Origin: Acidithiobacillus ferruginosus
GTDB lineage: Bacteria > Pseudomonadota > Gammaproteobacteria > Acidithiobacillales > Acidithiobacillaceae
Length of the DNA stretch: 64,000 nt
Assembly: GCF_018854495.1 (NCBI RefSeq)
Contig: NZ_JABBDR010000167.1
Span: forward strand, 13,258 to 77,257
Direction of reading: 5' to 3'
The position numbers and the translations under genes were made by a program. This document shows positions 1 to 64,000 of this stretch, piece by piece (within the stretch, counting starts at the first letter, position 1; every line of letters begins with the position of its first letter). The notes beneath the pieces are model-generated. The model had not been told where the DNA came from and made no database searches. It saw only the letters and a program-made list of their open reading frames with translations.

Positions 1-1
1 G

Positions 2-52
2 GTGCCGGCGTTTTTGCTGGTGCTCAGGCAGATACGGAAGGCGTGGGTCTAA
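2..52 (+). CDS. Possible 3' end of an upstream gene (partial)
   Basis: A short open frame runs in from the left edge and stops with TAA at 50-52; its last residues (VPAFLLVLRQIRKAWV) would suit the basic tail of a membrane protein. Two other frames are also open here, so this is a weak call. The rest of positions 53-113 shows nothing recognisable and separates this end from the convergent transporter gene. Confidence 0.25.
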   Translation: MPAFLLVLRQIRKAWV

Positions 53-113
53 CTTTGCCCGGTTGCGTAGCACCGGGGGTTGGGTTTCTGCGCCGGTCAC
101 TCCTGCATGGTTT

Positions 114-1373
114 TCATTCGGCGTGCGGTGGGAGAGGGGGATTCTCGTCGATCACCAGTGTGACTCCCGCCGCCGAGAGTAATGCCTCCAGAGCCGGTTC
201 CAACTGCCCGGCGCGCATGTGAATTTCGTCCACCTCCTGGGCGATGAGCCATGCCGCCAGCCGTATGCCGCGCCCCTTTTCGGCGCCGGGTACGGGGTTG
301 TTCAGGGTTTGGGTATTCACCAGGACACCCTCGCGGTTTTCGTCCTCAAAACGAATACGCTGCGCCATCCCAAAGCGCGTGGCCAGCGCCGATCCCTCCT
401 CGGTCAGAAGGAATGCCCGTCGTTTATATGGCTTGAAGGGCGGCTCATAATGAAGTGTGATGTTTTCCAGTTCGGGAAACGCCTCTTGCAGGCGTTGCTG
501 GGCGCGGTCGGCTACTTCATGGGCATGCGCGAAGTTTGCCGCGGCGATACCGATGGTGGCGTCCGCGAACAGGACACTCCCGGCATGTCGCAGACGCAAT
601 CCTTCCACGCCTTCCACTTCCGGCGTGGTCAGTAGCAGATTTTTCGCCTTTGCGTACAGTTCGGATTCCACTGAAGCGTCGAGCAGGGAGAGGATGGCGT
701 TTTTCAGCACCCCCCAGGTGCCCTCCAGAATCAGGAAGAGGATGATGAGGACGGCAAGCTCCTGCGCAAAGGGTATCCGCAGGAGATGCCCGCCGATTCC
801 GGCGATGACCACGACCCCGGCGCCGATATCGCCCAGCCAGTTGACCACATCGCTTTGCAGTCCGGGGGAGTGGAGGCGGGCGGCGGCGCGTCGCTCAAAA
901 ATATAGAAAATCCCTTCGGCCACCAGAATGGCCGTCATGAACCCCATGGTGGTCAAGGGATTGTCAGGTGGCCGCGCACCGCCGGAGAAAAACACCGCGC
1001 GGGCGATCTCATAGGCGGCAATGACGACCAGCAAGGCACCGCCCAGGGCAGCCATGTCCTCCACCTTATGGAGACCGTACGGAAATCGCAAGGAGCGGTG
1101 GCGGGAAAAGCGGATGGCCGCAAGGATGAGCAGCGCGCCCAATACATCGGAAATGCTATGTACGGCGTCGGCGATGACGACAGTGCTGCCGGAGTAAACG
1201 CCCCAGCCGATTTTTGCTATGGAGAGCAGGCCATTGAGCCCCGTCGATGCCATCATCCAGCGGGATTTCTGCCGTTCCGCCAGGTCAGAGGGGGTGATTT
1301 TTTTCGGTGTATCCATCGCGTCCATGGTCGCCACTCGCCCGGCCTTCGGCAAGGATACCTTAATCCGGTCCAT
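114..1373 (-). CDS. Cation diffusion facilitator transporter with C-terminal NifX-like domain
   Basis: An inner-membrane divalent-metal/proton antiporter of the CDF family, about 419 residues. Six hydrophobic segments lie between residues about 45 and 230. The transport-site motif of TM2 is H72-x3-D76, while the matching TM5 site reads N178-x3-D182 instead of the usual H/D-x3-D, which suggests a metal preference other than zinc (inference). A cytosolic CDF dimerisation domain follows. The last about 85 residues (from about 335) resemble the dinitrogenase iron-molybdenum cofactor (NifX/NifB C-terminal) domain, making the protein longer than a plain CDF of about 300 residues. The start is uncertain: ATGs at 1373, 1325 and 1316 all lack a strong ribosome site. 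It lies just outside the nif island and may supply or remove a metal such as Fe or Mn. Confidence 0.85.
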   Translation of the reverse strand: MDRIKVSLPKAGRVATMDAMDTPKKITPSDLAERQKSRWMMASTGLNGLLSIAKIGWGVYSGSTVVIADAVHSISDVLGALLILAAIRFSRHRSLRFPYGLHKVEDMAALGGALLVVIAAYEIARAVFFSGGARPPDNPLTTMGFMTAILVAEGIFYIFERRAAARLHSPGLQSDVVNWLGDIGAGVVVIAGIGGHLLRIPFAQELAVLIILFLILEGTWGVLKNAILSLLDASVESELYAKAKNLLLTTPEVEGVEGLRLRHAGSVLFADATIGIAAANFAHAHEVADRAQQRLQEAFPELENITLHYEPPFKPYKRRAFLLTEEGSALATRFGMAQRIRFEDENREGVLVNTQTLNNPVPGAEKGRGIRLAAWLIAQEVDEIHMRAGQLEPALEALLSAAGVTLVIDENPPLPPHAE

Positions 1374-1399
1374 GCTTCACGTACCATCCATGACCGGCG

Positions 1400-2728
1400 C
1401 TAAAATTGGTATGTCATCATCACCCGGTTGTACACAAAGGCGTGTTGTCCTGAGCCAGGAAACAGCCCGACCGCACCACCATTCCCCACCTCCACCTGAT
1501 CCCGCAAACACAGCCCCCTGAACATGCCCTGGGGGAAATAGCTCACGTTAAAGTGGGTCCAGTTGCTATTCCCCGAGAAATAGGTAGTGAATTGTGAGTA
1601 ACCCGCAGTCAGTTGGACTTGTTCAGGCAGCACCCAGTAAGCGGCCCGCACCCGCCAGCCATGTCCAGGGCCCACGCCGACCATGCCCTGTATCATGCTG
1701 TCCACATACAGCGGGTCTGCCGTATAGCCGACGGTATAGGGAGAAATAATGGCGCCGCCGCCCAAGGCGTGGGCATGCAATTCTGTAGCATCATAACCCC
1801 ACCACAGACTTCCGTGAGGAAATGCGACGCCGGTCTTGATACCCCAGTTGGTACTGTTGATGCCCTGGCCCGGCTGCCCGAAAAGCGTAGTGCCGGTATT
1901 GGCAAAGGCTTCGCCTGCACCCCATTCCCGGGTGAACTGCGCATCCACAAAGGGCTTGAGGACGAATGATGTCGGCAGTGCGTAGTGACCGCTCCAGTAG
2001 AACATGTTGGCGAATTGGTCGAACTGGTAAAACCAGGCAGCAGTTTCGGCGTGATCCGCGTGATATTGGGCGCCAAAGGCGAGCGCCCCGTTGGTAGGCG
2101 GAGTACCTGCGGGCAGCACGTTGGGTCCGCCATAGAGGGAGTCACCCTCATAGTGGCCGGGATAATAGAGGTTGTCCCGGTAGAACTGGTCTGTGGTGCG
2201 GTCTTTCCAGCGGAAAATCCGCAGCGTGCTGAGCTGCAGGCCGCTGATGGGATGGGCCTCCAGGGTCACCCCCTGATAGGTAACGGGAATCACCCGCCCA
2301 CCGACCCGGTTCAGCCACGGGGTATCCACCAACTGATTGCCTGCCTTGGCGGTGATCCATTTGTCCTGATATTCCAGATAGGCCTGACCCAGCGCATTGA
2401 CGGAGGGACTGGTACCCATGAGGGTCTTGTCGATTCTCGCTGGATTGTTGGGCTGTGTGCCCAGTGCGTTGGCGGTGTAAAAACTGACGCCGACCCGAAA
2501 GCCCGAGAGGAAGGGGGCGGTGACGATATTGAGGCGTCCAGCCAGGGAGTAGGCATAAGCATTGACGGTGTTGGGGGTGCCATAAAGTCGACTGAAATAA
2601 TAGGAACGGATTTGTCCGTTAATATGACTTTTCGCAAAAAACTGGGACAGGGTTTCGGCTTGGGCACTGGCATTGAAGGCACCCATCAGGCTGGCTGCTG
2701 TCATCAGATGAAGGATATTTTTCTGCAT
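1400..2728 (-). CDS. OprD-like outer-membrane porin
   Basis: A 442-residue outer-membrane channel candidate. It opens with a signal peptide (residues 1-24, cut after the ASAQA stretch), followed by alternating aromatic/polar beta-strand sequence and a C-terminal aromatic residue (MMTYQF), typical of beta-barrel export. The region after the signal (NGQIRSYYFSRLYG) and the strand pattern resemble OprD-family porins. A ribosome site AGGAGC sits 7 bases before the ATG. It is transcribed in the same direction as the binding-protein gene upstream (2879-3802), with 150 bases between them, so solute passage across the outer membrane for that system is possible but not shown. The substrate cannot be read from sequence. 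Confidence 0.75.
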   Translation of the reverse strand: MQKNILHLMTAASLMGAFNASAQAETLSQFFAKSHINGQIRSYYFSRLYGTPNTVNAYAYSLAGRLNIVTAPFLSGFRVGVSFYTANALGTQPNNPARIDKTLMGTSPSVNALGQAYLEYQDKWITAKAGNQLVDTPWLNRVGGRVIPVTYQGVTLEAHPISGLQLSTLRIFRWKDRTTDQFYRDNLYYPGHYEGDSLYGGPNVLPAGTPPTNGALAFGAQYHADHAETAAWFYQFDQFANMFYWSGHYALPTSFVLKPFVDAQFTREWGAGEAFANTGTTLFGQPGQGINSTNWGIKTGVAFPHGSLWWGYDATELHAHALGGGAIISPYTVGYTADPLYVDSMIQGMVGVGPGHGWRVRAAYWVLPEQVQLTAGYSQFTTYFSGNSNWTHFNVSYFPQGMFRGLCLRDQVEVGNGGAVGLFPGSGQHAFVYNRVMMTYQF

Positions 2729-2878
2729 GGAAATAGCTCCTGCGAATCGAGTATGGTAGTTTTCATTGCGGTATTTTAGATATAACGCGGCGTGACACGC
2801 CGGGCCGTGGAGGAATACCTCACCCCAACGGGCCGGCGAACTGTTTGCCGAACGGTTTGCGCCGGGCGCGAAGCCGCT

Positions 2879-3802
2879 TTATTTCAGTACGTCACCCTTG
2901 GGTGGGTTGTAGCCGGTCTCTTGGAACATGGTCTGACCCTGGGGGCTGGTCATGAAGTGGATAAAGGCCATACCCAGTTGGGGATCGGGCGCATCCACGG
3001 GTACCGCAGCATAGAAGACCAGGGGCTGGGTGTGCACGGTCTTGGGTTTTCCGTCCACATTCAGGGTGAAGTGGACTTTGCTGTACCAGTCTTTGACCAT
3101 GGCCGGATTGCTGAGGTTGATCTGATCGGGCAGGGTGATATAAGGCAGATGCAGGGATTTTACCGCGCTGAGATAACCCGATGAGGCGGCCATCTGCCCA
3201 CTCTTGAGGCGGGAAAGTAATGATGCCTCCGTGAATATCTGCTGCGGGTTCTCGACCGCTCCGAGGACTTTGTTCACTAGATCCGGTTGGTGGTAATACC
3301 TTTCCGCCAGCATGAAGGTAAAGACGATATTTTGCCCTTGGGGATCGGTTTTGGGATCTGTGCGGCCGAAGATTACCCCCGGCTTCTGCAGGATTTCATA
3401 CCACGGCACCTTGCCTTCCGCAGCTTCCTTGAAATCTTTGGCGTAGGGACTATCGGGACTGTAAGCGATGCACATGGCAGTACTGGCGACCGGGAAGGCC
3501 TCCTTGACCAGGCCGGCCTTGATCAGCAGCTCGATGGGGCCGGGGGTGATGGAGACAAAAACGTCGGTGCGCAGTTTGTGGGCGGCGATGAGCTGGGCGA
3601 GACCGTAAGCGCCCTGGCCCTCCCCCTGATATTGCACGTTATGGGCTTTGGCGAAGGCCGGTCCGAGATGCAGGTCCATGACCGTACCCATGGAGCCTGC
3701 GTAAGCGACATGCAGGTCTTTGGCCATGGCCTGGAGCGATAAACCCAGCAGGCTGGTGGCGACGATCAGTGCAAGGGAGCTTTGATGGTGACGGTGTTTC
3801 AC
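2879..3802 (-). CDS. Periplasmic molybdate/tungstate-type ABC substrate-binding protein
   Basis: A 307-residue periplasmic binding protein of the ModA/WtpA superfamily that would capture an oxyanion for an ABC importer. It has a signal peptide (residues 1-27, cut after AMA), an early oxyanion-loop pattern (AYAGSMGTVMD) and the type II fold features of the family. GTG at 3802 is the start, with AGGAG 8 bases upstream. No permease or ATPase gene lies beside it, so the partner must be encoded elsewhere. Its place next to the nif island, with ModD and molbindin genes on the other side, supports molybdate as ligand, since nitrogenase needs Mo for FeMo-co. Tungstate or sulfate cannot be excluded. 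Confidence 0.7.
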   Translation of the reverse strand: MKHRHHQSSLALIVATSLLGLSLQAMAKDLHVAYAGSMGTVMDLHLGPAFAKAHNVQYQGEGQGAYGLAQLIAAHKLRTDVFVSITPGPIELLIKAGLVKEAFPVASTAMCIAYSPDSPYAKDFKEAAEGKVPWYEILQKPGVIFGRTDPKTDPQGQNIVFTFMLAERYYHQPDLVNKVLGAVENPQQIFTEASLLSRLKSGQMAASSGYLSAVKSLHLPYITLPDQINLSNPAMVKDWYSKVHFTLNVDGKPKTVHTQPLVFYAAVPVDAPDPQLGMAFIHFMTSPQGQTMFQETGYNPPKGDVLK

Positions 3803-3909
3803 GGGCTCTACTCCTGTGGTTTACGAAATATATAGCTGAATATACCGGCAACTATTTTTTGCTGTCAACCGGTTTTTTAAGCTTGTCATATCCCGATATG
3901 CCATGAATT

Positions 3910-3925
3910 TGGCATCCTTTTTGCT
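3910..3925 (+). promoter_or_regulatory. Sigma-54-like -24/-12 promoter
   Basis: TTGGCATCCTTTTTGC followed by T fits the -24/-12 consensus, with GG at 3911-3912 and GC at 3923-3924 separated by exactly 10 bases. Predicted transcription start is near 3936, reading towards the small genes at 4011 and 4229. It sits in the 426-base gap between the binding-protein gene and 4229. No NifA-type site is seen at the usual upstream distance, but one overlaps 3959-3974 downstream. Confidence 0.5.
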
Positions 3926-3958
3926 GCATCTTACACGCGGTCATATTACCCACTTATT

Positions 3959-3974
3959 TGTTCGTTTTCTGACA
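3959..3974. promoter_or_regulatory. NifA-type upstream activator sequence (TGT-N10-ACA)
   Basis: TGT-TCGTTTTCTG-ACA is an exact match to the palindromic NifA site. It lies downstream of the plus-strand -24/-12 element at 3910-3925, but about 100 bases upstream of a weak minus-strand GG-N10-GC element (3881-3894) that could drive the binding-protein gene. A single match of this low-information motif may be chance. Confidence 0.35.
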
Positions 3975-4010
3975 ATAATGTGTACTTATTGACATCTAAG
4001 GAGAGGCTTT

Positions 4011-4136
4011 TTGAAACTGCGGATACAGCGGGCGCAGGTCGAGGCGATGGTGCAGGAGTTCCCGCATCTGGCGGGCTTGCGGACGGCGTCATCTTTCCTG
4101 CATTCCGTAAACAGAAACAGGTGCTGCCGATTGTGA
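4011..4136 (+). pseudogene. Short ORF (41 codons), possibly frameshifted
   Basis: A TTG codon at 4011 is preceded by a strong ribosome site (AAGGAGAGG, 7 bases away) and opens a 41-codon frame beginning MKLRIQRAQVEAMVQEFPHL. After about residue 28 the sequence loses character. The neighbouring frame there reads FPAFRKQKQVLPIVMV and stops at 4142-4144, which suggests one frameshift within about 4100-4110. Either it is a short real peptide or a broken gene. The sigma-54-like promoter at 3910 lies directly upstream. The family is not recognised. Confidence 0.3.
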
Positions 4137-4228
4137 TGGTTTAAATCTTGTTCGGTATTTTGCGGGCTGGAACCAGCCGCTGCGTGACCTTGGAGATATG
4201 AGTTTTAATGCGATAGGGAGAAGTGAAT

Positions 4229-4543
4229 ATGCGTACAATCATTACCCTGGCAGGCCGGGATGTGCGATTGGTGAGCGAAAACGATATGGCCCTCGCCATA
4301 CAGGCGGCCGAGGAGGTCTTCGCGCAGCATGGGGTTGACCCCATGGCTTGCGAGGTGGCCAATCAAAAGCAGTATAGTGATGCGGAAATTACCAGGGATG
4401 AAGCGTTATTGTGCGCCATCTGGGAGGAAGCCAATTATGCAGCCTGGCACAAAGCCACTATTGGCTGGATGAGTCGGGATATTGATCTTTACGTGATGGT
4501 GCAAAGTGCTGCAGCGGATGGCATGGATACCATATCCGCATAA
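4229..4543 (+). CDS. Small protein of unknown function at the nif island edge
   Basis: A 104-residue soluble protein that I do not recognise. ATG at 4229 is preferred over the in-frame GTG at 4223 because AGGGAG lies 8 bases before the ATG but only 2 before the GTG. The protein is acidic, with a helical middle (MALAIQAAEEVFAQHG) and a Trp-containing C-terminal half; no signal peptide or membrane segment is visible. It is transcribed towards the converging nif arm, with a sigma-54-like promoter about 290 bases upstream, which hints at co-regulation with nitrogen fixation. No function is assigned. Confidence 0.6.
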   Translation: MRTIITLAGRDVRLVSENDMALAIQAAEEVFAQHGVDPMACEVANQKQYSDAEITRDEALLCAIWEEANYAAWHKATIGWMSRDIDLYVMVQSAAADGMDTISA

Positions 4544-4679
4544 TATATCGCAAACGTTACTGCCTCCGGGCCCTCAACGCTTCGTAAATTGCCATCCCAA
4601 CCCACGAAAAAGACACCCATGATCGATCCTCGCTGGTGTTGTTCCAAAAGTCGGTGGGGGTGAAACGATGCCTGCCGAG

Positions 4680-4910
4680 TCAGCGTGATTTGCGCTCGGC
4701 GGCCGAAAAATTGCTCAAGTGCCCCTCTTTCGCCGCTTGCGCACGACCACGCGCCATCAGTCCAGCACTGCGACCAGGTGCGGCCACCCGCGAAAGCTGT
4801 TTTTCCAGGTGTTGGCTGCTACATTGTGGGCAGTTTGGGATGGTTGAGCTCATGACCAGTAATTCAAAGTCGGCGTCGCAATCGCAACAATGGTAATCAA
4901 AAATAGGCAT
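4680..4910 (-). CDS. FmdB-type zinc-ribbon protein
   Basis: A 76-residue protein starting MPIFDYHCCDCDADFE, the N-terminal signature of the FmdB regulatory-protein family. It has two metal-binding cysteine pairs (C-x2-C at residues 8-11 with the adjacent C9, and C-x2-C in PNCPQC) forming a small zinc ribbon, and a basic, Ser/Ala-rich tail. It is the last gene of the iscA-nifU-nifS-nifV unit, 13 bases after the rhodanese-ankyrin gene. Family members often accompany metal or one-carbon enzymes; the role here is unknown. No clear terminator is visible in the 136 bases separating it from the convergent gene that ends at 4543. Confidence 0.8.
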   Translation of the reverse strand: MPIFDYHCCDCDADFELLVMSSTIPNCPQCSSQHLEKQLSRVAAPGRSAGLMARGRAQAAKEGHLSNFSAAERKSR

Positions 4911-4923
4911 CTTTGTTCCTTTG

Positions 4924-5760
4924 TCAGGTTATGGCCAAAACCGCATCTGTTACCCGGTACAGCAATAATGATGCCTGTTCAGGTGGCGCTTTTATCCGCC
5001 TCGGTGTTTCGCGCAACAAATTCAGACATTCCAGATTGGCGACCATATCCAGTGCGGTGAAATCATCGAGCGAAAGGAGACTCCGGTCCGCACCGAATGC
5101 CAGCAAACGCTCCACTACCGCCGTCTTGCCAGCGGATGCAGCATACATCAGGCAAGTGGCGCCGTTGTCATTCTGGTGGTTGAGGTGGGCGCCAACCGCC
5201 ACCAGCAGGTCCAGTGTGTCCAGATTCTCACTGACACAAGCGAACCAAAGGGCCTGATTGCCATCGTTATTGCGCTGGTGCGGGTCGGCACCGGCAGCGA
5301 GCAGTTCAGCGACCCGCGCAGGATCGCCTTCGCCGGCGGCACGCATCAAGGGCGTCACCCCGTCGCGGGTGCGCGCGTGGATGTCTGCGGCGGGAAATTC
5401 CTGCGCCGTCAGCCAGCATTGCAGCGCCTCCGTGAGCGGCGGATTTGCGGGCGCATGCACCTTGCGCCAGGCTTCGTAACCGCCATCCAGGCTGTACACC
5501 TCCGCAAAACCAAAATCGGCAAAGAGTTGGGCGCGCATCTGGCTGGCGTTGCCATGGTAGCAATAGATCAGCACGGGACGATGTTTGGCCATGTTCAGCA
5601 CATAGTCATCGGCGTTGTAATCGCCCAGGGGAGAAGCTCCGGCAATATGTCCGGCCCGGAAGTCGCTGGGATGGCGGCAATCCAGTAACACGGTGTCCGG
5701 CCTTTGCAGGAGTTCGCGGGCCTGGTGCACATCAATACGCTGAAAGGAGCGGGTATTCAT
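4924..5760 (-). CDS. Rhodanese-ankyrin fusion protein
   Basis: A 278-residue cytosolic protein. Residues 6-105 form a rhodanese domain of the single-domain GlpE type, with the catalytic loop CYHGNAS, so sulfur transfer is expected. Residues about 130-240 carry three to four ankyrin repeats (for example DGVTPLMRAAGEGD and NGATCLMYAASAG), which mediate protein contacts. The start overlaps the stop of the upstream oxidoreductase by 4 bases (ATGA), so the two are translationally coupled. Its place in the nifU-nifS-nifV-cysE unit suggests sulfur delivery to a specific protein partner during nitrogenase cofactor or Fe-S assembly (inference). Confidence 0.85.
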   Translation of the reverse strand: MNTRSFQRIDVHQARELLQRPDTVLLDCRHPSDFRAGHIAGASPLGDYNADDYVLNMAKHRPVLIYCYHGNASQMRAQLFADFGFAEVYSLDGGYEAWRKVHAPANPPLTEALQCWLTAQEFPAADIHARTRDGVTPLMRAAGEGDPARVAELLAAGADPHQRNNDGNQALWFACVSENLDTLDLLVAVGAHLNHQNDNGATCLMYAASAGKTAVVERLLAFGADRSLLSLDDFTALDMVANLECLNLLRETPRRIKAPPEQASLLLYRVTDAVLAIT

Positions 5761-7412
5761 GGGTGTTCTCCGGTGTGGGTGTTCAGTTCCCGGTGGGCGT
5801 AGGGCGGGAGGGTGCTGATCCGCGTATCCGTCAGGGCATGACCCACGGTGAAGTGGTAAAGGGATTGCAGGCGGTTATCCTTGATCCCCAATATTTCATG
5901 CACGGCATCATCAAAAAAACAGCCGATGCCGGTGCCGTTCAGGCCCAGGGATTCGGCTTCCAGATACAATGTCTGGCCCAGCAGCCCCGCTTCCTGGTAG
6001 AGCAAACGATAATGCCAGGCACCGCTCTTCAGGGGGGCGGCATACTCCGCCAGAAAGGCCACGGCAAAGCAGCTATCGGCGGCAATGGCCTGATGACAGG
6101 ACAGGGTCCGGGCGATACTGCGCACGTCGCCACTATAGAGTCGCCGCAAGGGCAGATGGGTGGGCGCACCGGCCACTGCTTCCCAGGAAAAGTCGGGATG
6201 GAGGGCCACGCGTAGCACTTGTTCGCCCTCCCTGGTGCGGGGCAGGGCATAGAGACCACTACTCAGGCCACTGACGCGATGCACAAAAAATATCGGATGG
6301 ATGCGCGGGGTGAAGGGCCAGGCGTCCCAGGGCAGGGCGGAACGGGGCAGCAACGCATCCACGAGGGTAAAGAAATCGTCAGCCGCCATGACCGTCTCCG
6401 GGTCGAAGCGCTGGGCGCTGCGCCGACGACGGATCAGGGTGCTGGCGGCGGTATGCCCCGATTTTGTGCGTGCTGGCCATGGATCAGGCGGAAGCGGGTC
6501 GGGAGTGAGTACCGGCATCCTGCTGGCGCTGGTCGTTTCGGCGATGACCGGCCACTGATACAGGGGATGGGGATCCAGACAGTTGGCCTGACCCCACCAT
6601 TGCCCCGGCAGTGCAGCGGGACTAGCGATGGCGGAGGACAAGGTATCGGCTGGGAGGATTTCCAGCAATAGCTCCGCGTCCTCGCCTTCGGCATGGGCGA
6701 AATCGCCGGAACGGTCCAGGCCCAGGAGGCTGCGCAGTCGGGCATCGTCCACATCCCCGCGCAGGCGAAGGTGCCAACCCAGGGTACCCGCAGCGTAGCG
6801 CAGGGCACCCAGCGCATGGCCAATATCCAGCTGGCAATAGCGTAGTGCCCGTTCGCCATATTTCCATGCTTCGCGCCACGTTATGGAAGTCAGCCCGACA
6901 TACACCCCTGAGCCGTGCTGTTCGGCATCGGGAGACCAGCGCTGTTCGAGCAGGTGATCTCTGCTCAGGTAGTGATACAATCCATCCTCCAGATCCGGTA
7001 CCCCGAAGGCGAGAAGATAGGCCTCGGTGGGATGCAGGTTGCCGCTGGATGGGTTGCAGCGCAATGCCCAGCGATCCGGGCCGTATTCCTTCCATGCCGC
7101 CAGCCCGAGGGCAAGCTCCAAAAACTGGGCGACCGCCTGGAGTGTGAAGGGTTGGGGCGTGACGGCGGAGAGCGCGGCGAAGGTGACGGCAGTTTCTTCC
7201 GTCAGCAACGGCAAGATGCGCCGCGGGCTTCCGGTGAACTCGCGGAAGGGGTTGGGTTGTGCATCCCAGTCCAGCGCTTCGGGCCCGGCGGCATAGCGAT
7301 TCAGGTGATGCTTGGATCGTTCATGGTAGGCCATCACCACTCGCACCGCTTCGCTGTTATCGCTTGTCGCCATGATGTGCGCCGTTCCGTTGGTCAGCCT
7401 TGGTCGTGGCAT
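5757..7412 (-). CDS. Tandem nitroreductase / SagB-type oxidoreductase
   Basis: A 551-residue protein with two nitroreductase-fold segments, about residues 75-260 and 320-520, as in SagB/ThcOx-type flavin oxidoreductases. The first contains NPSSGNLHPTEAYL, the FMN-binding stretch of the family; the second contains LIRRRRSAQRFD, the typical first helix. No azole-peptide precursor or cyclodehydratase gene is nearby, so a peptide-modification role is not supported. It sits between nifW and the rhodanese-ankyrin gene, 25 bases after nifW. The start may be ATG 7412 or the internal ATG 7370 (MATSDNSEAV), which has a better-spaced GGAACGG. Its substrate is unknown. Confidence 0.8.
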   Translation of the reverse strand: MPRPRLTNGTAHIMATSDNSEAVRVVMAYHERSKHHLNRYAAGPEALDWDAQPNPFREFTGSPRRILPLLTEETAVTFAALSAVTPQPFTLQAVAQFLELALGLAAWKEYGPDRWALRCNPSSGNLHPTEAYLLAFGVPDLEDGLYHYLSRDHLLEQRWSPDAEQHGSGVYVGLTSITWREAWKYGERALRYCQLDIGHALGALRYAAGTLGWHLRLRGDVDDARLRSLLGLDRSGDFAHAEGEDAELLLEILPADTLSSAIASPAALPGQWWGQANCLDPHPLYQWPVIAETTSASRMPVLTPDPLPPDPWPARTKSGHTAASTLIRRRRSAQRFDPETVMAADDFFTLVDALLPRSALPWDAWPFTPRIHPIFFVHRVSGLSSGLYALPRTREGEQVLRVALHPDFSWEAVAGAPTHLPLRRLYSGDVRSIARTLSCHQAIAADSCFAVAFLAEYAAPLKSGAWHYRLLYQEAGLLGQTLYLEAESLGLNGTGIGCFFDDAVHEILGIKDNRLQSLYHFTVGHALTDTRISTLPPYAHRELNTHTGEHP

Positions 7413-7437
7413 TTTATTCCGGCGCGGCTACCGCGTG

Positions 7438-7770
7438 TCAACGGTCTTTCCGTGCGCCGACCGCCACCTTTTCCAGAGAGACATGACTCACGCCCATGGC
7501 CTGATGAAACACTTTGAACACCTTTTCGGAGACCGCATCAGATACCACAAAATCCTGATACGACTGGCTGAGCAATTTCACATAAAGCGCTTGCAGCGCC
7601 CGATCATCCAGGGCGTCCGTATCCCCCTCTCTTTTCAGGTAATCATGAAAACGTTTGAGGATATGGAGACGATTAATATGGACCACCGTTTCATCATAGT
7701 CGATGTTCAGAAACTTCAGGAAATCCTCAGCAGAGGACAAACTCGCCAGTGTTTTACGTAGATCACTCAT
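7438..7770 (-). CDS. nifW: Nitrogenase-stabilizing/protective protein NifW
   Basis: A 110-residue protein matching NifW in its family signature (LSSAEDFLKFLNIDYDETVV, then VNRLHILKRFHDYL with H in place of V) and in overall length. NifW binds the MoFe protein and is linked to its maturation and protection from oxygen. It follows cysE by 4 bases and precedes the SagB-like oxidoreductase by 25 bases, within the nifU-S-V unit. Nothing is truncated. Confidence 0.93.
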   Translation of the reverse strand: MSDLRKTLASLSSAEDFLKFLNIDYDETVVHINRLHILKRFHDYLKREGDTDALDDRALQALYVKLLSQSYQDFVVSDAVSEKVFKVFHQAMGVSHVSLEKVAVGARKDR

Positions 7771-7774
7771 GGTG

Positions 7775-8584
7775 TCATCCTTGGAACTCGTCAGAGGGGA
7801 GGGGACCTAAAGCTACTGGGCTGCTGTTTGGCCCACACAGGTTGGGATCGGAATCCGGACAGTTATTGCAGTCTTTTTCCGTCCGTTGCACAGCACGCCC
7901 GCTGGACTGGGCCTGCAATTCCAGTTGGGAAATTCGTTCCATCAGGCACTGAATGGCCTTGCCCACCGGGTCCGGCATGAGATGGTGATCCAGATCAATA
8001 CCGTGGGCGTTGATGCGGCGGCGTTCCGCAGGCAGCACGACGCGGCCGGGGATGCCCACGACCGTCATACCCGGCGCCACATCGTTAATGACCACCGCAT
8101 TGGCACCCACCTGACCGTCATGGCCGATAGTGACGGGCCCGAGGATCTTCGCACCCGCACCCACCATGACCCGATCCTGCAATGTCGGGTGACGCTTGCC
8201 CGGATTCCAGCTCGTCCCACCCAAGGTCACGCCGTGGTAGATGGTGCAATCGTCGCCGATCTCGGCCGTTTCGCCAATCACCACGCCCATGCCGTGGTCA
8301 ATAAAAAAACGCCGCCCGATCTGCGCCCCCGGGTGAATGTCGATACCGGTCGAGAATCGCGCCACGGCGCTCAATACCCGGGCCGGATATCTCCATCCCC
8401 GCTGCCAGCAGCGATGGGCCACGCGATGCGCCAGCAGCGCGTGCACCCCAGGATAGGTGGTGAGCACTTCCAGGGCGTTGCGCGCCGCCGGATCACGTTC
8501 AAAAACGCAGTGAATATCGTCGCGCAGGTTGCGCCACAGACCGGACTTGCGGGATTCTTCCTTGCCGAGCAGCGTGGCAGCCAT
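7775..8584 (-). CDS. cysE: Serine O-acetyltransferase (nif-linked)
   Basis: A 269-residue cytosolic enzyme making O-acetylserine from serine and acetyl-CoA, the first step of cysteine synthesis. After an N-terminal helical domain (residues 15-90), a left-handed beta-helix carries the hexapeptide repeats and the active-site histidines (for example [20 protein letters not shown]). AAGGAG lies 7 bases before the ATG. In Azotobacter a nif-linked copy (cysE1/nifP) raises the cysteine supply for NifS. The position between nifV and nifW supports the same role here. The C-terminal tail from residue 225 is Cys/Pro-rich and unlike housekeeping CysE. Confidence 0.9.
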
Positions 8585-8599
8585 GGTTCTCTCCTTGAT

Positions 8600-9760
8600 T
8601 CAGGAATGGACGTGCGGGGATTCCATGCTTTCCAGAAGAAAGCGATGCATATCTTCGACCGGCGGCGTTACTTTATGCTGAAGTACATAGACGCGAATCT
8701 GTCTGAGGATGCTTTGTGCCTGTGACTCGGTGATCATGCTCCCCAGTTCAGCATAGGCGCGCATGATCGCCTTGGTGCCGGAATGCTTACCCAGTACCAT
8801 GTGATGCTGGCGCCCCAGTTCTTCCGGGTCGAAGCTTTGGTAATTTTGGGGATTTTTGAGTAATCCGTCGACATGGATACCAGACTCGTGGCTGAAAATG
8901 GCATCTCCGACGATGCTTTTCCCGGCGGGGACGGGTCGGGCGGATGCCAGCGCCACCAGTTGCGAAATCGCTTTGAACCGCCGCACGTCGATACCTGTCT
9001 CGATGCCGTGCAGATGGTGCAGGCACATCACGACTTCCTCCAGCGCGGCGTTGCCGGCGCGCTCGCCCAGGCCGTTCACCGTCGTGTTCACATGGGTGGC
9101 ACCAAAACGCAGGGCAGCGATGGAGTTGGCAGTGGCCAGACCCAGATCGTTGTGGGTATGGATTTCAATTTCCATATCCGTCGCCGCCCTTAGGCGCCGC
9201 ATGATATGGGCAGTATTAAAGGGTTCCAGAATGCCCAGGGTGTCGGCATAGCGAAAACGGCGCGCCCCGGCTCGTTGCGCGACTTCCATGACCCGCAGAA
9301 CAAAGTCCAACGGTGCCCGGGAGGCATCTTCCCCGCCTACCGCCACGTCCATGCCGCTGTCCAGTACCTGCTTCACCCGGCGATCCACCTGCTGTAGGAC
9401 CCACTGACGATCTTTGCCCAGCTTGCCCCGAATCTGGATATCTGACACCGGCACTGAGGCATTGACCATGTCCACAGCACAACGTTTTGCCGCGGCCAGG
9501 TCCGTGTCGTGCATCCGGCACCAGACCACCAGGCGGGCGGGCAGGCCCATCTGAGCGATGCCCCGGATGGTTTCCTCCTCTTCGCTACCCATGGCGGGGA
9601 TGCCGATCTCCAGTTCCGGAATCCCGGCATCGGCCAGACTCTCGGCGATGGTGAGCTTTTCGTCCGGGCGGAACGCGACCCCGGCGGTCTGTTCGCCATC
9701 GCGCAGGGTGGTGTCGTGGATGACCGCAAAGTCGCGGGAGAGTGGGCTGAGCTCATGCAT
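8600..9760 (-). CDS. nifV: Homocitrate synthase NifV
   Basis: Condenses acetyl-CoA with 2-oxoglutarate to homocitrate, the organic ligand of FeMo-co. It is a 386-residue DRE-TIM enzyme: the catalytic motif HDTTLRDGEQTAGVAF is near residue 14 and the metal-binding HTHNDLGLATANS in the middle. I place the start at ATG 9760, which overlaps the nifS stop by 8 bases. Longer in-frame starts (9859, 9799) would add non-conserved sequence inside nifS. No Shine-Dalgarno sequence precedes it, so coupled translation from nifS is likely. cysE follows after 15 bases. Confidence 0.95.
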   Translation of the reverse strand: MHELSPLSRDFAVIHDTTLRDGEQTAGVAFRPDEKLTIAESLADAGIPELEIGIPAMGSEEEETIRGIAQMGLPARLVVWCRMHDTDLAAAKRCAVDMVNASVPVSDIQIRGKLGKDRQWVLQQVDRRVKQVLDSGMDVAVGGEDASRAPLDFVLRVMEVAQRAGARRFRYADTLGILEPFNTAHIMRRLRAATDMEIEIHTHNDLGLATANSIAALRFGATHVNTTVNGLGERAGNAALEEVVMCLHHLHGIETGIDVRRFKAISQLVALASARPVPAGKSIVGDAIFSHESGIHVDGLLKNPQNYQSFDPEELGRQHHMVLGKHSGTKAIMRAYAELGSMITESQAQSILRQIRVYVLQHKVTPPVEDMHRFLLESMESPHVHS

Positions 9761-10961
9761 ATACGGGTGCAAAGGCGTTATCGGTGAGAATGGGGCCATT
9801 GGCGCCCCAGTAAGGGGACAGACGCCGCAGTTGTTCGACGATGGGTGGTGTCTGCGCAATCACCCAGTCCACCTCCGCTTCGGTGGTCTCCCGGGACAGG
9901 GAGAAACGGATGGTGCCGTGCGCCGCCGTATAGGGGATGTCCATGGCGCGCAACACATGGGACGGCTCCAGTGACCCGGAGGTGCAGGCAGAGCCGGAGG
10001 ATGCGGCGATGCCGACGCGGCTCAGGAGCATCAGAATGGCTTCGCCCTCGATGTATTCAAAAGAGATACTGGACGTATTGGGCAGGCGGTGTTCCGGATC
10101 GCCATTGGCGAAGGCATAGGGCACCTGCGCCAGTATCCCGGCCTCCAGACGATCCCTTAAAGCCCGCACCACGGTGTTTTCATACTCCATATGCTCCAGG
10201 GCCATGTCTGCCGCCAGCCCCAGGGCGATAATGCCCGTGGTGTTTTCTGTTCCGGCCCGGCGTCCGCGTTCCTGGTGACCACCGCGCAGCATGGGTCGGT
10301 AGCGGGTGCCTCGGCGCACATAGAGCGCACCGATGCCTTTCGGGGCATGCAGCTTATGGCCGGAGAGGGAGAGCATATCGATGGCCGATTCCTGCATGTT
10401 CAGGACAATTTTGCCCACCGCCTGCACGGCATCCGTATGAAAGAGTGCGCCTTTCTCCTTGGCCATCCGTGCCATGGTTTCGACGGGGAAGATCGTTCCC
10501 GTCTCATTGTTGGCATACATCATGGAGACGATGGCCACCTGCTCGCTGAGCGCTGCGGCATACGCCTCCATGGAGATGCGCCCAAGCCGGTCCACGGGAA
10601 TGTAGTGGACTTTATAGCCTTCATGACGTTCGAGATGATCACAGAGAGACAGAATGGCCGGGTGTTCCACCACGCTGGTGATGATTTCCCGGCGGCTGGG
10701 CTGAATGGCCAGGGCCGAGAGGATGGCAGTGTTATCGGATTCCGTACCGCAGGAGGTAAAAATGATTTCCGAGTCGTGTTCCACCCCCAGCAGCGCCTGT
10801 ACGGAGGCGCGCGCTTCTTCCAGACGTTTGCCCACATCGCCGCCGAAGCTGTGCATGGAGGAGGGATTGCCGTAATACTCGCTGAAGTAGGGAAGAATGG
10901 TCTCCAGCACCCGGGGATCTACCCGGGTGGTGGCATTGTTGTCCATATAGGCGCTGCTCAT
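9753..10961 (-). CDS. nifS: Cysteine desulfurase NifS
   Basis: A 402-residue PLP enzyme that removes sulfur from cysteine for Fe-S cluster building on NifU. It starts at ATG 10961, giving MSSAYMDNNATTRVDP, 2 bases after the nifU stop. The PLP lysine lies in LSGHKLHAPKG, and the persulfide-forming cysteine lies in the short loop SSGSACTSGSLEPSHVL. Length and loop type are those of NifS/IscS group I. A second NifS-type gene lies at 32337-33518 in the other nif arm. Confidence 0.96.
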   Translation of the reverse strand: MSSAYMDNNATTRVDPRVLETILPYFSEYYGNPSSMHSFGGDVGKRLEEARASVQALLGVEHDSEIIFTSCGTESDNTAILSALAIQPSRREIITSVVEHPAILSLCDHLERHEGYKVHYIPVDRLGRISMEAYAAALSEQVAIVSMMYANNETGTIFPVETMARMAKEKGALFHTDAVQAVGKIVLNMQESAIDMLSLSGHKLHAPKGIGALYVRRGTRYRPMLRGGHQERGRRAGTENTTGIIALGLAADMALEHMEYENTVVRALRDRLEAGILAQVPYAFANGDPEHRLPNTSSISFEYIEGEAILMLLSRVGIAASSGSACTSGSLEPSHVLRAMDIPYTAAHGTIRFSLSRETTEAEVDWVIAQTPPIVEQLRRLSPYWGANGPILTDNAFAPVYA

Positions 10962-10963
10962 GG

Positions 10964-11839
10964 CTATGCCCCCACGGCTTGCGGCATGCTGGCCGGAACT
11001 ACCCGTACCGGACGGCCCAGGGTCAGCATCAGGCGTTCCTGGATGCCGGAAATGGTGATCCCGGAAGACTGGCAGTTCATGCACGAGCCACTCATGGCCA
11101 CCATGACCGTATCACCATCCACATCGACCAGTTCGATATTGCCGCCATCCATCTGGAATTGCGGGCGCATTTCATCGATCACGGCGGATATTTTCTGGAT
11201 TTTCTGCACCATGGTCATGGGCGCCGGGGCGGCCTTGGCGGCTGGTTTCGCTGCCACCACCGGTAGCGGCGCGCTGCCGTTTACTGCCGCGAGGATATCC
11301 TCGATCTGCTCATGACAGCTCTGGCAACCGCCGCCCGCCTTGGTATAGAAAGTGATCTCTTCGACCGTCGACAAATGGTTTTCCCTGGCCACCTTCTCGA
11401 TGAGCGCCGAGTCAATGGCGAAGCATTTACATACCAGCGCGCCTTCTTCGTGATCATCTGCCCAATCTTCGCCGCGGTAATTGGCGATAGCGGCGTGCAG
11501 GGCCTCGGCGCCCATGACGGAACAATGCATTTTCTCCGGAGGAAGCCCACCCAAAAATTCAGCGATGTCCTGATTGGTGATTTTGAGCGCTTCATCCAGC
11601 GTCTTGCCCTTGATCAGTTCCGTCAAGGCCGATGACGAGGCGATGGCGGAGCCGCAGCCAAACGTCTGGAAGCGGGCATCCAGGATGACATCCGTATCGG
11701 GGTCTACCTTGAGCATCAGGCGCAGGGCATCTCCGCAACTGATGGAGCCGACCTCGCCGACCGCATTGGCATCTTCGAGGACGCCGGTATTCTTGGGGTT
11801 GAAGAAGTAATCTTTGACTTTATCGGTATAATCCCACAT
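10964..11839 (-). CDS. nifU: Fe-S scaffold protein NifU
   Basis: A 291-residue modular scaffold on which nitrogenase Fe-S clusters are assembled. Residues 1-130 are IscU-like with the three cluster cysteines (in [15 protein letters not shown] and MHCSVMG). Residues about 135-185 form the central [2Fe-2S] domain (VCKCF then [10 protein letters not shown]). After an Ala/Pro linker, residues 215-285 are the Nfu domain, with C-x2-C in [13 protein letters not shown] 11839 ([19 protein letters not shown]) matches the family N-terminus. It is followed closely by nifS. Confidence 0.96.
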
Positions 11840-11843
11840 GGCG

Positions 11844-12212
11844 TCAACTCCGATGTCCGCAGGAGGAGGCCGAGGAAGCCGAGGCCTCGTCTCCCGTGGT
11901 GAATGACGACCCGCAACCGCAGGTTCCCGTTGCATTGGGGTTTTCGAAGCGGAAGCCGCTGCCGCTGAGTTCGTCCACATAGTCGATGACGACCCCGCTA
12001 AGCAGCGTAGCGCTGGCGTTGTCCACGTAAACCGGCACGCCCTCTATCGCCACCACGGTGTCCTCGGCGCCTGCTTCGGCCTCCAATCCCATTCCATATT
12101 GATAACCGGAACAACCGCCCCCGGTCACCGCAACCCGTAATCCGCTCGCTTCAGGATTCTCGGCAAGCAGATTCTTTACGACATCAATGGCCTTTTCCGT
12201 CAATATCAGCAT
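11844..12212 (-). CDS. iscA: Nif-linked IscA/HesB A-type Fe-S carrier
   Basis: A 122-residue A-type Fe-S/iron carrier with the three conserved cysteines ([11 protein letters not shown] and the C-terminal CGCGSSF), followed by an unusual 18-residue Ser/Ala-rich tail. AAGGAG lies 6 bases before ATG 12212. It is the first gene of the unit iscA-nifU-nifS-nifV-cysE-nifW and is preceded by its own sigma-54 promoter, about 30 bases from the predicted transcription start. It corresponds to the nif-specific IscA of Azotobacter. A paralogue sits at 29900-30235. Confidence 0.92.
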
Positions 12213-12252
12213 GACATACTCCTTACGCGACAGGGGTTCCTGTAAGCTTCTC

Positions 12253-12268
12253 TGCAAGACTTGGGCCA
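12253..12268 (-). promoter_or_regulatory. Sigma-54 promoter of the iscA-nifUSV unit
   Basis: On the minus strand the sequence is TGGCCCAAGTCTTGCA: GG at 12267-12266 and GC at 12255-12254 with 10 bases between. The predicted transcription start near 12242 lies 30 bases before the iscA ATG. A NifA-type site is centred about 108 bases upstream. Confidence 0.8.
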
Positions 12269-12342
12269 GCTTTTGGGTTTGTTATCAACTTATTGTTATT
12301 ATGATGATTCACAATGGATGTGGAGGTATCATTCGTGCGTTT

Positions 12343-12358
12343 TGTTGGTTTCTGTACA
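12343..12358. promoter_or_regulatory. NifA upstream activator sequence for iscA-nifUSV
   Basis: TGT-TGGTTTCTGT-ACA, an exact TGT-N10-ACA site, is centred about 108 bases before the predicted start of the sigma-54 promoter at 12253-12268, the normal NifA distance. Confidence 0.75.
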
Positions 12359-12413
12359 TCTGCCGGGACGGTTTTGCAAGAAAACGAACATCACGGGGCG
12401 GGCCAGGATGTCA

Positions 12414-12444
12414 AAAACCCGGAGATCGCTGGTCTCCGGGTTTT
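12414..12444 (-). terminator. Rho-independent terminator of the nifHDK-nifQ unit
   Basis: A 12-bp perfect stem (AAAACCCGGAGA / TCTCCGGGTTTT) with a 7-base loop, ending on the minus strand in a run of five T. It lies 24 bases after the stop of the gene at 12468-13061 and separates it from the iscA promoter. Confidence 0.85.
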
Positions 12445-12467
12445 CGCTAACGCAATGGCAAAAGCGC

Positions 12468-13061
12468 TTATACGGGCCGGTTTTCGCCGGGATCACGTAC
12501 CGGACCCATGCTCGCCAGGCAGTCTGCATAGCTGATCTCGGGGAATATGGCACTATATTGCAAGGCGCTCTCGACGATGCGGTTGATCTTGCCTGCCGTG
12601 TCGAGTTTTTTGAGGTCGTTGCGTTCCAGTCCGAACAGGTCCAGCAGTTCATTGTAGACCGTCGCTTCATCCAGCGGCAGGATATAAAATGGGATACCTT
12701 TATATTCCAGATGGTAACGCTTGCTGAAGTCGATATTGTTGCAGTAAATAAAATATTTACCGGAGGGTTCCAGGTACTCGGCCAGTACCGTTACCAGTGC
12801 ATCCAGATAACCAAAAGACAGAACATAGCAGGATAAAAAAGAAATCTTTTTGGCGCCCGGCTCTGCCGAACTGATGACTTGTTGTGCGAGGAGTTCCGGT
12901 GGCCGTGCTTCATCGGCCACGGCGGTGGCAAATTTGATAGCCAGTTCGCCGCGAAAACCGAAGCGTCCCTGCGCATTGAGTTCTCCCTTGAATACCTGGT
13001 TCAGCAGTCTTTTCTGAGTGTCGAGCCCTGCAAATGCGCTTTGTTCGATGCTGATAGACAT
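12468..13061 (-). CDS. Protein of unknown function at the end of the nifHDK unit
   Basis: A 197-residue soluble protein, not recognised. ATG 13061 (MSISIEQSAFAGLDT) is chosen because GGAG lies 6 bases upstream; longer in-frame starts lack a ribosome site. It contains an alternating hydrophobic core (FLSCYVLSFGYLDALVTVLAEYL, shortened here to its key residues Y, L and G) and FIYCNNIDFSKRYHLEYKG, suggesting an alpha/beta fold. The only cysteines are scattered, with no cluster motif. It is 66 bases after nifQ behind a small hairpin and directly before the terminator, so it is the last gene of the structural nif unit. A role in cofactor assembly or nitrogenase physiology is only guilt by association. 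Confidence 0.75.
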   Translation of the reverse strand: MSISIEQSAFAGLDTQKRLLNQVFKGELNAQGRFGFRGELAIKFATAVADEARPPELLAQQVISSAEPGAKKISFLSCYVLSFGYLDALVTVLAEYLEPSGKYFIYCNNIDFSKRYHLEYKGIPFYILPLDEATVYNELLDLFGLERNDLKKLDTAGKINRIVESALQYSAIFPEISYADCLASMGPVRDPGENRPV

Positions 13062-13093
13062 AAATGACTCCATATGGGTAGGGGTAAAATATT

Positions 13094-13117
13094 GCATCCG
13101 GACCGGGTTGCGGATGC
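13094..13117 (-). other. Intercistronic hairpin after nifQ
   Basis: GCATCCG and CGGATGC form a 7-bp perfect stem with a 10-base loop, located just after the nifQ stop. On the minus strand it is followed by an A/T-rich stretch, so it may attenuate transcription or protect the 3' end of the upstream message. Confidence 0.5.
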
Positions 13118-13127
13118 TTATAGGTTT

Positions 13128-13781
13128 TTAGCCTTGGGCAGCCAGCAGGTTCCAACCATGGGCATCTTCCGGGCCGAAGCACTGGGCATAATCATTACAA
13201 ACATCGCAACTGGGTGCCTGGCAGAGCCGGACTTCAGCCTGGTCACACAACTGCTTATAAAAGAACTTCTTCCATTTCATGTTGCCGGTATTTTTGAAAT
13301 GCAGTCCCGGAAAATGGCGTTTAATAATGTCACTGAGGTCCTCACGATTCGTCAGGCCCAGGTCCTGCCACAAGTGATCATCGCCCAGGCATCCCGCAGC
13401 GAGAATGGCCGCTACCCACTCTGTGGCCTGATTAACGCTGGCACGATGATCCAGCAAGAGCTTCACCAGATCGCCTGTTTCCTCATTGCGCGCGGACACT
13501 TTGTTTTCTTTCCCCAGGCATTGGCACAGAAAGGTCCCGCCTGCAGCGCTATGGAGATAGACCTTCGTGCATTGTGCGGTCGAGCGCGATGCCTCTATCT
13601 GCGGGAAATAACGAGAAAACAGATGGCTCAGTTGCCTGATCTCCAGGCCAAGCGCCATGCTGATGTTGCCCTGGCGTTCCATGGCGCGATGGCTGATGCA
13701 TAGCGCAAAAAAGCGCGCGTCAGAGAATGCCTCATCCGGGTTGCGACCGGACATCAGAATGTCATATATGGCAGTCTTCAT
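13128..13781 (-). CDS. nifQ: Molybdenum-handling protein NifQ
   Basis: A 217-residue protein ending in the diagnostic NifQ motif C-x4-C-x2-C-x5-C (CQAPSCDVCNDYAQC), which holds a [Mo-Fe-S] cluster and donates Mo to FeMo-co synthesis on NifEN/NifH. ATG 13781 (MKTAIYDILMSGRNPDEA) has AGGGGG about 8 bases upstream. The N-terminal half is helical. It follows fdxB by 22 bases, consistent with reports linking NifQ with electron carriers and Mo delivery. Confidence 0.93.
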   Translation of the reverse strand: MKTAIYDILMSGRNPDEAFSDARFFALCISHRAMERQGNISMALGLEIRQLSHLFSRYFPQIEASRSTAQCTKVYLHSAAGGTFLCQCLGKENKVSARNEETGDLVKLLLDHRASVNQATEWVAAILAAGCLGDDHLWQDLGLTNREDLSDIIKRHFPGLHFKNTGNMKWKKFFYKQLCDQAEVRLCQAPSCDVCNDYAQCFGPEDAHGWNLLAAQG

Positions 13782-13803
13782 GAATGCATTCCCCCTGAAT
13801 GCG

Positions 13804-14112
13804 TTACGCCGAGACGCTGACCGCCAAGGACATGGATGCGTGGGTATAGCAGTCCTTGGGGCAAACCCGGGAGCAGGCCTCGCAGCCAATGCATTTTTCC
13901 GGATGCGCAATGGTCATGAATTTGCGCTCTGCCTCGTCATCGTCTGCCGCCACCAGTTCCCCCTCTTCAGTGATACCAATAAGGTTCAGCACATCCCGAC
14001 CGCAGGCGCGGAAACAACGCCCGCAGCCGATGCACTTTTCCTCATTGATATGTTCGACAAACTGGGGGGTCCAGCCAAGCCCGCCCTTGGTGATGCCGGT
14101 TATGTCGTGCAT
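13804..14112 (-). CDS. fdxB: Nif-specific ferredoxin III (FdxB)
   Basis: A 102-residue ferredoxin with two [4Fe-4S] motifs: C-x2-C-x2-C-x3-C in [11 protein letters not shown] and again in [11 protein letters not shown], the second followed by PKDC. The start region [17 protein letters not shown] is typical of the nif-specific ferredoxin III family found next to nifX. The likely role is electron supply to FeMo-co assembly or nitrogenase reductase. It lies 4 bases after the DUF683 gene. Confidence 0.92.
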
Positions 14113-14116
14113 GCCG

Positions 14117-14380
14117 TCATCCCCCGGGGAAGGATGCGAGCCGTGCCCTGGCCGCCGTCAGATCGCGATAGGCAGCGTAGGTACGATTCGCCAGTTCCAG
14201 AATATTCTCCCAGCCGACGGGCAAATCTTCGGCCAGATCGTGAAGATCCATTTTGGCCTGGGTGGCCTGGGCATTGAGCCGTTTTATTTCTATTTTCAGT
14301 GCGTCCTTTTCGTCCACAATCAACTCCCAGTGATTGGTCTGTTCCTCTACTACCGGTAACATCTCCATAAATACAGACAT
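14117..14380 (-). CDS. Rop-like DUF683 nif-associated protein
   Basis: An 87-residue helical-hairpin protein with the family signature [20 protein letters not shown] and [21 protein letters not shown] lies 9 bases before the ATG. DUF683 proteins are found almost only beside nifX and DUF269 genes, form helical bundles, and have no settled function; some bind iron. It lies between the DUF269 gene (57-base gap) and fdxB (4 bases). Confidence 0.9.
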
Positions 14381-14437
14381 GGCGTCATACTCCTATGCGC
14401 TGATGAACCATAAGCGTGAGCTACGCTGGTTCAAGGA

Positions 14438-15314
<877 letters not shown>

Positions 15315-15366
15315 GGTGCCTCCTGGGCTTTGACCAGATAAAAAGTGACTACTGCGTTCCACATCC

Positions 15367-16728
15367 TTAACCAAACGCAAACGGCGCATGTGCATCGTGA
15401 TCCTCCGTGGGTAGTGGCCAGCTATCCGGGCGATTTTCTTCTTCCTGTGCCATTAACAGGTTGCCGATCTCGAAGGTCAGATCGCGGGCACCGCGATAGC
15501 CGAGGGACAGGCGATGGGCGGCGCCGAGCTGGTCAAAAATAGGCAGTCCCATGCGCAGGAAAGCGATATTCAGCCGCGCCGCCGCCTGCCGTCCATGGGA
15601 GTGGGTGATGAGCAAGTCACATCCGGCACTCCGGGCCTCCAGGTCCTCCAGATCACCGATGAGCACTTCCTCACAAGGCATCTGTTCGAGTAGCGGCGAG
15701 TGGGTGGTGGTTACCGCGGCAGTGATGATCGCCCCCATTTCGCTGAACCACGATCCGATATTCCAGAGCAGGTCAGGCTCGGCGCCGATGGCGATTTTTT
15801 TGCCGCCGAAGAAAAAATGACTGTCGAGCATGGCGTCGATCACCTGACTGCGTTGGCGACGATATTTGCCGGGTACCGGTTGTCCGCTCAACTGACTCAG
15901 GCAGTCCAATAACTGATCCGTCGCTTCGATGCCGGTAATGCGATCGAAGAGCACATAAGGCTGGCCGGTCTTGGCCATCAGGGCTTCTGCTCCAGGACGC
16001 ATTTGTTCGCCCAGGGCAATGGTCAGTTCCGCCTCACCCATGCGCCGGATGGCCTCCACTGGTGTGCCGCCCAGGGTGTTGGGTGTGAAGTCGTCCGGAA
16101 TGTGGCCGTCCATGGATCCGGAAATATCGGGCAGGATGGTCGCCTCCAGCCCGAAGGATTCACTGATCTCCCGGAGTTCTTCGATGTCCGCAGCGGTGAG
16201 GTGGGACCCCACGAGGAAGTTGACGGAACCCTCCCGGCGCGCGCTGCTGGGTTCCGCCAGCCCTTTCACCATGCTCTCCACGGCCTTTGCCCAGCCATCC
16301 TGAAAAGCGTCCTTGAAGTCTGGAGTAGAGACGTAAACCAGAGCTAACCGGTCTAGTTCGGGATGGGTGGCGCGAAAATTTTTGAGATAGCCATCCACAT
16401 CATCGCCTTTGGTTTCGGTGACGCCGGTGGAACAGATGCCGATGATGGCTGGTTTGGTGCGCTGTTGAATATTGAGGATGGCACTACCGATATTGTCCAG
16501 CCCGCCCATGACCGTCGCCACCTCACTCATGGCGGTGGTCTGCATGGGAATGCCCTCATTGAAATGTCGCTGAAAGAGTACCAGACCAAAGGCGGTACAG
16601 CCCTGGGAACCATGCAGCATGGGCATGCAGTCGGCAATGCCCATGAACGCCAAGGCGCCGCCAATGGGCTGGCTCATTTTGAGGGGGTTGACCGTGCATG
16701 CTTTGCGGCTCTGAATGACGGTGCTCAT
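15367..16728 (-). CDS. nifN: FeMo-co scaffold subunit NifN
   Basis: A 453-residue beta subunit of the NifEN scaffold where NifB-co is matured to FeMo-co. It starts at ATG 16728 with GGGAGG 6 bases upstream and overlaps the nifE stop (ATGA). It has NifK-like cluster regions (LHGSQGCTAFG and the CSTGVTE loop) but is shorter than NifK. Confidence 0.95.
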   Translation of the reverse strand: MSTVIQSRKACTVNPLKMSQPIGGALAFMGIADCMPMLHGSQGCTAFGLVLFQRHFNEGIPMQTTAMSEVATVMGGLDNIGSAILNIQQRTKPAIIGICSTGVTETKGDDVDGYLKNFRATHPELDRLALVYVSTPDFKDAFQDGWAKAVESMVKGLAEPSSARREGSVNFLVGSHLTAADIEELREISESFGLEATILPDISGSMDGHIPDDFTPNTLGGTPVEAIRRMGEAELTIALGEQMRPGAEALMAKTGQPYVLFDRITGIEATDQLLDCLSQLSGQPVPGKYRRQRSQVIDAMLDSHFFFGGKKIAIGAEPDLLWNIGSWFSEMGAIITAAVTTTHSPLLEQMPCEEVLIGDLEDLEARSAGCDLLITHSHGRQAAARLNIAFLRMGLPIFDQLGAAHRLSLGYRGARDLTFEIGNLLMAQEEENRPDSWPLPTEDHDAHAPFAFG

Positions 16729-18116
16729 GTCTGTGCCTCCCGCATATCCCATGGCGCGGGTTTGCGCAACAAGGGCCACATGGGGTTGTAGAGCGCCAAA
16801 TCGATCTGTTTCACCAGGTTGACCATCCCTTCATAACCGTTATAGGCGTGATGGCGTTCCTGGTTGATGTCCACCCAGGGCATTTTGTTTTTGAGGGCGG
16901 CAAATTGTGAACGTCCGCCCGACAGCAATACATCCGCACGCGCCTCCTGAAACATTTTGTACATTTCCCGGGGCGTCAGGTCATCTATCATATGCGCGTC
17001 CTGACCCATGATTTCCTTAATTTTTTCCTTGTCTTCCTTAGTGGATTTCTTGACGCTGGTCCCCACCACCTCCATCCCGCCTTCCTGCAATGCAGACACC
17101 ACCGACCAGGATTTGACGCCCCCCGTAAAGAGCAACACGCGTTTGCCGCGCAGGCGATGGGTATATTCGGCGATACGCTGCCAGGCTCTTGCCTCTTCCT
17201 GGGCGATCAGTGCTTCGGTGCGGTCGTGGAGTTCTGCGGGGGCACCCTGCTGGATCAGCAGGCGGGTGATCTCCCGGAGCGATTCCGTGGTATCGGAGAT
17301 GCCATAAAATGACCCTTCAAAGAACGGAATCTGATAACGCTCTTCCATTTTGCGTGCGATATTGATCATGGATTTAGAGCAGACCATCATATTGGCCCTG
17401 GCGCGATGGGATTGCGCCACGTCGTGATATTTGGCGTCACCGCTGATGCAGCAGGTTACCCGAATCCCCAAATGATCGAGCAGCGGTTTGACCTGCCAGA
17501 GTTCACCGGAAAGATTGTATTCGCCAATGATATTGATGTCATAGGGCGTACTATATTCGGGCTCTTCCGTGCCGATCACATAATCCAGCAGGGCCTCTCC
17601 CGCCAGTTTGTTGCCGAGATTCTTGGCGCCGACAAAACCCGGGGCATTGACCGGAATAATGGGCTTTGCAAATTTTTGGCTCGCCGCTTTACAGACGGCT
17701 TCGATATCGTCACCGATCATCGCCGGCACACAAGTCTGATAGACAAACACCGCCGGCGGATCGTATTTATCGATGACCTCTTTGATGGACTTGAAGAGGT
17801 GTTTTTCGCCGCCATAGACCACATCCAGTTCATTGATGTCGGTGGTAAAGCCGGTGCGATACAGTTGCGAACCAGACGATTTTGAACCGCGGTTATCCCA
17901 GGAGTTGCCCTCACAGGCGATGGGACCGTGGACCAGGTGGGCGACGTCGGTAATGGGTTGCAGGGCAATTTTTGCCCCATCGAAAGCGCAACCGCCGGCC
18001 GCGCCGCCCGGCTGCAACGCCTTGGTGCAGCCCTTCTTGCGCTCTTTGTCGGACTTGCTCTGGTTTTTGCTGCATCCCGGCTCATTAAAAACGTCCTGGA
18101 TTTTGTTCTGCAACAT
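16725..18116 (-). CDS. nifE: FeMo-co scaffold subunit NifE
   Basis: A 463-residue alpha subunit of NifEN, homologous to NifD. Cluster cysteines are visible in GGCAFDGAKIAL, GPIACEGNSWDNRG and QTCVPAMIGDD. After about residue 280 it keeps the NifE-specific MVCSKSMINIARKMEERY and LLSGGRSQFAALK. The N-terminal stretch (residues 10-40) is rich in Lys/Cys. It follows the second [2Fe-2S] ferredoxin gene by 18 bases and couples to nifN. Confidence 0.95.
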   Translation of the reverse strand: MLQNKIQDVFNEPGCSKNQSKSDKERKKGCTKALQPGGAAGGCAFDGAKIALQPITDVAHLVHGPIACEGNSWDNRGSKSSGSQLYRTGFTTDINELDVVYGGEKHLFKSIKEVIDKYDPPAVFVYQTCVPAMIGDDIEAVCKAASQKFAKPIIPVNAPGFVGAKNLGNKLAGEALLDYVIGTEEPEYSTPYDINIIGEYNLSGELWQVKPLLDHLGIRVTCCISGDAKYHDVAQSHRARANMMVCSKSMINIARKMEERYQIPFFEGSFYGISDTTESLREITRLLIQQGAPAELHDRTEALIAQEEARAWQRIAEYTHRLRGKRVLLFTGGVKSWSVVSALQEGGMEVVGTSVKKSTKEDKEKIKEIMGQDAHMIDDLTPREMYKMFQEARADVLLSGGRSQFAALKNKMPWVDINQERHHAYNGYEGMVNLVKQIDLALYNPMWPLLRKPAPWDMREAQT

Positions 18117-18134
18117 AACGCACCTCCTGGTAAG

Positions 18135-18479
18135 TCAGAATGCGACAAAGAATTGATCACCGCTTCCCACTATGCACTGGCAGGCCAGCCGCCAATATGG
18201 TCCTTTCCACGGTTTCTGGCCGTCACTGGCCAGCATGGCGGGGAGCTTGCCGAGGCACTGCAACGTTTGCTTTTCAAAAGCATTCAGACACAACTGCTGT
18301 TGCTTGCCCTGTGGGGTCACCCGTACCGCGCAAGTTCCGCAAAGACCTTTCTGACAATGGACGGGCAGGGGTACATTCCATATGCGGGCCATCTTCAGGA
18401 GAGAGATGGGCTGATGGTTGCGACAGGACATTGACCAGTCACCCCCGATACGCGGTGAAATAAATTGCACCTGTCCCAT
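18135..18479 (-). CDS. [2Fe-2S] ferredoxin, nif-linked (copy 2)
   Basis: A 114-residue plant/Shethna-like [2Fe-2S] ferredoxin with ligands C-x4-C-x2-C in CQKGLCGTC and a late cysteine in RLACQCIV. It is a diverged paralogue of the gene just upstream (18504-18848): same length, same layout, same PPW/GPYWRLACQ region, but a more basic sequence. Both lie between nifK and nifE, so electron delivery to nitrogenase reductase or to the NifEN scaffold is likely. The start is taken at ATG 18479. Confidence 0.88.
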   Translation of the reverse strand: MGQVQFISPRIGGDWSMSCRNHQPISLLKMARIWNVPLPVHCQKGLCGTCAVRVTPQGKQQQLCLNAFEKQTLQCLGKLPAMLASDGQKPWKGPYWRLACQCIVGSGDQFFVAF

Positions 18480-18503
18480 CGCTCTATCCTCACGAAATAA
18501 AAT

Positions 18504-18848
18504 TCAGAGCCTTACCAGAATGTCTTCATCGCGCACGATGTACTGGCATGCCAGGCGCCATGGTGGGGGCATGTCCCTCACCTCCGCATCTTCAATTTGT
18601 TGTTTGCTGATTTTTCCAGAAAACCGAAGAACCGTTTTTTCCTTTTCAGTTAGGTGAATAGCCATGGGTGTATCTGCCATCACCACCACTTGTATGGAGC
18701 AAGATCCACATTCACCATTTTCGCATTCAAACTCGATCGGCACCTTATGCGCCTTGGCTACGGATAATAGGGTATGACAATCCCCCGCTGTCGCATAAAC
18801 CGTGAGATCCTTGGCCATTTTGGGGGAGGTGAAAGTGACATCTGCCAT
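18504..18848 (-). CDS. [2Fe-2S] ferredoxin, nif-linked (copy 1)
   Basis: A 114-residue [2Fe-2S] ferredoxin: cluster ligands C-x4-C-x2-C in CENGECGSC and a final cysteine in RLACQYIV. ATG 18848 (MADVTFTSPKMAKDLTVY) has AAGGAG just upstream. It lies 61 bases after nifK, behind a strong hairpin, and 24 bases before its paralogue. The acidic surface suits binding to a basic partner such as NifH or a reductase (inference). Confidence 0.9.
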   Translation of the reverse strand: MADVTFTSPKMAKDLTVYATAGDCHTLLSVAKAHKVPIEFECENGECGSCSIQVVVMADTPMAIHLTEKEKTVLRFSGKISKQQIEDAEVRDMPPPWRLACQYIVRDEDILVRL

Positions 18849-18865
18849 GCTGCTGCTCCTTGAGA

Positions 18866-18885
18866 GGCGGCGCCAATGCGCCGCC
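18866..18885 (-). other. Intercistronic hairpin between nifK and ferredoxin gene
   Basis: GGCGGCGC-CAAT-GCGCCGCC is a perfect 8-bp GC-rich stem with a 4-base loop, without a T run. It probably protects the nifHDK message or marks a processing site rather than terminating transcription. Confidence 0.6.
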
Positions 18886-18909
18886 GGATAGCCGATAAGG
18901 CCTTGGCGA

Positions 18910-20469
18910 TTAACGAATAATGTCGAAACTGTAATCGCTCTGGCTCGGCACATTACTGTTGTTGTCGATCTCATCAAAAATCTTGTCCAATATGCGAACC
19001 AGCATATTCAGGCCGCCCTGATAACCCCAAATGGGATAACGGTGATGATGGTGGCGATCGAAGATCGGGAAGCCGTAACGGATAAGGGGCGTGCCCGTAT
19101 CGCGTTCCAGATATTTCCCGTAGGTATTGCCGAAGAGGAAATCCACCGGCTCGGTGAACAGCAGACTGCGCATATGCCAGAGATCCTTGCCGGCATAGAC
19201 ATGACAATCCTTGCCGAAGGGTGAACTGTCGAACAGCGCCTGCACCTTCTCCGCCCAATGCTTGGACCCATTGGTAGCCAGTACATGGGTGGGTTCGCCG
19301 CCCAGTTCCATCAGGAAGGCCGCCAGACCGAGGCACTGATCCGGATCACCGTATATGGCGAACTTTTTGCCATGAATGTGCGCCGTGGAATCCGCAATGG
19401 CATCCACCAGGCGCCCGCGTTCCTTTTTCAGTTCATCGGGAATCGCTTTGCCGCTGACACGGGACAATTCCATAATGAATTTATCCGTACCCGATACGCC
19501 GATGGGGCAATTCAGGGCGACGACTTCCTGACCGTGCTCTGCAATGAAAGGCAAAGTCTTTTCCGTGCAATATTCCTGCATGGAGAAAGTGGCCTTGGCA
19601 TTCAGGGCTGCGGCCGTATCTTCCAGAGTGGTGCCGCCATCATACATGCGGAATTTCCCGTCGCTCGGCGTATCAAAGACATCGCTGGTGTCGGCCAGGA
19701 TCGTATATTCCAGGTTCATGAGATCCAGGATGCGCTTCACTTCCCGGGTGTTGCCGACGGTATATCCGTCAAAGCCGCCAATGAAGTTGATCTTCTCGTT
19801 GGGTTCGCGCACGAGTGCTGGTACGGTACCCGCCTTGCCGTCCCAAAAATGCGCCAGTACACCCTTCAGAGCATTGTCATAGCCGGTGATATGGCTGCCA
19901 ACAAACGCCGGAGTATGGGCGAAAGGCACATCATATTCTTCTGGTATGCTGCCCTTTTCCTTGGAGGTTTTGATGAAGGCGTTCAGGTCGTCACCGATCA
20001 CTTCCGCCATACAGGTGGTGGAAACGGCGATCATCTTGGGTTTGTACATGGTGTAGGCATTGGCGAGTCCGTCAACCATGTTGTTGAGGCCGCCGAATAC
20101 TGCGGCATCTTCGGTCATGGAAGACGACACACAGGAGGTGGGCTCCTTGAAATGCCGGCTCAGGTGACTGCGATAATAGGCGACACAACCCTGCGAACCA
20201 TGCACAAAAGGCAAGGTGCTCTCAAAACCCACCGCCGCAAACACGGCACCCAGGGGCTGGCAGGCCTTGGCCGGATTTACCGTCAAGGCCTCACGGGCGA
20301 AATTCTTTTCCCGATAATCCCACGTCTTTGTCCATTCACGGACCTGCACGAGCTTGTCCGGTGGTACCGAGTTTTCAAATTGTTCCTTCTTGTTCTTGAA
20401 CATTTCCTGGTATTCCGGTTCACGGAACAGATTGAAGTGATCAAGCACTTTTTCAGCATTCTGACTCAT
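18910..20469 (-). CDS. nifK: Nitrogenase MoFe protein beta subunit NifK
   Basis: A 519-residue beta subunit; with NifD it forms the alpha2beta2 MoFe protein that reduces N2. P-cluster cysteines are visible in [18 protein letters not shown] and [12 protein letters not shown], and the serine after the last conforms to the family. ATG 20469 ([15 protein letters not shown]) has GAGGAA 7 bases upstream, better than the upstream ATG 20484. The long N-terminal arm typical of Mo-nitrogenase NifK is present. It is 78 bases after nifD with a hairpin in the gap. Confidence 0.98.
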
Positions 20470-20520
20470 GGCGATATTCCTCATTTGATCGTTGGGGCGG
20501 TCCGTTATCCGCCGATAAGC

Positions 20521-20538
20521 GGGCGGCCTGTGCCGCCC
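20521..20538 (-). other. Intercistronic hairpin between nifD and nifK
   Basis: GGGCGGC-CTGT-GCCGCCC forms a 7-bp perfect stem with a 4-base loop. A second, weaker GGCGG/CCGCC pair (20497-20513) lies beside it. No T run follows, so message stabilisation is more likely than termination. Confidence 0.55.
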
Positions 20539-20547
20539 CCACGGTAC

Positions 20548-22023
20548 TTACTCCCAGGGCGTTTTGGTCAAGCTCCACACGGGATTGTTGATGGCCATAT
20601 CCATATCCCGAGCGAAGATGGCGAAGCCATCATAGCCGTGATAAGGGCCGGAATAGTCCCAGGAGTGCATCTGCCGGAAGGGTACGCCCATCTTCTGGAA
20701 GACATATTTTTCCTTGATGCCGGAACCCACGAGATCGGGCTGGATGCTTTCCACCATCTTTTCAAACTCGTAACCGGTCACGTCGTCATAAATCAGCGTG
20801 CCGTCTTTCACATAATGGGTGGTACGCTGATAGTCGTCGTTGTGGCCGAATTCATAACCGGTTCCCACCACGTTCATACCGAGATCTTCATAGGCACCAA
20901 TGACATGGCGAGGACGCAAGCCACCGACAAAAAGCATGACCGTTCTGCCTTCCAGGCGCGGCCGGTATTTGGCGATCACTTCTTCGGTGAGGCGGTTGTA
21001 CTTCTCAATAACCCGTTCCGCGCCTTCCTTGATGTGATCATCAAAATAACTGGCAATCGTCCGCAAAGACTCGGCAATTTTGGAAGGTCCGAAGAAGTTG
21101 TACTCGACCCACGGCACGCCATGCTTTTCTTCCATATAGCGGGAGATATAGTTCATGGAACGATAGCAGTGCAGGACATTCAATTTGGCCATGGGGGTGT
21201 TCTCCAGTTCCGCCAGAGAACCATCACCGGACCACTGGGCAATCACCCGCAGACCCATTTCTTCCAGCAGGATGCGTGAACTCCAGGCATCGCCGCCGAT
21301 GTTATAGTCACCAATAATGGCAACATCATAAGGAGTCTTTTCAAAAACCTTGGGTTCCGCACCCTGTTTCTCGAAGACATAGTCGCGGATGCTGTCGTTG
21401 GCGATATGGTGGCCGAGCGATTGGGATACCCCCCGAAAGCCCTCACAACGCACCGGAACAATGGTCTTTCCACCAAATTCCTTCGACTTCTTCTTGGATA
21501 CCGCTTCGATGTCGTCTCCGATCAGGCCGATGGGGCATTCCGATTGCACGGTAATACCGTGGTTCAGCGGGAAGAGATCCTCGATTTCATCCATGATCTT
21601 TTCGAGCTTCTTGTCACCGCCGAAAACGATGTCTTTTTCCTGAAAATCGGATGTGAATTGCATGGTTACGAAGGTATCCACACCCGTGGTGCCAATATAA
21701 TAGTTGCGTCGTGAGCCCCAGGAATACTGCCCGCAACCGACTGGCCCATGGGAAATATGAATCATGTCCTTGATCGGACCCCAGACGACGCCCTTGGAAC
21801 CCGCATAGGCACAACCACGAATGGTCATGACGCCAGGCACCGACTTGATATTGGATTTGACGCCACAATCCGATTTTCCCTCCTCATAAGCGCCCAAGTG
21901 TTTGGCGCGTCTTTTGGCGGTTTTTTCCGGATAGACCTTGAGAACTTCGTCAATCAGGGCACGATTCCGCGTTTTGGTTTCCGCGACGATCTGCTCCCGG
22001 GTTTCTTCAGCGGTAATGCTCAT
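20548..22023 (-). CDS. nifD: Nitrogenase MoFe protein alpha subunit NifD
   Basis: A 491-residue catalytic subunit carrying FeMo-co. It shows the P-cluster cysteines ([19 protein letters not shown] and [11 protein letters not shown]), the substrate-pocket histidine in [10 protein letters not shown], and the FeMo-co ligands Cys in [11 protein letters not shown] and His in [15 protein letters not shown] 22023 is chosen over GTG 22026 because AAAGGAGA is better spaced. The set of ligands shows a Mo-type, not V- or Fe-only, enzyme. It is 63 bases after nifH. Confidence 0.98.
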
Positions 22024-22050
22024 CACATCTCTCCTTTAGCGAGAAAAAGT

Positions 22051-22080
22051 GAGGGCAGCCCCATACCGGCGGATGCCCTC
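22051..22080 (-). other. Intercistronic hairpin between nifH and nifD
   Basis: GAGGGCA (22051-22057) and TGCCCTC (22074-22080) pair as a perfect 7-bp stem around a 16-base loop directly after the nifH stop. Such structures often raise nifH message stability relative to nifDK. Confidence 0.55.
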
Positions 22081-22086
22081 GGGTAT

Positions 22087-23130
<1,044 letters not shown>

Positions 23131-23149
23131 TTAGTGAACCCCGGCGGGC

Positions 23150-23165
23150 TGTTTGAAAACCTACA
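23150..23165. promoter_or_regulatory. NifA upstream activator sequence 1
   Basis: TGT-TTGAAAACCT-ACA, exact TGT-N10-ACA, centred about 105 bases before the predicted nifH transcription start. It could also serve the divergent promoter at 23371. Confidence 0.88.
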
Positions 23166-23179
23166 AAATGCAGTTTCTA

Positions 23180-23195
23180 TGTCAGGAACCCCACA
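23180..23195. promoter_or_regulatory. NifA upstream activator sequence 2
   Basis: TGT-CAGGAACCCC-ACA, exact match, centred 30 bases (about three helical turns) from site 1 and about 135 bases before the predicted nifH start. The phase would let two NifA dimers bind the same face. Confidence 0.85.
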
Positions 23196-23370
23196 GCATG
23201 GACCGACTTATGCAATGCACCGCGCGGCCATTGAGTCATGGGAGCGACCTGGTGAAGGCCCAACAAACTCAGTTTTGTTTGAATGACTTAGTATCGTGTC
23301 TGGTCGACGGAAAGTTTTTTGCCATCCGACGGGGAGTCATTCGGAATCCGAACGCTGGGCCGGAAATATA

Positions 23371-23386
23371 TGGCATAGAACTTGCA
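23371..23386 (+). promoter_or_regulatory. Sigma-54-type promoter of the draT-draG-nifA unit
   Basis: TGGCATAGAACTTGCA has GG at 23372-23373 and GC at 23384-23385 with 10 bases between. Predicted start near 23397, 39 bases before the first gene of the plus-strand unit. No exact NifA site lies at the usual distance; the two sites shared with nifH are about 210-240 bases upstream, still workable for an enhancer protein. Confidence 0.7.
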
Positions 23387-23435
23387 CTGATTTCCTATTC
23401 AAGCAGGAAGGCTTGCTCAGTTTTGGGAGGACGAT

Positions 23436-23822
23436 ATGCAAATCGGTGTGGATTGTAATCTCGCGGTGGGTAATCGGCGCATTTTTGTGCTGGATGCGGA
23501 TGAAATCGGGCGCATGGCCGTGCAATTCATGCTTCATGACGAATATGAAACCCACGAAATCGCCAGTCTCCAGGCCGCCGTCGCCAAGGCTCAGGATTGG
23601 CCGCCGGACCTGATCATTCTCGGCGAGGCGCTGCTGGATGACGGCAGGTTGACCGTGGAGATGGTGAGCGAACAATTTCCCGATGCACGACTGATGCTCG
23701 TGGTGGGGGAAGCGCGTTCCGCCCTGAGCCAGCCTGTAGTCAGTAAAGGATTCGTGTTCCTCCATAAGCCCCTGCGGCTCGAAGATGTCCGCGCCAAGGT
23801 GGCTGCCGTATTGCAGAATTAG
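23436..23822 (+). CDS. Pseudo-receiver (response-regulator-like) protein
   Basis: A 128-residue single-domain protein with the receiver fold pattern: acidic start IFVLDADEIGRM and late FVFLHKPLRLEDV with the conserved lysine. The position of the phospho-accepting aspartate (normally DLIILD) reads DLIILG, a glycine at residue 63, and the usual Thr/Ser switch residue is also absent. It therefore should not be phosphorylated in the normal way and may be a protein-interaction module. GGGAGG precedes the ATG. It is the first gene of a unit with draT, draG and nifA, which points to a regulatory role in nitrogenase control (inference). Confidence 0.8.
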   Translation: MQIGVDCNLAVGNRRIFVLDADEIGRMAVQFMLHDEYETHEIASLQAAVAKAQDWPPDLIILGEALLDDGRLTVEMVSEQFPDARLMLVVGEARSALSQPVVSKGFVFLHKPLRLEDVRAKVAAVLQN

Positions 23823-23840
23823 TCGTCGCAGGGACGCTTT

Positions 23841-24668
23841 TTGTCGGCAGCGAATCCACCGGAGGAGCAGCGCCCGGCCCGCGCACCGTCCGTCAATCTC
23901 GGTAGCAATCTGACCGGGATTCCGTCCGGGCTGTTGATCAGTGCGGAATTTCATGCGTTCCCGATGCCGCTACATATCGCCGGGGTGCGCGATGGGCACC
24001 CGGCACTTTTCCAGAGATTGTCTCTGGTGCGGGAACAGTGCGAGGCGGGACAGGTCTTCCAGGCGTACATGGAGGAGATTTTTGCTGGCGGGCCTGACCG
24101 GACGAAGGGCCGACGCTTCAGGGCCAGCTATTTACGCCTGCTCAAAGGTTGGGGATATGACAGCAATTCACCGGAAGGCGCGGTCATGAAGGGCTGGGTG
24201 GAGAGCCGGTTCGGGATTGCCCCGAATTTTCACAGACAGGTGATCGGCCGTGTGGGTGATGCCGCTTGGATTCAGTATATGACCGACAAAATGTCGGGGC
24301 GATTTGATAACAATGCCATCTGGTTGCAGCTTGACCTTTTGTTTGAATTCGCACAATGGTCGGCGCGGCGTTTTCTGGCATCCGGACAACGGCACTTGCG
24401 TTTGTTCCGTGGAACCAACGATTTTGCCGAACATCCTATTCTCTGGAAAGCCGGAGCACGGCAGGGGGTGATCCGGCTGAACAACCTGGTATCCTTCAGC
24501 AGCGACCGGGACGTGGCCAGCGCATTCGGCGATTGCATACTGGAGGTGGAAGTACCTTTGGTAAAACTGCTCTTCTTCAAAGGCCTGCTGCCGTGTCGCG
24601 CACTTCAGGCGGAGAGCGAGTATCTGGTGATCGGCGGTGAATACGCGGCACACATGCACTATTACTGA
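23841..24668 (+). CDS. draT: Dinitrogenase reductase ADP-ribosyltransferase DraT
   Basis: A 275-residue enzyme that transfers ADP-ribose from NAD+ to the critical arginine of NifH, switching nitrogenase off in response to ammonium or energy loss. Family features include NLTGIPSGLLISAEFHA, FRASYLRLLKGWGYDSNSPEGAV and HLRLFRGTNDFAEH. The start is a TTG at 23841 with AGGGA 7 bases upstream; a later start would clip conserved sequence. It is followed after 9 bases by draG, the reversing enzyme. Confidence 0.93.
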   Translation: MSAANPPEEQRPARAPSVNLGSNLTGIPSGLLISAEFHAFPMPLHIAGVRDGHPALFQRLSLVREQCEAGQVFQAYMEEIFAGGPDRTKGRRFRASYLRLLKGWGYDSNSPEGAVMKGWVESRFGIAPNFHRQVIGRVGDAAWIQYMTDKMSGRFDNNAIWLQLDLLFEFAQWSARRFLASGQRHLRLFRGTNDFAEHPILWKAGARQGVIRLNNLVSFSSDRDVASAFGDCILEVEVPLVKLLFFKGLLPCRALQAESEYLVIGGEYAAHMHYY

Positions 24669-24677
24669 GGACGAGAA

Positions 24678-26066
24678 ATGGGCTATGACTTGCGGGAGCG
24701 GGCATTAGGCGCCTACCTGGGATTGGCGGTCGGGGATGCCCTGGGCGCGACGGTGGAGTTCATGAGTCCCACGGAAATCCGGGAGGAATATGGTGTTCAC
24801 CGCAATATGATCGGTGGCGGCTGGCTGCATTTGCGCCCCGGACAAGTGACCGACGATACTCAGATGTGCCTGGTGCTGGGTCGGAGCATCCTTGCCGATG
24901 AACAATGGTCCGTTACCCGCTTTGGCGCGGGGATGGTGCAGTGGTTGCGCAGTCATCCCGTGGATGTGGGCAATACCTGCCGCCGGGGAATCCGGCGCTT
25001 CATGCTCAACGGCAGTACCGCCGCCGAACCGGCGGAATGGGATGCCGGCAATGGTGCGTGTGTGCGCAACCTCCCCGTGGTGCTGGCCACCCTGAACGCC
25101 CCTGCGACCTTCCGGCGAATCAGTGTGGAACAGGCGCACCTGACCCACCATCACCCGCTGTCGGATGTCGCGACCCTAACGCTGGGAGAGATGTTACGCT
25201 GCGCGCTGCGCGGTGACGGCATTTCATCCGTGCGGCGCCTGGCGGATGCACTGGTTGCACGGTACCCGGAATTCGATTTCAAAGAAATTCCCCAGGCACC
25301 TACGCCCTATATTGTGGATACGGTGCGTGCCGTCCTGTACGCGCTGCTTCATACCGATAATTTTAAAGACTGCCTGATCACGGTGGTCAACCAGGGTGGG
25401 GATGCGGACACCACAGGCGCCCTCGTGGGCATGCTGGCGGGAGGCCTGTACGGGACTTACGGGCTTCCCGGTGCCTGGCTGCAGCGTCTGGATCCCGCGG
25501 TTCAGAAAGAAATCGCGGCACAGGTGGACCCGCTTCTGGCCTGGGGTGAGCGGACGGATCATGAGCAGTTGTCGGCCAGCACGCCGCTGCGTGTCTTATT
25601 TTACGAAAAACCAGGCTGTGCCAATAATGCGCGGCAGAAAGCGCTGTTGACGGCCGCCGGCTGTGTGCTGGAGGTGCATGACTTATTGCAGACCACATGG
25701 ACGGCGGAAACCCTGCGCCCCTATTTTGCGGATCGACCCGTCGCCGAGTGGTTCAACCCCGCCTCGCCGCGGGTAAAGTCCGGAGAGATCGTTCCGGAGG
25801 CGTTTACGGAAGCCGGGGCACTCGCCGCGATGCTGTTGGACCCGCTTCTCATTCGTCGCCCGCTCATGGAAGCCGGGGGCGCCAAAATCGCCGGCTTTTC
25901 CGAGGATCAATTACGCCTGTGGACATCCGTATCTCCTGACGTGTATGCTGAAGTCACTGGCGTCGCTACAGACAATTGTCGACGATCGGTCCCCTGCCCA
26001 AGCGTCAGGCCGGCCCGCAGTCTCACCAAAACTCCAGCCGCCTCGTCCCACGCCAACGCCTCCTGA
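24678..26066 (+). CDS. draG: DraG ADP-ribosylglycohydrolase fused to NifO/ArsC-like domain
   Basis: A 462-residue fusion. Residues 1-295 are DraG, which removes ADP-ribose from NifH: the binuclear metal site residues are in GLAVGDALGATVEF, the VTDDTQM motif and the C-terminal GGDADTTGALVG. Residues about 310-425 are a nitrogenase-associated ArsC/thioredoxin-fold domain of the NifO type (LFYEKPGCANNARQKALL, then EWFNPASPRVKSGE and DPLLIRRPLM). NifO is a separate protein in Azotobacter. The frame is open throughout with no sign of a sequencing join. The last about 35 residues are low-complexity and end 26 bases before nifA. Confidence 0.92.
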   Translation: MGYDLRERALGAYLGLAVGDALGATVEFMSPTEIREEYGVHRNMIGGGWLHLRPGQVTDDTQMCLVLGRSILADEQWSVTRFGAGMVQWLRSHPVDVGNTCRRGIRRFMLNGSTAAEPAEWDAGNGACVRNLPVVLATLNAPATFRRISVEQAHLTHHHPLSDVATLTLGEMLRCALRGDGISSVRRLADALVARYPEFDFKEIPQAPTPYIVDTVRAVLYALLHTDNFKDCLITVVNQGGDADTTGALVGMLAGGLYGTYGLPGAWLQRLDPAVQKEIAAQVDPLLAWGERTDHEQLSASTPLRVLFYEKPGCANNARQKALLTAAGCVLEVHDLLQTTWTAETLRPYFADRPVAEWFNPASPRVKSGEIVPEAFTEAGALAAMLLDPLLIRRPLMEAGGAKIAGFSEDQLRLWTSVSPDVYAEVTGVATDNCRRSVPCPSVRPARSLTKTPAASSHANAS

Positions 26067-26091
26067 GCGCTGTAGAGAAGAGGGCCCCATC

Positions 26092-27729
26092 ATGAAAGAT
26101 CGCGTAACACCCAACCATTTTCAGGAGCTGACGACCATCTATGAGGTGAGTAAGGTGCTCAGCTCTTCCATGGATCTTGAACACACCCTGAACGATGTTC
26201 TAAAGACGCTGGAAAGCCATCTGCATATCTCACCGTCCATGATCGTATTGCGCATGAACGAGGAAATAGTGGGGGTAATCGCGGCCACAGGGTTGTCCGT
26301 TGCGGAAATAGAACGGGGGCGTTATCGGTTAGGGGAGGGGATGATCGGCAAGATCATGCGTGCCGGCATGCCGATAGTGATTCCTGATGTCTCTCAGGAA
26401 CCGGCTTTTCTGCACCGCGCCTTTGAACCGGAGATCAGTCAGCGCTTGCATGCCTTTGTAGGGGTGCCGATCAAGGTGGGATATGAGTGTATCGGTGTGC
26501 TCGCCATCTATCGCAGTGAGCGACACAAGGGCGTGAGTTTCCGTTCCGATGTCCGCTTGTTGCAGATGATCGCCAATCTGGTGGGACAGACCGTTAATCT
26601 GCATCAGGGTATCTCGGCGGAACGAAACCGTCTTTTGCAGGAAAAGCATCGTCTGCAGAAGGAGTTACAGAAGCGCTACAGCATCAAGAACGTCATCGGC
26701 AACAGCCGGGCCATGCAGGCGGTATTCGCCGATGTGCATCAGGCGGCACCGGGCAAGGCGACCGTGTTGCTGCGCGGTGAGTCGGGCACCGGCAAGGAAG
26801 TCATCGCCCGCGCCATTCATTATCTCAGCCCCCGTCGCGACAAAGCCTTTGTTTCGCTCAATTGCGCGGCGCTCCCGGAAAGCATTCTCGAGTCAGAACT
26901 CTTCGGACATGAGCGCGGCGCGTTTACCGGCGCCACCCAGGAGCGCAAAGGGCGCTTTGAACTGGCAGATGGCGGCACGCTGTTTCTCGATGAGATCGGC
27001 GATATCTCTCCGGCTTTTCAGGCCAAGCTCTTACGGGTGTTACAGGAGCGTGAATTCGAGCGGGTAGGCGGAACTCAGACCCGGCGGGTCAATGTGCGCA
27101 TTATCACTGCCACCAATCGCAATCTCGAAGAGGCGGTGAGCAAGGGCGAGTTCCGCGCCGATCTGTACTACCGGATCAATGTCGTCAGTATTTTCTTGCC
27201 CCCACTGCGGGAGCGTCGTGAGGACATTCCCGCCCTGATCGAGCACTTCCTTACCCGTTACAACGCGGAGAACCAGCGCAAACTGAGCCTCACCCCGGAA
27301 GCCTTGCAAACCATGGTGTCCTGCTACTGGCCGGGTAACGTGCGGGAATTGGAAAACTGCGTCGAACGCACCGCCACCATGATGCGCGGCGATATCATCC
27401 GCAATCTGGACGTGCCCTGTCAGCGCAATCAGTGCCTGTCCATGGCCTTGCGGCCGCTGGAAGGGAGTCATCCCATCGTCACCATGAAGCTGTCGAGCGG
27501 CGGGAGTGTTCCGCCTCCTGCAACACCTGATGTGGAGGAGCAAGTGGCGGATGCATCCGGGGCTGGTGACGGGGAAGGTTCCTTGCCTTTGTCGGAGCGG
27601 GATCGCCTGATCCAGGCCATGGACCGCTGTGGCTGGGTACAAGCCAAAGCTGCCCGTTTATTGGGGACGACCACCCGCAAACTCGGTTATGCCCTCAATA
27701 AGCATGGCGTAGAAGTTAAAAAACTCTAA
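26092..27729 (+). CDS. nifA: Nif-specific sigma-54 activator NifA (oxygen-sensitive type)
   Basis: A 545-residue enhancer-binding protein that turns on nif promoters. It has a GAF domain (residues about 20-165), an AAA+ domain (about 195-430) with Walker [15 protein letters not shown] and Walker B TLFLDEIG, and a Fis-type HTH at the C-terminus ([18 protein letters not shown]). The complete cysteine signature C411-x11-C423-x19-C443-x4-C448 at the AAA+ end and linker is that of oxygen/redox-sensitive NifA proteins that work without NifL, and no nifL is in the window. ATG 26092 is the start that matches the family N-terminus; the open frame extends further upstream within draG. The 324-base gap after it holds only the nifB promoter. 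Confidence 0.96.
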
Positions 27730-27826
27730 ACCGGAAACGCTCAACCGGGGGCGGCGAACGCTCCCCCCATCCCCACCTTGCTTACCGTCTTTCGTGCTTG
27801 CCCTGCTATTTTTACCCCTCCCCATT

Positions 27827-27842
27827 TGTCCGGTTTTCGACA
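27827..27842. promoter_or_regulatory. NifA upstream activator sequence for nifB
   Basis: TGT-CCGGTTTTCG-ACA, exact TGT-N10-ACA, centred about 128 bases before the predicted nifB transcription start. Confidence 0.78.
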
Positions 27843-27936
27843 ATTTTTGCCGCAGTGCGGAAAACGCACGTCATGTTATCGACAAAGCACCGGATGGTTT
27901 TAATCTAATATCTTGAAAAACAAAGGCGGCATATGC

Positions 27937-27952
27937 TGGCATCACTTTTGCT
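27937..27952 (+). promoter_or_regulatory. Sigma-54 promoter of the nifB unit
   Basis: TGGCATCACTTTTGCT-type element: GG at 27938-27939 and GC at 27950-27951 separated by 10 bases. Predicted start near 27963, about 90 bases before nifB. Upstream of it, GC-rich inverted repeats at 27747-27768 after nifA are not followed by a T run. Confidence 0.87.
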
Positions 27953-28053
27953 AAAGGTAATGCAAGCGTCAGCTTCTTAGGAGCAAGCCGATACATCCAT
28001 GAGGCGCGCGGTTTTCCATCGTTCACTGAAGATCCGTATGGAGGATTACGCCC

Positions 28054-29622
28054 ATGGCATCCCAAATAATTTCTCTTTCCAGTATTGCCACACCCAATAA
28101 CGGGGTGGATCTGGATGAGATCATGCAGCAGAAGGCAGAACACCAAGGTTGTGGTACGAGCGGTGGTTCCGGCAAGGCCAGTTGTGGCACCGGAGCGGGG
28201 CAGGGAGATCTGGCACCGGAGATATGGGAAAAGGTCAAGAATCACCCCTGCTATAGCGAAGAAGCGCATCATCATTACGCCCGTATGCATGTTGCGGTGG
28301 CGCCCGCCTGCAATATCCAATGCAATTACTGTAACCGCAAATATGACTGCGCCAACGAAAGTCGGCCGGGTGTCGTCAGTGAAAAACTGACGCCGGAGCA
28401 AGCGGCTAAAAAGGTGCTGGCCGTGGCTTCCACCATTCCGCAAATGACGGTGTTGGGTATTGCTGGTCCGGGTGATCCCCTGGCCAACCCCGAGAAAACT
28501 TTCAAGACCTTTGAACTGATCTCGAAAACAGCGCCGGATATCAAGCTCTGCCTGTCCACCAATGGCCTGGCACTCCCTGACCATGTGGATACCATTGCCG
28601 GCTTTAATGTGGATCACGTCACCATCACCATCAATATGGTGGATGCGGATGTGGGCGCGCTGATCTATCCCTGGATTTATTACAAAAACAAGCGGTACAA
28701 GGGGCGTGAAGCGGCGCAGATACTCACCGACCGGCAAATGCAGGGACTGGAAATGCTGACCGAGCGCGGCATTCTCTGTAAGGTGAATTCGGTCATGATC
28801 CCCGGCATCAATGATCACCATCTCGTGGAAGTCAACCGGGCAGTCAAGAGCCGCGGCGCTTTCCTTCACAACATCATGCCCCTGATTTCCGCCCCGGAAC
28901 ATGGCACCGTTTTCGGCTTGAACGGCCAGCGCGGCCCGACCGCGCAGGAACTAAAGGCCCTGCAGGACAGTTGCGAAGGCGAAATGAACATGATGCGCCA
29001 CTGTCGGCAATGCCGGGCGGACGCCGTGGGTCTGCTGGGTGAAGATCGTTCGGCAGAATTCACGACCGAAGCCGTCATGGCGATGGATGTGGAATATGAC
29101 CTGGAATCGCGCAAGGCCTATCAGTCGCTGGTGGAGCAGGAACGTCAGGCGACGGCGGACGCCAAGCGGGCGGAACTGGAAACCCTGGCCGGCGAGCAAT
29201 CCGATGTCAAAATTCTCATCGCGGTGGCGACCAAGGGCAGCGGGCGGGTCAATGAGCACTTCGGTCATGCCACCGAGTTTCAGATTTATGAGGCGAGTGC
29301 GTCCGGGGCGAAGTTTGTCGGCCACCGTCGCGTGGACCTCTATTGCCAGGGCGGTTATGGCGAAGAGGAAGCCCTGGAAACCACCATCATCCGCGCGATC
29401 AACGATTGTACGGCAGTTTTTGTGGCCAAGATCGGTGGCTGTCCGAAAGCCTCGCTGGAGGCGGCCGGAATCGATGCGGTGGATCGCTACGCTTTTGAAT
29501 ATATCGAGCAGTCAGTCATCGCCTACTATCGGGATTATCTCGATAACATCCGTAGCGGGGCCATTGTCCATGGCCAGCGCGGGGATGCGGAGATCCGGCA
29601 GGGCGCGTACATCGCTGCATAA
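28054..29622 (+). CDS. nifB: FeMo-co precursor synthase NifB (radical SAM, NifX-like tail)
   Basis: A 522-residue enzyme that fuses two [4Fe-4S] units with a SAM-derived carbon into NifB-co, the first committed FeMo-co step. The radical-SAM motif is CNIQCNYC (C-x3-C-x2-C) near residue 88, with additional cluster cysteines in the N-terminal [12 protein letters not shown] region and in [11 protein letters not shown]. Residues about 385-500 form the NifX-like carrier domain ([16 protein letters not shown]), as in most proteobacterial NifB. It heads a long plus-strand operon. Confidence 0.97.
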
Positions 29623-29671
29623 GGTTATCGGGGGAGATCTCCTCCCCCATTTTGTAAAAAGGAGAAACATC

Positions 29672-29890
29672 ATGGCTTTTAAAATCGTTAGTTCCCAATG
29701 CACCAGTTGTTCGGCCTGTGAACCGGAATGTCCGAATATGGCGATTTCCGAAAAGAATGGCACCTTTGTGATCGATCCAGCCAAGTGTACAGAATGCATA
29801 AATTATTTCGATGAACCGCAGTGTGTGGCGGTATGTCCGGTGGACGACACCTGCATCATTGATAACAACTATCCCCGTTACGTCGCTTAG
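29672..29890 (+). CDS. fdxN: 2[4Fe-4S] ferredoxin FdxN
   Basis: A 72-residue bacterial ferredoxin with cluster motifs [11 protein letters not shown] and a second set with a long insert ([17 protein letters not shown]), as in nif-linked FdxN proteins. AAGGAG lies upstream of ATG 29672. FdxN supplies electrons to NifB for FeMo-co synthesis and in some species to nitrogenase. It lies 49 bases after nifB and 9 bases before iscA2. Confidence 0.93.
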
Positions 29891-29899
29891 GAGTCTGTC

Positions 29900-30235
29900 A
29901 TGGAACTCACCTTTACGCCTAAAGCGGAACGCTTTATCCAGCGGATGATTACCTTTGGCGGAGGAAATGCCGCCAGTGCTTTTCGCCTTGCGGTAAAGCC
30001 AGGCGGGTGCTCCGGCCTCTCTTACGATTTTCGCATTGTCGACGCGGCGGAGCCCGGCGATGTGGCCATCACCAGCAATGGCATTCCGGTACTGCTGGAA
30101 CAGAAGAGTGTCCCTTTTCTCAACGGAGTCGTCGTCGATTGCGAGGACAGCCTGATGAATACCGGGTTGGTCTTTACCAATCCCAATGCGGCGGCCAGTT
30201 GTGGTTGCGGAACGTCATTTACACCCAAGGAATAA
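29900..30235 (+). CDS. A-type Fe-S carrier, second nif-linked IscA/HesB
   Basis: A 111-residue A-type protein with conserved cysteines in PGGCSGLSYDF and the C-terminal CGCGTSF. It differs clearly from the copy at 11844-12212, so it is not a recent duplication. Its position right after fdxN suggests Fe-S supply for NifB or for the ferredoxins of this operon. Confidence 0.9.
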   Translation: MELTFTPKAERFIQRMITFGGGNAASAFRLAVKPGGCSGLSYDFRIVDAAEPGDVAITSNGIPVLLEQKSVPFLNGVVVDCEDSLMNTGLVFTNPNAAASCGCGTSFTPKE

Positions 30236-30275
30236 AGCCGGGTCCCGGAAACGGTGAGACGGGAGGGAGGAAAAC

Positions 30276-30506
30276 ATGGAAACCTGGATCGTTCATCATA
30301 CGAATACGACTATCCATCGTTGCGCAGCGAATACAGCAGCACTCCCCCCGCATCTCGACGATATCGATTTCTGCGGTGCGGAGATCTTTACGCGCATACC
30401 CGCGAGGGAGCAGCGTCATCTCGCACAGGCTTACAGCAGTTATGCCTGCTGTGAGGAATGTGAGGCGGCTCTGCTCCATCCCCTGAAGCATAGGGGTGCG
30501 GCATGA
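30276..30506 (+). CDS. Small Cys/His-rich protein of unknown function
   Basis: A 76-residue protein, not recognised. Cysteines at 16, 33, 58, 59 and 62 (CC-x2-C near the C-terminus) and paired histidines at 7-8 suggest metal or cluster binding. GGGAGG lies 5 bases before the ATG, and the stop overlaps the next gene by 4 bases (ATGA), so it is a real operon member. Confidence 0.75.
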   Translation: METWIVHHTNTTIHRCAANTAALPPHLDDIDFCGAEIFTRIPAREQRHLAQAYSSYACCEECEAALLHPLKHRGAA

Positions 30507-31015
30507 GCAATATCTGGGACGATGAATGGTTGAACCGCCGCTATTACGAAGGCCTGTTGCCAGAAGCAGCGGAACGGCATCTGCATCTTGCTGCGCGCTC
30601 CTATGCGGACGAAGTCTGTGCCGAAGATCACCTGATGGATGCCATCGCCATCGCGCCCGAACACATGGTCGTTTATCTGGGTTTATACAAATTTTATTTC
30701 TATAAGGGGCGGCTGCGCGAGGCGCTGGCTACGGCCCGCATCTGTCTGCAGCGCAGCGCCGCGGAATTGGGTATTGATCCGGACTGGCGCAAGGTAAGGG
30801 AGCGGCAGGCGGACTTTGGCAGTTTTGATGCTCCGCAGGCGCGCTTCTATATGTTCGTGCTGAAAGCCTATGGTTACCTGCATTTGCGTCTGGGTCACCT
30901 GGCTACGGGCAGCAAAATCATGGACAAACTCATCGAATTGGACCCGACGGATAAAATACAGGCCCGGGTACTGCTGGAAGTCCTGCAAAAAAAAGAGGAA
31001 GACGACGATGAGTGA
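30503..31015 (+). CDS. TPR-like nif-operon protein
   Basis: A 170-residue soluble helical protein with a TPR-type pattern (APEHMVVYLGLYKFYFYKGR and the C-terminal GYLHLRLGHLATGSKIMDKL). It starts in the 4-base overlap with the preceding gene and overlaps the LRV gene by 8 bases. TPR proteins serve as binding platforms; a chaperone-like role for a nitrogenase component is possible but not shown. Confidence 0.8.
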   Translation: MSNIWDDEWLNRRYYEGLLPEAAERHLHLAARSYADEVCAEDHLMDAIAIAPEHMVVYLGLYKFYFYKGRLREALATARICLQRSAAELGIDPDWRKVRERQADFGSFDAPQARFYMFVLKAYGYLHLRLGHLATGSKIMDKLIELDPTDKIQARVLLEVLQKKEEDDDE

Positions 31016-31799
31016 TCCGGACGAGGCCATTGACTGGCAGGGCTGCGCCGTCTCCTGTGAAGCCTGCCCTGAGCGCGGGATCCCAGGGCTGAAGTGCGAA
31101 CCGTTGCATGCCTGTATGCATGATCGTTACGCCAAAAGGGTGGATCGCTTTTTTCGCTGGAATCCGCAGATCGCCAAGGATTATCTGCAACACGGCTACT
31201 TTGAGGTGCGGGCCTGCGCTGCGCGTTATGCGGATATCTTTCATCTGCCGGCACTCATGAACGATCCGGACGAAACCGTGCGCTGGGCAGTAGCGCAGCG
31301 GCTTCCGCAACGCTATCTGCTGCGGATGATCCACGATCCGCATCGGGAAGTGCGTATCCGGGTAGCTGCGCGGCTGGATGAACGTAACCTGCCTGCCATG
31401 ATGCACGATGCGGATTATTACGTGCGCCTGGAAGTGGTGCGTCGCCTGCCCAAAGGTCTATTGCCGCTCATGATGCATGATTCCGATGTGGAGGTCCGGC
31501 GGGTTGTGGCCAAACGCATCGGCGTGGATGCCCTGGTCAAAATGCTGCAGGACGACGACCCCGGGGTCCGTCTGGATGCCATTGAACGGGTACCGGTGTC
31601 GATCCTTTCCACGCTGATTGACGATGCGGACTGGCGTATCCGCTACGAGGTGGCGGCGCGCGGGAGCCGGGAAGCGGTAATCCGCCTGTTGGCAGACGAG
31701 GATTATGAGGTGCGTCGTTGCGCCGCAGAACGCTTGGGGAAAGGCGAACCGTTTTCCAGGCAACGATTGCCAGGGGAGGATGAATTATGGCCGGTATGA
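31008..31799 (+). CDS. Leucine-rich-repeat-variant (LRV) Fe-S protein
   Basis: A 263-residue protein. The N-terminus carries a cysteine cluster (C-x3-C-x2-C in CAVSCEAC, then KCEPLHAC) expected to hold a [4Fe-4S] cluster. The rest is a run of about eight 24-residue LRV repeats (for example DPHREVRIRVAARLDERNL and DPGVRLDAIERVP). This is the architecture of the LRV Fe-S protein described from the Azotobacter nif region. Function unknown; start and stop overlap both neighbours (8 and 13 bases). Confidence 0.9.
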   Translation: MSDPDEAIDWQGCAVSCEACPERGIPGLKCEPLHACMHDRYAKRVDRFFRWNPQIAKDYLQHGYFEVRACAARYADIFHLPALMNDPDETVRWAVAQRLPQRYLLRMIHDPHREVRIRVAARLDERNLPAMMHDADYYVRLEVVRRLPKGLLPLMMHDSDVEVRRVVAKRIGVDALVKMLQDDDPGVRLDAIERVPVSILSTLIDDADWRIRYEVAARGSREAVIRLLADEDYEVRRCAAERLGKGEPFSRQRLPGEDELWPV

Positions 31800-32089
31800 G
31801 CAGAGATAGCGCGACCGTCGAGCTTGGCGCAGAACCCGAGTTCAATTATGGGGATAAAGTCCGTTCCCGCAAGCATGTGAAAAATGACGGGACATTCACC
31901 GGTGCGGAAATTGGCGAGGTGATTGTTACCAAAGGCGATGTCGGTTTTATCATCAGTATCGGCACCTATTTGCAACAATTTTATATTTATGGCGTGGATT
32001 TTTATGAGCGTGGTCATCTGGTCGGCATGAAGGGCCGTGAACTGGAATTGATCGAATACAATCCGAGTCAGGAGGAGAAAATCTCATGA
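31787..32089 (+). CDS. nifZ: NifZ-domain protein (first)
   Basis: A 100-residue protein with the NifZ domain (FNYGDKVRSRKHVKNDGTF, then EVIVTKGDVGFI and FYIYGVDF). NifZ assists formation of the second P-cluster in the MoFe protein. GGGGAGGA lies 6 bases before ATG 31787. Azotobacter NifZ is longer (about 160 residues); here the equivalent seems divided over two adjacent genes. Confidence 0.92.
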   Translation: MAGMSRDSATVELGAEPEFNYGDKVRSRKHVKNDGTFTGAEIGEVIVTKGDVGFIISIGTYLQQFYIYGVDFYERGHLVGMKGRELELIEYNPSQEEKIS

Positions 32090-32340
32090 TGGATCTGCGT
32101 CCTCCCCGATTTGATTGGGGTCTCAGGGTATTGGCTGGCGATGATATTTTTAATGATGGGACGTATCCGGGGGAGGCCGAAGGGGCCTTGCTGGTAGCCA
32201 AGGACAGTCCGGGAGAAATCGTGCGGGTAGGACATCATGAAGAGAGCAACACGCCCCTCTACCTCGTGGAGTTTGCCAACGGTATGGTGGTGGGTTGTCT
32301 GGAAGAGGAAATTCTACCCGTCGAAGGGCCGAAGCCATGA
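32086..32340 (+). CDS. NifZ-domain protein (second)
   Basis: An 84-residue protein also of NifZ type (FDWGLRVLAGDDIFNDGTYP, then LYLVEFANGMVVGCLEEE). It overlaps the first NifZ gene by 4 bases and nifS2 by 4 bases. The two NifZ-type proteins are only distantly alike, so a split of a longer two-part NifZ or an old duplication are both possible. Confidence 0.85.
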   Translation: MMDLRPPRFDWGLRVLAGDDIFNDGTYPGEAEGALLVAKDSPGEIVRVGHHEESNTPLYLVEFANGMVVGCLEEEILPVEGPKP

Positions 32341-33518
32341 ACATGACGCGCAGCATTTATCTCGATAATAATGCGACAACGGCCTTGGCACCGGCGGCAC
32401 TGGACGCCATGTTGCCCTATTTATCCACAGAATATGCCAATCCTTCCAGTGCCTCCGAAGCGGGTGTAAGCGTCAAGAAAGCGTTGGGTGAGGCGCGGGT
32501 CGCGGTGGCCAAATTGTTGGGCTCCTCACCTGCGGAACTGATTTTTACCAGTGGCGCGACGGAGAGCAATCATACGGCGATCCTGGGCGCGCTCTCCCTG
32601 ACCAAAGGCAAACGCCATCTGATTACCAGCCAGGTGGAACACCCCTCCGTACTTTTGATGTGTCAGCATCTGGAACGTCTCGGAATAGAGGTAAGTTACC
32701 TGCCGGTGGATGAAGAGGGGCGCCTGGACCTGGAAGACCTGCGCATAGCCTTGCGTCCGGATACCGCCCTGGTTTCGCTGATGTGGGCAAACAATGAAAC
32801 CGGTGTGCTCTTTCCTGTTGTTGAAGCGGCTGCCATGGCGCATGACGCGGGGGCTTTTTTCCATACGGATGCGACCCAGGTGCTTGGCAAGCTGTCTGTG
32901 AATGCCGCCGCTTCCGGCGTGGATTTTTTATCCTGCTCGGCACATAAGATTCATGGCCCCAAGGGCGTTGGGGCACTGTTCGTCCGCAAAGGCATTGCCT
33001 TACCACCCTTGTTTCATGGTCATCAGGAACGGGGACGGCGGGGCGGTACCGAGAATGTTCCTGCCATTGCCGGTTTTGCGGCCGCTGCCCGTCTGCTCAC
33101 CAATATCGAACACGAGGCGCATTACCTGCGGGAATTGCGTGATCATTTTGAACAAGGTCTGTTGGCGTTCATGCCCTGCGCGCGGATCCATGGGCAGGAA
33201 GCCGAGCGTTTACCCAATACCAGCAATGTCGGGTTTATCGCACTCGACGGTGAAGAACTGCTCTATCGCCTGGAGCAGGAGGGCATTACGGCTGCAGCCG
33301 GTGCCGCTTGTGCTGCTGGCGGGCAGGAACCTTCCCATGTGCTTACGGCCATGGGTTTTTCTAAAACCGCGGTGCTGTCCTCGCTGCGTTTCTCCTTTGG
33401 CCGCCAGAACCGGTCGGAGGATGTGGAGCGGCTGCTCCGTGTATTGCCAGGCATCCTGCTGGGCATGATGGACATGCCACCGGTGAAGGCCGGAGTCCCG
33501 ATTTCTTGCGCACCATAA
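32337..33518 (+). CDS. Second NifS-type cysteine desulfurase
   Basis: A 393-residue PLP-dependent desulfurase. It has the PLP lysine in SCSAHKIHGPKGVGAL and a catalytic cysteine in AGAACAAGGQEPSHVL, which differs from the SGSACTSGS loop of the first NifS. It starts in the ATGA overlap with the preceding gene. It probably gives sulfur to NifB or the local A-type carrier; no nifU accompanies it. Confidence 0.92.
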   Translation: MNMTRSIYLDNNATTALAPAALDAMLPYLSTEYANPSSASEAGVSVKKALGEARVAVAKLLGSSPAELIFTSGATESNHTAILGALSLTKGKRHLITSQVEHPSVLLMCQHLERLGIEVSYLPVDEEGRLDLEDLRIALRPDTALVSLMWANNETGVLFPVVEAAAMAHDAGAFFHTDATQVLGKLSVNAAASGVDFLSCSAHKIHGPKGVGALFVRKGIALPPLFHGHQERGRRGGTENVPAIAGFAAAARLLTNIEHEAHYLRELRDHFEQGLLAFMPCARIHGQEAERLPNTSNVGFIALDGEELLYRLEQEGITAAAGAACAAGGQEPSHVLTAMGFSKTAVLSSLRFSFGRQNRSEDVERLLRVLPGILLGMMDMPPVKAGVPISCAP

Positions 33519-33533
33519 AATAAGGAATACCCC

Positions 33534-33743
33534 ATGAAGGTGATGATTCGTAAAAACGCCGCTGGTGAGTTGACGGCGTATGTGCCCAAGAAAGACCTTG
33601 AGGAACCGATTACCGAGTGTCAGAAGCCGGAACTGTGGGGCGGGGTGGTGACGCTGGCGAACGGCTGGCGCCTGGAATTGCCGGAGATGCCCGGTGATAC
33701 CCGTCTGCCTATTACCGTAGAAGCGCGTCGATTGGAGGGCTGA
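33534..33743 (+). CDS. nifT: NifT/FixU family protein
   Basis: A 69-residue protein matching NifT/FixU (MKVMIRKNAAGELTAYVPKKD, then LWGGVVTLANGWRLELP). It is a constant small member of nif clusters with no settled function. It follows nifS2 by 15 bases with AAGGAAT-type ribosome site upstream. Confidence 0.9.
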   Translation: MKVMIRKNAAGELTAYVPKKDLEEPITECQKPELWGGVVTLANGWRLELPEMPGDTRLPITVEARRLEG

Positions 33744-33747
33744 GAGG

Positions 33748-34020
33748 ATGGAACTCACTGACGAAGATCTCGCGGTGCTTTTTGATCTGGGCCGAAATGC
33801 CTGCCGGTCTGGTGAGGGTATCCTGCCTGTTTTGCGTACCCGCTTCCCCGGACTCCCCATCACCCAATGTCCCGCCGGCGATGTCAACGACGAGCCCTTC
33901 CGTACCGGCGAATATTTTGACCTGCATTGGTTGGATACCCGCGACCATTGTCCGAAAATCACGTCCGATTCCCAGGTGGCAACCGGCCTGTTGCTGGCCA
34001 TGCATCGGAGTACGACATGA
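33748..34020 (+). CDS. Small nif-cluster protein, DUF6129-like
   Basis: A 90-residue protein resembling, from memory, the DUF6129 family of nif clusters (long helix, then RTRFPGLPITQCPAGDVND and a C-terminal ATGLLLAM). It is 4 bases after nifT and couples to the next gene through an ATGA overlap. Function unknown. Confidence 0.7.
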   Translation: MELTDEDLAVLFDLGRNACRSGEGILPVLRTRFPGLPITQCPAGDVNDEPFRTGEYFDLHWLDTRDHCPKITSDSQVATGLLLAMHRSTT

Positions 34021-35159
34021 CTGCGCTGGAAATCCCACTCTCGGACCCGGACATCAGCACCAGCGAACTGGAGGCCGTAGAGGCGGTATTGCGTTCCACC
34101 CGCATCAGCGCGGGGGAACAAGTGGAGGCCTTCGAAGCGGCCTTTGCTGCCTATCACGGGCGGCGCTATGCCGTCGCCGTCGCCAGTCCGACTCTGGCGT
34201 TGATGCTCTGTCTGCGCGCCTACGAACTCAGGGGGGGCGATGAAGTCATTCTCTCGCCTTATAGCTGGTGGCAGATCGGGCATGCCCTCGCGTGGTACGG
34301 GGTTCAGCCGGTATTCGCGGATATCGACTACTACTCCGGCACGATCTCCCCCAAAGGGGCTGAGACCCTGATCACGGAGAAAACCGGGGCGATCCTCGCC
34401 GGTAATACCAAGGGGCATCCCGCCTTCTGGCAGGAACTGCGCACGATGGCCAACGAAAATGGCCTGATTCTGCTGGAAGATTCGACGGAGGCCATCGGCT
34501 CCCGTTATCAGGACAAACTGGTCGGTAGCTTCGGAGACAGCGCTATTTTTGCCTTTGCCCAGCCCTCTGCCCTGGTCTGTGGTGAAGGTGCCATGATCGT
34601 CACGGACGATACCGAAACCGTCAGCCGTCTGCGCCAATATCGCGCGCGGGGCATCAGTGATCGGGGCTCGGTGGTGGCGCCTACTCGTCCACCCCTGCAG
34701 GCAGAAATGAGCGATATCCAGGCCACCATAGGGCTGGTCCAGCTTGCCCGTCTGGACGGTATTCTGCAACGCCGACAGCAGGTGGAAGCACTCTACTTTG
34801 AGTACATGAAGTCCTTTGAAGGAATCAAGGATCCCTACCATGGGCCGGATGCCACCGCGGTGCACTGGTTTGTATACGAAGTACATCTTGGTACCCGGTT
34901 CAGCCGTAGCAGTCGGGATGCCATCGTCACCGATCTCCGCGCCCAGGGTATCGAGGCGGCCTCTTACTGCCTGCCCATGCACACCCAATCCTATTATCGC
35001 GAGCGCGGCGGCGGTCACTGCCCGACCGCCGTGCGGGTGTCCGACCGCACCCTGATCCTGCCTTTTCACCCGCGTCTGGGAGAAGAGGAGATCGCCTTTA
35101 TCATCGAAACCTTGAAGGATGCATCCGTTAATGTGGGTGCTGGTGCTGCCATTTATTAG
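34017..35159 (+). CDS. DegT/DnrJ/EryC1-fold protein lacking the PLP lysine
   Basis: A 380-residue protein of the sugar aminotransferase fold (RISAGEQVEAFEAAFAAYHG start, LEDSTEAIGSRY for the pyridine-N aspartate region). The segment that normally reads FSF-x3-K-x4-GEGG reads FAFAQPSALVCGEGAMI: the Schiff-base lysine position is serine 184. It therefore should not work as a normal transaminase; a dehydratase-type or binding role is possible. Start at ATG 34017 overlaps the previous gene; a sugar pathway is not present nearby, only nif genes. Confidence 0.85.
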   Translation: MTALEIPLSDPDISTSELEAVEAVLRSTRISAGEQVEAFEAAFAAYHGRRYAVAVASPTLALMLCLRAYELRGGDEVILSPYSWWQIGHALAWYGVQPVFADIDYYSGTISPKGAETLITEKTGAILAGNTKGHPAFWQELRTMANENGLILLEDSTEAIGSRYQDKLVGSFGDSAIFAFAQPSALVCGEGAMIVTDDTETVSRLRQYRARGISDRGSVVAPTRPPLQAEMSDIQATIGLVQLARLDGILQRRQQVEALYFEYMKSFEGIKDPYHGPDATAVHWFVYEVHLGTRFSRSSRDAIVTDLRAQGIEAASYCLPMHTQSYYRERGGGHCPTAVRVSDRTLILPFHPRLGEEEIAFIIETLKDASVNVGAGAAIY

Positions 35160-35200
35160 TGTGTTGTTTTTACGTTTATTTTCATAGAGGAGAAGATTGA

Positions 35201-35506
35201 ATGCCCATTATCACCATCAAACCCAGTGGTAAAACCGTCGAGATGCCCGTGGGGGCCAGTCTCGCCGCCGCGGTGATCGCTGCCGGTGAACCCATGGTCC
35301 TGAAGTGCGAAGGCAAAGGCGAATGCGATAGCTGCCATATTTTCGTCCAGGAAGGGCGGAAGAGCGTGTCGAAAATCCAGCGTCTGGAAAATGAGCGACT
35401 GGATACCATCGTTGGCGTCGGCAGCAAGTCCCGTCTGGCCTGTCAGGCCATGATTGGTGAAGAAGACGTCGTCATCGAGCTTTTGGGATTTTCTTCGGGC
35501 TTATAA
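35201..35506 (+). CDS. [2Fe-2S] ferredoxin, nif-linked (copy 3)
   Basis: A 101-residue [2Fe-2S] ferredoxin with ligands C-x5-C-x2-C in CEGKGECDSC and a later cysteine in RLACQAM. It is the third [2Fe-2S] ferredoxin of the island but differs from the pair at 18135-18848 (shorter, one residue more between the first ligands). AGAGGAG lies upstream. It may carry electrons to nitrogenase or to an enzyme of this operon. Confidence 0.9.
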   Translation: MPIITIKPSGKTVEMPVGASLAAAVIAAGEPMVLKCEGKGECDSCHIFVQEGRKSVSKIQRLENERLDTIVGVGSKSRLACQAMIGEEDVVIELLGFSSGL

Positions 35507-35516
35507 GGAGGATGTG

Positions 35517-35741
35517 ATGGAACAGTCGCTCGTCATCATTCATGTACGTTTTGCCAACGATGGCAGGGTGCGGGAAATTGGCGAGTGTCCCAGCGGGACC
35601 AGTCCTCAGGACTGGTTCAATGCGCTGAGCAGACACTCTGCCAATGGTTATGAATCTCTCTCCGGGGGAAGGGGCATTTTTCGCCTCGAACCAGCGGTCT
35701 TCGAACAGGTCAAGGCTGCGGTTTTTTCCCTCGCAACATAA
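35517..35741 (+). CDS. Small protein of unknown function
   Basis: A 74-residue acidic protein, not recognised. AAGGAGG lies 5 bases before ATG 35517, 10 bases after the ferredoxin stop, so it is a genuine operon member. One cysteine (EIGECPSG) and an amphipathic C-terminal helix are visible. It ends 12 bases before the SIR2-like gene. Confidence 0.7.
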   Translation: MEQSLVIIHVRFANDGRVREIGECPSGTSPQDWFNALSRHSANGYESLSGGRGIFRLEPAVFEQVKAAVFSLAT

Positions 35742-35753
35742 GGAAGCATGATC

Positions 35754-36584
35754 ATGGACAAGGATCTTTCGGAAATCTTCAGCGGCCTTGCGGAAGGACG
35801 CATCATTCCGTATCTCGGTCCCGGCCTGTTGCCGGAGGCCGGAGCCACCCTGCCCAGCGGGTTGTCGGCATTGGCGGAAGTACTCAGCGGCCAGGTGACG
35901 GTGCCTCACAAGGTCCGGCGCAACCTCACCGGGGCCGCGCAATATATCGAGAACTTCAAGCACCGCAAGACCCTCGTGGGCATGATGGACAAGGCCTTTG
36001 CCGGGGATCCGCCGATCCATCCTTTGCAGCGCGACCTGGCCGCCCGGAAACTCCCGTTGATCGTCCACCTCTGGTACGACAACGGTATGGCCAAAGCGTT
36101 GGCCGAACAGGGTGCACGCTGGGGCCGTATCCAGGGACTCAGTCAAACCGAGCATTTCGGCCACTGGACGGGATACATGGATGCCGAGGGCCAGTCGGTC
36201 GAAGCCGCAGTGGCCGCCCAATGGGACACGATACTGTATGAGCCTTGGGGCTCACAAAGTCCGGCCAACAATTACCTCGTTTCGGATACGGATTTTGTCG
36301 AAGTGCTGACGGAAATTGACATTCAGACGCCTATTCCGGAGATCGTCCAACAAATCCGCTCCGGGCGCCATTTTCTTTTTGTCGGATGCCGTTTCAATGA
36401 TCAGTTGCAGCGCAATTTCGCCCGCCAGATCATGAAGCGTTCATCGGATCGCCATTGGGCGTTGATAGAGGCACCGCTGACCCGGAACGAAGCGCGTTTT
36501 GTTCGCGAGCAGGGGATTCAGGTGCTCCAGGTGCCCACTGGCGTCTTGTCGGGTGGTGGGACCGCCGTGGCCAGGGCGGGGTAG
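35754..36584 (+). CDS. SIR2-like protein at the end of the nifB unit
   Basis: A 276-residue protein with a SIR2-like Rossmann start (GRIIPYLGPGLLPEAGA) and a central HFLFVGCRFNDQLQRNF segment, the pattern of the SIR2_2 family that may bind NAD or ADP-ribose. It lacks the zinc-binding cysteines of sirtuin deacetylases. ATG 35754 (MDKDLSEIFSG) is preferred over 35748 because AGGAA is 8 bases away. It ends 51 bases before the convergent modD. Target and reaction unknown; an ADP-ribose link to DraT/DraG control is only a thought. Confidence 0.75.
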   Translation: MDKDLSEIFSGLAEGRIIPYLGPGLLPEAGATLPSGLSALAEVLSGQVTVPHKVRRNLTGAAQYIENFKHRKTLVGMMDKAFAGDPPIHPLQRDLAARKLPLIVHLWYDNGMAKALAEQGARWGRIQGLSQTEHFGHWTGYMDAEGQSVEAAVAAQWDTILYEPWGSQSPANNYLVSDTDFVEVLTEIDIQTPIPEIVQQIRSGRHFLFVGCRFNDQLQRNFARQIMKRSSDRHWALIEAPLTRNEARFVREQGIQVLQVPTGVLSGGGTAVARAG

Positions 36585-36635
36585 GAGGGCGCCCCAATGC
36601 TCGTCACAAACCTGTGACGCGCGGGAGTCACGGTC

Positions 36636-37490
36636 TTATACGGGGCGAATCTCCACACCGATATCGGCCGGTGCTGCGTGATAAACGGCGCTGGTCACCA
36701 GGGCATCCATACCGGTTGCCGCATAGGCCTGAATATTGGCAAGGGTAATCCCGCCTGCGGCAAACAATGTAACCTCCGGGGCCACGGCACGCAGTTTCTC
36801 GGCGATGGCTGCCAGGGGGCCGGGCGCGATTTTATCAAACTGGATCCCGGCGACCCCGGCCTGCGCCAGTGCCAGTGCATCCGTCATCGTGTGATCCGTA
36901 TTTTGCACTTCCACCACGATCTTGCTGGAGGGAACCTGCCTCCGGTATTGTGCCAACTGTTGCAAGAAAGGCGATAAACCACCTAAAAAGCCCAGGTGCT
37001 GGTCAAATACCAAAACACTTTCCGAGAGGCTCAACCGGTGCGGCATGACTCCCCCTGCGAGAGCCGCCATGGTCGCAAAACGGCGTATCCCGGGAAGATT
37101 CTTGCGGGTGACGACAACCGCCGTCCCAGGACTGATCTGATGCGTCTGTTGCACCAGTTTTCCGGCATAGGTCGCGATGCCGCAGGCGTACTCCAGCACG
37201 TTTTGCGCCACTTTCCATGCAGAATGGGCGGCACTTGCGGAACCTTCCGCCGCCAGCAGGGTGGTCCCTGTTGCGACCGATGCGCCCGACCGCTGACTTT
37301 CGGTCACGGTAAGGCCGCAGGCCTCCACCAACTGCGCAGCAAGTTCGGTACCCGCGACCGTGATGTCATGACGACAGCGAAAACACATGACCGCAGCCTT
37401 GTCGCCGATACCCAGCATGTGGGTGGTGAGGTCCAGGAAAGGCTGATCTTCCTGGATGAGTGCGGCAACCTCCTGCGGAGAGAAAAACAT
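36636..37490 (-). CDS. modD: ModD, quinolinate phosphoribosyltransferase-like Mo protein
   Basis: A 284-residue protein of the nicotinate-nucleotide pyrophosphorylase (NadC) fold but of the ModD group, which accompanies molybdate transport genes. Family segments include YACGIATYAGKLVQQ, RKNLPGIRRFATMAALAGG and FDKIAPGPLAAIAEKL. ModD's reaction is not settled. It lies 12 bases after the molbindin gene and convergent with the nif operon, whose enzyme needs Mo. Confidence 0.9.
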   Translation of the reverse strand: MFFSPQEVAALIQEDQPFLDLTTHMLGIGDKAAVMCFRCRHDITVAGTELAAQLVEACGLTVTESQRSGASVATGTTLLAAEGSASAAHSAWKVAQNVLEYACGIATYAGKLVQQTHQISPGTAVVVTRKNLPGIRRFATMAALAGGVMPHRLSLSESVLVFDQHLGFLGGLSPFLQQLAQYRRQVPSSKIVVEVQNTDHTMTDALALAQAGVAGIQFDKIAPGPLAAIAEKLRAVAPEVTLFAAGGITLANIQAYAATGMDALVTSAVYHAAPADIGVEIRPV

Positions 37491-37502
37491 GAAACGGCGG
37501 CT

Positions 37503-37709
37503 TCAGGGTTTTTCGATACTTACTTCGCTGGCTTTGATTGCCGCGAAAACCTCGTCACCCACTTTGAGTCCGAGACGTTCGACGCTCCGTGTGGTAATCA
37601 CGGAGGTGATTATACCGGCGGAGGTTTCCACCTCGATTTCCGAAACCGCGCCACCTTTGATGATCTCAATTACTTTACCCTTCAAATGATTGCGCAGACT
37701 GGTTTCCAT
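37503..37709 (-). CDS. Molbindin (Mop domain) molybdate-binding protein
   Basis: A 68-residue Mop protein (LKGKVIEIIKGGAVSEIEVET, then SVERLGLKVGDEVFAAIKAS). Mop proteins form hexamers that store molybdate in the cytosol. It is followed by modD and preceded by the aldehyde dehydrogenase gene (72 bases). With modD it would buffer Mo for FeMo-co assembly. Confidence 0.93.
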   Translation of the reverse strand: METSLRNHLKGKVIEIIKGGAVSEIEVETSAGIITSVITTRSVERLGLKVGDEVFAAIKASEVSIEKP

Positions 37710-37781
37710 GACCGCTCCCTGATGAACTGAATAAGAGTATGACAGTATATCCTACCTGGATGGCCAGGGAATAGAGAATTG

Positions 37782-39206
37782 TCATGGCAATTGGATGGAA
37801 ACGTAGTGCAATTGTAAAAATTCTTCCAGCCCCCATTTGCCACCCTCGGCGCCCAGTCCAGAGAGTTTGCTGCCGCCGAAGGGCGCCTGTGGAGTGGCGG
37901 GAGCTCCGTCATTGACGCCGATAATGCCGCATTGCAGCGCCTCCGCGATGCGGTATGCGCGTCCGAGATCGCGGGTCCAGAGATAAGCGGCCAAGCCATA
38001 GGGAGTGTCATTGGCGCGCGCGACAGCTTCCGCTTCGCTGCGAAACCCCTGTATGGGCAGCAGAGGGCTGAAGCTTTCTTCGTGGAATATGCGGCTCTGC
38101 GGATCGAGGTCGGCGAGGAGGGTCGGGGAGCACCACAGGCCTTGTGCATCCCCTCCGCATAGGAGTCTTGCACCCCGGTCCAGGGCATCCTGCAATTGTG
38201 CTTTGAACTTCTGGACAGCGGCTTCGGAAACCAGCGGGCCGATGTCAGTGTCCTCTGCGAAAGGGTCTCCGACCTTGAGGTGACTCATAGCTTCAAGGTA
38301 GCGTGCGGTAAACTCCGGCAGGATCGCATCATCCACATATAAGCGGTTGGCGGCGACGCAGGACTGGCCGGCATAGCGGAATTTGGCATGGATGGTCATG
38401 GCCACCGCCGCAGCGATGTCCGCATCGGCAAAAATCAGCACCGGAGCGTGCCCACCCAGTTCCAGAGAAAGCCGTTTGATGGTCGGCGATCCCTGCGCAT
38501 AAAGCTTCTGCCCGACCGCCGTAGAGCCGGTAAAACTCAACTTGGCTATGCGCGGGTCGGCCATCAATCGCTCCGCCAGTGGTGCGGGATCAGAGCTGGG
38601 GAGCACCTGCAGGGTGCCAGCGGGTCCCTCCGCCTCCGCCCAGAGTTCGGCAAGTTTCAATGCGGAGAGCGGCGTTTGCTCATCGGGCTTGAGGATGACT
38701 GTACAGCCGGCTGCCAGAGCCGGCGCTATCTTACGAACGACCATGGAGACCGGACTGTTCCACGGCGTAATGGCGAACACCGGACCAATCGGCGCTTTCC
38801 AGATCTGCAAGCGCTTGTCTGGAAACTGGGAAGGAATACTTTCGCCGGTGATGCGTTTACATTCTTCGGCGTACCAGCGCGCCAGGGCGACCGCGGTTTT
38901 GATTTCCGCACGGCTCTGCCGTATGGGTTTGCCCATCTCCCAGGTGATGAGACGTGCGAGGTCTTCTGCGTGAACCTGGATGAGATCCGCCCAACGGCTG
39001 AGGATGGCCGCGCGCTGGTAAACGGTAGTTTGACGCCAGGTTGCAAAAGCGACCGTTGCCGCCTGCGCCGCTGCTTCCGCCTCCCGAGTTCCGCAATCGG
39101 ACACTTCGGCGAGCATCTGTTGATTGACGGGGCTTCGTACCACAAAGCGCGTCTCGAGGTCTGTCCAGCGTCCTTCGATGAATGCGGCTGTCGGTGTAAG
39201 GGGCAT
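37782..39206 (-). CDS. gabD: NAD(P)-dependent aldehyde dehydrogenase, succinate-semialdehyde type
   Basis: A 474-residue ALDH with the catalytic cysteine in YAGQSCVAANRLYV, the general-base glutamate in SLELGGHAP, the cofactor motif FTGSTAVGQ and a GabD-like C-terminus (FGGSKLSGLGAEGGKWGLEEF). ATG 39206 has AGGAA 7 bases upstream; a longer open frame to 39380 lacks conservation. It would oxidise succinate semialdehyde to succinate, one way to link 2-oxoglutarate and succinate in an organism with an incomplete TCA cycle (inference). Other aldehydes are possible. Confidence 0.85.
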   Translation of the reverse strand: MPLTPTAAFIEGRWTDLETRFVVRSPVNQQMLAEVSDCGTREAEAAAQAATVAFATWRQTTVYQRAAILSRWADLIQVHAEDLARLITWEMGKPIRQSRAEIKTAVALARWYAEECKRITGESIPSQFPDKRLQIWKAPIGPVFAITPWNSPVSMVVRKIAPALAAGCTVILKPDEQTPLSALKLAELWAEAEGPAGTLQVLPSSDPAPLAERLMADPRIAKLSFTGSTAVGQKLYAQGSPTIKRLSLELGGHAPVLIFADADIAAAVAMTIHAKFRYAGQSCVAANRLYVDDAILPEFTARYLEAMSHLKVGDPFAEDTDIGPLVSEAAVQKFKAQLQDALDRGARLLCGGDAQGLWCSPTLLADLDPQSRIFHEESFSPLLPIQGFRSEAEAVARANDTPYGLAAYLWTRDLGRAYRIAEALQCGIIGVNDGAPATPQAPFGGSKLSGLGAEGGKWGLEEFLQLHYVSIQLP

Positions 39207-39402
39207 GAGGTTTTCCTGTATGCGGGGGGCGGTAGCCAGGACGTTGCCGAACAACATCCAAAGAAGGTACTCTTGCGGGGCAGGTTGTATCGGGCTGACT
39301 GTAGCGCAGGCATGGATAAAGCGCAAAATGGCCATCTCCGCGCAGCATGCATCATAAACATAGTGGCCGCTAATACACACCTAACCTGGAGCAAGACCAT
39401 TG

Positions 39403-39792
39403 ATGTCTGAACCTGAAAGCACGCCCTACGCCCGTCTTGGTGGTGAGGAGGCCGTTCGCAATCTGGTCAACCGGTTTTATGACCTCATGGACGGCGAGGC
39501 GCAATGGCAAACTCCGTTGCGGGATATTCATGCAAAGGACCTTTCCGAGTCCAGGGAGAAGCTCTTTCTGTTTCTTTCCGGCTGGCTGGGCGGGCCTGAT
39601 CTATATGTGCAGCAGTTCGGGCATCCCCGCTTACGCGCACGGCATGCGTCTGTCCCGGTGGATGATCAGGCACGGGATCAGTGGATGGCCTGTATGCTGC
39701 AGGCCATGCACGAGGTAGGGATAGAGCCTGAACTCTATGGCCATCTGCAGGGTGCCTTTCAGCGCACGGCTGATTTCATGCGGAATCGCTAG
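39403..39792 (+). CDS. Group II truncated hemoglobin
   Basis: A 129-residue globin of the 2/2 group II (YjbI-type): YARLGGEEAVRNLVNRFYDLM, the proximal-histidine region HPRLRARHASVPV, and the Trp-rich end of helix G (RDQWMACMLQAM). It would bind O2 or NO. It is divergent from the aldehyde dehydrogenase and shares a 4-base overlap at its stop with the convergent MFS gene. The vicinity of the nif island makes O2/NO protection an attractive but unproven role. Confidence 0.9.
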   Translation: MSEPESTPYARLGGEEAVRNLVNRFYDLMDGEAQWQTPLRDIHAKDLSESREKLFLFLSGWLGGPDLYVQQFGHPRLRARHASVPVDDQARDQWMACMLQAMHEVGIEPELYGHLQGAFQRTADFMRNR

Positions 39793-41207
39793 GACGGCGC
39801 TTTCTGCGCTGCAAAATCATCGTGGATGGCCGGCGCAGCGTCGGGGGTTTGTAATCCATGCCCCGCCAGCCAGCCGAGCAGGATGCCGACCAGAGCTATG
39901 GCGGACAGGGATGGATAGCCGATGAACTGTACCAGCGGACCGCCCAGAAAGGTACCCATCACCGTGGCCACTGCGCCACTGGCGTTAAAAAGTCCCATCG
40001 CCTCGCCCTGACTGAAAGGCGTGAGCCGCGCTGTCAGACTGGTCCCGGAAATGCTCTGCAGTGGCCAGGCGATAATAATCAGGACGAAGCCTGCCAAGGC
40101 AATCAGCGCCCGGGATATGGGCAGGAAAAATACCAGCAGTAGCAGTCCAAATCCCAAAAAGCGGAGAACCAAAGACCAGCGATATACCCTTCCGGCGCCA
40201 AAACGCCCGGATAACTGCCCGCCCACGGAGTACAGCACCAACGCTATGGCGGCGGTCATGGCGTAGACGCTGGAGGTCAATGCCGGGGCCACGTTATAAG
40301 CCTTTTGCATCGCCACCGGGAAATAGGCGAAAAACGCTGCTACGCCAAAGGCTACTGCAAACCAGGAGAACAGAAATCGGCCAAAACGCGTATGTAGCAT
40401 ATCGCCAAACCGGCGCGCGCCCTGCAGAGAAAGGTGATGCGAAAACCGGAGCAGGTCACCCCCCAGCAGTTCCGGACGCCCGAAGTTGGCGAGGAAACGC
40501 CAGTCCAGATCGCGCCGCATATGATTACCGATCTCCACTGTCCAGTCATAACTTTTGGCGCCGGCAGGCAAGCCTCTTGCACCCAGCCAGATGGCGGGAA
40601 TCAATGCCAAGGCTGAGCAGATCAGGCCGACTTTGAAATTGCTGACGAAAATGCCGGCCAATAAAAGTCCGCCGACCTGCCCGCCGCCGTTAAAAGTTTG
40701 CAGCCAGCCCAGCCGGGGTTCCCATTCATTTTGGGGGTCGAACTCGACGATGAACAGGCTGGCCATGGTCGCCACGGCGGAGGTTCCCGCGCCGGCGAGC
40801 AGCGAGAGTCCGCTCCAGGGGAGGATGCCCGGTAGAAAAGGCATGGCGGCCAGTGCCATCAGCAATACCAGAAAGCCACCAAAAAAAATGGGGCGATGCA
40901 GGTGTTTGCTGTCGGCCAGGTTTCCCCACAAGGGAGAGGTCAGCAGTCCGAGGTTGAATCCGCCCATGACGTAGGCAACCCAACTGAGATGATGGGTGAG
41001 GGCGACAATCATCAGAGGCAGGAGAATAGGCAGCAGCCCGGAGGAGACGGCCCCCAGCAGGGCATAGGCCAAAAACCAGACAGACACCCAGCGGCCGGGT
41101 TCCTTCAGGATGGCGCGCAAGCGATCGAGGTGTTCGCGTGCCAGTTGAATGCGGGCGGCGATCGCTTTCTCGCCCATGATGGTGCCGGGATTCCGGGTGT
41201 CTGCCAT
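39789..41207 (-). CDS. MFS transporter
   Basis: A 472-residue inner-membrane permease with about 12 hydrophobic segments from residue 45 on. An N-terminal cytosolic tail with basic helix (RIQLAREHLDRLRAI) precedes them. The loop between TM2 and TM3 (GNLADSKHLHRP) resembles the MFS A motif. ATG 41207 (MADTRNPGTIMG) has AGGAGA immediately upstream. The substrate is not readable; the protein is not adjacent to transport partners. Confidence 0.8.
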   Translation of the reverse strand: MADTRNPGTIMGEKAIAARIQLAREHLDRLRAILKEPGRWVSVWFLAYALLGAVSSGLLPILLPLMIVALTHHLSWVAYVMGGFNLGLLTSPLWGNLADSKHLHRPIFFGGFLVLLMALAAMPFLPGILPWSGLSLLAGAGTSAVATMASLFIVEFDPQNEWEPRLGWLQTFNGGGQVGGLLLAGIFVSNFKVGLICSALALIPAIWLGARGLPAGAKSYDWTVEIGNHMRRDLDWRFLANFGRPELLGGDLLRFSHHLSLQGARRFGDMLHTRFGRFLFSWFAVAFGVAAFFAYFPVAMQKAYNVAPALTSSVYAMTAAIALVLYSVGGQLSGRFGAGRVYRWSLVLRFLGFGLLLLVFFLPISRALIALAGFVLIIIAWPLQSISGTSLTARLTPFSQGEAMGLFNASGAVATVMGTFLGGPLVQFIGYPSLSAIALVGILLGWLAGHGLQTPDAAPAIHDDFAAQKAPS

Positions 41208-41390
41208 GATCTCTCCTGCGTCGCCCATCGGGCCGCCCTTTACGGTATCGTGCGAGGCATACCATTATCTGATAGGCCTTTTCTCTGTTGGTTCCCTGAC
41301 AAATGAGTTGCCTTACGCCCGTAGGGCGCAGATTTGCCCGTCTGCGTTCGCTACGTTATGGTAAAAATCAACCGCAGAAGGGAGTGATGT

Positions 41391-41963
41391 ATGGGCACAA
41401 TTTTCCATGGGTTGACGGTGGATCCCGACTGGTTATACCACCGGTCGATGTATACCCTGCTGATCGTGGCGGGTAGCTATCTGATATTACGCTGGTATGG
41501 CAATGTAGTTGTGCGTCTCATGGACTTTCTCGGTCGGCGACGGGCCTTGTCCCGCGGCTATGGCGTGATGTTCCAGAGAATCACCACCTGGTTTCTCTGG
41601 CTCATTGTCTGGGTAGTCGTACTGCGGGTCTGGGGTGTAGATGTCACAGCCGTCTGGACCACCTTTGTCAGCTTGCTGGCGGTGATTGGCGTCGGAATGC
41701 TGGCGGTATGGGCCATGGTCAGCAACATTACGGCACGCTTTTTTATCTGGTTCTGGCAGCCATTACAGTTGGGGCAACGTATCGAGATATTGCCGGAATC
41801 CCTGACTGGTGAGGTCATCGAAGAAAATCTCATGTTTACCGAGTTGCGCCAGGACGATGGCCAGATTGTGGTGATACCCAACAATCTCTTTTTCCAACGC
41901 ATTATTCGTCGCTTGCCCGATGTCGAAAAAAAAGCCAGCCCGGATGGGAAGGCTGCACCATGA
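41391..41963 (+). CDS. Small MscS-like mechanosensitive channel protein
   Basis: A 190-residue protein with three hydrophobic segments (about 20-38, 63-82, 88-115) and then the MscS beta domain start (NITARFFIWFWQPLQLGQRIEI and VVIPNNLFFQRII). It is shorter than E. coli MscS and ends after the beta domain. AAGGGAG precedes the ATG. The stop overlaps the fructokinase start by 4 bases, placing it at the head of the sucrose operon, where it might relieve osmotic stress. Confidence 0.8.
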   Translation: MGTIFHGLTVDPDWLYHRSMYTLLIVAGSYLILRWYGNVVVRLMDFLGRRRALSRGYGVMFQRITTWFLWLIVWVVVLRVWGVDVTAVWTTFVSLLAVIGVGMLAVWAMVSNITARFFIWFWQPLQLGQRIEILPESLTGEVIEENLMFTELRQDDGQIVVIPNNLFFQRIIRRLPDVEKKASPDGKAAP

Positions 41964-42871
41964 ATGCAGACATGCCCCCCGGCGTAATTTTCGGCGAATG
42001 TCTGGTCGATGATTTTGGAGCGGTGCAACGACTTGGTGGCGCGCCCTTCAATGTTGCGCAACACCTCCATGCGCTGGGGGTGGCCTCCGTCTTTGTCAGC
42101 AGGGTAGGGCGGGATGCCTCTGGGCAACACATTTTGCAGCACATGCGGGACTGGGGGATGTCCACGAATGAAGTGACAGTGGACGCGTTGCTTCCCACCG
42201 GCCGGGTACGGGTGACGGCGGACGCCCGACAGGGGCACCACTTCGAGATTCTGCCGCATCAGGCCTACGACGCCATTGCTACGCCCTCCAGCATGATCGC
42301 GCCCATTCCCTGGCTCTATCACGGTAGTCTCGCCTTGCGGGAAGACGGGCCATCGCGGGCGACCTGGCGCCAGTTGCGCGCCCATGCCCGGTGGCGCTTT
42401 GTGGACATCAATCTGCGCGATCCCTGGTGGAATCCGGAATTACTGGCCGAGGTCATACGGGATTCGTCTATACTAAAATGCAATATGGAAGAGCTGGAGC
42501 AGATCATTCGCACTTACGAACTCCCCCCAGCCTCGACCCTGCGGGAAGCGACGCAGATGGTGGCCCGACATTTTCATGTGCAAGCCGTCTTGCTGACCCG
42601 CGGTGCTGCGGGTGCCGTTTGTGGGGACGGAACCAATTTTTACGAGGCGGAAGCGACCCCCACGGTGGTCCAGGACACGGTCGGGGCTGGGGACGCTTTC
42701 GTCGCAGGTTGGCTCTGGAGCCTGTTTCGCGGTGATGCCATTGCACGGCGATTGCAAAGGGCAGGGGAATTGGCAGCAGCCATTTGTGCGATATCTGGCG
42801 CCGTACCGGATCAACCCGCGTTTTACCGGACCATAATGGCACGATGGGCCAAGGAGGACCGATTTGGCTGA
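41960..42871 (+). CDS. PfkB-family carbohydrate kinase (fructokinase)
   Basis: A 303-residue ribokinase-like sugar kinase. It has the N-terminal GGAPFNVAQHLHALG substrate motif and the C-terminal DTVGAGDAFVAGW motif with the catalytic aspartate. Fructokinase is the expected activity, because it is coupled to sucrose-phosphate synthase and sucrose synthase: it would phosphorylate fructose released by sucrose synthase. It overlaps both neighbours (4 and 8 bases). Confidence 0.9.
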   Translation: MNADMPPGVIFGECLVDDFGAVQRLGGAPFNVAQHLHALGVASVFVSRVGRDASGQHILQHMRDWGMSTNEVTVDALLPTGRVRVTADARQGHHFEILPHQAYDAIATPSSMIAPIPWLYHGSLALREDGPSRATWRQLRAHARWRFVDINLRDPWWNPELLAEVIRDSSILKCNMEELEQIIRTYELPPASTLREATQMVARHFHVQAVLLTRGAAGAVCGDGTNFYEAEATPTVVQDTVGAGDAFVAGWLWSLFRGDAIARRLQRAGELAAAICAISGAVPDQPAFYRTIMARWAKEDRFG

Positions 42872-45008
42872 CCACCAAGGTCTTTACATTCTGATGCTGA
42901 GTATCCACGGCCGCATTTGCGGTACTCCGGAACTCGGGATCGATGCAGATACCGGCGGCCAGATTGGCTATGTACTCGACGAAATGCAGGCGCTGGCACG
43001 GGACCCGCGCGTTTCTCGGATCGACCTTCTCACACGTCGCTTTGACGACCCCGACACGAATCCCATTTATGGAGCACCGCGCGAGCTATTGGAGTCCGGC
43101 GCGCAGATTATCCGTCTGCCTGCCGGTCCAGCGCACAAATATCTGCAAAAAGAGCGACTTTGGGATTACCTGGATACTTTTGTGGACGGCGCGCTGCATT
43201 TTATCCGCAGTGAAGACTGTATTCCCGATGTCATCCACAGCCACTATGCCGATGCGGGTTACGTAGGGGTACGCCTCTCCCGCCTGCTGGGTATTCCACT
43301 CATGCACACCGGCCATTCCCTGGGGCGGGATAAGCGGGAAAGACTGATCGCTGCCGGCCGCAAGGCGGAAAGTATCGACCGGCAATTTCATTTTTCGCGG
43401 CGTATTGCCGCCGAAGAATCCGTACTCGGTGAAGCGTCCGTGGTCCTGGCCAGCACCCGTCAGGAAGTGGACGAGCAGTATGGCCTGTACGAGAATGCCG
43501 TGCGGGCGCATTTCAAGATCCTGCCGCCCGGTGTGGACTTGCGACGGTTTTCCCGACCGGGGCGGCAGCGTTCTTCACCGCTGCTGCCCGGCTTACGCCA
43601 CTTTTTGGAGGCACCGCGCAAGCCCCCCATTCTGGCCATCGCTCGCCCCGATGAGCGTAAAAATTTTCAGCGTCTGGTTGAGGCCTATGCCACGGACCCT
43701 GTTTTGCGGGAGCAGGCCAACCTGGTTCTGGTCATGGGCCAGCGTGACCGCCTTGGGCAGCTCCCACACGGGGCGAAAAGGGTGATTCAGAGCATGCTGC
43801 ATACCGTTGACGACTACGACCTTTACGGACGAGTCGCCCTCCCCAAGCACCACGAACCGGAAGATATCCCCGAATATTACCGCTATGCGGCCATCTATAA
43901 GGGTGTTTTCGTCAACCCGGCACTCACCGAACCCTTTGGCCTGACCCTGCTGGAAGCCGCGGCCTCAGGTTTGCCGGTCGTCGCCACCCGGCATGGTGGC
44001 CCGCAGGACATCATCCGCTATTGCCGCAATGGCATTCTGGTGGATCCGCTGAATATCGGAGAGATGCAAGACGCCCTCCGGCAAATGTTGTTTGATCGCC
44101 AACGCTGGCGGCGTGCCAGCCGGGCAGGCTTGCTGGGGGTGCGCCGGGTCTATAGTTGGGAGGCCCATGCGCGCCGTTATCTGGCAGAAGTGGAACGGAT
44201 TCTTCGGCGTCAGCGCAAACAGTTGCGGCGTGAATCCGTCGCCCGTCAGGGGGTACGCCGCGCCTTACCGACGGCGGATCATCTGCTCATATCCGACATC
44301 GACAATACCTTGATTGGCGACCCGGCGGGACTCGCCACGCTGATGGAATGGCTGAGGGAACATCCCCGGGTGGCCTTTGGCGTGGCCACCGGCCGGAATG
44401 TCAAACAAACCATGGAGATACTGGCAGCACACCAGGTCCCCCGCCCGGACATCTGCATCACCGACGTGGGTACGCGTATCATCTATGGCAGCAAGCTGCG
44501 CGAGGATCAGGACTGGGCCGCTCACCTGCACTATCGCTGGTGGCGTGAAGGGGTATTGCAGGCACTGGCCAAGGTACCCGGTCTGCGCCTGCAGGAAAAA
44601 TTCACCCAGAGCGCATTCAAGGTAAGCTACTATGTAGACCCCAAGCGCCCGCCAACGGCGAAAGATCTGCAGCAGCGCCTGCACGAGCGGCAGATCGCCG
44701 CCCATGTGGTGCTTTCCCATAACTGCTTTCTGGATGTGTTGCCCATTCGTGCGTCCAAGGGCCACGCCATCCGTTTCCTGGCCTTTCGCTGGGGATTGCC
44801 CTTGCGTGCGGTGCTGACTGCGGGTGACTCCGGCAATGACGCCGATATGATGGGTGGCGAAATTTGCGGGGTTATTGTCGGCAACCACAGCCCGGAACTA
44901 CACGGGCTAAGAGATAAACATCACATCTATTTCGCCAGTGCGCACCATGCCTGGGGCATTCTCGAAGGCATCCAGCACTACCGTTTTCCAGGACAAGCCC
45001 ATGCCTGA
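42864..45008 (+). CDS. Sucrose-phosphate synthase with C-terminal phosphatase domain
   Basis: A 714-residue bifunctional-type enzyme. Residues 1-455 are a GT4 glycosyltransferase (GTPELGIDADTGGQIGYVLD; NPALTEPFGLTLLEAAASG with the E-x7-E pair) making sucrose-6-phosphate from UDP-glucose and fructose-6-phosphate. Residues 470-700 are an HAD sucrose-phosphatase-like domain with ISDIDNTLIGD and GDSGNDADMM intact, so dephosphorylation to sucrose is plausible. The start is TTG 42864 behind AAGGAGGA. Confidence 0.92.
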   Translation: MADHQGLYILMLSIHGRICGTPELGIDADTGGQIGYVLDEMQALARDPRVSRIDLLTRRFDDPDTNPIYGAPRELLESGAQIIRLPAGPAHKYLQKERLWDYLDTFVDGALHFIRSEDCIPDVIHSHYADAGYVGVRLSRLLGIPLMHTGHSLGRDKRERLIAAGRKAESIDRQFHFSRRIAAEESVLGEASVVLASTRQEVDEQYGLYENAVRAHFKILPPGVDLRRFSRPGRQRSSPLLPGLRHFLEAPRKPPILAIARPDERKNFQRLVEAYATDPVLREQANLVLVMGQRDRLGQLPHGAKRVIQSMLHTVDDYDLYGRVALPKHHEPEDIPEYYRYAAIYKGVFVNPALTEPFGLTLLEAAASGLPVVATRHGGPQDIIRYCRNGILVDPLNIGEMQDALRQMLFDRQRWRRASRAGLLGVRRVYSWEAHARRYLAEVERILRRQRKQLRRESVARQGVRRALPTADHLLISDIDNTLIGDPAGLATLMEWLREHPRVAFGVATGRNVKQTMEILAAHQVPRPDICITDVGTRIIYGSKLREDQDWAAHLHYRWWREGVLQALAKVPGLRLQEKFTQSAFKVSYYVDPKRPPTAKDLQQRLHERQIAAHVVLSHNCFLDVLPIRASKGHAIRFLAFRWGLPLRAVLTAGDSGNDADMMGGEICGVIVGNHSPELHGLRDKHHIYFASAHHAWGILEGIQHYRFPGQAHA

Positions 45009-47382
45009 CAATCTGCGTCGCTGTATCAGCCAAAATCCCCATTGCGTTGCCGGGCTGTTGCGATATCTGTTCAATCTGCAACGCCCCTTTCTGCTCTATA
45101 CCGACTTGCAAAAGGCTATCGACGACTTTGCCGCAGACTATGGCAGTGATGCAGACCTCGTGGTGTTGCAGGAGTTTTTCTCCAGACTACAAGAGGCGGT
45201 GCTGGCGGAGCCTTGGATTTATCTGGCCTGGCGTCCCGGCCCTGGGCGCTGGACTTATCTGCGCCTGCATCGGGAACAGCTTCATCTGGAGACACTCACG
45301 CCGGGTGATTATCTGGCCTTTAAGGAAAGACAGGTGCTCCCCGCAAATGATCAGGAGCCGATACTCACCGTGGATTTTGAGGATTTCCGCGCCGCCCCCT
45401 ATCACCTGCAAGATGAGGACACCATCGGACAAGGACTCATATATATGAACCGCCGCCTGGCTGGACGACTGTTCGGGAACATCAAGACGGGGCGCCAGAG
45501 CATTCTCGACTTTTTGGCCGTGCACAAGCTCAACGGGCAATCGCTGATGGTGCATGATCAGCCGCCGGATTTTGAAGCACTACGCCAGACCGTGCAGTAT
45601 CTGGCGACGCTCCCCAAGACCAAACCGTGGACGGAGTTTGCGGCGGAGATGGTCCATCGCGGCTTCGCCCCCGGCTGGGGAGATACCGCCGGACGGGTGC
45701 GCGAGACCATGCGTCTGTTGATGGATCTCTTGGACGCCCCCTCGGCAGAGAGTCTGCAAGCATTCATCGACCGTATCCCCATGATCTCCAAAATACTGAT
45801 CGTGTCTATTCATGGCTGGTTCGCGCAGGACAAGGTGCTTGGACGTCCGGATACCGGCGGGCAGGTCGTTTACATTCTCGATCAGGCGCGGGCGCTGGAA
45901 CAGGAAATGGGCCAGCGCCTAGCCCGTCAGGGAGTGGATATCGTACCCCGTATTCTGATCGCGACCCGCCTGATTCCCAATGCCGATGGCACCTCCTGCG
46001 ACCAGCGTCTGGAGCCCGTCCAGGGCGCCGACAACGTGCAGATTCTCCGCGTGCCGTTCCGGCACCCCAACGGCGAAATATTGCCGCAGTGGATCTCCCG
46101 CTTCCATGTCTGGCCCTGGCTGGAACGCTATGCCGATGACCTCGAACGGGAAACCCTGGCGGAATTTGGCCGTCGTCCTGATCTGATCATCGGCAATTAC
46201 TCCGATGGTAATCTGGTGGCCACCATCCTCAGTGCGCGGCTGAATGTCACCCAATGCAACATTGCGCACGCGTTGGAGAAGAGCAAATACCTCTATAGTG
46301 ACCTCTACTGGCGCGATCACGATGCCAGCCATCATTTTGCTTGCCAGTTCACCGCGGACCTCATCGCCATGAACTCTTCTGACATTATCGTTACCAGCAC
46401 CTATCAGGAAATCGCCGGAAACGACCGCGAGGTGGGCCAGTACGAAGGATATCAGAATTACAGCCTTCCCGGATTGTATCGGGTGGAAAACGGGATTGAC
46501 GTCTTCGATACCAAATTCAATATCGTCTCTCCGGGGGCCGATGCCCACTATTATTTTCCCTATTCCGCCAGCGAAGCACGTCTGCGTTATCTGCACGACG
46601 ATATGGATGCGTTGCTCTTTGGCGAGGAGCCCGCCGCGGACCGGCGCGGCGTACTCAAGGATCGGGATAAACCCATCATTTTCAGTATGGCGCGCATGGA
46701 CCACATCAAAAATCTCAGCGGACTGGCTGAGATTTTTGGCGCATCGGCGCGCCTGCGCAAACTGGCCAACCTGGTCATCGTCGGCGGTCATGTCGACCCG
46801 CAGGATTCCCAGGACGAGGAAGAGCGGGCGCAAATCCAGCGGATGCACGATATTATGGATGCGCAGCAACTCGACGGGCAGATGCGCTGGATAGGCACTT
46901 TACTCGACAAAAATGTGGCAGGGGAACTTTACCGGGTTATTGGCGATACCCATGGATGCTTCGTCCAGCCCGCACTCTTTGAAGCCTTCGGGCTGACGGT
47001 GATTGAAGCCATGAGCTCGGGTCTGCCGGTTTTTGCCACCCGCTTCGGCGGACCCCTGGAAATCATCGAAGACGGTATCTCCGGCTTTCATATCAACCCC
47101 AATAACCAACAGGAGACGGCGGAAAAGCTGGCGGACTTCCTGGAAGCGGCGGCTGCCGATATCCGTGTCTGGGAGACCGTTTCCGACGGCGCATTGGCAC
47201 GGGTCAGCGCGCACTATACCTGGGGCAATTACGCCACGCAGATGATGACTCTGGCGCGGATTTTCGGCTTCTGGCGCTTCATGCTCAAAACCGATCGTCA
47301 CGCCGCCCGTCGCTATTTGCAGATGTTTCAGCACTTGCAATGGCGGCCTCTGGCCCATGCGGTGCCGCTGGGGGAGTCATGA
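45001..47382 (+). CDS. Sucrose synthase
   Basis: A 793-residue GT4 enzyme interconverting sucrose + NDP with fructose + NDP-glucose. The N-terminal regulatory half (1-260) is of the bacterial SuSy type; the catalytic half has LGRPDTGGQVVYILDQ, LEKSKYLYSDLYW and FEAFGLTVIEAMSSG. ATG 45001 overlaps the SPS stop by 8 bases. From memory the length equals that of the characterised Acidithiobacillus caldus enzyme. With SPS and fructokinase it forms a complete sucrose metabolism module. Confidence 0.95.
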   Translation: MPDNLRRCISQNPHCVAGLLRYLFNLQRPFLLYTDLQKAIDDFAADYGSDADLVVLQEFFSRLQEAVLAEPWIYLAWRPGPGRWTYLRLHREQLHLETLTPGDYLAFKERQVLPANDQEPILTVDFEDFRAAPYHLQDEDTIGQGLIYMNRRLAGRLFGNIKTGRQSILDFLAVHKLNGQSLMVHDQPPDFEALRQTVQYLATLPKTKPWTEFAAEMVHRGFAPGWGDTAGRVRETMRLLMDLLDAPSAESLQAFIDRIPMISKILIVSIHGWFAQDKVLGRPDTGGQVVYILDQARALEQEMGQRLARQGVDIVPRILIATRLIPNADGTSCDQRLEPVQGADNVQILRVPFRHPNGEILPQWISRFHVWPWLERYADDLERETLAEFGRRPDLIIGNYSDGNLVATILSARLNVTQCNIAHALEKSKYLYSDLYWRDHDASHHFACQFTADLIAMNSSDIIVTSTYQEIAGNDREVGQYEGYQNYSLPGLYRVENGIDVFDTKFNIVSPGADAHYYFPYSASEARLRYLHDDMDALLFGEEPAADRRGVLKDRDKPIIFSMARMDHIKNLSGLAEIFGASARLRKLANLVIVGGHVDPQDSQDEEERAQIQRMHDIMDAQQLDGQMRWIGTLLDKNVAGELYRVIGDTHGCFVQPALFEAFGLTVIEAMSSGLPVFATRFGGPLEIIEDGISGFHINPNNQQETAEKLADFLEAAAADIRVWETVSDGALARVSAHYTWGNYATQMMTLARIFGFWRFMLKTDRHAARRYLQMFQHLQWRPLAHAVPLGES

Positions 47383-47400
47383 GGGGCAGCCGGGCCTCTG

Positions 47401-47712
47401 CGACAAACGCATGTCCAAAGGATAACGGCTGTGGCCATGCAAGAGGGCCGCTTGGCTTTTTCGGCGCACCCCCCTCGACAGCATCATCAAAAACCTCTGC
47501 GAACTGCCGGGTATCGGCCCGTGGACGGCGCACTACATCGCCATGCGCGGATATCGTGATCCGGACGCCTTCCCCCCCATTCAGACCTGGGACTACTGCG
47601 CGCACTGGAAACGGAGAGTGGGCGCCCCAACCCCGCAGAAGTGTTGGTGCTCGCCGAAGCATGGCGGCCCTGGCGGGCCTATGCGGCCATGCGTTTGTGG
47701 GCGCAACCCTAA
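47401..47712 (+). pseudogene. alkA remnant (DNA-3-methyladenine glycosylase II, C-terminal part)
   Basis: Three successive frames together spell the C-terminal third of AlkA. The parts are RQTHVQRITAVAMQEGRLAF, then LCELPGIGPWTAHYIAMRGY (the HhH motif) with RDPDAFP, then EAWRPWRAYAAMRLW before TAA at 47710. The frame breaks coincide with C runs near 47470 and 47573. The upstream two thirds of the gene are missing, as sucrose synthase ends at 47382. It is non-functional as read. Confidence 0.85.
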
Positions 47713-48233
47713 AAATCACCACCCTCATGCCGCAACAGCCAGCGTTTGCGCTCTATTCCGCCCGCGTACCCGGTCAAGGTGCCATCGGAGCCGATGACGC
47801 GATGGCAGGGAATGACAATACCAATGGGATTCGCGCCGTTGGCGCGCCCCACGGCACGCACCGCGGATGCCCGGTCCATGCCCTTCGCCTGTTCTTGGTA
47901 GCTGCGGGTTTCTCCGACGGGAATGCTGCGCAACCAAGCCCAAGCGTTCCGCTGAAACTCGGTGCCTGCGGTTTCTACGGGAATGGCGGAGACAGCGTTG
48001 AGATCCCCCGCCCAATAGGCGTCCAGGCCGTTGCGAACCGGCCGCGGAGCAGTCGCCGATGTCAGCGTTACCCCGTCGGAGCCATAGAGCAGGCGGAGTC
48101 GATCCAGCATGCGGGCCTCGCTGTCCGCCCAGTCCAGTGCACGTAAGGTATTTTGCGCGTCGGTGACCAGCAGCATGACACCCAACGGTGTAGTGACACG
48201 ATCTAACTGCCATCGAAGCGCTTCGTTCAGCAT
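47709..48233 (-). CDS. ogt: Methylated-DNA-protein cysteine methyltransferase
   Basis: A 174-residue suicide repair protein that takes the methyl group from O6-methylguanine. The acceptor cysteine lies in IGIVIPCHRVIGSDG, with the HTH segment SYQEQAKGMDRASAVRAVG before it. The stop overlaps the convergent alkA remnant by 3 bases, an arrangement that suggests an older alkylation-repair pair. It looks intact. Confidence 0.95.
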   Translation of the reverse strand: MLNEALRWQLDRVTTPLGVMLLVTDAQNTLRALDWADSEARMLDRLRLLYGSDGVTLTSATAPRPVRNGLDAYWAGDLNAVSAIPVETAGTEFQRNAWAWLRSIPVGETRSYQEQAKGMDRASAVRAVGRANGANPIGIVIPCHRVIGSDGTLTGYAGGIERKRWLLRHEGGDF

Positions 48234-48331
48234 GAGAATCTCCCCAATATGGACTCTGAAATGATGTTATATCCGGACACGCACAAATGCTCGCCACTTC
48301 TGGACAGTAAAGTCGCCCCCCTAGTTCCAGA

Positions 48332-48550
48332 ATGATTTCACAACAGTTCGCCAACTTCCTGGACCTGGACCGGCAGATTCTTTCCGCTATCATGGAGGCC
48401 ATGGCCTCATTCACCTCGTTGAGCACCCAGACCTTTAAATCTGCCCACATCCGGTCCGAGTTGAAGAATATCTTGCCGACGCCGGCGGAGTTATACGAGC
48501 GAGTGCGGGAGCGGACGAAAAAGGGGGTGACAACCGTTGCGCATCGGTAG
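48332..48550 (+). pseudogene. Possible remnant of a type I restriction subunit (HsdR C-terminus)
   Basis: A 72-codon open stretch whose sequence (DLDRQILSAIMEAMASFTSL, then ELKNILPTPAELYERVRE) resembles, from memory, the extreme C-terminus of HsdR proteins. A stop lies in frame at 48308-48310 and no other hsd sequence is nearby. There is no ribosome site. The identification is tentative; the rest of the 303-base gap (48234-48331) shows nothing. Confidence 0.4.
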
Positions 48551-49109
48551 AACGGTTCAGCATGCGCCCGCCGTGGATACCACCGGGATCACGGCCTTGT
48601 TCTCGCCCTGCAGAACCTGGCGATACCGGCTTACCCTCCCGTTTTCCGGTCGTACGGGAGGAATGATCACGGTTTTTCTGAAAAATCCTTCCAGCGCGAG
48701 CGAAACCGCCGCCGACAAGACGGTGCGCACGGCATCGGAGTATGTCTGGCGCAGATTTCCGCAAGCGGGTGGGGTGCACATTCTGAATCTTTACGCCTTA
48801 CGTGGTACCGACAGCAGGGAGGTTGGTGCTGTGCTGCGGCAACGGGGCGAGTCCTATGTTATTGGTTCGCAAAATGACGCCACCATTCGTGAAACACTTG
48901 GCGCGAGCTCTGCGGTGATTGTTGCCTGGGGTGGCCATGCAGGCATTGCGCCTGCATCCTACGACAGGCGGGTCGCACGGTGCCTGGAGATTTTGGACGA
49001 GGGTGGGCTTGCCCTCTGGAGGAATGGCAGAAAGGGATCAGCTAAATATCCGTTTCATGCCTGCTATTGGGCTTATGATGATCACCTGACGCCCGTACAG
49101 GTGCTTTAG
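48537..49109 (+). CDS. DUF1643 protein
   Basis: A 190-residue protein of the DUF1643 family (RYRLTLPFSGRTGGMITVFLKNPSSA shortened; then HILNLYALRGTDSREV and IVAWGGHAG). Members are found in phages and mobile regions and may act on nucleotides or DNA; function unknown. The TTG start at 48537 has AGGGGGTG upstream. It lies in the decayed patch with the alkA and possible hsdR remnants. Confidence 0.8.
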   Translation: MRIGRTVQHAPAVDTTGITALFSPCRTWRYRLTLPFSGRTGGMITVFLKNPSSASETAADKTVRTASEYVWRRFPQAGGVHILNLYALRGTDSREVGAVLRQRGESYVIGSQNDATIRETLGASSAVIVAWGGHAGIAPASYDRRVARCLEILDEGGLALWRNGRKGSAKYPFHACYWAYDDHLTPVQVL

Positions 49110-49120
49110 CAATGGCGTGC

Positions 49121-49774
49121 TCAAGGCGACACATGGATGATCATGGCAGCCAGCACGAGGGTGATACTCAGCAGAATGACTCCGTAGAGGCCGTAGAGGA
49201 ACTTGTGGACATGATAAGTGCCCTCGTCCACTTTTTTGACCGTGCGAATGAAGTTGATGCCACCGATGACCAGATTGGTGACCCCGAGAAGAATGAAAAC
49301 GATGCCCATCCCGGAAAAGCCTGCGCCCATCACGAGTTTGGTATGGAGCATGATGGAGAGCTGCTCCAGGAAAAAGTCGAATTTTTCGATCACGAAACCG
49401 AAGGCAATCAGGCCGATGCCGGTACGTACCCAGGCGAGGAAGGTACGCTCGGCAGCCATGTAAATGCGCGGATCAATGATTTCTTTTTCAGCCACGGGAG
49501 ATCCTTTTCCGATATATTCCAGGTCCGACATAAAACGAAATCCTACCACAAAAATCAGGATGATGGCGGGCCAGCTCAGCCAGTAGAAAAGCTCGGTAAA
49601 AAAGTGGCCCAGGGTGGCGTAGTGGAGTGCCTTGAAGAGAATGGCCAGGCGTGCGGAAAGCAGGCCGGTGCCTATCGACAGGAAGAGGAGCTTGAAATAA
49701 CCCAGGTAGGTGCGTTCCAGGGCCATGTAAAGCCGGGGTTCCCGTATCGTCGGCAGGTGTTTCAGAAACATCAT
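49121..49774 (-). CDS. DUF202 (YidH-like) membrane protein
   Basis: A 217-residue inner-membrane protein with five to six hydrophobic segments. The DUF202 signature DPRIYMAAERTFLAWVRTG appears at residue 101 and a degenerate copy (EPRLYMALERTYLGY) at residue 12, suggesting internal duplication. Function unknown. It converges on the DUF1643 gene with 11 bases between. Confidence 0.85.
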   Translation of the reverse strand: MMFLKHLPTIREPRLYMALERTYLGYFKLLFLSIGTGLLSARLAILFKALHYATLGHFFTELFYWLSWPAIILIFVVGFRFMSDLEYIGKGSPVAEKEIIDPRIYMAAERTFLAWVRTGIGLIAFGFVIEKFDFFLEQLSIMLHTKLVMGAGFSGMGIVFILLGVTNLVIGGINFIRTVKKVDEGTYHVHKFLYGLYGVILLSITLVLAAMIIHVSP

Positions 49775-49933
49775 GGATGGGGGTGACCGTCTGCGCTAGG
49801 GCGTCTGCTGGTATGGAGGTGCGAGGGCTGGCAGTTTAACGGGAAACAAACCATGTGAGAAGGTGGGAAAATGGTTGACCCTGATGCCGTTGATTGGTAT
49901 TTTGTTCCCACTCCAGGTGAGCCAGCTCATCTT

Positions 49934-50008
49934 GGGCGGTTAGCTCAGCGGTAGAGCACTGCCTTCACACGGCAGGGGTCGCAGGTTCGAACCCTGCACC
50001 GCCCACCA
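49934..50008 (+). tRNA. tRNA-Val (CAC)
   Basis: A 75-base cloverleaf: acceptor GGGCGGT/ACCGCCC, D arm with AGCTCAGCGGTAGAGC, anticodon loop TTCACAC with anticodon CAC, T arm GGTTCGAACC, and an encoded CCA end (50006-50008). CAC reads GTG codons, valine. Confidence 0.97.
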
Positions 50009-50024
50009 GATAAAACAAAATGTT

Positions 50025-50051
50025 AGGCGCTACCTGAGCGCCTTTATTTTT
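50025..50051 (+). terminator. Terminator after tRNA-Val
   Basis: AGGCGCT-ACCTG-AGCGCCT forms a 7-bp stem followed by TTATTTTT, 17 bases after the tRNA 3' end. Confidence 0.85.
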
Positions 50052-50144
50052 CTCTGTGTGAACGGAGTGTGCTTGCAGGAAAGATGCTGGGCCATGTTAT
50101 CTTGAGGCCAAGTCATGATTTTTTGGAAAAGTGCACGATCATCG

Positions 50145-50318
50145 CTAACCCATCATTTTCCCTTTGTTGGCATCGAGAAACGCGGCGGTGACTCTCGATT
50201 CGCCCGCCTCCTTGGCTGCCTTCTCGATTTTAGCCTTGGCCATGTTGCGCACGAAAGAGGGCATCTTCTCCATGCGTTGCAGTGCGTCTTCGTCCCAGGG
50301 TAACGTCTGTTCGTTCAT
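50145..50318 (-). CDS. Small PCP_red-domain protein
   Basis: A 57-residue protein (WDEDALQRMEKMPSFVRNMA, then EKAAKEAGESRVT) matching the small proto-chlorophyllide-reductase C-terminal (PCP_red) domain. In phototrophs this domain ends BchB; here it stands alone in what appears to be a non-phototroph, as known in many other bacteria. ATG 50318 has AAGGAA 7 bases upstream. Function unknown. The 235-base gap to mutS on its upstream side holds nothing recognisable. Confidence 0.8.
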   Translation of the reverse strand: MNEQTLPWDEDALQRMEKMPSFVRNMAKAKIEKAAKEAGESRVTAAFLDANKGKMMG

Positions 50319-50553
50319 TTGTCGGTTCCTTCGTTTGGTGGGGGATTGCGCTTGCGCGCGCAGGCATCGAGGCAATCATCAAGTCAGTTTGCGCACCTAG
50401 CCATAACGCGCCTAACGGCTACTTCAGCGTATCGCGAAGGTTGCACATGTAAAAATTTTATGGGCCTGGTAGCAGGGTGTCAAGCCAACGGCGGGGGAGA
50501 CGGGCTGTGCAGGGAAACCCTCGCGTGGACAATGGTTAGTGATAGAAATCTCG

Positions 50554-53163
50554 TCACCCGTCTTGCCGCACCAGTTCTTTGAGTGCGTAAACCAGGTCTA
50601 GGGCCTGTCTTGGGCTGAGTTGGTCCGGTTCCACCTGACTCAACTGGTATACCGCCGGATGGGGAGCGGCCTGGAAGAGGGAGAGTTGGGCGGGCGCCGT
50701 ATGGCTGAGCGACGGCCTGGGGCTTTCTTCCAGTTGACGGAGGCGTTGGCGGGCGCGCTGCACAACCGGGTCAGGAACCCCGGCAAGCCGGGCGACCGCC
50801 AGGCCGTAACTCTGTGCGGCTGGACCACTTTCCACCCGATGTAGAAACACGACTTGATCGCCTTGTGTCAGCGCGTCGAGATGGGCATTGCGTAAACCGG
50901 GCAGATCCAGCTCGGTCAATTCAAAATAGTGAGTGGCAAAGAGTGTGCGGGCGCCCCGTTCCGCCAGGGCTTCCGCCGTGGCCCAAGCGATGGACAGGCC
51001 GTCGTGGGTGGCCGTACCCCGACCGATTTCATCCAGAATCACCAAACTTTGTGCCGTGGCGAGGTGGAGGATACGCGCCGTTTCGCTCATTTCCACCATG
51101 AAGGTGGAACGACCTCCGGCGAGATCGTCGGCAGCGCCGATACGGGTGAAAATCTGGTCGATGGGGCCGATGACCGCTTCGCGGGCAGGCACCCAACTGC
51201 CAATGTGGGCCAGTAGGACGATGAGCGCCGTTTGCCGCATGTAGGTGGATTTGCCGCCCATATTTGGACCGGTAATGAGCAACATACGCCGTTCCTCGTC
51301 AAAATCGAGATCGTTCGGGACAAAATTGCCGCCGATCTGAGCTTCGACGACGGGATGACGGCCGTCATGAATGTGTAACACCGGTTCCGTGACGAAATGC
51401 GGGGCGCACCAGTGTAGGGTGACGGCGCGCTCGGCCAGCGTGCTGAGCGCGTCTAGTTCGGCGACTGCGGTCATGGCGTCCTGTAAGGTCGACACCTCGG
51501 GTGATATGGTTTCCAGTAGCTGCGTGAAGAGCAGGCGTTCCCGGCTCAGGGCCAGACTTTCCGCCGAGAGGGCCTGGTCTTCGATCGCTTTCAATGCATC
51601 ATTGATGTAACGTTCGGCGTTCTTGGTGGTCTGGCGGCGGCGATAGTCGTCGGGAATGGGGCCCTGGTAGCTGCGGCCGATTTCGATATAAAAACCATGT
51701 ACCCGGTTGAACTGGATTTTGAGCTGGGCGATGCCGGTGCGCTGGCGCTCCTGCTGCTCCAGGTCACGCAGCACCTCCTGCAGATTCCGGCTGAGTTGCT
51801 GCAGGCGATCCAGCTCCGCATCATGGCCGGCACGGATGTAGCCTCCATCCCGCTGGGTCATGGGCGGAGTGTCCACCAGGGCCTTTTCCAGCAGGGTGCG
51901 GAGGGTGACGAAAAGCGCTATGCGCTCCTGAAAGACGTCCAGGGCGGGATGCCCCGTTTCCTGGAGGACGAGTCGCAGTCCGGGGAGTGCCTGGAGGGTG
52001 CTGCGGAGCTGGGCGAGATCGCGGGGGCTGGCGTTGTTCAGGGCTATGCGGGTGAGAATGCGTTCGGCGTCCGCGATACCGTGCAAGGCCTTCTGAATGG
52101 CAAGCGGTCCGCTGCCTTGGGTGAGCGCGGCGACGACCTCCTGGCGGGCCGCCACCACGGGTCCTTGCCGCAGCGGCCGCAAGAGCCAGCGGCGGAGCAG
52201 ACGCGCACCCATGGTGGTCTGGGTTTTTTGCAGCAAAGTGAGCAACGTGGGGCCATTCCCCTGCAGGCTTTCCACCACCTCCAGCGCCCGCAAAGCGGTC
52301 GCATCGAGATGGAGCTCCTCCTCGGCGCGCTCCGGATGAATCCGCTGGATTTGGCTCAGACTGCTGCGCAGCCGGGTCTCGGCATAGTTCAGGAGTGCGG
52401 CGGCAGCGCGCAGGGCGAGGGGCCAATCATTACACCCGAAACCAACCAGCCGTTCTCCGAAATAGCGTTCAAGTACCGCTTCGCTGCGTCGCGTCTGAAA
52501 GCCGGTTTTCTCCAGAAGTTGCAACTTTTTCGGGTCGATTCCAGCGGGAACCGGCGTATCTTCCGGGGCGATGATTTCGGCGGCGGGGCGGCGAGCGAGA
52601 ATATCCGCGACGGCGGTGTCGACCACTTCACGCACCATGAGGTGGCCCCCGGCGGTGTCCAGCCAGGCCATGCCGCAACGTGTGCCTTCCGGACACAGGG
52701 CCAGCAGCAAGGGCTCCTGTCCGCCATCCAGCAGGGCACCGTCAATGATGGTGCCAGGGGTGATGATCCGCACTATGGCGCGTTCCACCGGGCCCTTGGC
52801 GGTAGCGGGGTCGCCGATCTGCTCACCGATGGCCACCCGTTCGCCCAGACGCACCAGTTTGGCGAGATAGCCATCTACGCTCTGGACGGGTACCCCGGCC
52901 ATGGGAATGGCCCGTCCCGCGCTCTGCCCGCGGCTGGTGAGGGTGATGCCGAGGAGCTGGGCGGCCTTTTCGGCGTCGTCAAAAAACAGTTCGTAGAAAT
53001 CCCCCATGCGGTAGAACAGCAGGGCATCCGGGCACTGTTCCTTGAGTTCGAAGTACTGGCGCATCATGGGGGTATGTTGCTGGAGGGCGCCGGAATCATT
53101 CACCGGACCGGCGCTCCTTTTCCGCTCCGCATGCGGCGGGGCGGGTGTGCTGCACTGTTCCAT
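50554..53163 (-). CDS. mutS: DNA mismatch repair protein MutS
   Basis: An 869-residue mismatch-recognition ATPase. The mismatch-binding domain shows [14 protein letters not shown] near residue 52 (Phe-x-Glu), the ATPase has Walker [14 protein letters not shown] and Walker [17 protein letters not shown], and the C-terminus carries the short dimerisation tail. Length is normal (E. coli 853). It is followed at a distance by the PCP_red gene and preceded by the DUF465 gene. Confidence 0.97.
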
Positions 53164-53187
53164 CGCGACGGTTTGCCGTTTTTCAGT

Positions 53188-53424
53188 TCAGGCCGATGCC
53201 ATCCGATAGATATCGTCCTTGAGGGCGAGGCGGCGTTTTTTCATTTGTTCCAGCACGCTCTCGCCAGCGGTAGCATCGTTGCGCTCGATATGTTCGATTT
53301 CCGCGGTGAGGGCGTTGAACTCGTCAAAGGCTTTGGCAAAGTGCGCATTGCTTTGTTGCAGGACGTCCATACGGGCCGCGAGTTGGGGGAATTCCTTTTT
53401 CATATCCTGGTGTTCCGTTTGCAT
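53188..53424 (-). CDS. YdcH-like DUF465 protein
   Basis: A 78-residue helical protein of the DUF465 family (LEQMKKRRLALKDDIYRM at the C-terminus). ATG 53424 is taken as the start because GGAAGGAG lies just upstream. It is 24 bases before mutS and probably shares its transcript; function unknown. Confidence 0.85.
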   Translation of the reverse strand: MQTEHQDMKKEFPQLAARMDVLQQSNAHFAKAFDEFNALTAEIEHIERNDATAGESVLEQMKKRRLALKDDIYRMASA

Positions 53425-53602
53425 ATCGCGCTCCTTCCGGTTGCCTGGGCCCGGGATCAGGCCCATGGTGCTTGCCTACGAACTGCAAATTAGCATTGCG
53501 CCCATTGGCTGGGCAAGCGTCCTTGCGTCCTTGCGGTTGAAGGATACGGGAGTGGGCGTTACCATGAATAGCGGCAAATCGGCAGGGGATGATCGGGGCG
53601 CC

Positions 53603-53668
53603 ATGATCGAAGTCAAGTTTTTCGCCAGTATCCGCGAGCTACTCGGTTGCGCGCACTGGTATCTGTAG
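53603..53668 (+). pseudogene. moaD remnant (N-terminal 15 residues)
   Basis: An ATG opens MIEVKFFASIRELLGC, the characteristic N-terminus of the molybdopterin synthase small subunit MoaD, then the similarity ends and TAG follows at 53666. The rest of the gene is absent. It marks a deletion junction immediately before the glycosyltransferase gene. Confidence 0.6.
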
Positions 53669-53681
53669 TTTCCTCATCGAC

Positions 53682-54944
53682 GTGTTGAAAACCAGCGCGC
53701 CCTTCCGAAAGCGGGAGATCACGCCTAGCCGCTTGATGCCCACACCGCGCCCTTCGATCGGGCCGGCGCTGCGGGCCGAGAACGGGCGGCTTCGGCTTCT
53801 GCAGGTCTTGGGCGGCGATGGCCGTGGCGGGGCGGATCAGGTTGCCTTGGCCTTGGCCGATGGCCTGCGCGAGCAGGGCTTTGCGGTGGCGTTCTTCGTG
53901 CCTGCGGGTTTCGTGCGCCATCAGCGGGAACGCCTGCGCGGGCGGGCGGTCAGCGTTGCCCAGTCATTTTCCCCCTTCAGTGCAGCGGCGCTGGGGGCCC
54001 TGCGCCGGGCGGCCCAAGGGGCTGATCTGGTGCTTACCCATGATTCTCCGGCCCGGCACCTGACCCTGGCAGCCAAGGCCATGGGTGGTCTGCAAGCCCC
54101 TTTGTGGTTCATGCGTCATTGCATCATACGCCCTCCGGCCCTGCCCTGGGCGCCCTGGCAGCGGCTCTGGGTGGCGCATCAATTGGCCGCCAGCGAGGTG
54201 ATCGCCGAGAGTCTCGTCGCCAGCGGCTATCCCGCCTCGCGGGTCACCCGTCTCTATGCCGGCCGCGATCTCTCCTCTTTCTTCGCGGTAGACTCCCAGG
54301 CCCGGAGAGCGCTGCGGGCTGGTCTCGGCCTCGATGTCTCGCCAGCGCCTTTTTGCATCGGCATGGTGGCTCGTTTCGATCGCTGGCCAGACTGGCATCC
54401 CCAGGTGGCGCACCCCAAGGGCTTTGATGTGCTTTTCGCAGCTCTGTCGCGGCTGGATTTTCCCTATCGCGTCCTGCTTCTGGGCCCGCCCCATCCGGAA
54501 GACCACGAAGCCCTGCGCACCATGGCCCAGGTCCACGGCGCGCGTCCCGACTGGCTGATTTTTCCCGGTTTTCAGAACGATATCTCGGCCTATTATGGGC
54601 TGATGGATGTCAATGTCCTGCCTTCGCGGCGCGAGGGGCTGGGTCTGGCGCTGGTGGAAGGATTGGCCGCCGGGGTGCCGGTGTTGGGCAGTGGCAGCGG
54701 CGGTATTCGCGAAGTGATCCAGGACGGACGCAATGGTTTTCTCTTTCCCGAGGGTGATGCCGTTGCCCTGGCAGGTCTGTTGATCCGGTTGGCGCGGGAG
54801 CCGGAGTTGCGGCGGCGCCTGGGTGGGGAGGGCAGACGGCAACTGCAGGAGACTGCCTTTGATGAAGGCTGCCTCGTGGATGGTTTTATGGACTGTCTGG
54901 CACGGGAGCATCCGGTCTCTGTGCATGGCGAGAGGATGCCGTAA
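53682..54944 (+). CDS. GT4-type glycosyltransferase
   Basis: A 420-residue GT-B glycosyltransferase. The N-terminal half opens with RLLQVLGGDGRGGADQVALALA, and the C-terminal donor site has PSRREGLGLALVEGLAAGVPV with the E-x7-E pair. It resembles enzymes acting on lipopolysaccharide or exopolysaccharide; acceptor unknown. The start may be GTG 53682 or ATG 53736. No other surface-sugar gene is adjacent. Confidence 0.85.
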   Translation: MLKTSAPFRKREITPSRLMPTPRPSIGPALRAENGRLRLLQVLGGDGRGGADQVALALADGLREQGFAVAFFVPAGFVRHQRERLRGRAVSVAQSFSPFSAAALGALRRAAQGADLVLTHDSPARHLTLAAKAMGGLQAPLWFMRHCIIRPPALPWAPWQRLWVAHQLAASEVIAESLVASGYPASRVTRLYAGRDLSSFFAVDSQARRALRAGLGLDVSPAPFCIGMVARFDRWPDWHPQVAHPKGFDVLFAALSRLDFPYRVLLLGPPHPEDHEALRTMAQVHGARPDWLIFPGFQNDISAYYGLMDVNVLPSRREGLGLALVEGLAAGVPVLGSGSGGIREVIQDGRNGFLFPEGDAVALAGLLIRLAREPELRRRLGGEGRRQLQETAFDEGCLVDGFMDCLAREHPVSVHGERMP

Positions 54945-55098
54945 CGTGGGCGAAAATAGGCAGTGGGGGATATAAAGGGGCCGCCCTGCTCAAGCGCGAG
55001 GTAGTGTTCCTGGCGACGATGGCGGGATGCAAAGTCCGATACGGCTCCTGGGGCTGACCTCAGGGCGGATGGTGTGTGCCATGCTTTCGGAAGAATCG

Positions 55099-55124
55099 TC
55101 CTTCCTGCCGCGGCGCAGGAAGGA
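55099..55124 (-). terminator. Hairpin downstream of the BI-1 gene
   Basis: TCCTTCCTGC and GCAGGAAGGA pair as a perfect 10-bp stem with a 6-base loop, 9 bases after the stop of the gene at 55133. The following minus-strand sequence is only moderately T-rich. Confidence 0.55.
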
Positions 55125-55132
55125 GGCTGGGA

Positions 55133-55825
55133 TCAATTGCGGTTGCCGCCGAAGATTTCGAGCAGCGCCATGAAGAGGTTGATGATATCCAGATAGAGAC
55201 CAACGACCAGCAGGACAGGCTCCTGAATACCGCCACGAATCATCCGCTGGGTGTCAAAAAGGATCAGGCCGCTGAAGACCAGCACCAGGACGCCCGCAAT
55301 GGCGAGTTGCAATGCGGGGATATGCAGCAGGAAGATGTTCAGCAGAGAGACCACGATGGCCAGCACCAGACCGGTGATCAGGAAACCGCCGATGTTGCTG
55401 AAATCCCGTCGTGTGGTGACCGCATAGGCGGAAAGTCCGACAAACATGGCTGCGGTAGTGCCCAGGGCTTCGGCGATGATGGAGGCGCCGCCCGGCATCC
55501 GCAGATACATCTCGATGGCCGGACCCATCATCATGCCCATGCCACCGGCAAACAGAAAGACCAGGGGGACGGCGAAGGGACTGCGATGCGCGCCGGTGTA
55601 CTGCACCGCAAAGAGCAGGGCAAAGGAACCGATCATCAGGATGAAGGGATGTTCATAGGCAAACGGCGAATGCATGCCGTAAATGGAGGCTATGGTGGAA
55701 ACGACAAGTGTGGCCGCAAGTAGTGCATAGGTCTTGCCCATCAACGTGCCGATGGCTGTACCGCTGCCCGATCCGGGCGGATTCATGCTGTCCGGAAACT
55801 GGTAAGGGTTCTGGTCCTGATTCAT
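55133..55825 (-). CDS. Bax inhibitor-1/YccA family membrane protein
   Basis: A 230-residue inner-membrane protein with seven hydrophobic segments after an N-terminal Pro/Asn-rich tail, and the BI-1 C-terminal pattern (LILFDTQRMIRGG then LYLDIINLFMALLEIFGG). Bacterial members affect membrane-protein quality control (FtsH interaction in E. coli YccA) or calcium leak. The 228-base gap to the next gene shows only an imperfect inverted repeat. Confidence 0.92.
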   Translation of the reverse strand: MNQDQNPYQFPDSMNPPGSGSGTAIGTLMGKTYALLAATLVVSTIASIYGMHSPFAYEHPFILMIGSFALLFAVQYTGAHRSPFAVPLVFLFAGGMGMMMGPAIEMYLRMPGGASIIAEALGTTAAMFVGLSAYAVTTRRDFSNIGGFLITGLVLAIVVSLLNIFLLHIPALQLAIAGVLVLVFSGLILFDTQRMIRGGIQEPVLLVVGLYLDIINLFMALLEIFGGNRN

Positions 55826-56053
55826 GTCTGACTCCTGTGAATGATCACGCCGCTAGCATAACGTAAATTACGTTTTCTCGCCTCTTTCCGAGGAATGGGG
55901 GCGCCGGAGGAAAAAAGCAATACCCGGACAAAGTGGCCGGGCAAACAATGAGATGCTGCGTTTTCAGCAAAGTTCCCCAGGCACGGGTGCTTGCCCTATG
56001 GGGTACAGGCATTTACCCTGCATCTTTTCGCCGGTTCCCGGACGAGGTTTTGC

Positions 56054-56716
56054 ATGCGCGCATTGATTTTTGATACGGAAACGACGGGTCGGGTGGAGCC
56101 TGACCTGATCGAGGCTGCCTGGCTGGCGGTAAGCGATCTGCGGACGCTGGAGGTCGAGGAGCAGTTCGTGCAGCGTTACCGGCCGGCCAAGCCCATCGAG
56201 ATGGGAGCCATGGCGGTGCACCATATTCTTGAGGAGGACCTCCTCGAGAGCCCGCCCGCCAGCAGTTTTCGCCTGCCCGAGGACACCGGGTACCTGGTCG
56301 GTCACAGTATAGATTACGACTGGGGCGTGATCGGCAAGCCCGACGTTAAACGCATCTGCACCTATGCCATGACCCGCAAGCTCTGGCCCGAGGTGGACAG
56401 CCATTCCCAGTCAGCATTGATGTACCACTTCAGCAAGGACAAGAGCAAGACCCGGGACAACCTCAAAAATGCCCACTCGGCACTGGCCGACGTGAAGTTC
56501 TGCCGGATTCTGCTGAACAAGGTCATCCTCTCGGTGCGGCCCAACTCCTGGGAAGATTTATGGGAGTTCAGCGAGCGCGCCAGGATTCCCGAAACCATGC
56601 CCTTCGGCAAGCACAAGGGTGTGAAGATAGCCGATCTGCCCGATGATTACCGGCGCTGGGCTCTGAATAACCTTACCGATATGGATGCTTACCTGCGCAA
56701 GGCGCTGGAAGCCTGA
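56054..56716 (+). CDS. ExoX-like 3'-5' exonuclease with DUF3820 tail
   Basis: A 220-residue DnaQ-fold nuclease. It has the first metal motif FDTETTG at residue 6, a late H-x4-D pair in HSALADVKFC, and a C-terminal DUF3820 segment (MPFGKHKGVKIADLPDDYRRW). ATG 56054 matches the family start. It should degrade single-stranded or mismatched DNA ends. Its stop overlaps the convergent aldolase gene by 28 bases. Confidence 0.88.
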   Translation: MRALIFDTETTGRVEPDLIEAAWLAVSDLRTLEVEEQFVQRYRPAKPIEMGAMAVHHILEEDLLESPPASSFRLPEDTGYLVGHSIDYDWGVIGKPDVKRICTYAMTRKLWPEVDSHSQSALMYHFSKDKSKTRDNLKNAHSALADVKFCRILLNKVILSVRPNSWEDLWEFSERARIPETMPFGKHKGVKIADLPDDYRRWALNNLTDMDAYLRKALEA

Positions 56717-57315
56717 GCTTCGGTAACCTTGTTCAATAGCAGGGTGCCGGTTTCCATATCGCTGTGACCGGCAGCGATGAGCCCGTCTTCGTGACCGGCC
56801 ATCTGGATGAGCAGAGGTAAGTGCGCCTTTCCGGCAAGATCGGATACGGCCAGGGCCATGGCGGGGGTACCGTATTCCGCATCCGGAGGAGTGGCCGCCA
56901 ATCCCAGAACTGCCGCCTGTCGCCAGAGCTGCGGATGGTGGATATGAAAAACCCAGCAAATATCAGGATGGGCGTCATAACAGGCGGCATGGCTGAGGGC
57001 CTCCGAGGAGGGCGGCTGTGGTCCTTCGGCACAAATCCGGTTGTGGACGATGTCCCAGTGGGTGACCTGACAGAAATGCTCCGGAGCCAGCGTGCGGAGG
57101 TGACCAGTCTGGGTGGCGGTGATCAGAAAACCGCCGCGGCAACGACAGCTCACGTTGCCAAAACCGATGCCGCCGTAGCGGGCGGGATCTGCGCCGATCA
57201 GTCCATGGGCGTGCAGGACATCGCGCCAATGGCCGAGGGTGGCCCGGACCGCGCAGGCGACGACTGGCCCCGCCTGCCAGTCCAGTTGAAATTTGATCAC
57301 GCCTTCCTGAGTCAT
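56689..57315 (-). CDS. Class II aldolase/adducin family protein
   Basis: A 208-residue protein of the class II aldolase fold with one metal-site pair of histidines (FHIHHPQLW) and ITATQTGHLRTL earlier. Substrate unknown. It starts 8 bases after the Smr gene stop and is probably co-transcribed with it. ATG 57315 has the conserved start MTQEGVIKFQ; a longer open frame runs into the Smr gene. Confidence 0.8.
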   Translation of the reverse strand: MTQEGVIKFQLDWQAGPVVACAVRATLGHWRDVLHAHGLIGADPARYGGIGFGNVSCRCRGGFLITATQTGHLRTLAPEHFCQVTHWDIVHNRICAEGPQPPSSEALSHAACYDAHPDICWVFHIHHPQLWRQAAVLGLAATPPDAEYGTPAMALAVSDLAGKAHLPLLIQMAGHEDGLIAAGHSDMETGTLLLNKVTEAQASSALRR

Positions 57316-57323
57316 ATCCCGCC

Positions 57324-57713
57324 TCAATGCCTGGCAAAAATGCGGTGTAGCAGCCGGTACCAGCCCGGCACCGGCCCCGGCCGGTGTGCTTTTGCCTCCG
57401 GGCGCCGGCGCGGTGGCAGGGAAACATTGGGCGGATAAATATCCACCAGCGTGGCGCCCCAACTGCCGCGATCGTTGGCCAGATGAAAACCCCGGACCAT
57501 GGGCTCGCGCCGGAGAATGGCATGTACCGTTTCGCGCAGCACGCCTTTGCCTTTACCGTGGATGATACGGATTTTCGTGATATGCCTGATCCGGCAGGCA
57601 TGAAGATATTCGCGGACCAGGTCGGGCACTTCCTGGGGGCAAAAGGTATGCAGGTCGAGGACTCCGTCGATGGGTGTCTGTACGGGATGCGTATTCGGGT
57701 CGGGGGTTGTCAC
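57324..57713 (-). CDS. Smr-domain protein
   Basis: A 129-residue protein with a small MutS-related (Smr) domain: LDLHTFCPQEV (the DLH motif) and IIHGKGKGVLRETV (the HGxG motif). Stand-alone Smr proteins can nick DNA or cleave RNA in stalled ribosomes. A basic Pro/Arg tail follows. It lies 46 bases after the large dehydrogenase gene. Confidence 0.88.
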   Translation of the reverse strand: MTTPDPNTHPVQTPIDGVLDLHTFCPQEVPDLVREYLHACRIRHITKIRIIHGKGKGVLRETVHAILRREPMVRGFHLANDRGSWGATLVDIYPPNVSLPPRRRPEAKAHRPGPVPGWYRLLHRIFARH

Positions 57714-57759
57714 CGGTCCGCACCTTCAGCGCGCGGTATCTGCGACGGGATGCCCGCCA

Positions 57760-60700
57760 TCAGAGTAAAACCCGCTCGATACCCCCCCGGTGCGCGGCAT
57801 CGATAAAACCCTGCTGCCACTGGGGTCCAAGTATCTTGCGCGCCAGTTCCACGACGATGTAGTCGGTGTCGAGACCCGTATCTTCACGGTAGCGTTCCAG
57901 ACCCTGCTGGCAGGCTGGGCAACTGGTGAGCAGCCTGACGTTGCCCTCCTTGGCCCGTGTGTCGCCGGTGAGTTGCAGGATGCCCTCCTTGAGGATCTCT
58001 TCCTTACGGAAACGGAGCTGGGTGGCGATGTCCGGGCGACTGCTGGCCAGAGTGCCCGCCTCACCACAGCAACGCGCGGAGTCCAGCACCTGCTGCCCGA
58101 GCAGTTGCGATGCCACGGCCTGGGGTTTGTGGGTTTTCATGGGACTGTGGCAGGGATCGTGGTAGAGATACTGGACGCCCTCCACACCATCGAGGGCGAC
58201 GCCCTTTTCCATCAGGTACTCGTGAATGTCCAGCAGGCGGCAGCCGGGAAAAATCTGCTGAAACTGGTACTGCAGAAGTTGATCCATGCAGGTGCCACAA
58301 GACAGGATCACGGTCTTGATATCCAGGTAGTTCAGCGTGTTCGCTACACGATGAAAGAGCACCTGATTGCGCACTGAGATTTCCTGGCCTTTGTCTTCCT
58401 GGCCACCAGCCGTCTGCGGATAGCCACAGCAGAGATAGCCGGGTGGCAATACGGTTTGCGCACCGACATGATGCAACATGGCCAGCGTAGCCAGGCCGAT
58501 ATCGCTGAAGAGCCGCTCGCTGCCACAACCAGGAAAGTAGAATACCGCATCGCTGTCCTCCGCCACTTTGGCACTGTCCCGGATGATGGGGACGGTTTTA
58601 TCGTCGACGACGGCGAGAAGCTGGCGCATGGTCCGCGCGCCCATGTCCGCAGGCAGCGGTTTGCGCAGGAAGTGGATGACTTCGGCGCGCAACGCGGCCT
58701 TGCCGGTGGTGGCCGGTGGTGGTCCCTTGGGTAGCAGTGGCTTGAAGATTCTGTGGGCGAGTGCCTGCGCTTTGTAGGCGGTTTGCAGCACACCTTGCCG
58801 TATTAAATGAACCCTGCGTGGTTCCGTGGTGTTGAGGTAGAGCATGGCGAGACGCGTGCCCATATTGAACGATTTCTCTCCGCGGGCACGGAGAATGTTG
58901 CGCATCTGAATGGAGACCTTGCCAAAATCGATATCCACCGGGCAGGGGGTCTCACATTTATGGCAGGTGGTACAGTGGTCGGCCACGTCGTTGAGGGCTG
59001 CAAAATGCTGCTGGGATACTCCGCGCCGGGTCTGTTCCTCGTAGAGGAAGGCCTCGATGAGCAGGCCGGTGGCGAGGATCTTGTTGCGCGGCGAATAAAG
59101 CAGGTTGGCACGGGGGATATGGGTCATGCAGACTGGCTTGCACTTGCCGCAGCGCAGGCAGTCCTTGATCTCACGATTCAGGGCGCCCAGCGCGCTGGCT
59201 TCCAGTAACAAGGCTTCCTGCTCCACCAGTTGGAGTGAAGGCGTGTAAGCGGTTTCCAGCCCGGAACCGGCCAGCAGTTTGCCCGGATTGAAGAGATCGT
59301 CCGGATCGACCTGCGCTTTGTAGCGGGCAAAGGCTGCAATTTTATCCGGCTCCATCCAGCGCATTTTGGTGATACCGATGCCATGCTCGCCGGAGATTAC
59401 CCCTCCCAGGTCCAGGGCGATGGCCATGATGCGGTCCACGACCCGGTCGGCTTCCTGGAGCATGGCGTAATCACTGGAAAGCACCGGGATATTGGTGTGA
59501 ATGTTGCCATCGCCGGCATGCATGTGCAGCGCGACAAACAGGCGGGTCCGGCGCGCCTCCCCATGGATTTCTCGGATACGTCCGCGCACTGCGGCAAATG
59601 CATCACCGGCAAACAGAGCTTCCAGCGGTTTGCCCACATGTTCCCGGTAGCTGACCCGCAGGGCACCGCGCAGCAAGAGGCTGGCCAGCGTGTCACCTTG
59701 GTGCACGGCAGACAGCATATGGACGTCCAGCAATTCGGGATGCTCCATGGCCGGCATGTCCAGCTTCTCCAGCAGGGATTGCCAGCGCCCGCGTGTGTTG
59801 CTGATGAGTGCCCTGGCAGCGGACTTCTTGGCGTCGACGATGGCCTGATCCTCGCTGCTGTCTTCATAGTCCTTGGCCTTGCGGACTTCGGCCAGATCGC
59901 CGGAGACATATTCCTCCAGTGCGCTCAGGGTCGCGAGCTTGTTGTTGATGGCCTGCTCCATGTTGATCCGCTCGATTGCGCGGCTGTACTGCGCCAGATT
60001 TTCCAGAGGAATGACCACATCTTCATTGATTTTGAAAGCGTTGGTGTGGGCGGAAATGGCCGCGGTACGGCTGCGGTCGGCCCAGAACCGGCGTCTCGAC
60101 TCGGGTGTGGTAGCGACAAAGCCTTCGCCGCCCCGGGCGTTGGCAATACGCACCACCGCCGCTGCTGCCGCGCCGGCCGCACCGGGGTCATCACTGGCGA
60201 TATCGGCGAGCAGCAGCATTTTCGGGCGTTCGTGGCGGGGAGCCTTGTTACTGTACTTGATGGCTTTGAGATAGCGCTCATCCAGATGCTCCAGACCGGC
60301 GAGCAGGACGTGCTCCAACCCCTCCACATAGGATTTCACTTCGACGATGGCCGGTACTGCGGCATCCAGATCGCTGCCATAAAATTCCAGACAGACCGTG
60401 CGCACATGGGCAGGCATCCGATGCAGCAGGAAACGTCCGGAAGTAATGATCCCGTCGCAACCTTCCTTCTGGATGCCAGGGAGACCGCCGAGAAACTTGT
60501 CGGTGACATCCTTGCCCAGCCCCGCCTTGCGGAAGCTGGCACCAGGCAGGGTGAGCGTTTCCGGTTCTCCCAGCGCCGTGTGCCCATCGGCCGCAAAGCG
60601 GTTCAGGCGGAACCGGACTTCCGGCTGATCGTGAATCCGGCCAAGATTATGATTCAGGCGCTCTACTTCCAGCCAGTTGCCGTCGGGGGTCACCATGCGC

Positions 60701-61593
60701 CAGGAGAGCAGGTTGTCCAGGGCCGTGCCCCAGAGTACCGCCTTCTTGCCCCCCGCATTCATGGCGATATTGCCGCCGATGGTGGACGCATCCAGGGATG
60801 TCGGGTCGACGGCGAAGACCAGGCCTGCCGCATCGGCCGCATCGGCTACGACCTTGGTGACCACCCCCGCTCCAGCGAAGATGCTGTGGACGGCGCCGTT
60901 CAGGCCGGGTGGTATGATCTGTTCCACCGCTGAAATCTGCTCCAGCTTTTCGGTGTTGATGACCGCGCAGTGGCGACGCAGAGGAATGGCACCGCCGGTA
61001 TATCCGGTACCACCACCGCGCGGGATGATGGACAATCCGAGTTCCCGGCAGGCGGAGACCAAGCGCTGGACCTCCTGCTCATCAACGGGGTAGAGGACGA
61101 CAAAGGGCAATTCCACACGCCAGTCGGAGGCGTCGGTGACGTGGGAGACGCGCGCATAGGCGCTGAAGTCCACGTTGTCCTTTGCAGTGATCCGGAGCAG
61201 GCGGCGCTCCGCTTTCCTGCGCAGCATCAGATCCTCATCAAATTGCCGCGTAAAGCCGCTCACCGCCGCGCGGGCGCTGTCCAGTAGACGGAGCACCAGC
61301 GGATTTCCGTCGGCGCGACCGGCAATGTCATTCAGACGATGAGCCAGGGCATCCCATAGGGCCTGGCGCCGGCGCCGGTTCTGCGCCAGGTCATCCTGAA
61401 TATAGGGGTTGCGCTGCACCACCCAGAGGTCGCCCAGCACTTCAAAAAGCATTCGTGCCGAGCGTCCAGTGACTCGCCGTTCACGCAGGTCTTCCAGCAG
61501 TCGCCAGGCATCCGTCCCCAGCAGGCGGCGCACGATCTCGGCGTCAGAAAAGGAGGTGTAATTGTAAGGAATTTCGCGGAGGCGATGATTCAT
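57760..61593 (-). CDS. Large FAD- and Fe-S-dependent dehydrogenase (DUF3683 type)
   Basis: A 1277-residue fusion. An N-terminal DUF3683 segment (1-150) is followed by a FAD-binding PCMH domain (about 175-400, [16 protein letters not shown]) and a D-lactate/glycolate-oxidase-like C-domain. Then comes a dicluster ferredoxin domain ([11 protein letters not shown] and [14 protein letters not shown]) and finally two CCG cysteine-rich domains ([22 protein letters not shown]). It probably oxidises a 2-hydroxyacid and passes electrons to the quinone pool. It overlaps the panC stop by one base. Confidence 0.9.
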
Positions 61594-62429
61594 CAGGAAA
61601 TGATGACGTTATCAATGAGCCGGGTCTGCCCCAGCCGGGCAGCCGCAAACCAGCGCGCCCCGGGCTGCGGTAAGGCAAGAGACTGCAAGGTCTGCGCGTC
61701 GCGCAGTTCCAGATACTCCGGCAGGAAACCCGCCCGTTCAAGGCGTTCCCAACCCGTCGCGGCGAGATCAGATACCTCTGCGTCGCTAGTACTGCGCCGG
61801 GCCAGGTCGAAAAGCGTTTCTGCGAGGAGCGGGGCTACCTGCCGCTCCGCCAGGTTCAGAAAAGTGTTACGGGAACTGTATGCGAGCCCGTCTGCCTCTC
61901 TTTGCAGAGGCCCCGGCAGGACCTGCACGTTGAGGTTCAAATCGGCCACCATCTGCTGAACGATGCGCAGTTGTTGATAGTCTTTCTCTCCGAGAACGAG
62001 TATTTCCGGCGCGACCATGTGCAACAGTTTGCTGAGCACCGTGCAGACTCCCGCAAAATGACCGGGGCGGCTGGCGCCGCAAAGCACTTTGCTGAGGCTG
62101 CGCGGCGGCATGACGATACTGATATCCTGGCGTCCCCGCGGATACATCAGCCCGTTATCCGGGGTAAATACGGTCTGGCAACCGGCCTCATGCAGGCGTT
62201 GCAGATCCTGGTCCAGGGTGCGCGGATAGTTCGCGAAGTCTTCCTGGGGTCCAAACTGCAACGGATTCACGTAGATGCTGACCAACACATGTTCGGCACG
62301 GTTGGCAGCAAGCCGCACCAGCGCGAGGTGGCCTTCGTGCAGGTTGCCCATGGTGGGTACCAGGGCCAAAGTGCCATGCAGACTCTGACGCCACTGGCGC
62401 AAGCCGGCAATATCCTTGAATATCGCCAT
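61593..62429 (-). CDS. panC: Pantothenate synthetase PanC
   Basis: A 278-residue ligase joining pantoate and beta-alanine with ATP. It shows the [15 protein letters not shown] motif, [16 protein letters not shown], and the KMSKS-like SSRNTFLN region. ATG 62429 lies 1 base after the panB stop, so the start at 62480 inside panB is rejected. Coupled to panB upstream and to the large dehydrogenase downstream. Confidence 0.95.
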
Positions 62430-62430
62430 A

Positions 62431-63216
62431 TTAACGTTTTCGGTGCGGTGGGAACTGGCTGTTGCCCACTTCCCGCACATATTCGGCCAAGGCGTCCCTC
62501 ATGATCCGTCCGCCCTCGATATAGCGCCGCGCAAAGGGTGGGCTTTCGGTTCCCAGTCCCAGCAGGTCGTGCATTACCAGCACCTGGGCGTCCGTATCCG
62601 GTCCCGCGCCGATGCCGATCGTGGGTATGGTGATGTCGCGGGTAATATTCGCCGCCAGCGCATCGGGGACCGCTTCCAAAACCAAGAAGCGGGCACCCGC
62701 TTCCGCCAGCGCCCCGGCGTCGGCCTGCAGGCGGCGTGCGCTGTCCACATCGGTGCCCTGTCGCTGAAAACTGCCCCACTGCCGTACCCGTTGGGGAGTC
62801 AGGCCGATATGGGCGCAGACGTTGATGCCACGTTCGCTACAGAAGGCTACGGTGGAGGCCATTTCTGCGCCTCCCTCCAGCTTGATCACATCGGCGCCGG
62901 CGCGGAGCAGGGTTACCGCCGCACCCCAGGCCTGCTCCGGTCCTTTTTCATAGCTTCCAAAGGGCAGGTCGGCAAATACCAGACAGTCACCCGCTCCTCG
63001 CACCACCATCCCGGTGTGATAGGCCATCTGCTCCAGAGTAACGCCGAGGGTATCACCGCCGCCGCCGACCACCATACCGAGAGAGTCGCCCACCAATATG
63101 CCATGTACCCCAGCCTCGGCCGCAAGACGGGCAAAGGGATAGTCATAGGCGGTCACCACGGCGCGTTTGATGCCGCTTTTTTTGTCTTGCACCCAGCGGG
63201 CGATTTTCTTATGCAT
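62431..63216 (-). CDS. panB: Ketopantoate hydroxymethyltransferase PanB
   Basis: A 261-residue TIM-barrel enzyme making ketopantoate from 2-oxoisovalerate and methylene-THF. Metal-binding and catalytic regions are present ([32 protein letters not shown] and [15 protein letters not shown]). It overlaps the kinase gene upstream by 8 bases. Confidence 0.96.
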
Positions 63217-63820
63217 CTCGCTCCTCAGCGTCTTTCAGGCGATGCCTGACGGCGTCGATCAGTTGTTCAGTGTGCCGTGGATCGTGGACAAAATCTACCT
63301 GCGCCGAGTCGACATTCATGCGGGGCAGGGCATAGTCGGCCTGCCATGCACGGTAAGCCGCCTGCACCCGCGCCAGATAATCGGGCGCCAATGCCTGTTC
63401 GTAGGCATCTCCACGGGCCCGGATGCGTTTCATCAGGACCGGCAGGGGCGCATCCAGGAATATCATCAGATCCGCGGGTGCAGGGTGAAAATCCAGCGCC
63501 ATGCGCAACTCATGAAAAAGATGGCGTTCTTCCGTATCCAGAGTGAGAGGGGTAAAAATTTCGTCTTTGCGGGCGCTGTGGTCGCTGATGAGCCAGGGGC
63601 TGTCATCTCGATGCTGCCACTGCTCCCGGCGTTGCATGAAAAACTGCAACTCGGTCGCCAGCGCTGCGCCCGGACCCCGGTAGAACCGGGAGAGAAAAGG
63701 GTTCTGGGCTGGTGCTTCGAGGATCATCCGTCCGCCCAAGGACTGGGCCAATTGCCGGGCGAGGCTGGTTTTGCCGGCGCCCATGGGACCTTCGATGCTG
63801 ATGATGCGGGGGCTGGTCAT
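63209..63820 (-). CDS. Deoxynucleoside kinase-like protein
   Basis: A 203-residue P-loop kinase (IEGPMGAGKTSLA; later SDHSARKDEIF and DLMIFLDAPLPVLMKRI) of the deoxyadenosine/deoxyguanosine kinase family. In this family context, next to folK and panBC, it is common in proteobacteria; the true substrate is not known. ATG 63820 overlaps the folK stop (ATGA). Confidence 0.88.
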   Translation of the reverse strand: MTSPRIISIEGPMGAGKTSLARQLAQSLGGRMILEAPAQNPFLSRFYRGPGAALATELQFFMQRREQWQHRDDSPWLISDHSARKDEIFTPLTLDTEERHLFHELRMALDFHPAPADLMIFLDAPLPVLMKRIRARGDAYEQALAPDYLARVQAAYRAWQADYALPRMNVDSAQVDFVHDPRHTEQLIDAVRHRLKDAEERDA

Positions 63821-64000
63821 GCCTGGGCGGAACGACTCTGGTACACAGCCATCTCTGGGGCATGGTCCGGGATGCAAATCACGGATTGACCGGCCACTGC
63901 GGACAGGTGTCGGGCAATGCGCCCGCAGCCGGGAATGATCAGTTCCGGATCAAACTCGGCAAGAGGGACAAGCACGAAGGCCCTCTCGTGCAGGCGGGGG
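63817..64000 (-). CDS. folK: FolK, dihydropteridine pyrophosphokinase (partial, 3' end)
   Basis: The window ends inside this gene; 60 residues remain. They carry the family end motif PRLHERAFVLVPLAEFDPEL with a late PGCGRIARHL. FolK transfers pyrophosphate to hydroxymethyl-dihydropterin in folate synthesis. Its stop overlaps the next gene by 4 bases (ATGA), so the folK-kinase-panB-panC run is one operon. Confidence 0.85.
   Translation of the reverse strand, partial: PRLHERAFVLVPLAEFDPELIIPGCGRIARHLSAVAGQSVICIPDHAPEMAVYQSRSAQA

Follow-up and report, generated by a model that had tools for sequence, protein, structure and literature searches.

The closest described relatives of the protein reported here are the sugar aminotransferases of the DegT/DnrJ/EryC1/StrS family (PF01041), such as ArnB, PseC and GDP-perosamine synthase. 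It shares their family and fold but differs from them by the absence of the Schiff-base lysine and of the serine that binds the PLP phosphate, by a C-terminal tail of its own and by its nif context. The PMP-dependent 3-dehydratases ColD and E1 also have a DegT fold without the lysine; however, paralogues that we assign to this type by motif carry a histidine at the lysine position and keep the phosphate serine (3/3), whereas our protein has neither. In dideoxysugar biosynthesis, E1 is paired with E3, a redox partner of the 2Fe-2S type. Among the PLP enzymes encoded with nitrogenase, NifS and others are of PLP fold type I and belong to the same gene run as our protein, but NifS is a catalytic desulfurase of a different family, whereas our protein lacks the catalytic lysine of its own. 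According to the titles of PDB entries, the Lys-to-Ala mutants of ArnB (4oca) and WbpE (3nys) contain bound PLP; another entry is entitled 'E1 Dehydrase H220K Mutant'. For Spr1654, eight PLP contacts have been named, including S194 (phosphate), D170 and H173 (PMC5936713).

A gene of this kind has already appeared in a comparison of photosynthetic bradyrhizobia. There, BRADO5411, a putative DegT/DnrJ/EryC1/StrS aminotransferase, and BRADO5410, a 2Fe-2S ferredoxin, are among the nitrogen-fixation genes common to the nod-independent strains and absent from USDA110 (B. japonicum), at least in the sections accessible to us (PMC3899966). The equation of BRADO5411 with the gene studied here rests on name and neighbours (2Fe-2S ferredoxin, NifZ-domain, LRV, TPR and SufA-like proteins), not on alignment. 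According to the same sections, several of these genes (BRADO5414, 5416, 5418 and 5424; the statement does not name the DegT-family gene) form an operon that is also present in Azorhizobium caulinodans; the Azorhizobium cluster is up-regulated in bacteroids, from which the authors infer a probable role in symbiotic fixation, and nifV is tied to fixation ex planta (PMC3899966). These sections do not mention the missing lysine and propose no function for the DegT-family gene. A literature search that covered few subscription papers returned no report of the missing lysine or of a function. We know of no phenotype for this gene.

Here we describe a nif-specific subfamily of lysine-less pseudo-aminotransferases, starting from a member (hereafter DegTnif) encoded in a 64,000-nucleotide stretch of Acidithiobacillus ferruginosus DNA, referred to as the window.

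Organization of the nifB gene run

In the window, a run of same-strand genes starts with nifB (28054) and ends with a SIR2-like gene (36584); its members overlap or are separated by small gaps and follow the order of Table 1, a small open frame being placed between the iscA-like and TPR-like genes. The nifH, D, K, E and N genes are on the opposite strand. The ATGA coupling of DegTnif to the small gene upstream, already noted in the preliminary description, corresponds to an overlap at 34017-34020, and the ferredoxin described as following DegTnif was likewise recovered by its Fer2 match. The small protein appears to be a divergent DUF6129 relative; a Bradyrhizobium counterpart scores 25.1 bits against PF19624, for a cut-off of 23.6.

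Upstream of nifB, sites resembling what we take to be the sigma54 promoter motif (TGGCAT-N5-TTGC) and the presumed NifA box (TGT-N10-ACA) are found at suitable distances. The two patterns match 9 times each in the window, for 6.9 and 9.5 matches expected, respectively, and draw their weight from position alone. Since neither is commoner than expected by chance, we only infer that the genes from nifB to SIR2 form an operon under NifA control.

Table 1. Features of the nifB-to-SIR2 run and of the region upstream of it (positions in the window)
Feature	Position	Strand	Basis
nifA	25945..27729	+	profile match; upstream of nifB, same strand
NifA upstream-activator-like site, TGT-N10-ACA	27827..27842	+	roughly 95 bp ahead of the sigma54-like site
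sigma54-type promoter-like site, TGGCAT-N5-TTGC	27937..27951	+	upstream of nifB
nifB, first gene of the run	28054..29622	+	TIGR01290, 694.8 bits
4Fe-4S ferredoxin, called FdxN by its position after nifB	29672..29890	+	YfhL-type as best model, its 82 bits falling just short of the cut-off
IscA/HesB-like Fe-S assembly accessory protein	29900..30235	+	TIGR00049, 94.8 bits (cut-off 58.8)
TPR-like protein	30503..31015	+	two TPR matches, both below cut-off
leucine-rich-repeat-variant (LRV) protein	31008..31799	+	named by order and position relative to the annotated Methylococcus plasmid cluster
NifZ-domain protein 1	31787..32089	+	domain match
NifZ-domain protein 2	32086..32340	+	domain match
nifS-like cysteine desulfurase	32337..33518	+	NifS model, 474.7 bits, below cut-off of 530.75
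nifT	33534..33743	+	family match
DUF6129-like small protein, 90 aa, ATGA overlap with DegTnif	33748..34020	+	PF19624, 14.2 bits, below cut-off of 23.6
DegTnif, lysine-less DegT-fold protein, 380 aa	34017..35159	+	translated frame, PF01041 match, alignments, predicted model
2Fe-2S ferredoxin, directly downstream of DegTnif	35201..35506	+	Fer2, 33.3 bits (cut-off 21); nearest NCBIfam model fdx_isc, 61.8 bits, below cut-off of 132.1
small protein without family match, between ferredoxin and SIR2-like gene	35517..35741	+	counterpart in 71/80 loci
SIR2-like (SIR2_2) protein, closing the same-strand run	35748..36584	+	domain match

Loss and gain of conserved residues

The translated frame of DegTnif, which contains FAFAQPSALVCGEGAMI and LEDSTEAIGSRY, matches PF01041 with 286.5 bits, above the curated cut-off of 19.8, and the fold of the family is matched over the whole length of the predicted structure, which makes it a member of this family. 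None of the named aminotransferase models of NCBIfam reached its cut-off. In the HMMER alignment with ArnB, AIFSFHAIKNITCAEGG of DegTnif stands opposite AIFAFAQPSALVCGEGA and S184 faces K188 of ArnB, in agreement with the initial proposal that serine 184 occupies the Schiff-base position. The GEG motif and the aspartate region, with D155, were also correctly reported as retained. The lysine is not the sole loss: A179 replaces the serine that contacts the PLP phosphate in relatives.

To follow these positions across homologues, we used three sets of sequences, and position 184 was never K, R or H in any of them. It is G (70), S (46), L (3) or A (2) in the query and the best 120 of 2,982 homologues, S (38), G (31), F (7) or L (4) in 80 related loci, and S (141), G (139), A (16), F (9), L (8) or Q (4) in an alignment of 317 partly redundant rows, in which the same protein may appear both as a protein row and as a locus row and which includes a copy cut at a contig end (L017) and a broken copy (L070). 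By comparison, 18 non-nif paralogues, drawn from six genomes including that of the window, carry K (15) or H (3, dehydratase type by motif). The missing lysine thus characterizes the family and exceeds chance. The initial idea that a DegT-fold protein without the lysine is specific to nif operons is supported, and the two observations named at the outset as refuting it did not turn up: none of the homologues examined has lysine at 184, and no alternative conserved lysine was seen to be placed in the pocket. Another lysine probably does not take over, since only K271 and K367 are conserved in at least 90% of the 317 rows and both are in the C-terminal part.

The phosphate serine site, position 179, is D (295), A (16), G (5) or E (1), so that this serine is missing in 317/317 rows, while it is present in 18/18 non-nif paralogues. 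On the other hand, the aspartate that contacts the pyridine nitrogen of PLP (position 155, D170 of Spr1654) is kept in 316/317 rows. Position 158, equivalent to H173 of Spr1654, the histidine that contacts O3' of PLP, is E in 317/317 rows and varies in the lysine paralogues (Q7 E3 H2 C2 A1). This glutamate was rejected as a novelty of the clade, since E is also found in 3/15 lysine and 2/3 histidine-type paralogues. Where the histidine of HxxG stands in 11/15 lysine paralogues, DegTnif has an asparagine. H322, common to 14/18 paralogues, is kept in 304/317 rows. Altogether, 31 positions have the same residue in at least 97% of the nif clade, yet share it with at most 20% of the 15 lysine paralogues; they include N130, H134, H290, G292, R294, F295 and the C-terminal GAGAAIY tail. 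The invariant residues of the clade lie in the PLP domain, where each of positions 130, 134, 155 and 158 holds a single residue in 316-317 of 317 rows, in the VHLGTRFS motif and in the tail. The clade-specific motif and the tail are each present in 314/317 rows; of the three rows without the tail, one is cut by the end of its contig, one is a broken copy and one is a variant.

These statements on the pocket rest on sequence alignment. Since only two of the eight contacts of Spr1654, the lysine and the phosphate serine, are plainly lost, the third difference, E158 in place of histidine, being weak evidence, and since the Lys-to-Ala structures of ArnB and WbpE hold PLP according to their titles, PLP or PMP could still bind. 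Nevertheless, because defining residues of both groups proved absent, we file DegTnif as a PF01041 member by sequence and fold that is neither a PLP aminotransferase nor a ColD/E1 dehydratase.

Selection and phylogeny of the nif clade

Comparison of DegTnif with three Acidithiobacillus relatives gave dN/dS values of 0.050-0.056, and a more distant one gave 0.105, the fifth pair being saturated; DegTnif is under purifying selection. Among the matches listed, its closest genus-named relatives are from Acidithiobacillus. The protein searches covered the best 120 of 2,982 matches and the best 120 of 729 matches. Outside Acidithiobacillaceae-like rows, identity to the window protein is 48-63%.

In the tree, all 23 nif rows form one clade (100/100), whose stem measures 1.6 changes per site, and both lysine and histidine rows fall outside. 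The histidine rows, of dehydratase type by motif, constitute a clade of their own (98/95), apart from the nif clade. The BTAi1 protein (L072) falls within the nif clade and pairs with the protein of genome G236 (100/94). Two Methylacidiphilaceae (Verrucomicrobiota) rows cluster with Acidithiobacillus-type rows (94/96, on a branch not starred), a grouping that hints at transfer. The clade shows loss accompanied by gain, rather than decay.

Genes adjoining DegTnif in related loci

Related loci were sought by the motifs of the clade itself, to which members without those motifs are invisible, and the best 80 of 363 confirmed stretches were kept; three of them (L008, L010 and L017) share one metagenome bin. 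A nifB, nifZ or nifT gene is on the same contig in 79/80 loci, the exception, L021, being a 6.3-kb contig that carries the remaining neighbours. In 78/80 loci DegTnif is preceded within 500 bases by a DUF6129-like gene, and in 71/80 it is followed within 700 bases by a 2Fe-2S ferredoxin gene. The adjacent ferredoxin, initially suggested as a possible electron source, is a common neighbour but not an obligatory one: in L030, L032, L077 and L084 no ferredoxin adjoins DegTnif and the next gene leaves no room for it. The SIR2-like gene is present in 71/80 loci, within 1200 bases downstream of DegTnif in 43 and before nifB in others. Such a gene has also been noted in the Zymomonas mobilis nif cluster (PMC8594446).

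In the DUF6129-like protein, C41 and H67-C68 are invariant among 23 aligned sequences and could form a metal or thiol site. Its gene is found in 5/6 genomes with DegTnif and, among the 41 nifD-bearing genomes searched, also in four without it (G040, G101, G400 and G421), about 3 kb from nifD. An obligatory pair of DegTnif and the DUF6129-like protein was consequently rejected.

Distribution of DegTnif among nitrogen fixers

A scan of 398 phylum-sample genomes, including the window's own, in which up to four candidates per genome were scored, gave eight profile matches. Six are clade members, all in genomes with nifD; the other two are lysine proteins of genomes without a nifD match. In total, 41/398 genomes have nifD above the cut-off, and since only 6 of these 41 carry DegTnif, most nitrogen fixers in the sample lack it and it is not a general requirement of nitrogenase. 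In the window's own genus (17 genomes), DegTnif is present in 8/8 genomes with nifD, seven genomes have neither, and two incomplete genomes (81% and 85%) carry it without a nifD match at 1e-200.

A further sample comprised 117 genomes from the same genus as G236, which we regard as Bradyrhizobium because of the pairing with the BTAi1 protein and because 62 of the 117 carry nodC. Full DegTnif is found there in 44/76 genomes with nifD and 0/41 without; two matches are partial, and 46/46 carriers are nitrogenase-bearing. DegTnif is thus restricted to nif clusters. Two further Bradyrhizobium strains with nif genes, one of which is a root-nodule isolate by its record, have imperfect loci: in B. pachyrhizi (L070) the copy is broken, its frame stopping early, and in Bradyrhizobium sp. 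BWA-3-5 (L136/H4) the locus has no annotated gene.

In the same genus, nifV was detected above the cut-off in 41/44 nifD-bearing genomes with DegTnif versus 17/32 without (p = 7e-5, kinship ignored). The difference persists in the nodC-bearing subset (30/33 versus 16/29, p = 0.003, kinship again ignored), although the association may reflect shared cluster architecture only. nodC itself occurs in 62/117 genomes. Loss of DegTnif in nodulators was rejected, as full copies in 33/62 nodC-bearing versus 11/14 nodC-lacking genomes (76 with nifD) do not differ significantly (p = 0.13), and nifV separates the genomes better.

Possible roles of DegTnif

DegTnif probably helps to make or protect nitrogenase. 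The explanation that we prefer, to which we give somewhat less than even chances, is that of a nif-specific pseudo-aminotransferase acting as a PLP-independent factor of Mo-nitrogenase maturation or stability, with a non-PLP ligand in its pocket and with its tail and surface docked on a nif partner. DegTnif keeps the sugar-aminotransferase fold but cannot form the usual internal aldimine, because the Schiff-base lysine and the phosphate serine are gone in every row examined; PLP catalysis would thus be lost. The altered pocket would hold a different ligand, the tail and surface would dock on one of the Nif proteins, and DegTnif, made together with nifB, nifZ and nifT, would serve maturation or stability of the enzyme. 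A bolder version, which we consider improbable, specifies the ligand: the pocket, having lost the lysine and the phosphate serine and gained N130, H134 and mostly D179 beside D155, would have been rebuilt for a ligand specific to nitrogenase, for instance homocitrate, a metal ion or the precursor of a cluster, giving a new carrier or insertase on a PLP-enzyme scaffold that is needed for nitrogenase made without a host.

The dehydratase-like PLP/PMP chemistry that was at first suggested as one possibility, taken here to include PMP or PLP still bound non-covalently and radical reactions that draw electrons from the 2Fe-2S ferredoxin as in E1/E3, is unlikely. Indeed, the three dehydratase-type paralogues keep histidine and phosphate serine and group apart in the tree, whereas the nif clade has neither residue. 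Position 184 offers no common catalytic residue, because S, G, A, F, L and Q all occur there; in addition, the ferredoxin is not beside DegTnif in four loci, and no sugar gene is among the annotated neighbours in L134 and L135. DegTnif could instead be a metabolite sensor, whose old substrate pocket would bind a small carboxylate or amino acid (homocitrate, cysteine, 2-oxoglutarate or glutamate) and report it to a nif partner. The retention of H322, the nifV association in one genus and the ATGA coupling to a protein with invariant Cys and His-Cys are all in favour of such a sensor, but its pairing with the DUF6129-like protein is not obligatory in either direction, and we consider it rather unlikely.

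PLP-fold proteins used in protein-protein regulation exist, and the clade-specific motif and tail, together with the neighbours NifZ and NifT, would also suit a pure scaffold or chaperone for NifB, NifDK or NifS. Yet four positions of the PLP domain are fixed in nearly all rows, above expectation for the vestigial pocket that this implies, which leaves a pure scaffold quite improbable. Finally, the broken, unannotated or partial Bradyrhizobium copies could be read as signs of a decaying sugar-aminotransferase relic that hitch-hikes in nif clusters. This is hardly credible and largely refuted by the conservation of DegTnif, seen in dN/dS of about 0.05 with three Acidithiobacillus relatives, in the identity outside Acidithiobacillaceae-like rows and in the near-constant tail.

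Within the preferred maturation or stability role, DegTnif may be of greatest importance in bacteria that make nitrogenase unaided by a host plant, because it is associated with nifV. This emphasis is weakened by the nodC-bearing genomes, among which full copies are not significantly rarer than among those without nodC, and is disfavoured by the bacteroid up-regulation in Azorhizobium (PMC3899966). The nifV association in one genus makes DegTnif a candidate member of the genes that distinguish rhizobia able to fix nitrogen outside the plant from those unable to do so. More generally, methanotrophs, acidophiles, photosynthetic bradyrhizobia and others share in their nif operons a conserved subfamily annotated as aminotransferase, an activity hardly possible without the lysine. 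DegTnif, the DUF6129-like protein and the 2Fe-2S ferredoxin constitute a short, testable list for moving nif clusters between organisms.

Observations on individual loci

The two Candidatus Methylacidiphilaceae loci (L030 and L084) place DegTnif in verrucomicrobial nif clusters that gave no DUF6129-like or ferredoxin match. In the window, the small open frame at 30276-30506 has a tblastn counterpart in only 6/80 related loci and is either lineage-specific or not a gene. On the Paraburkholderia sprentiae plasmid (L135), the ferredoxin, the small gene and the SIR2-like gene beside DegTnif are unannotated, and the annotation of the nifS-like gene covers only a short piece, while that of DegTnif is at full length. 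A DUF3024 protein is encoded between nifZ and the nifS-like gene in this locus and in that of Methylococcus (L134); the two flanking genes overlap in the window, leaving no room for it.
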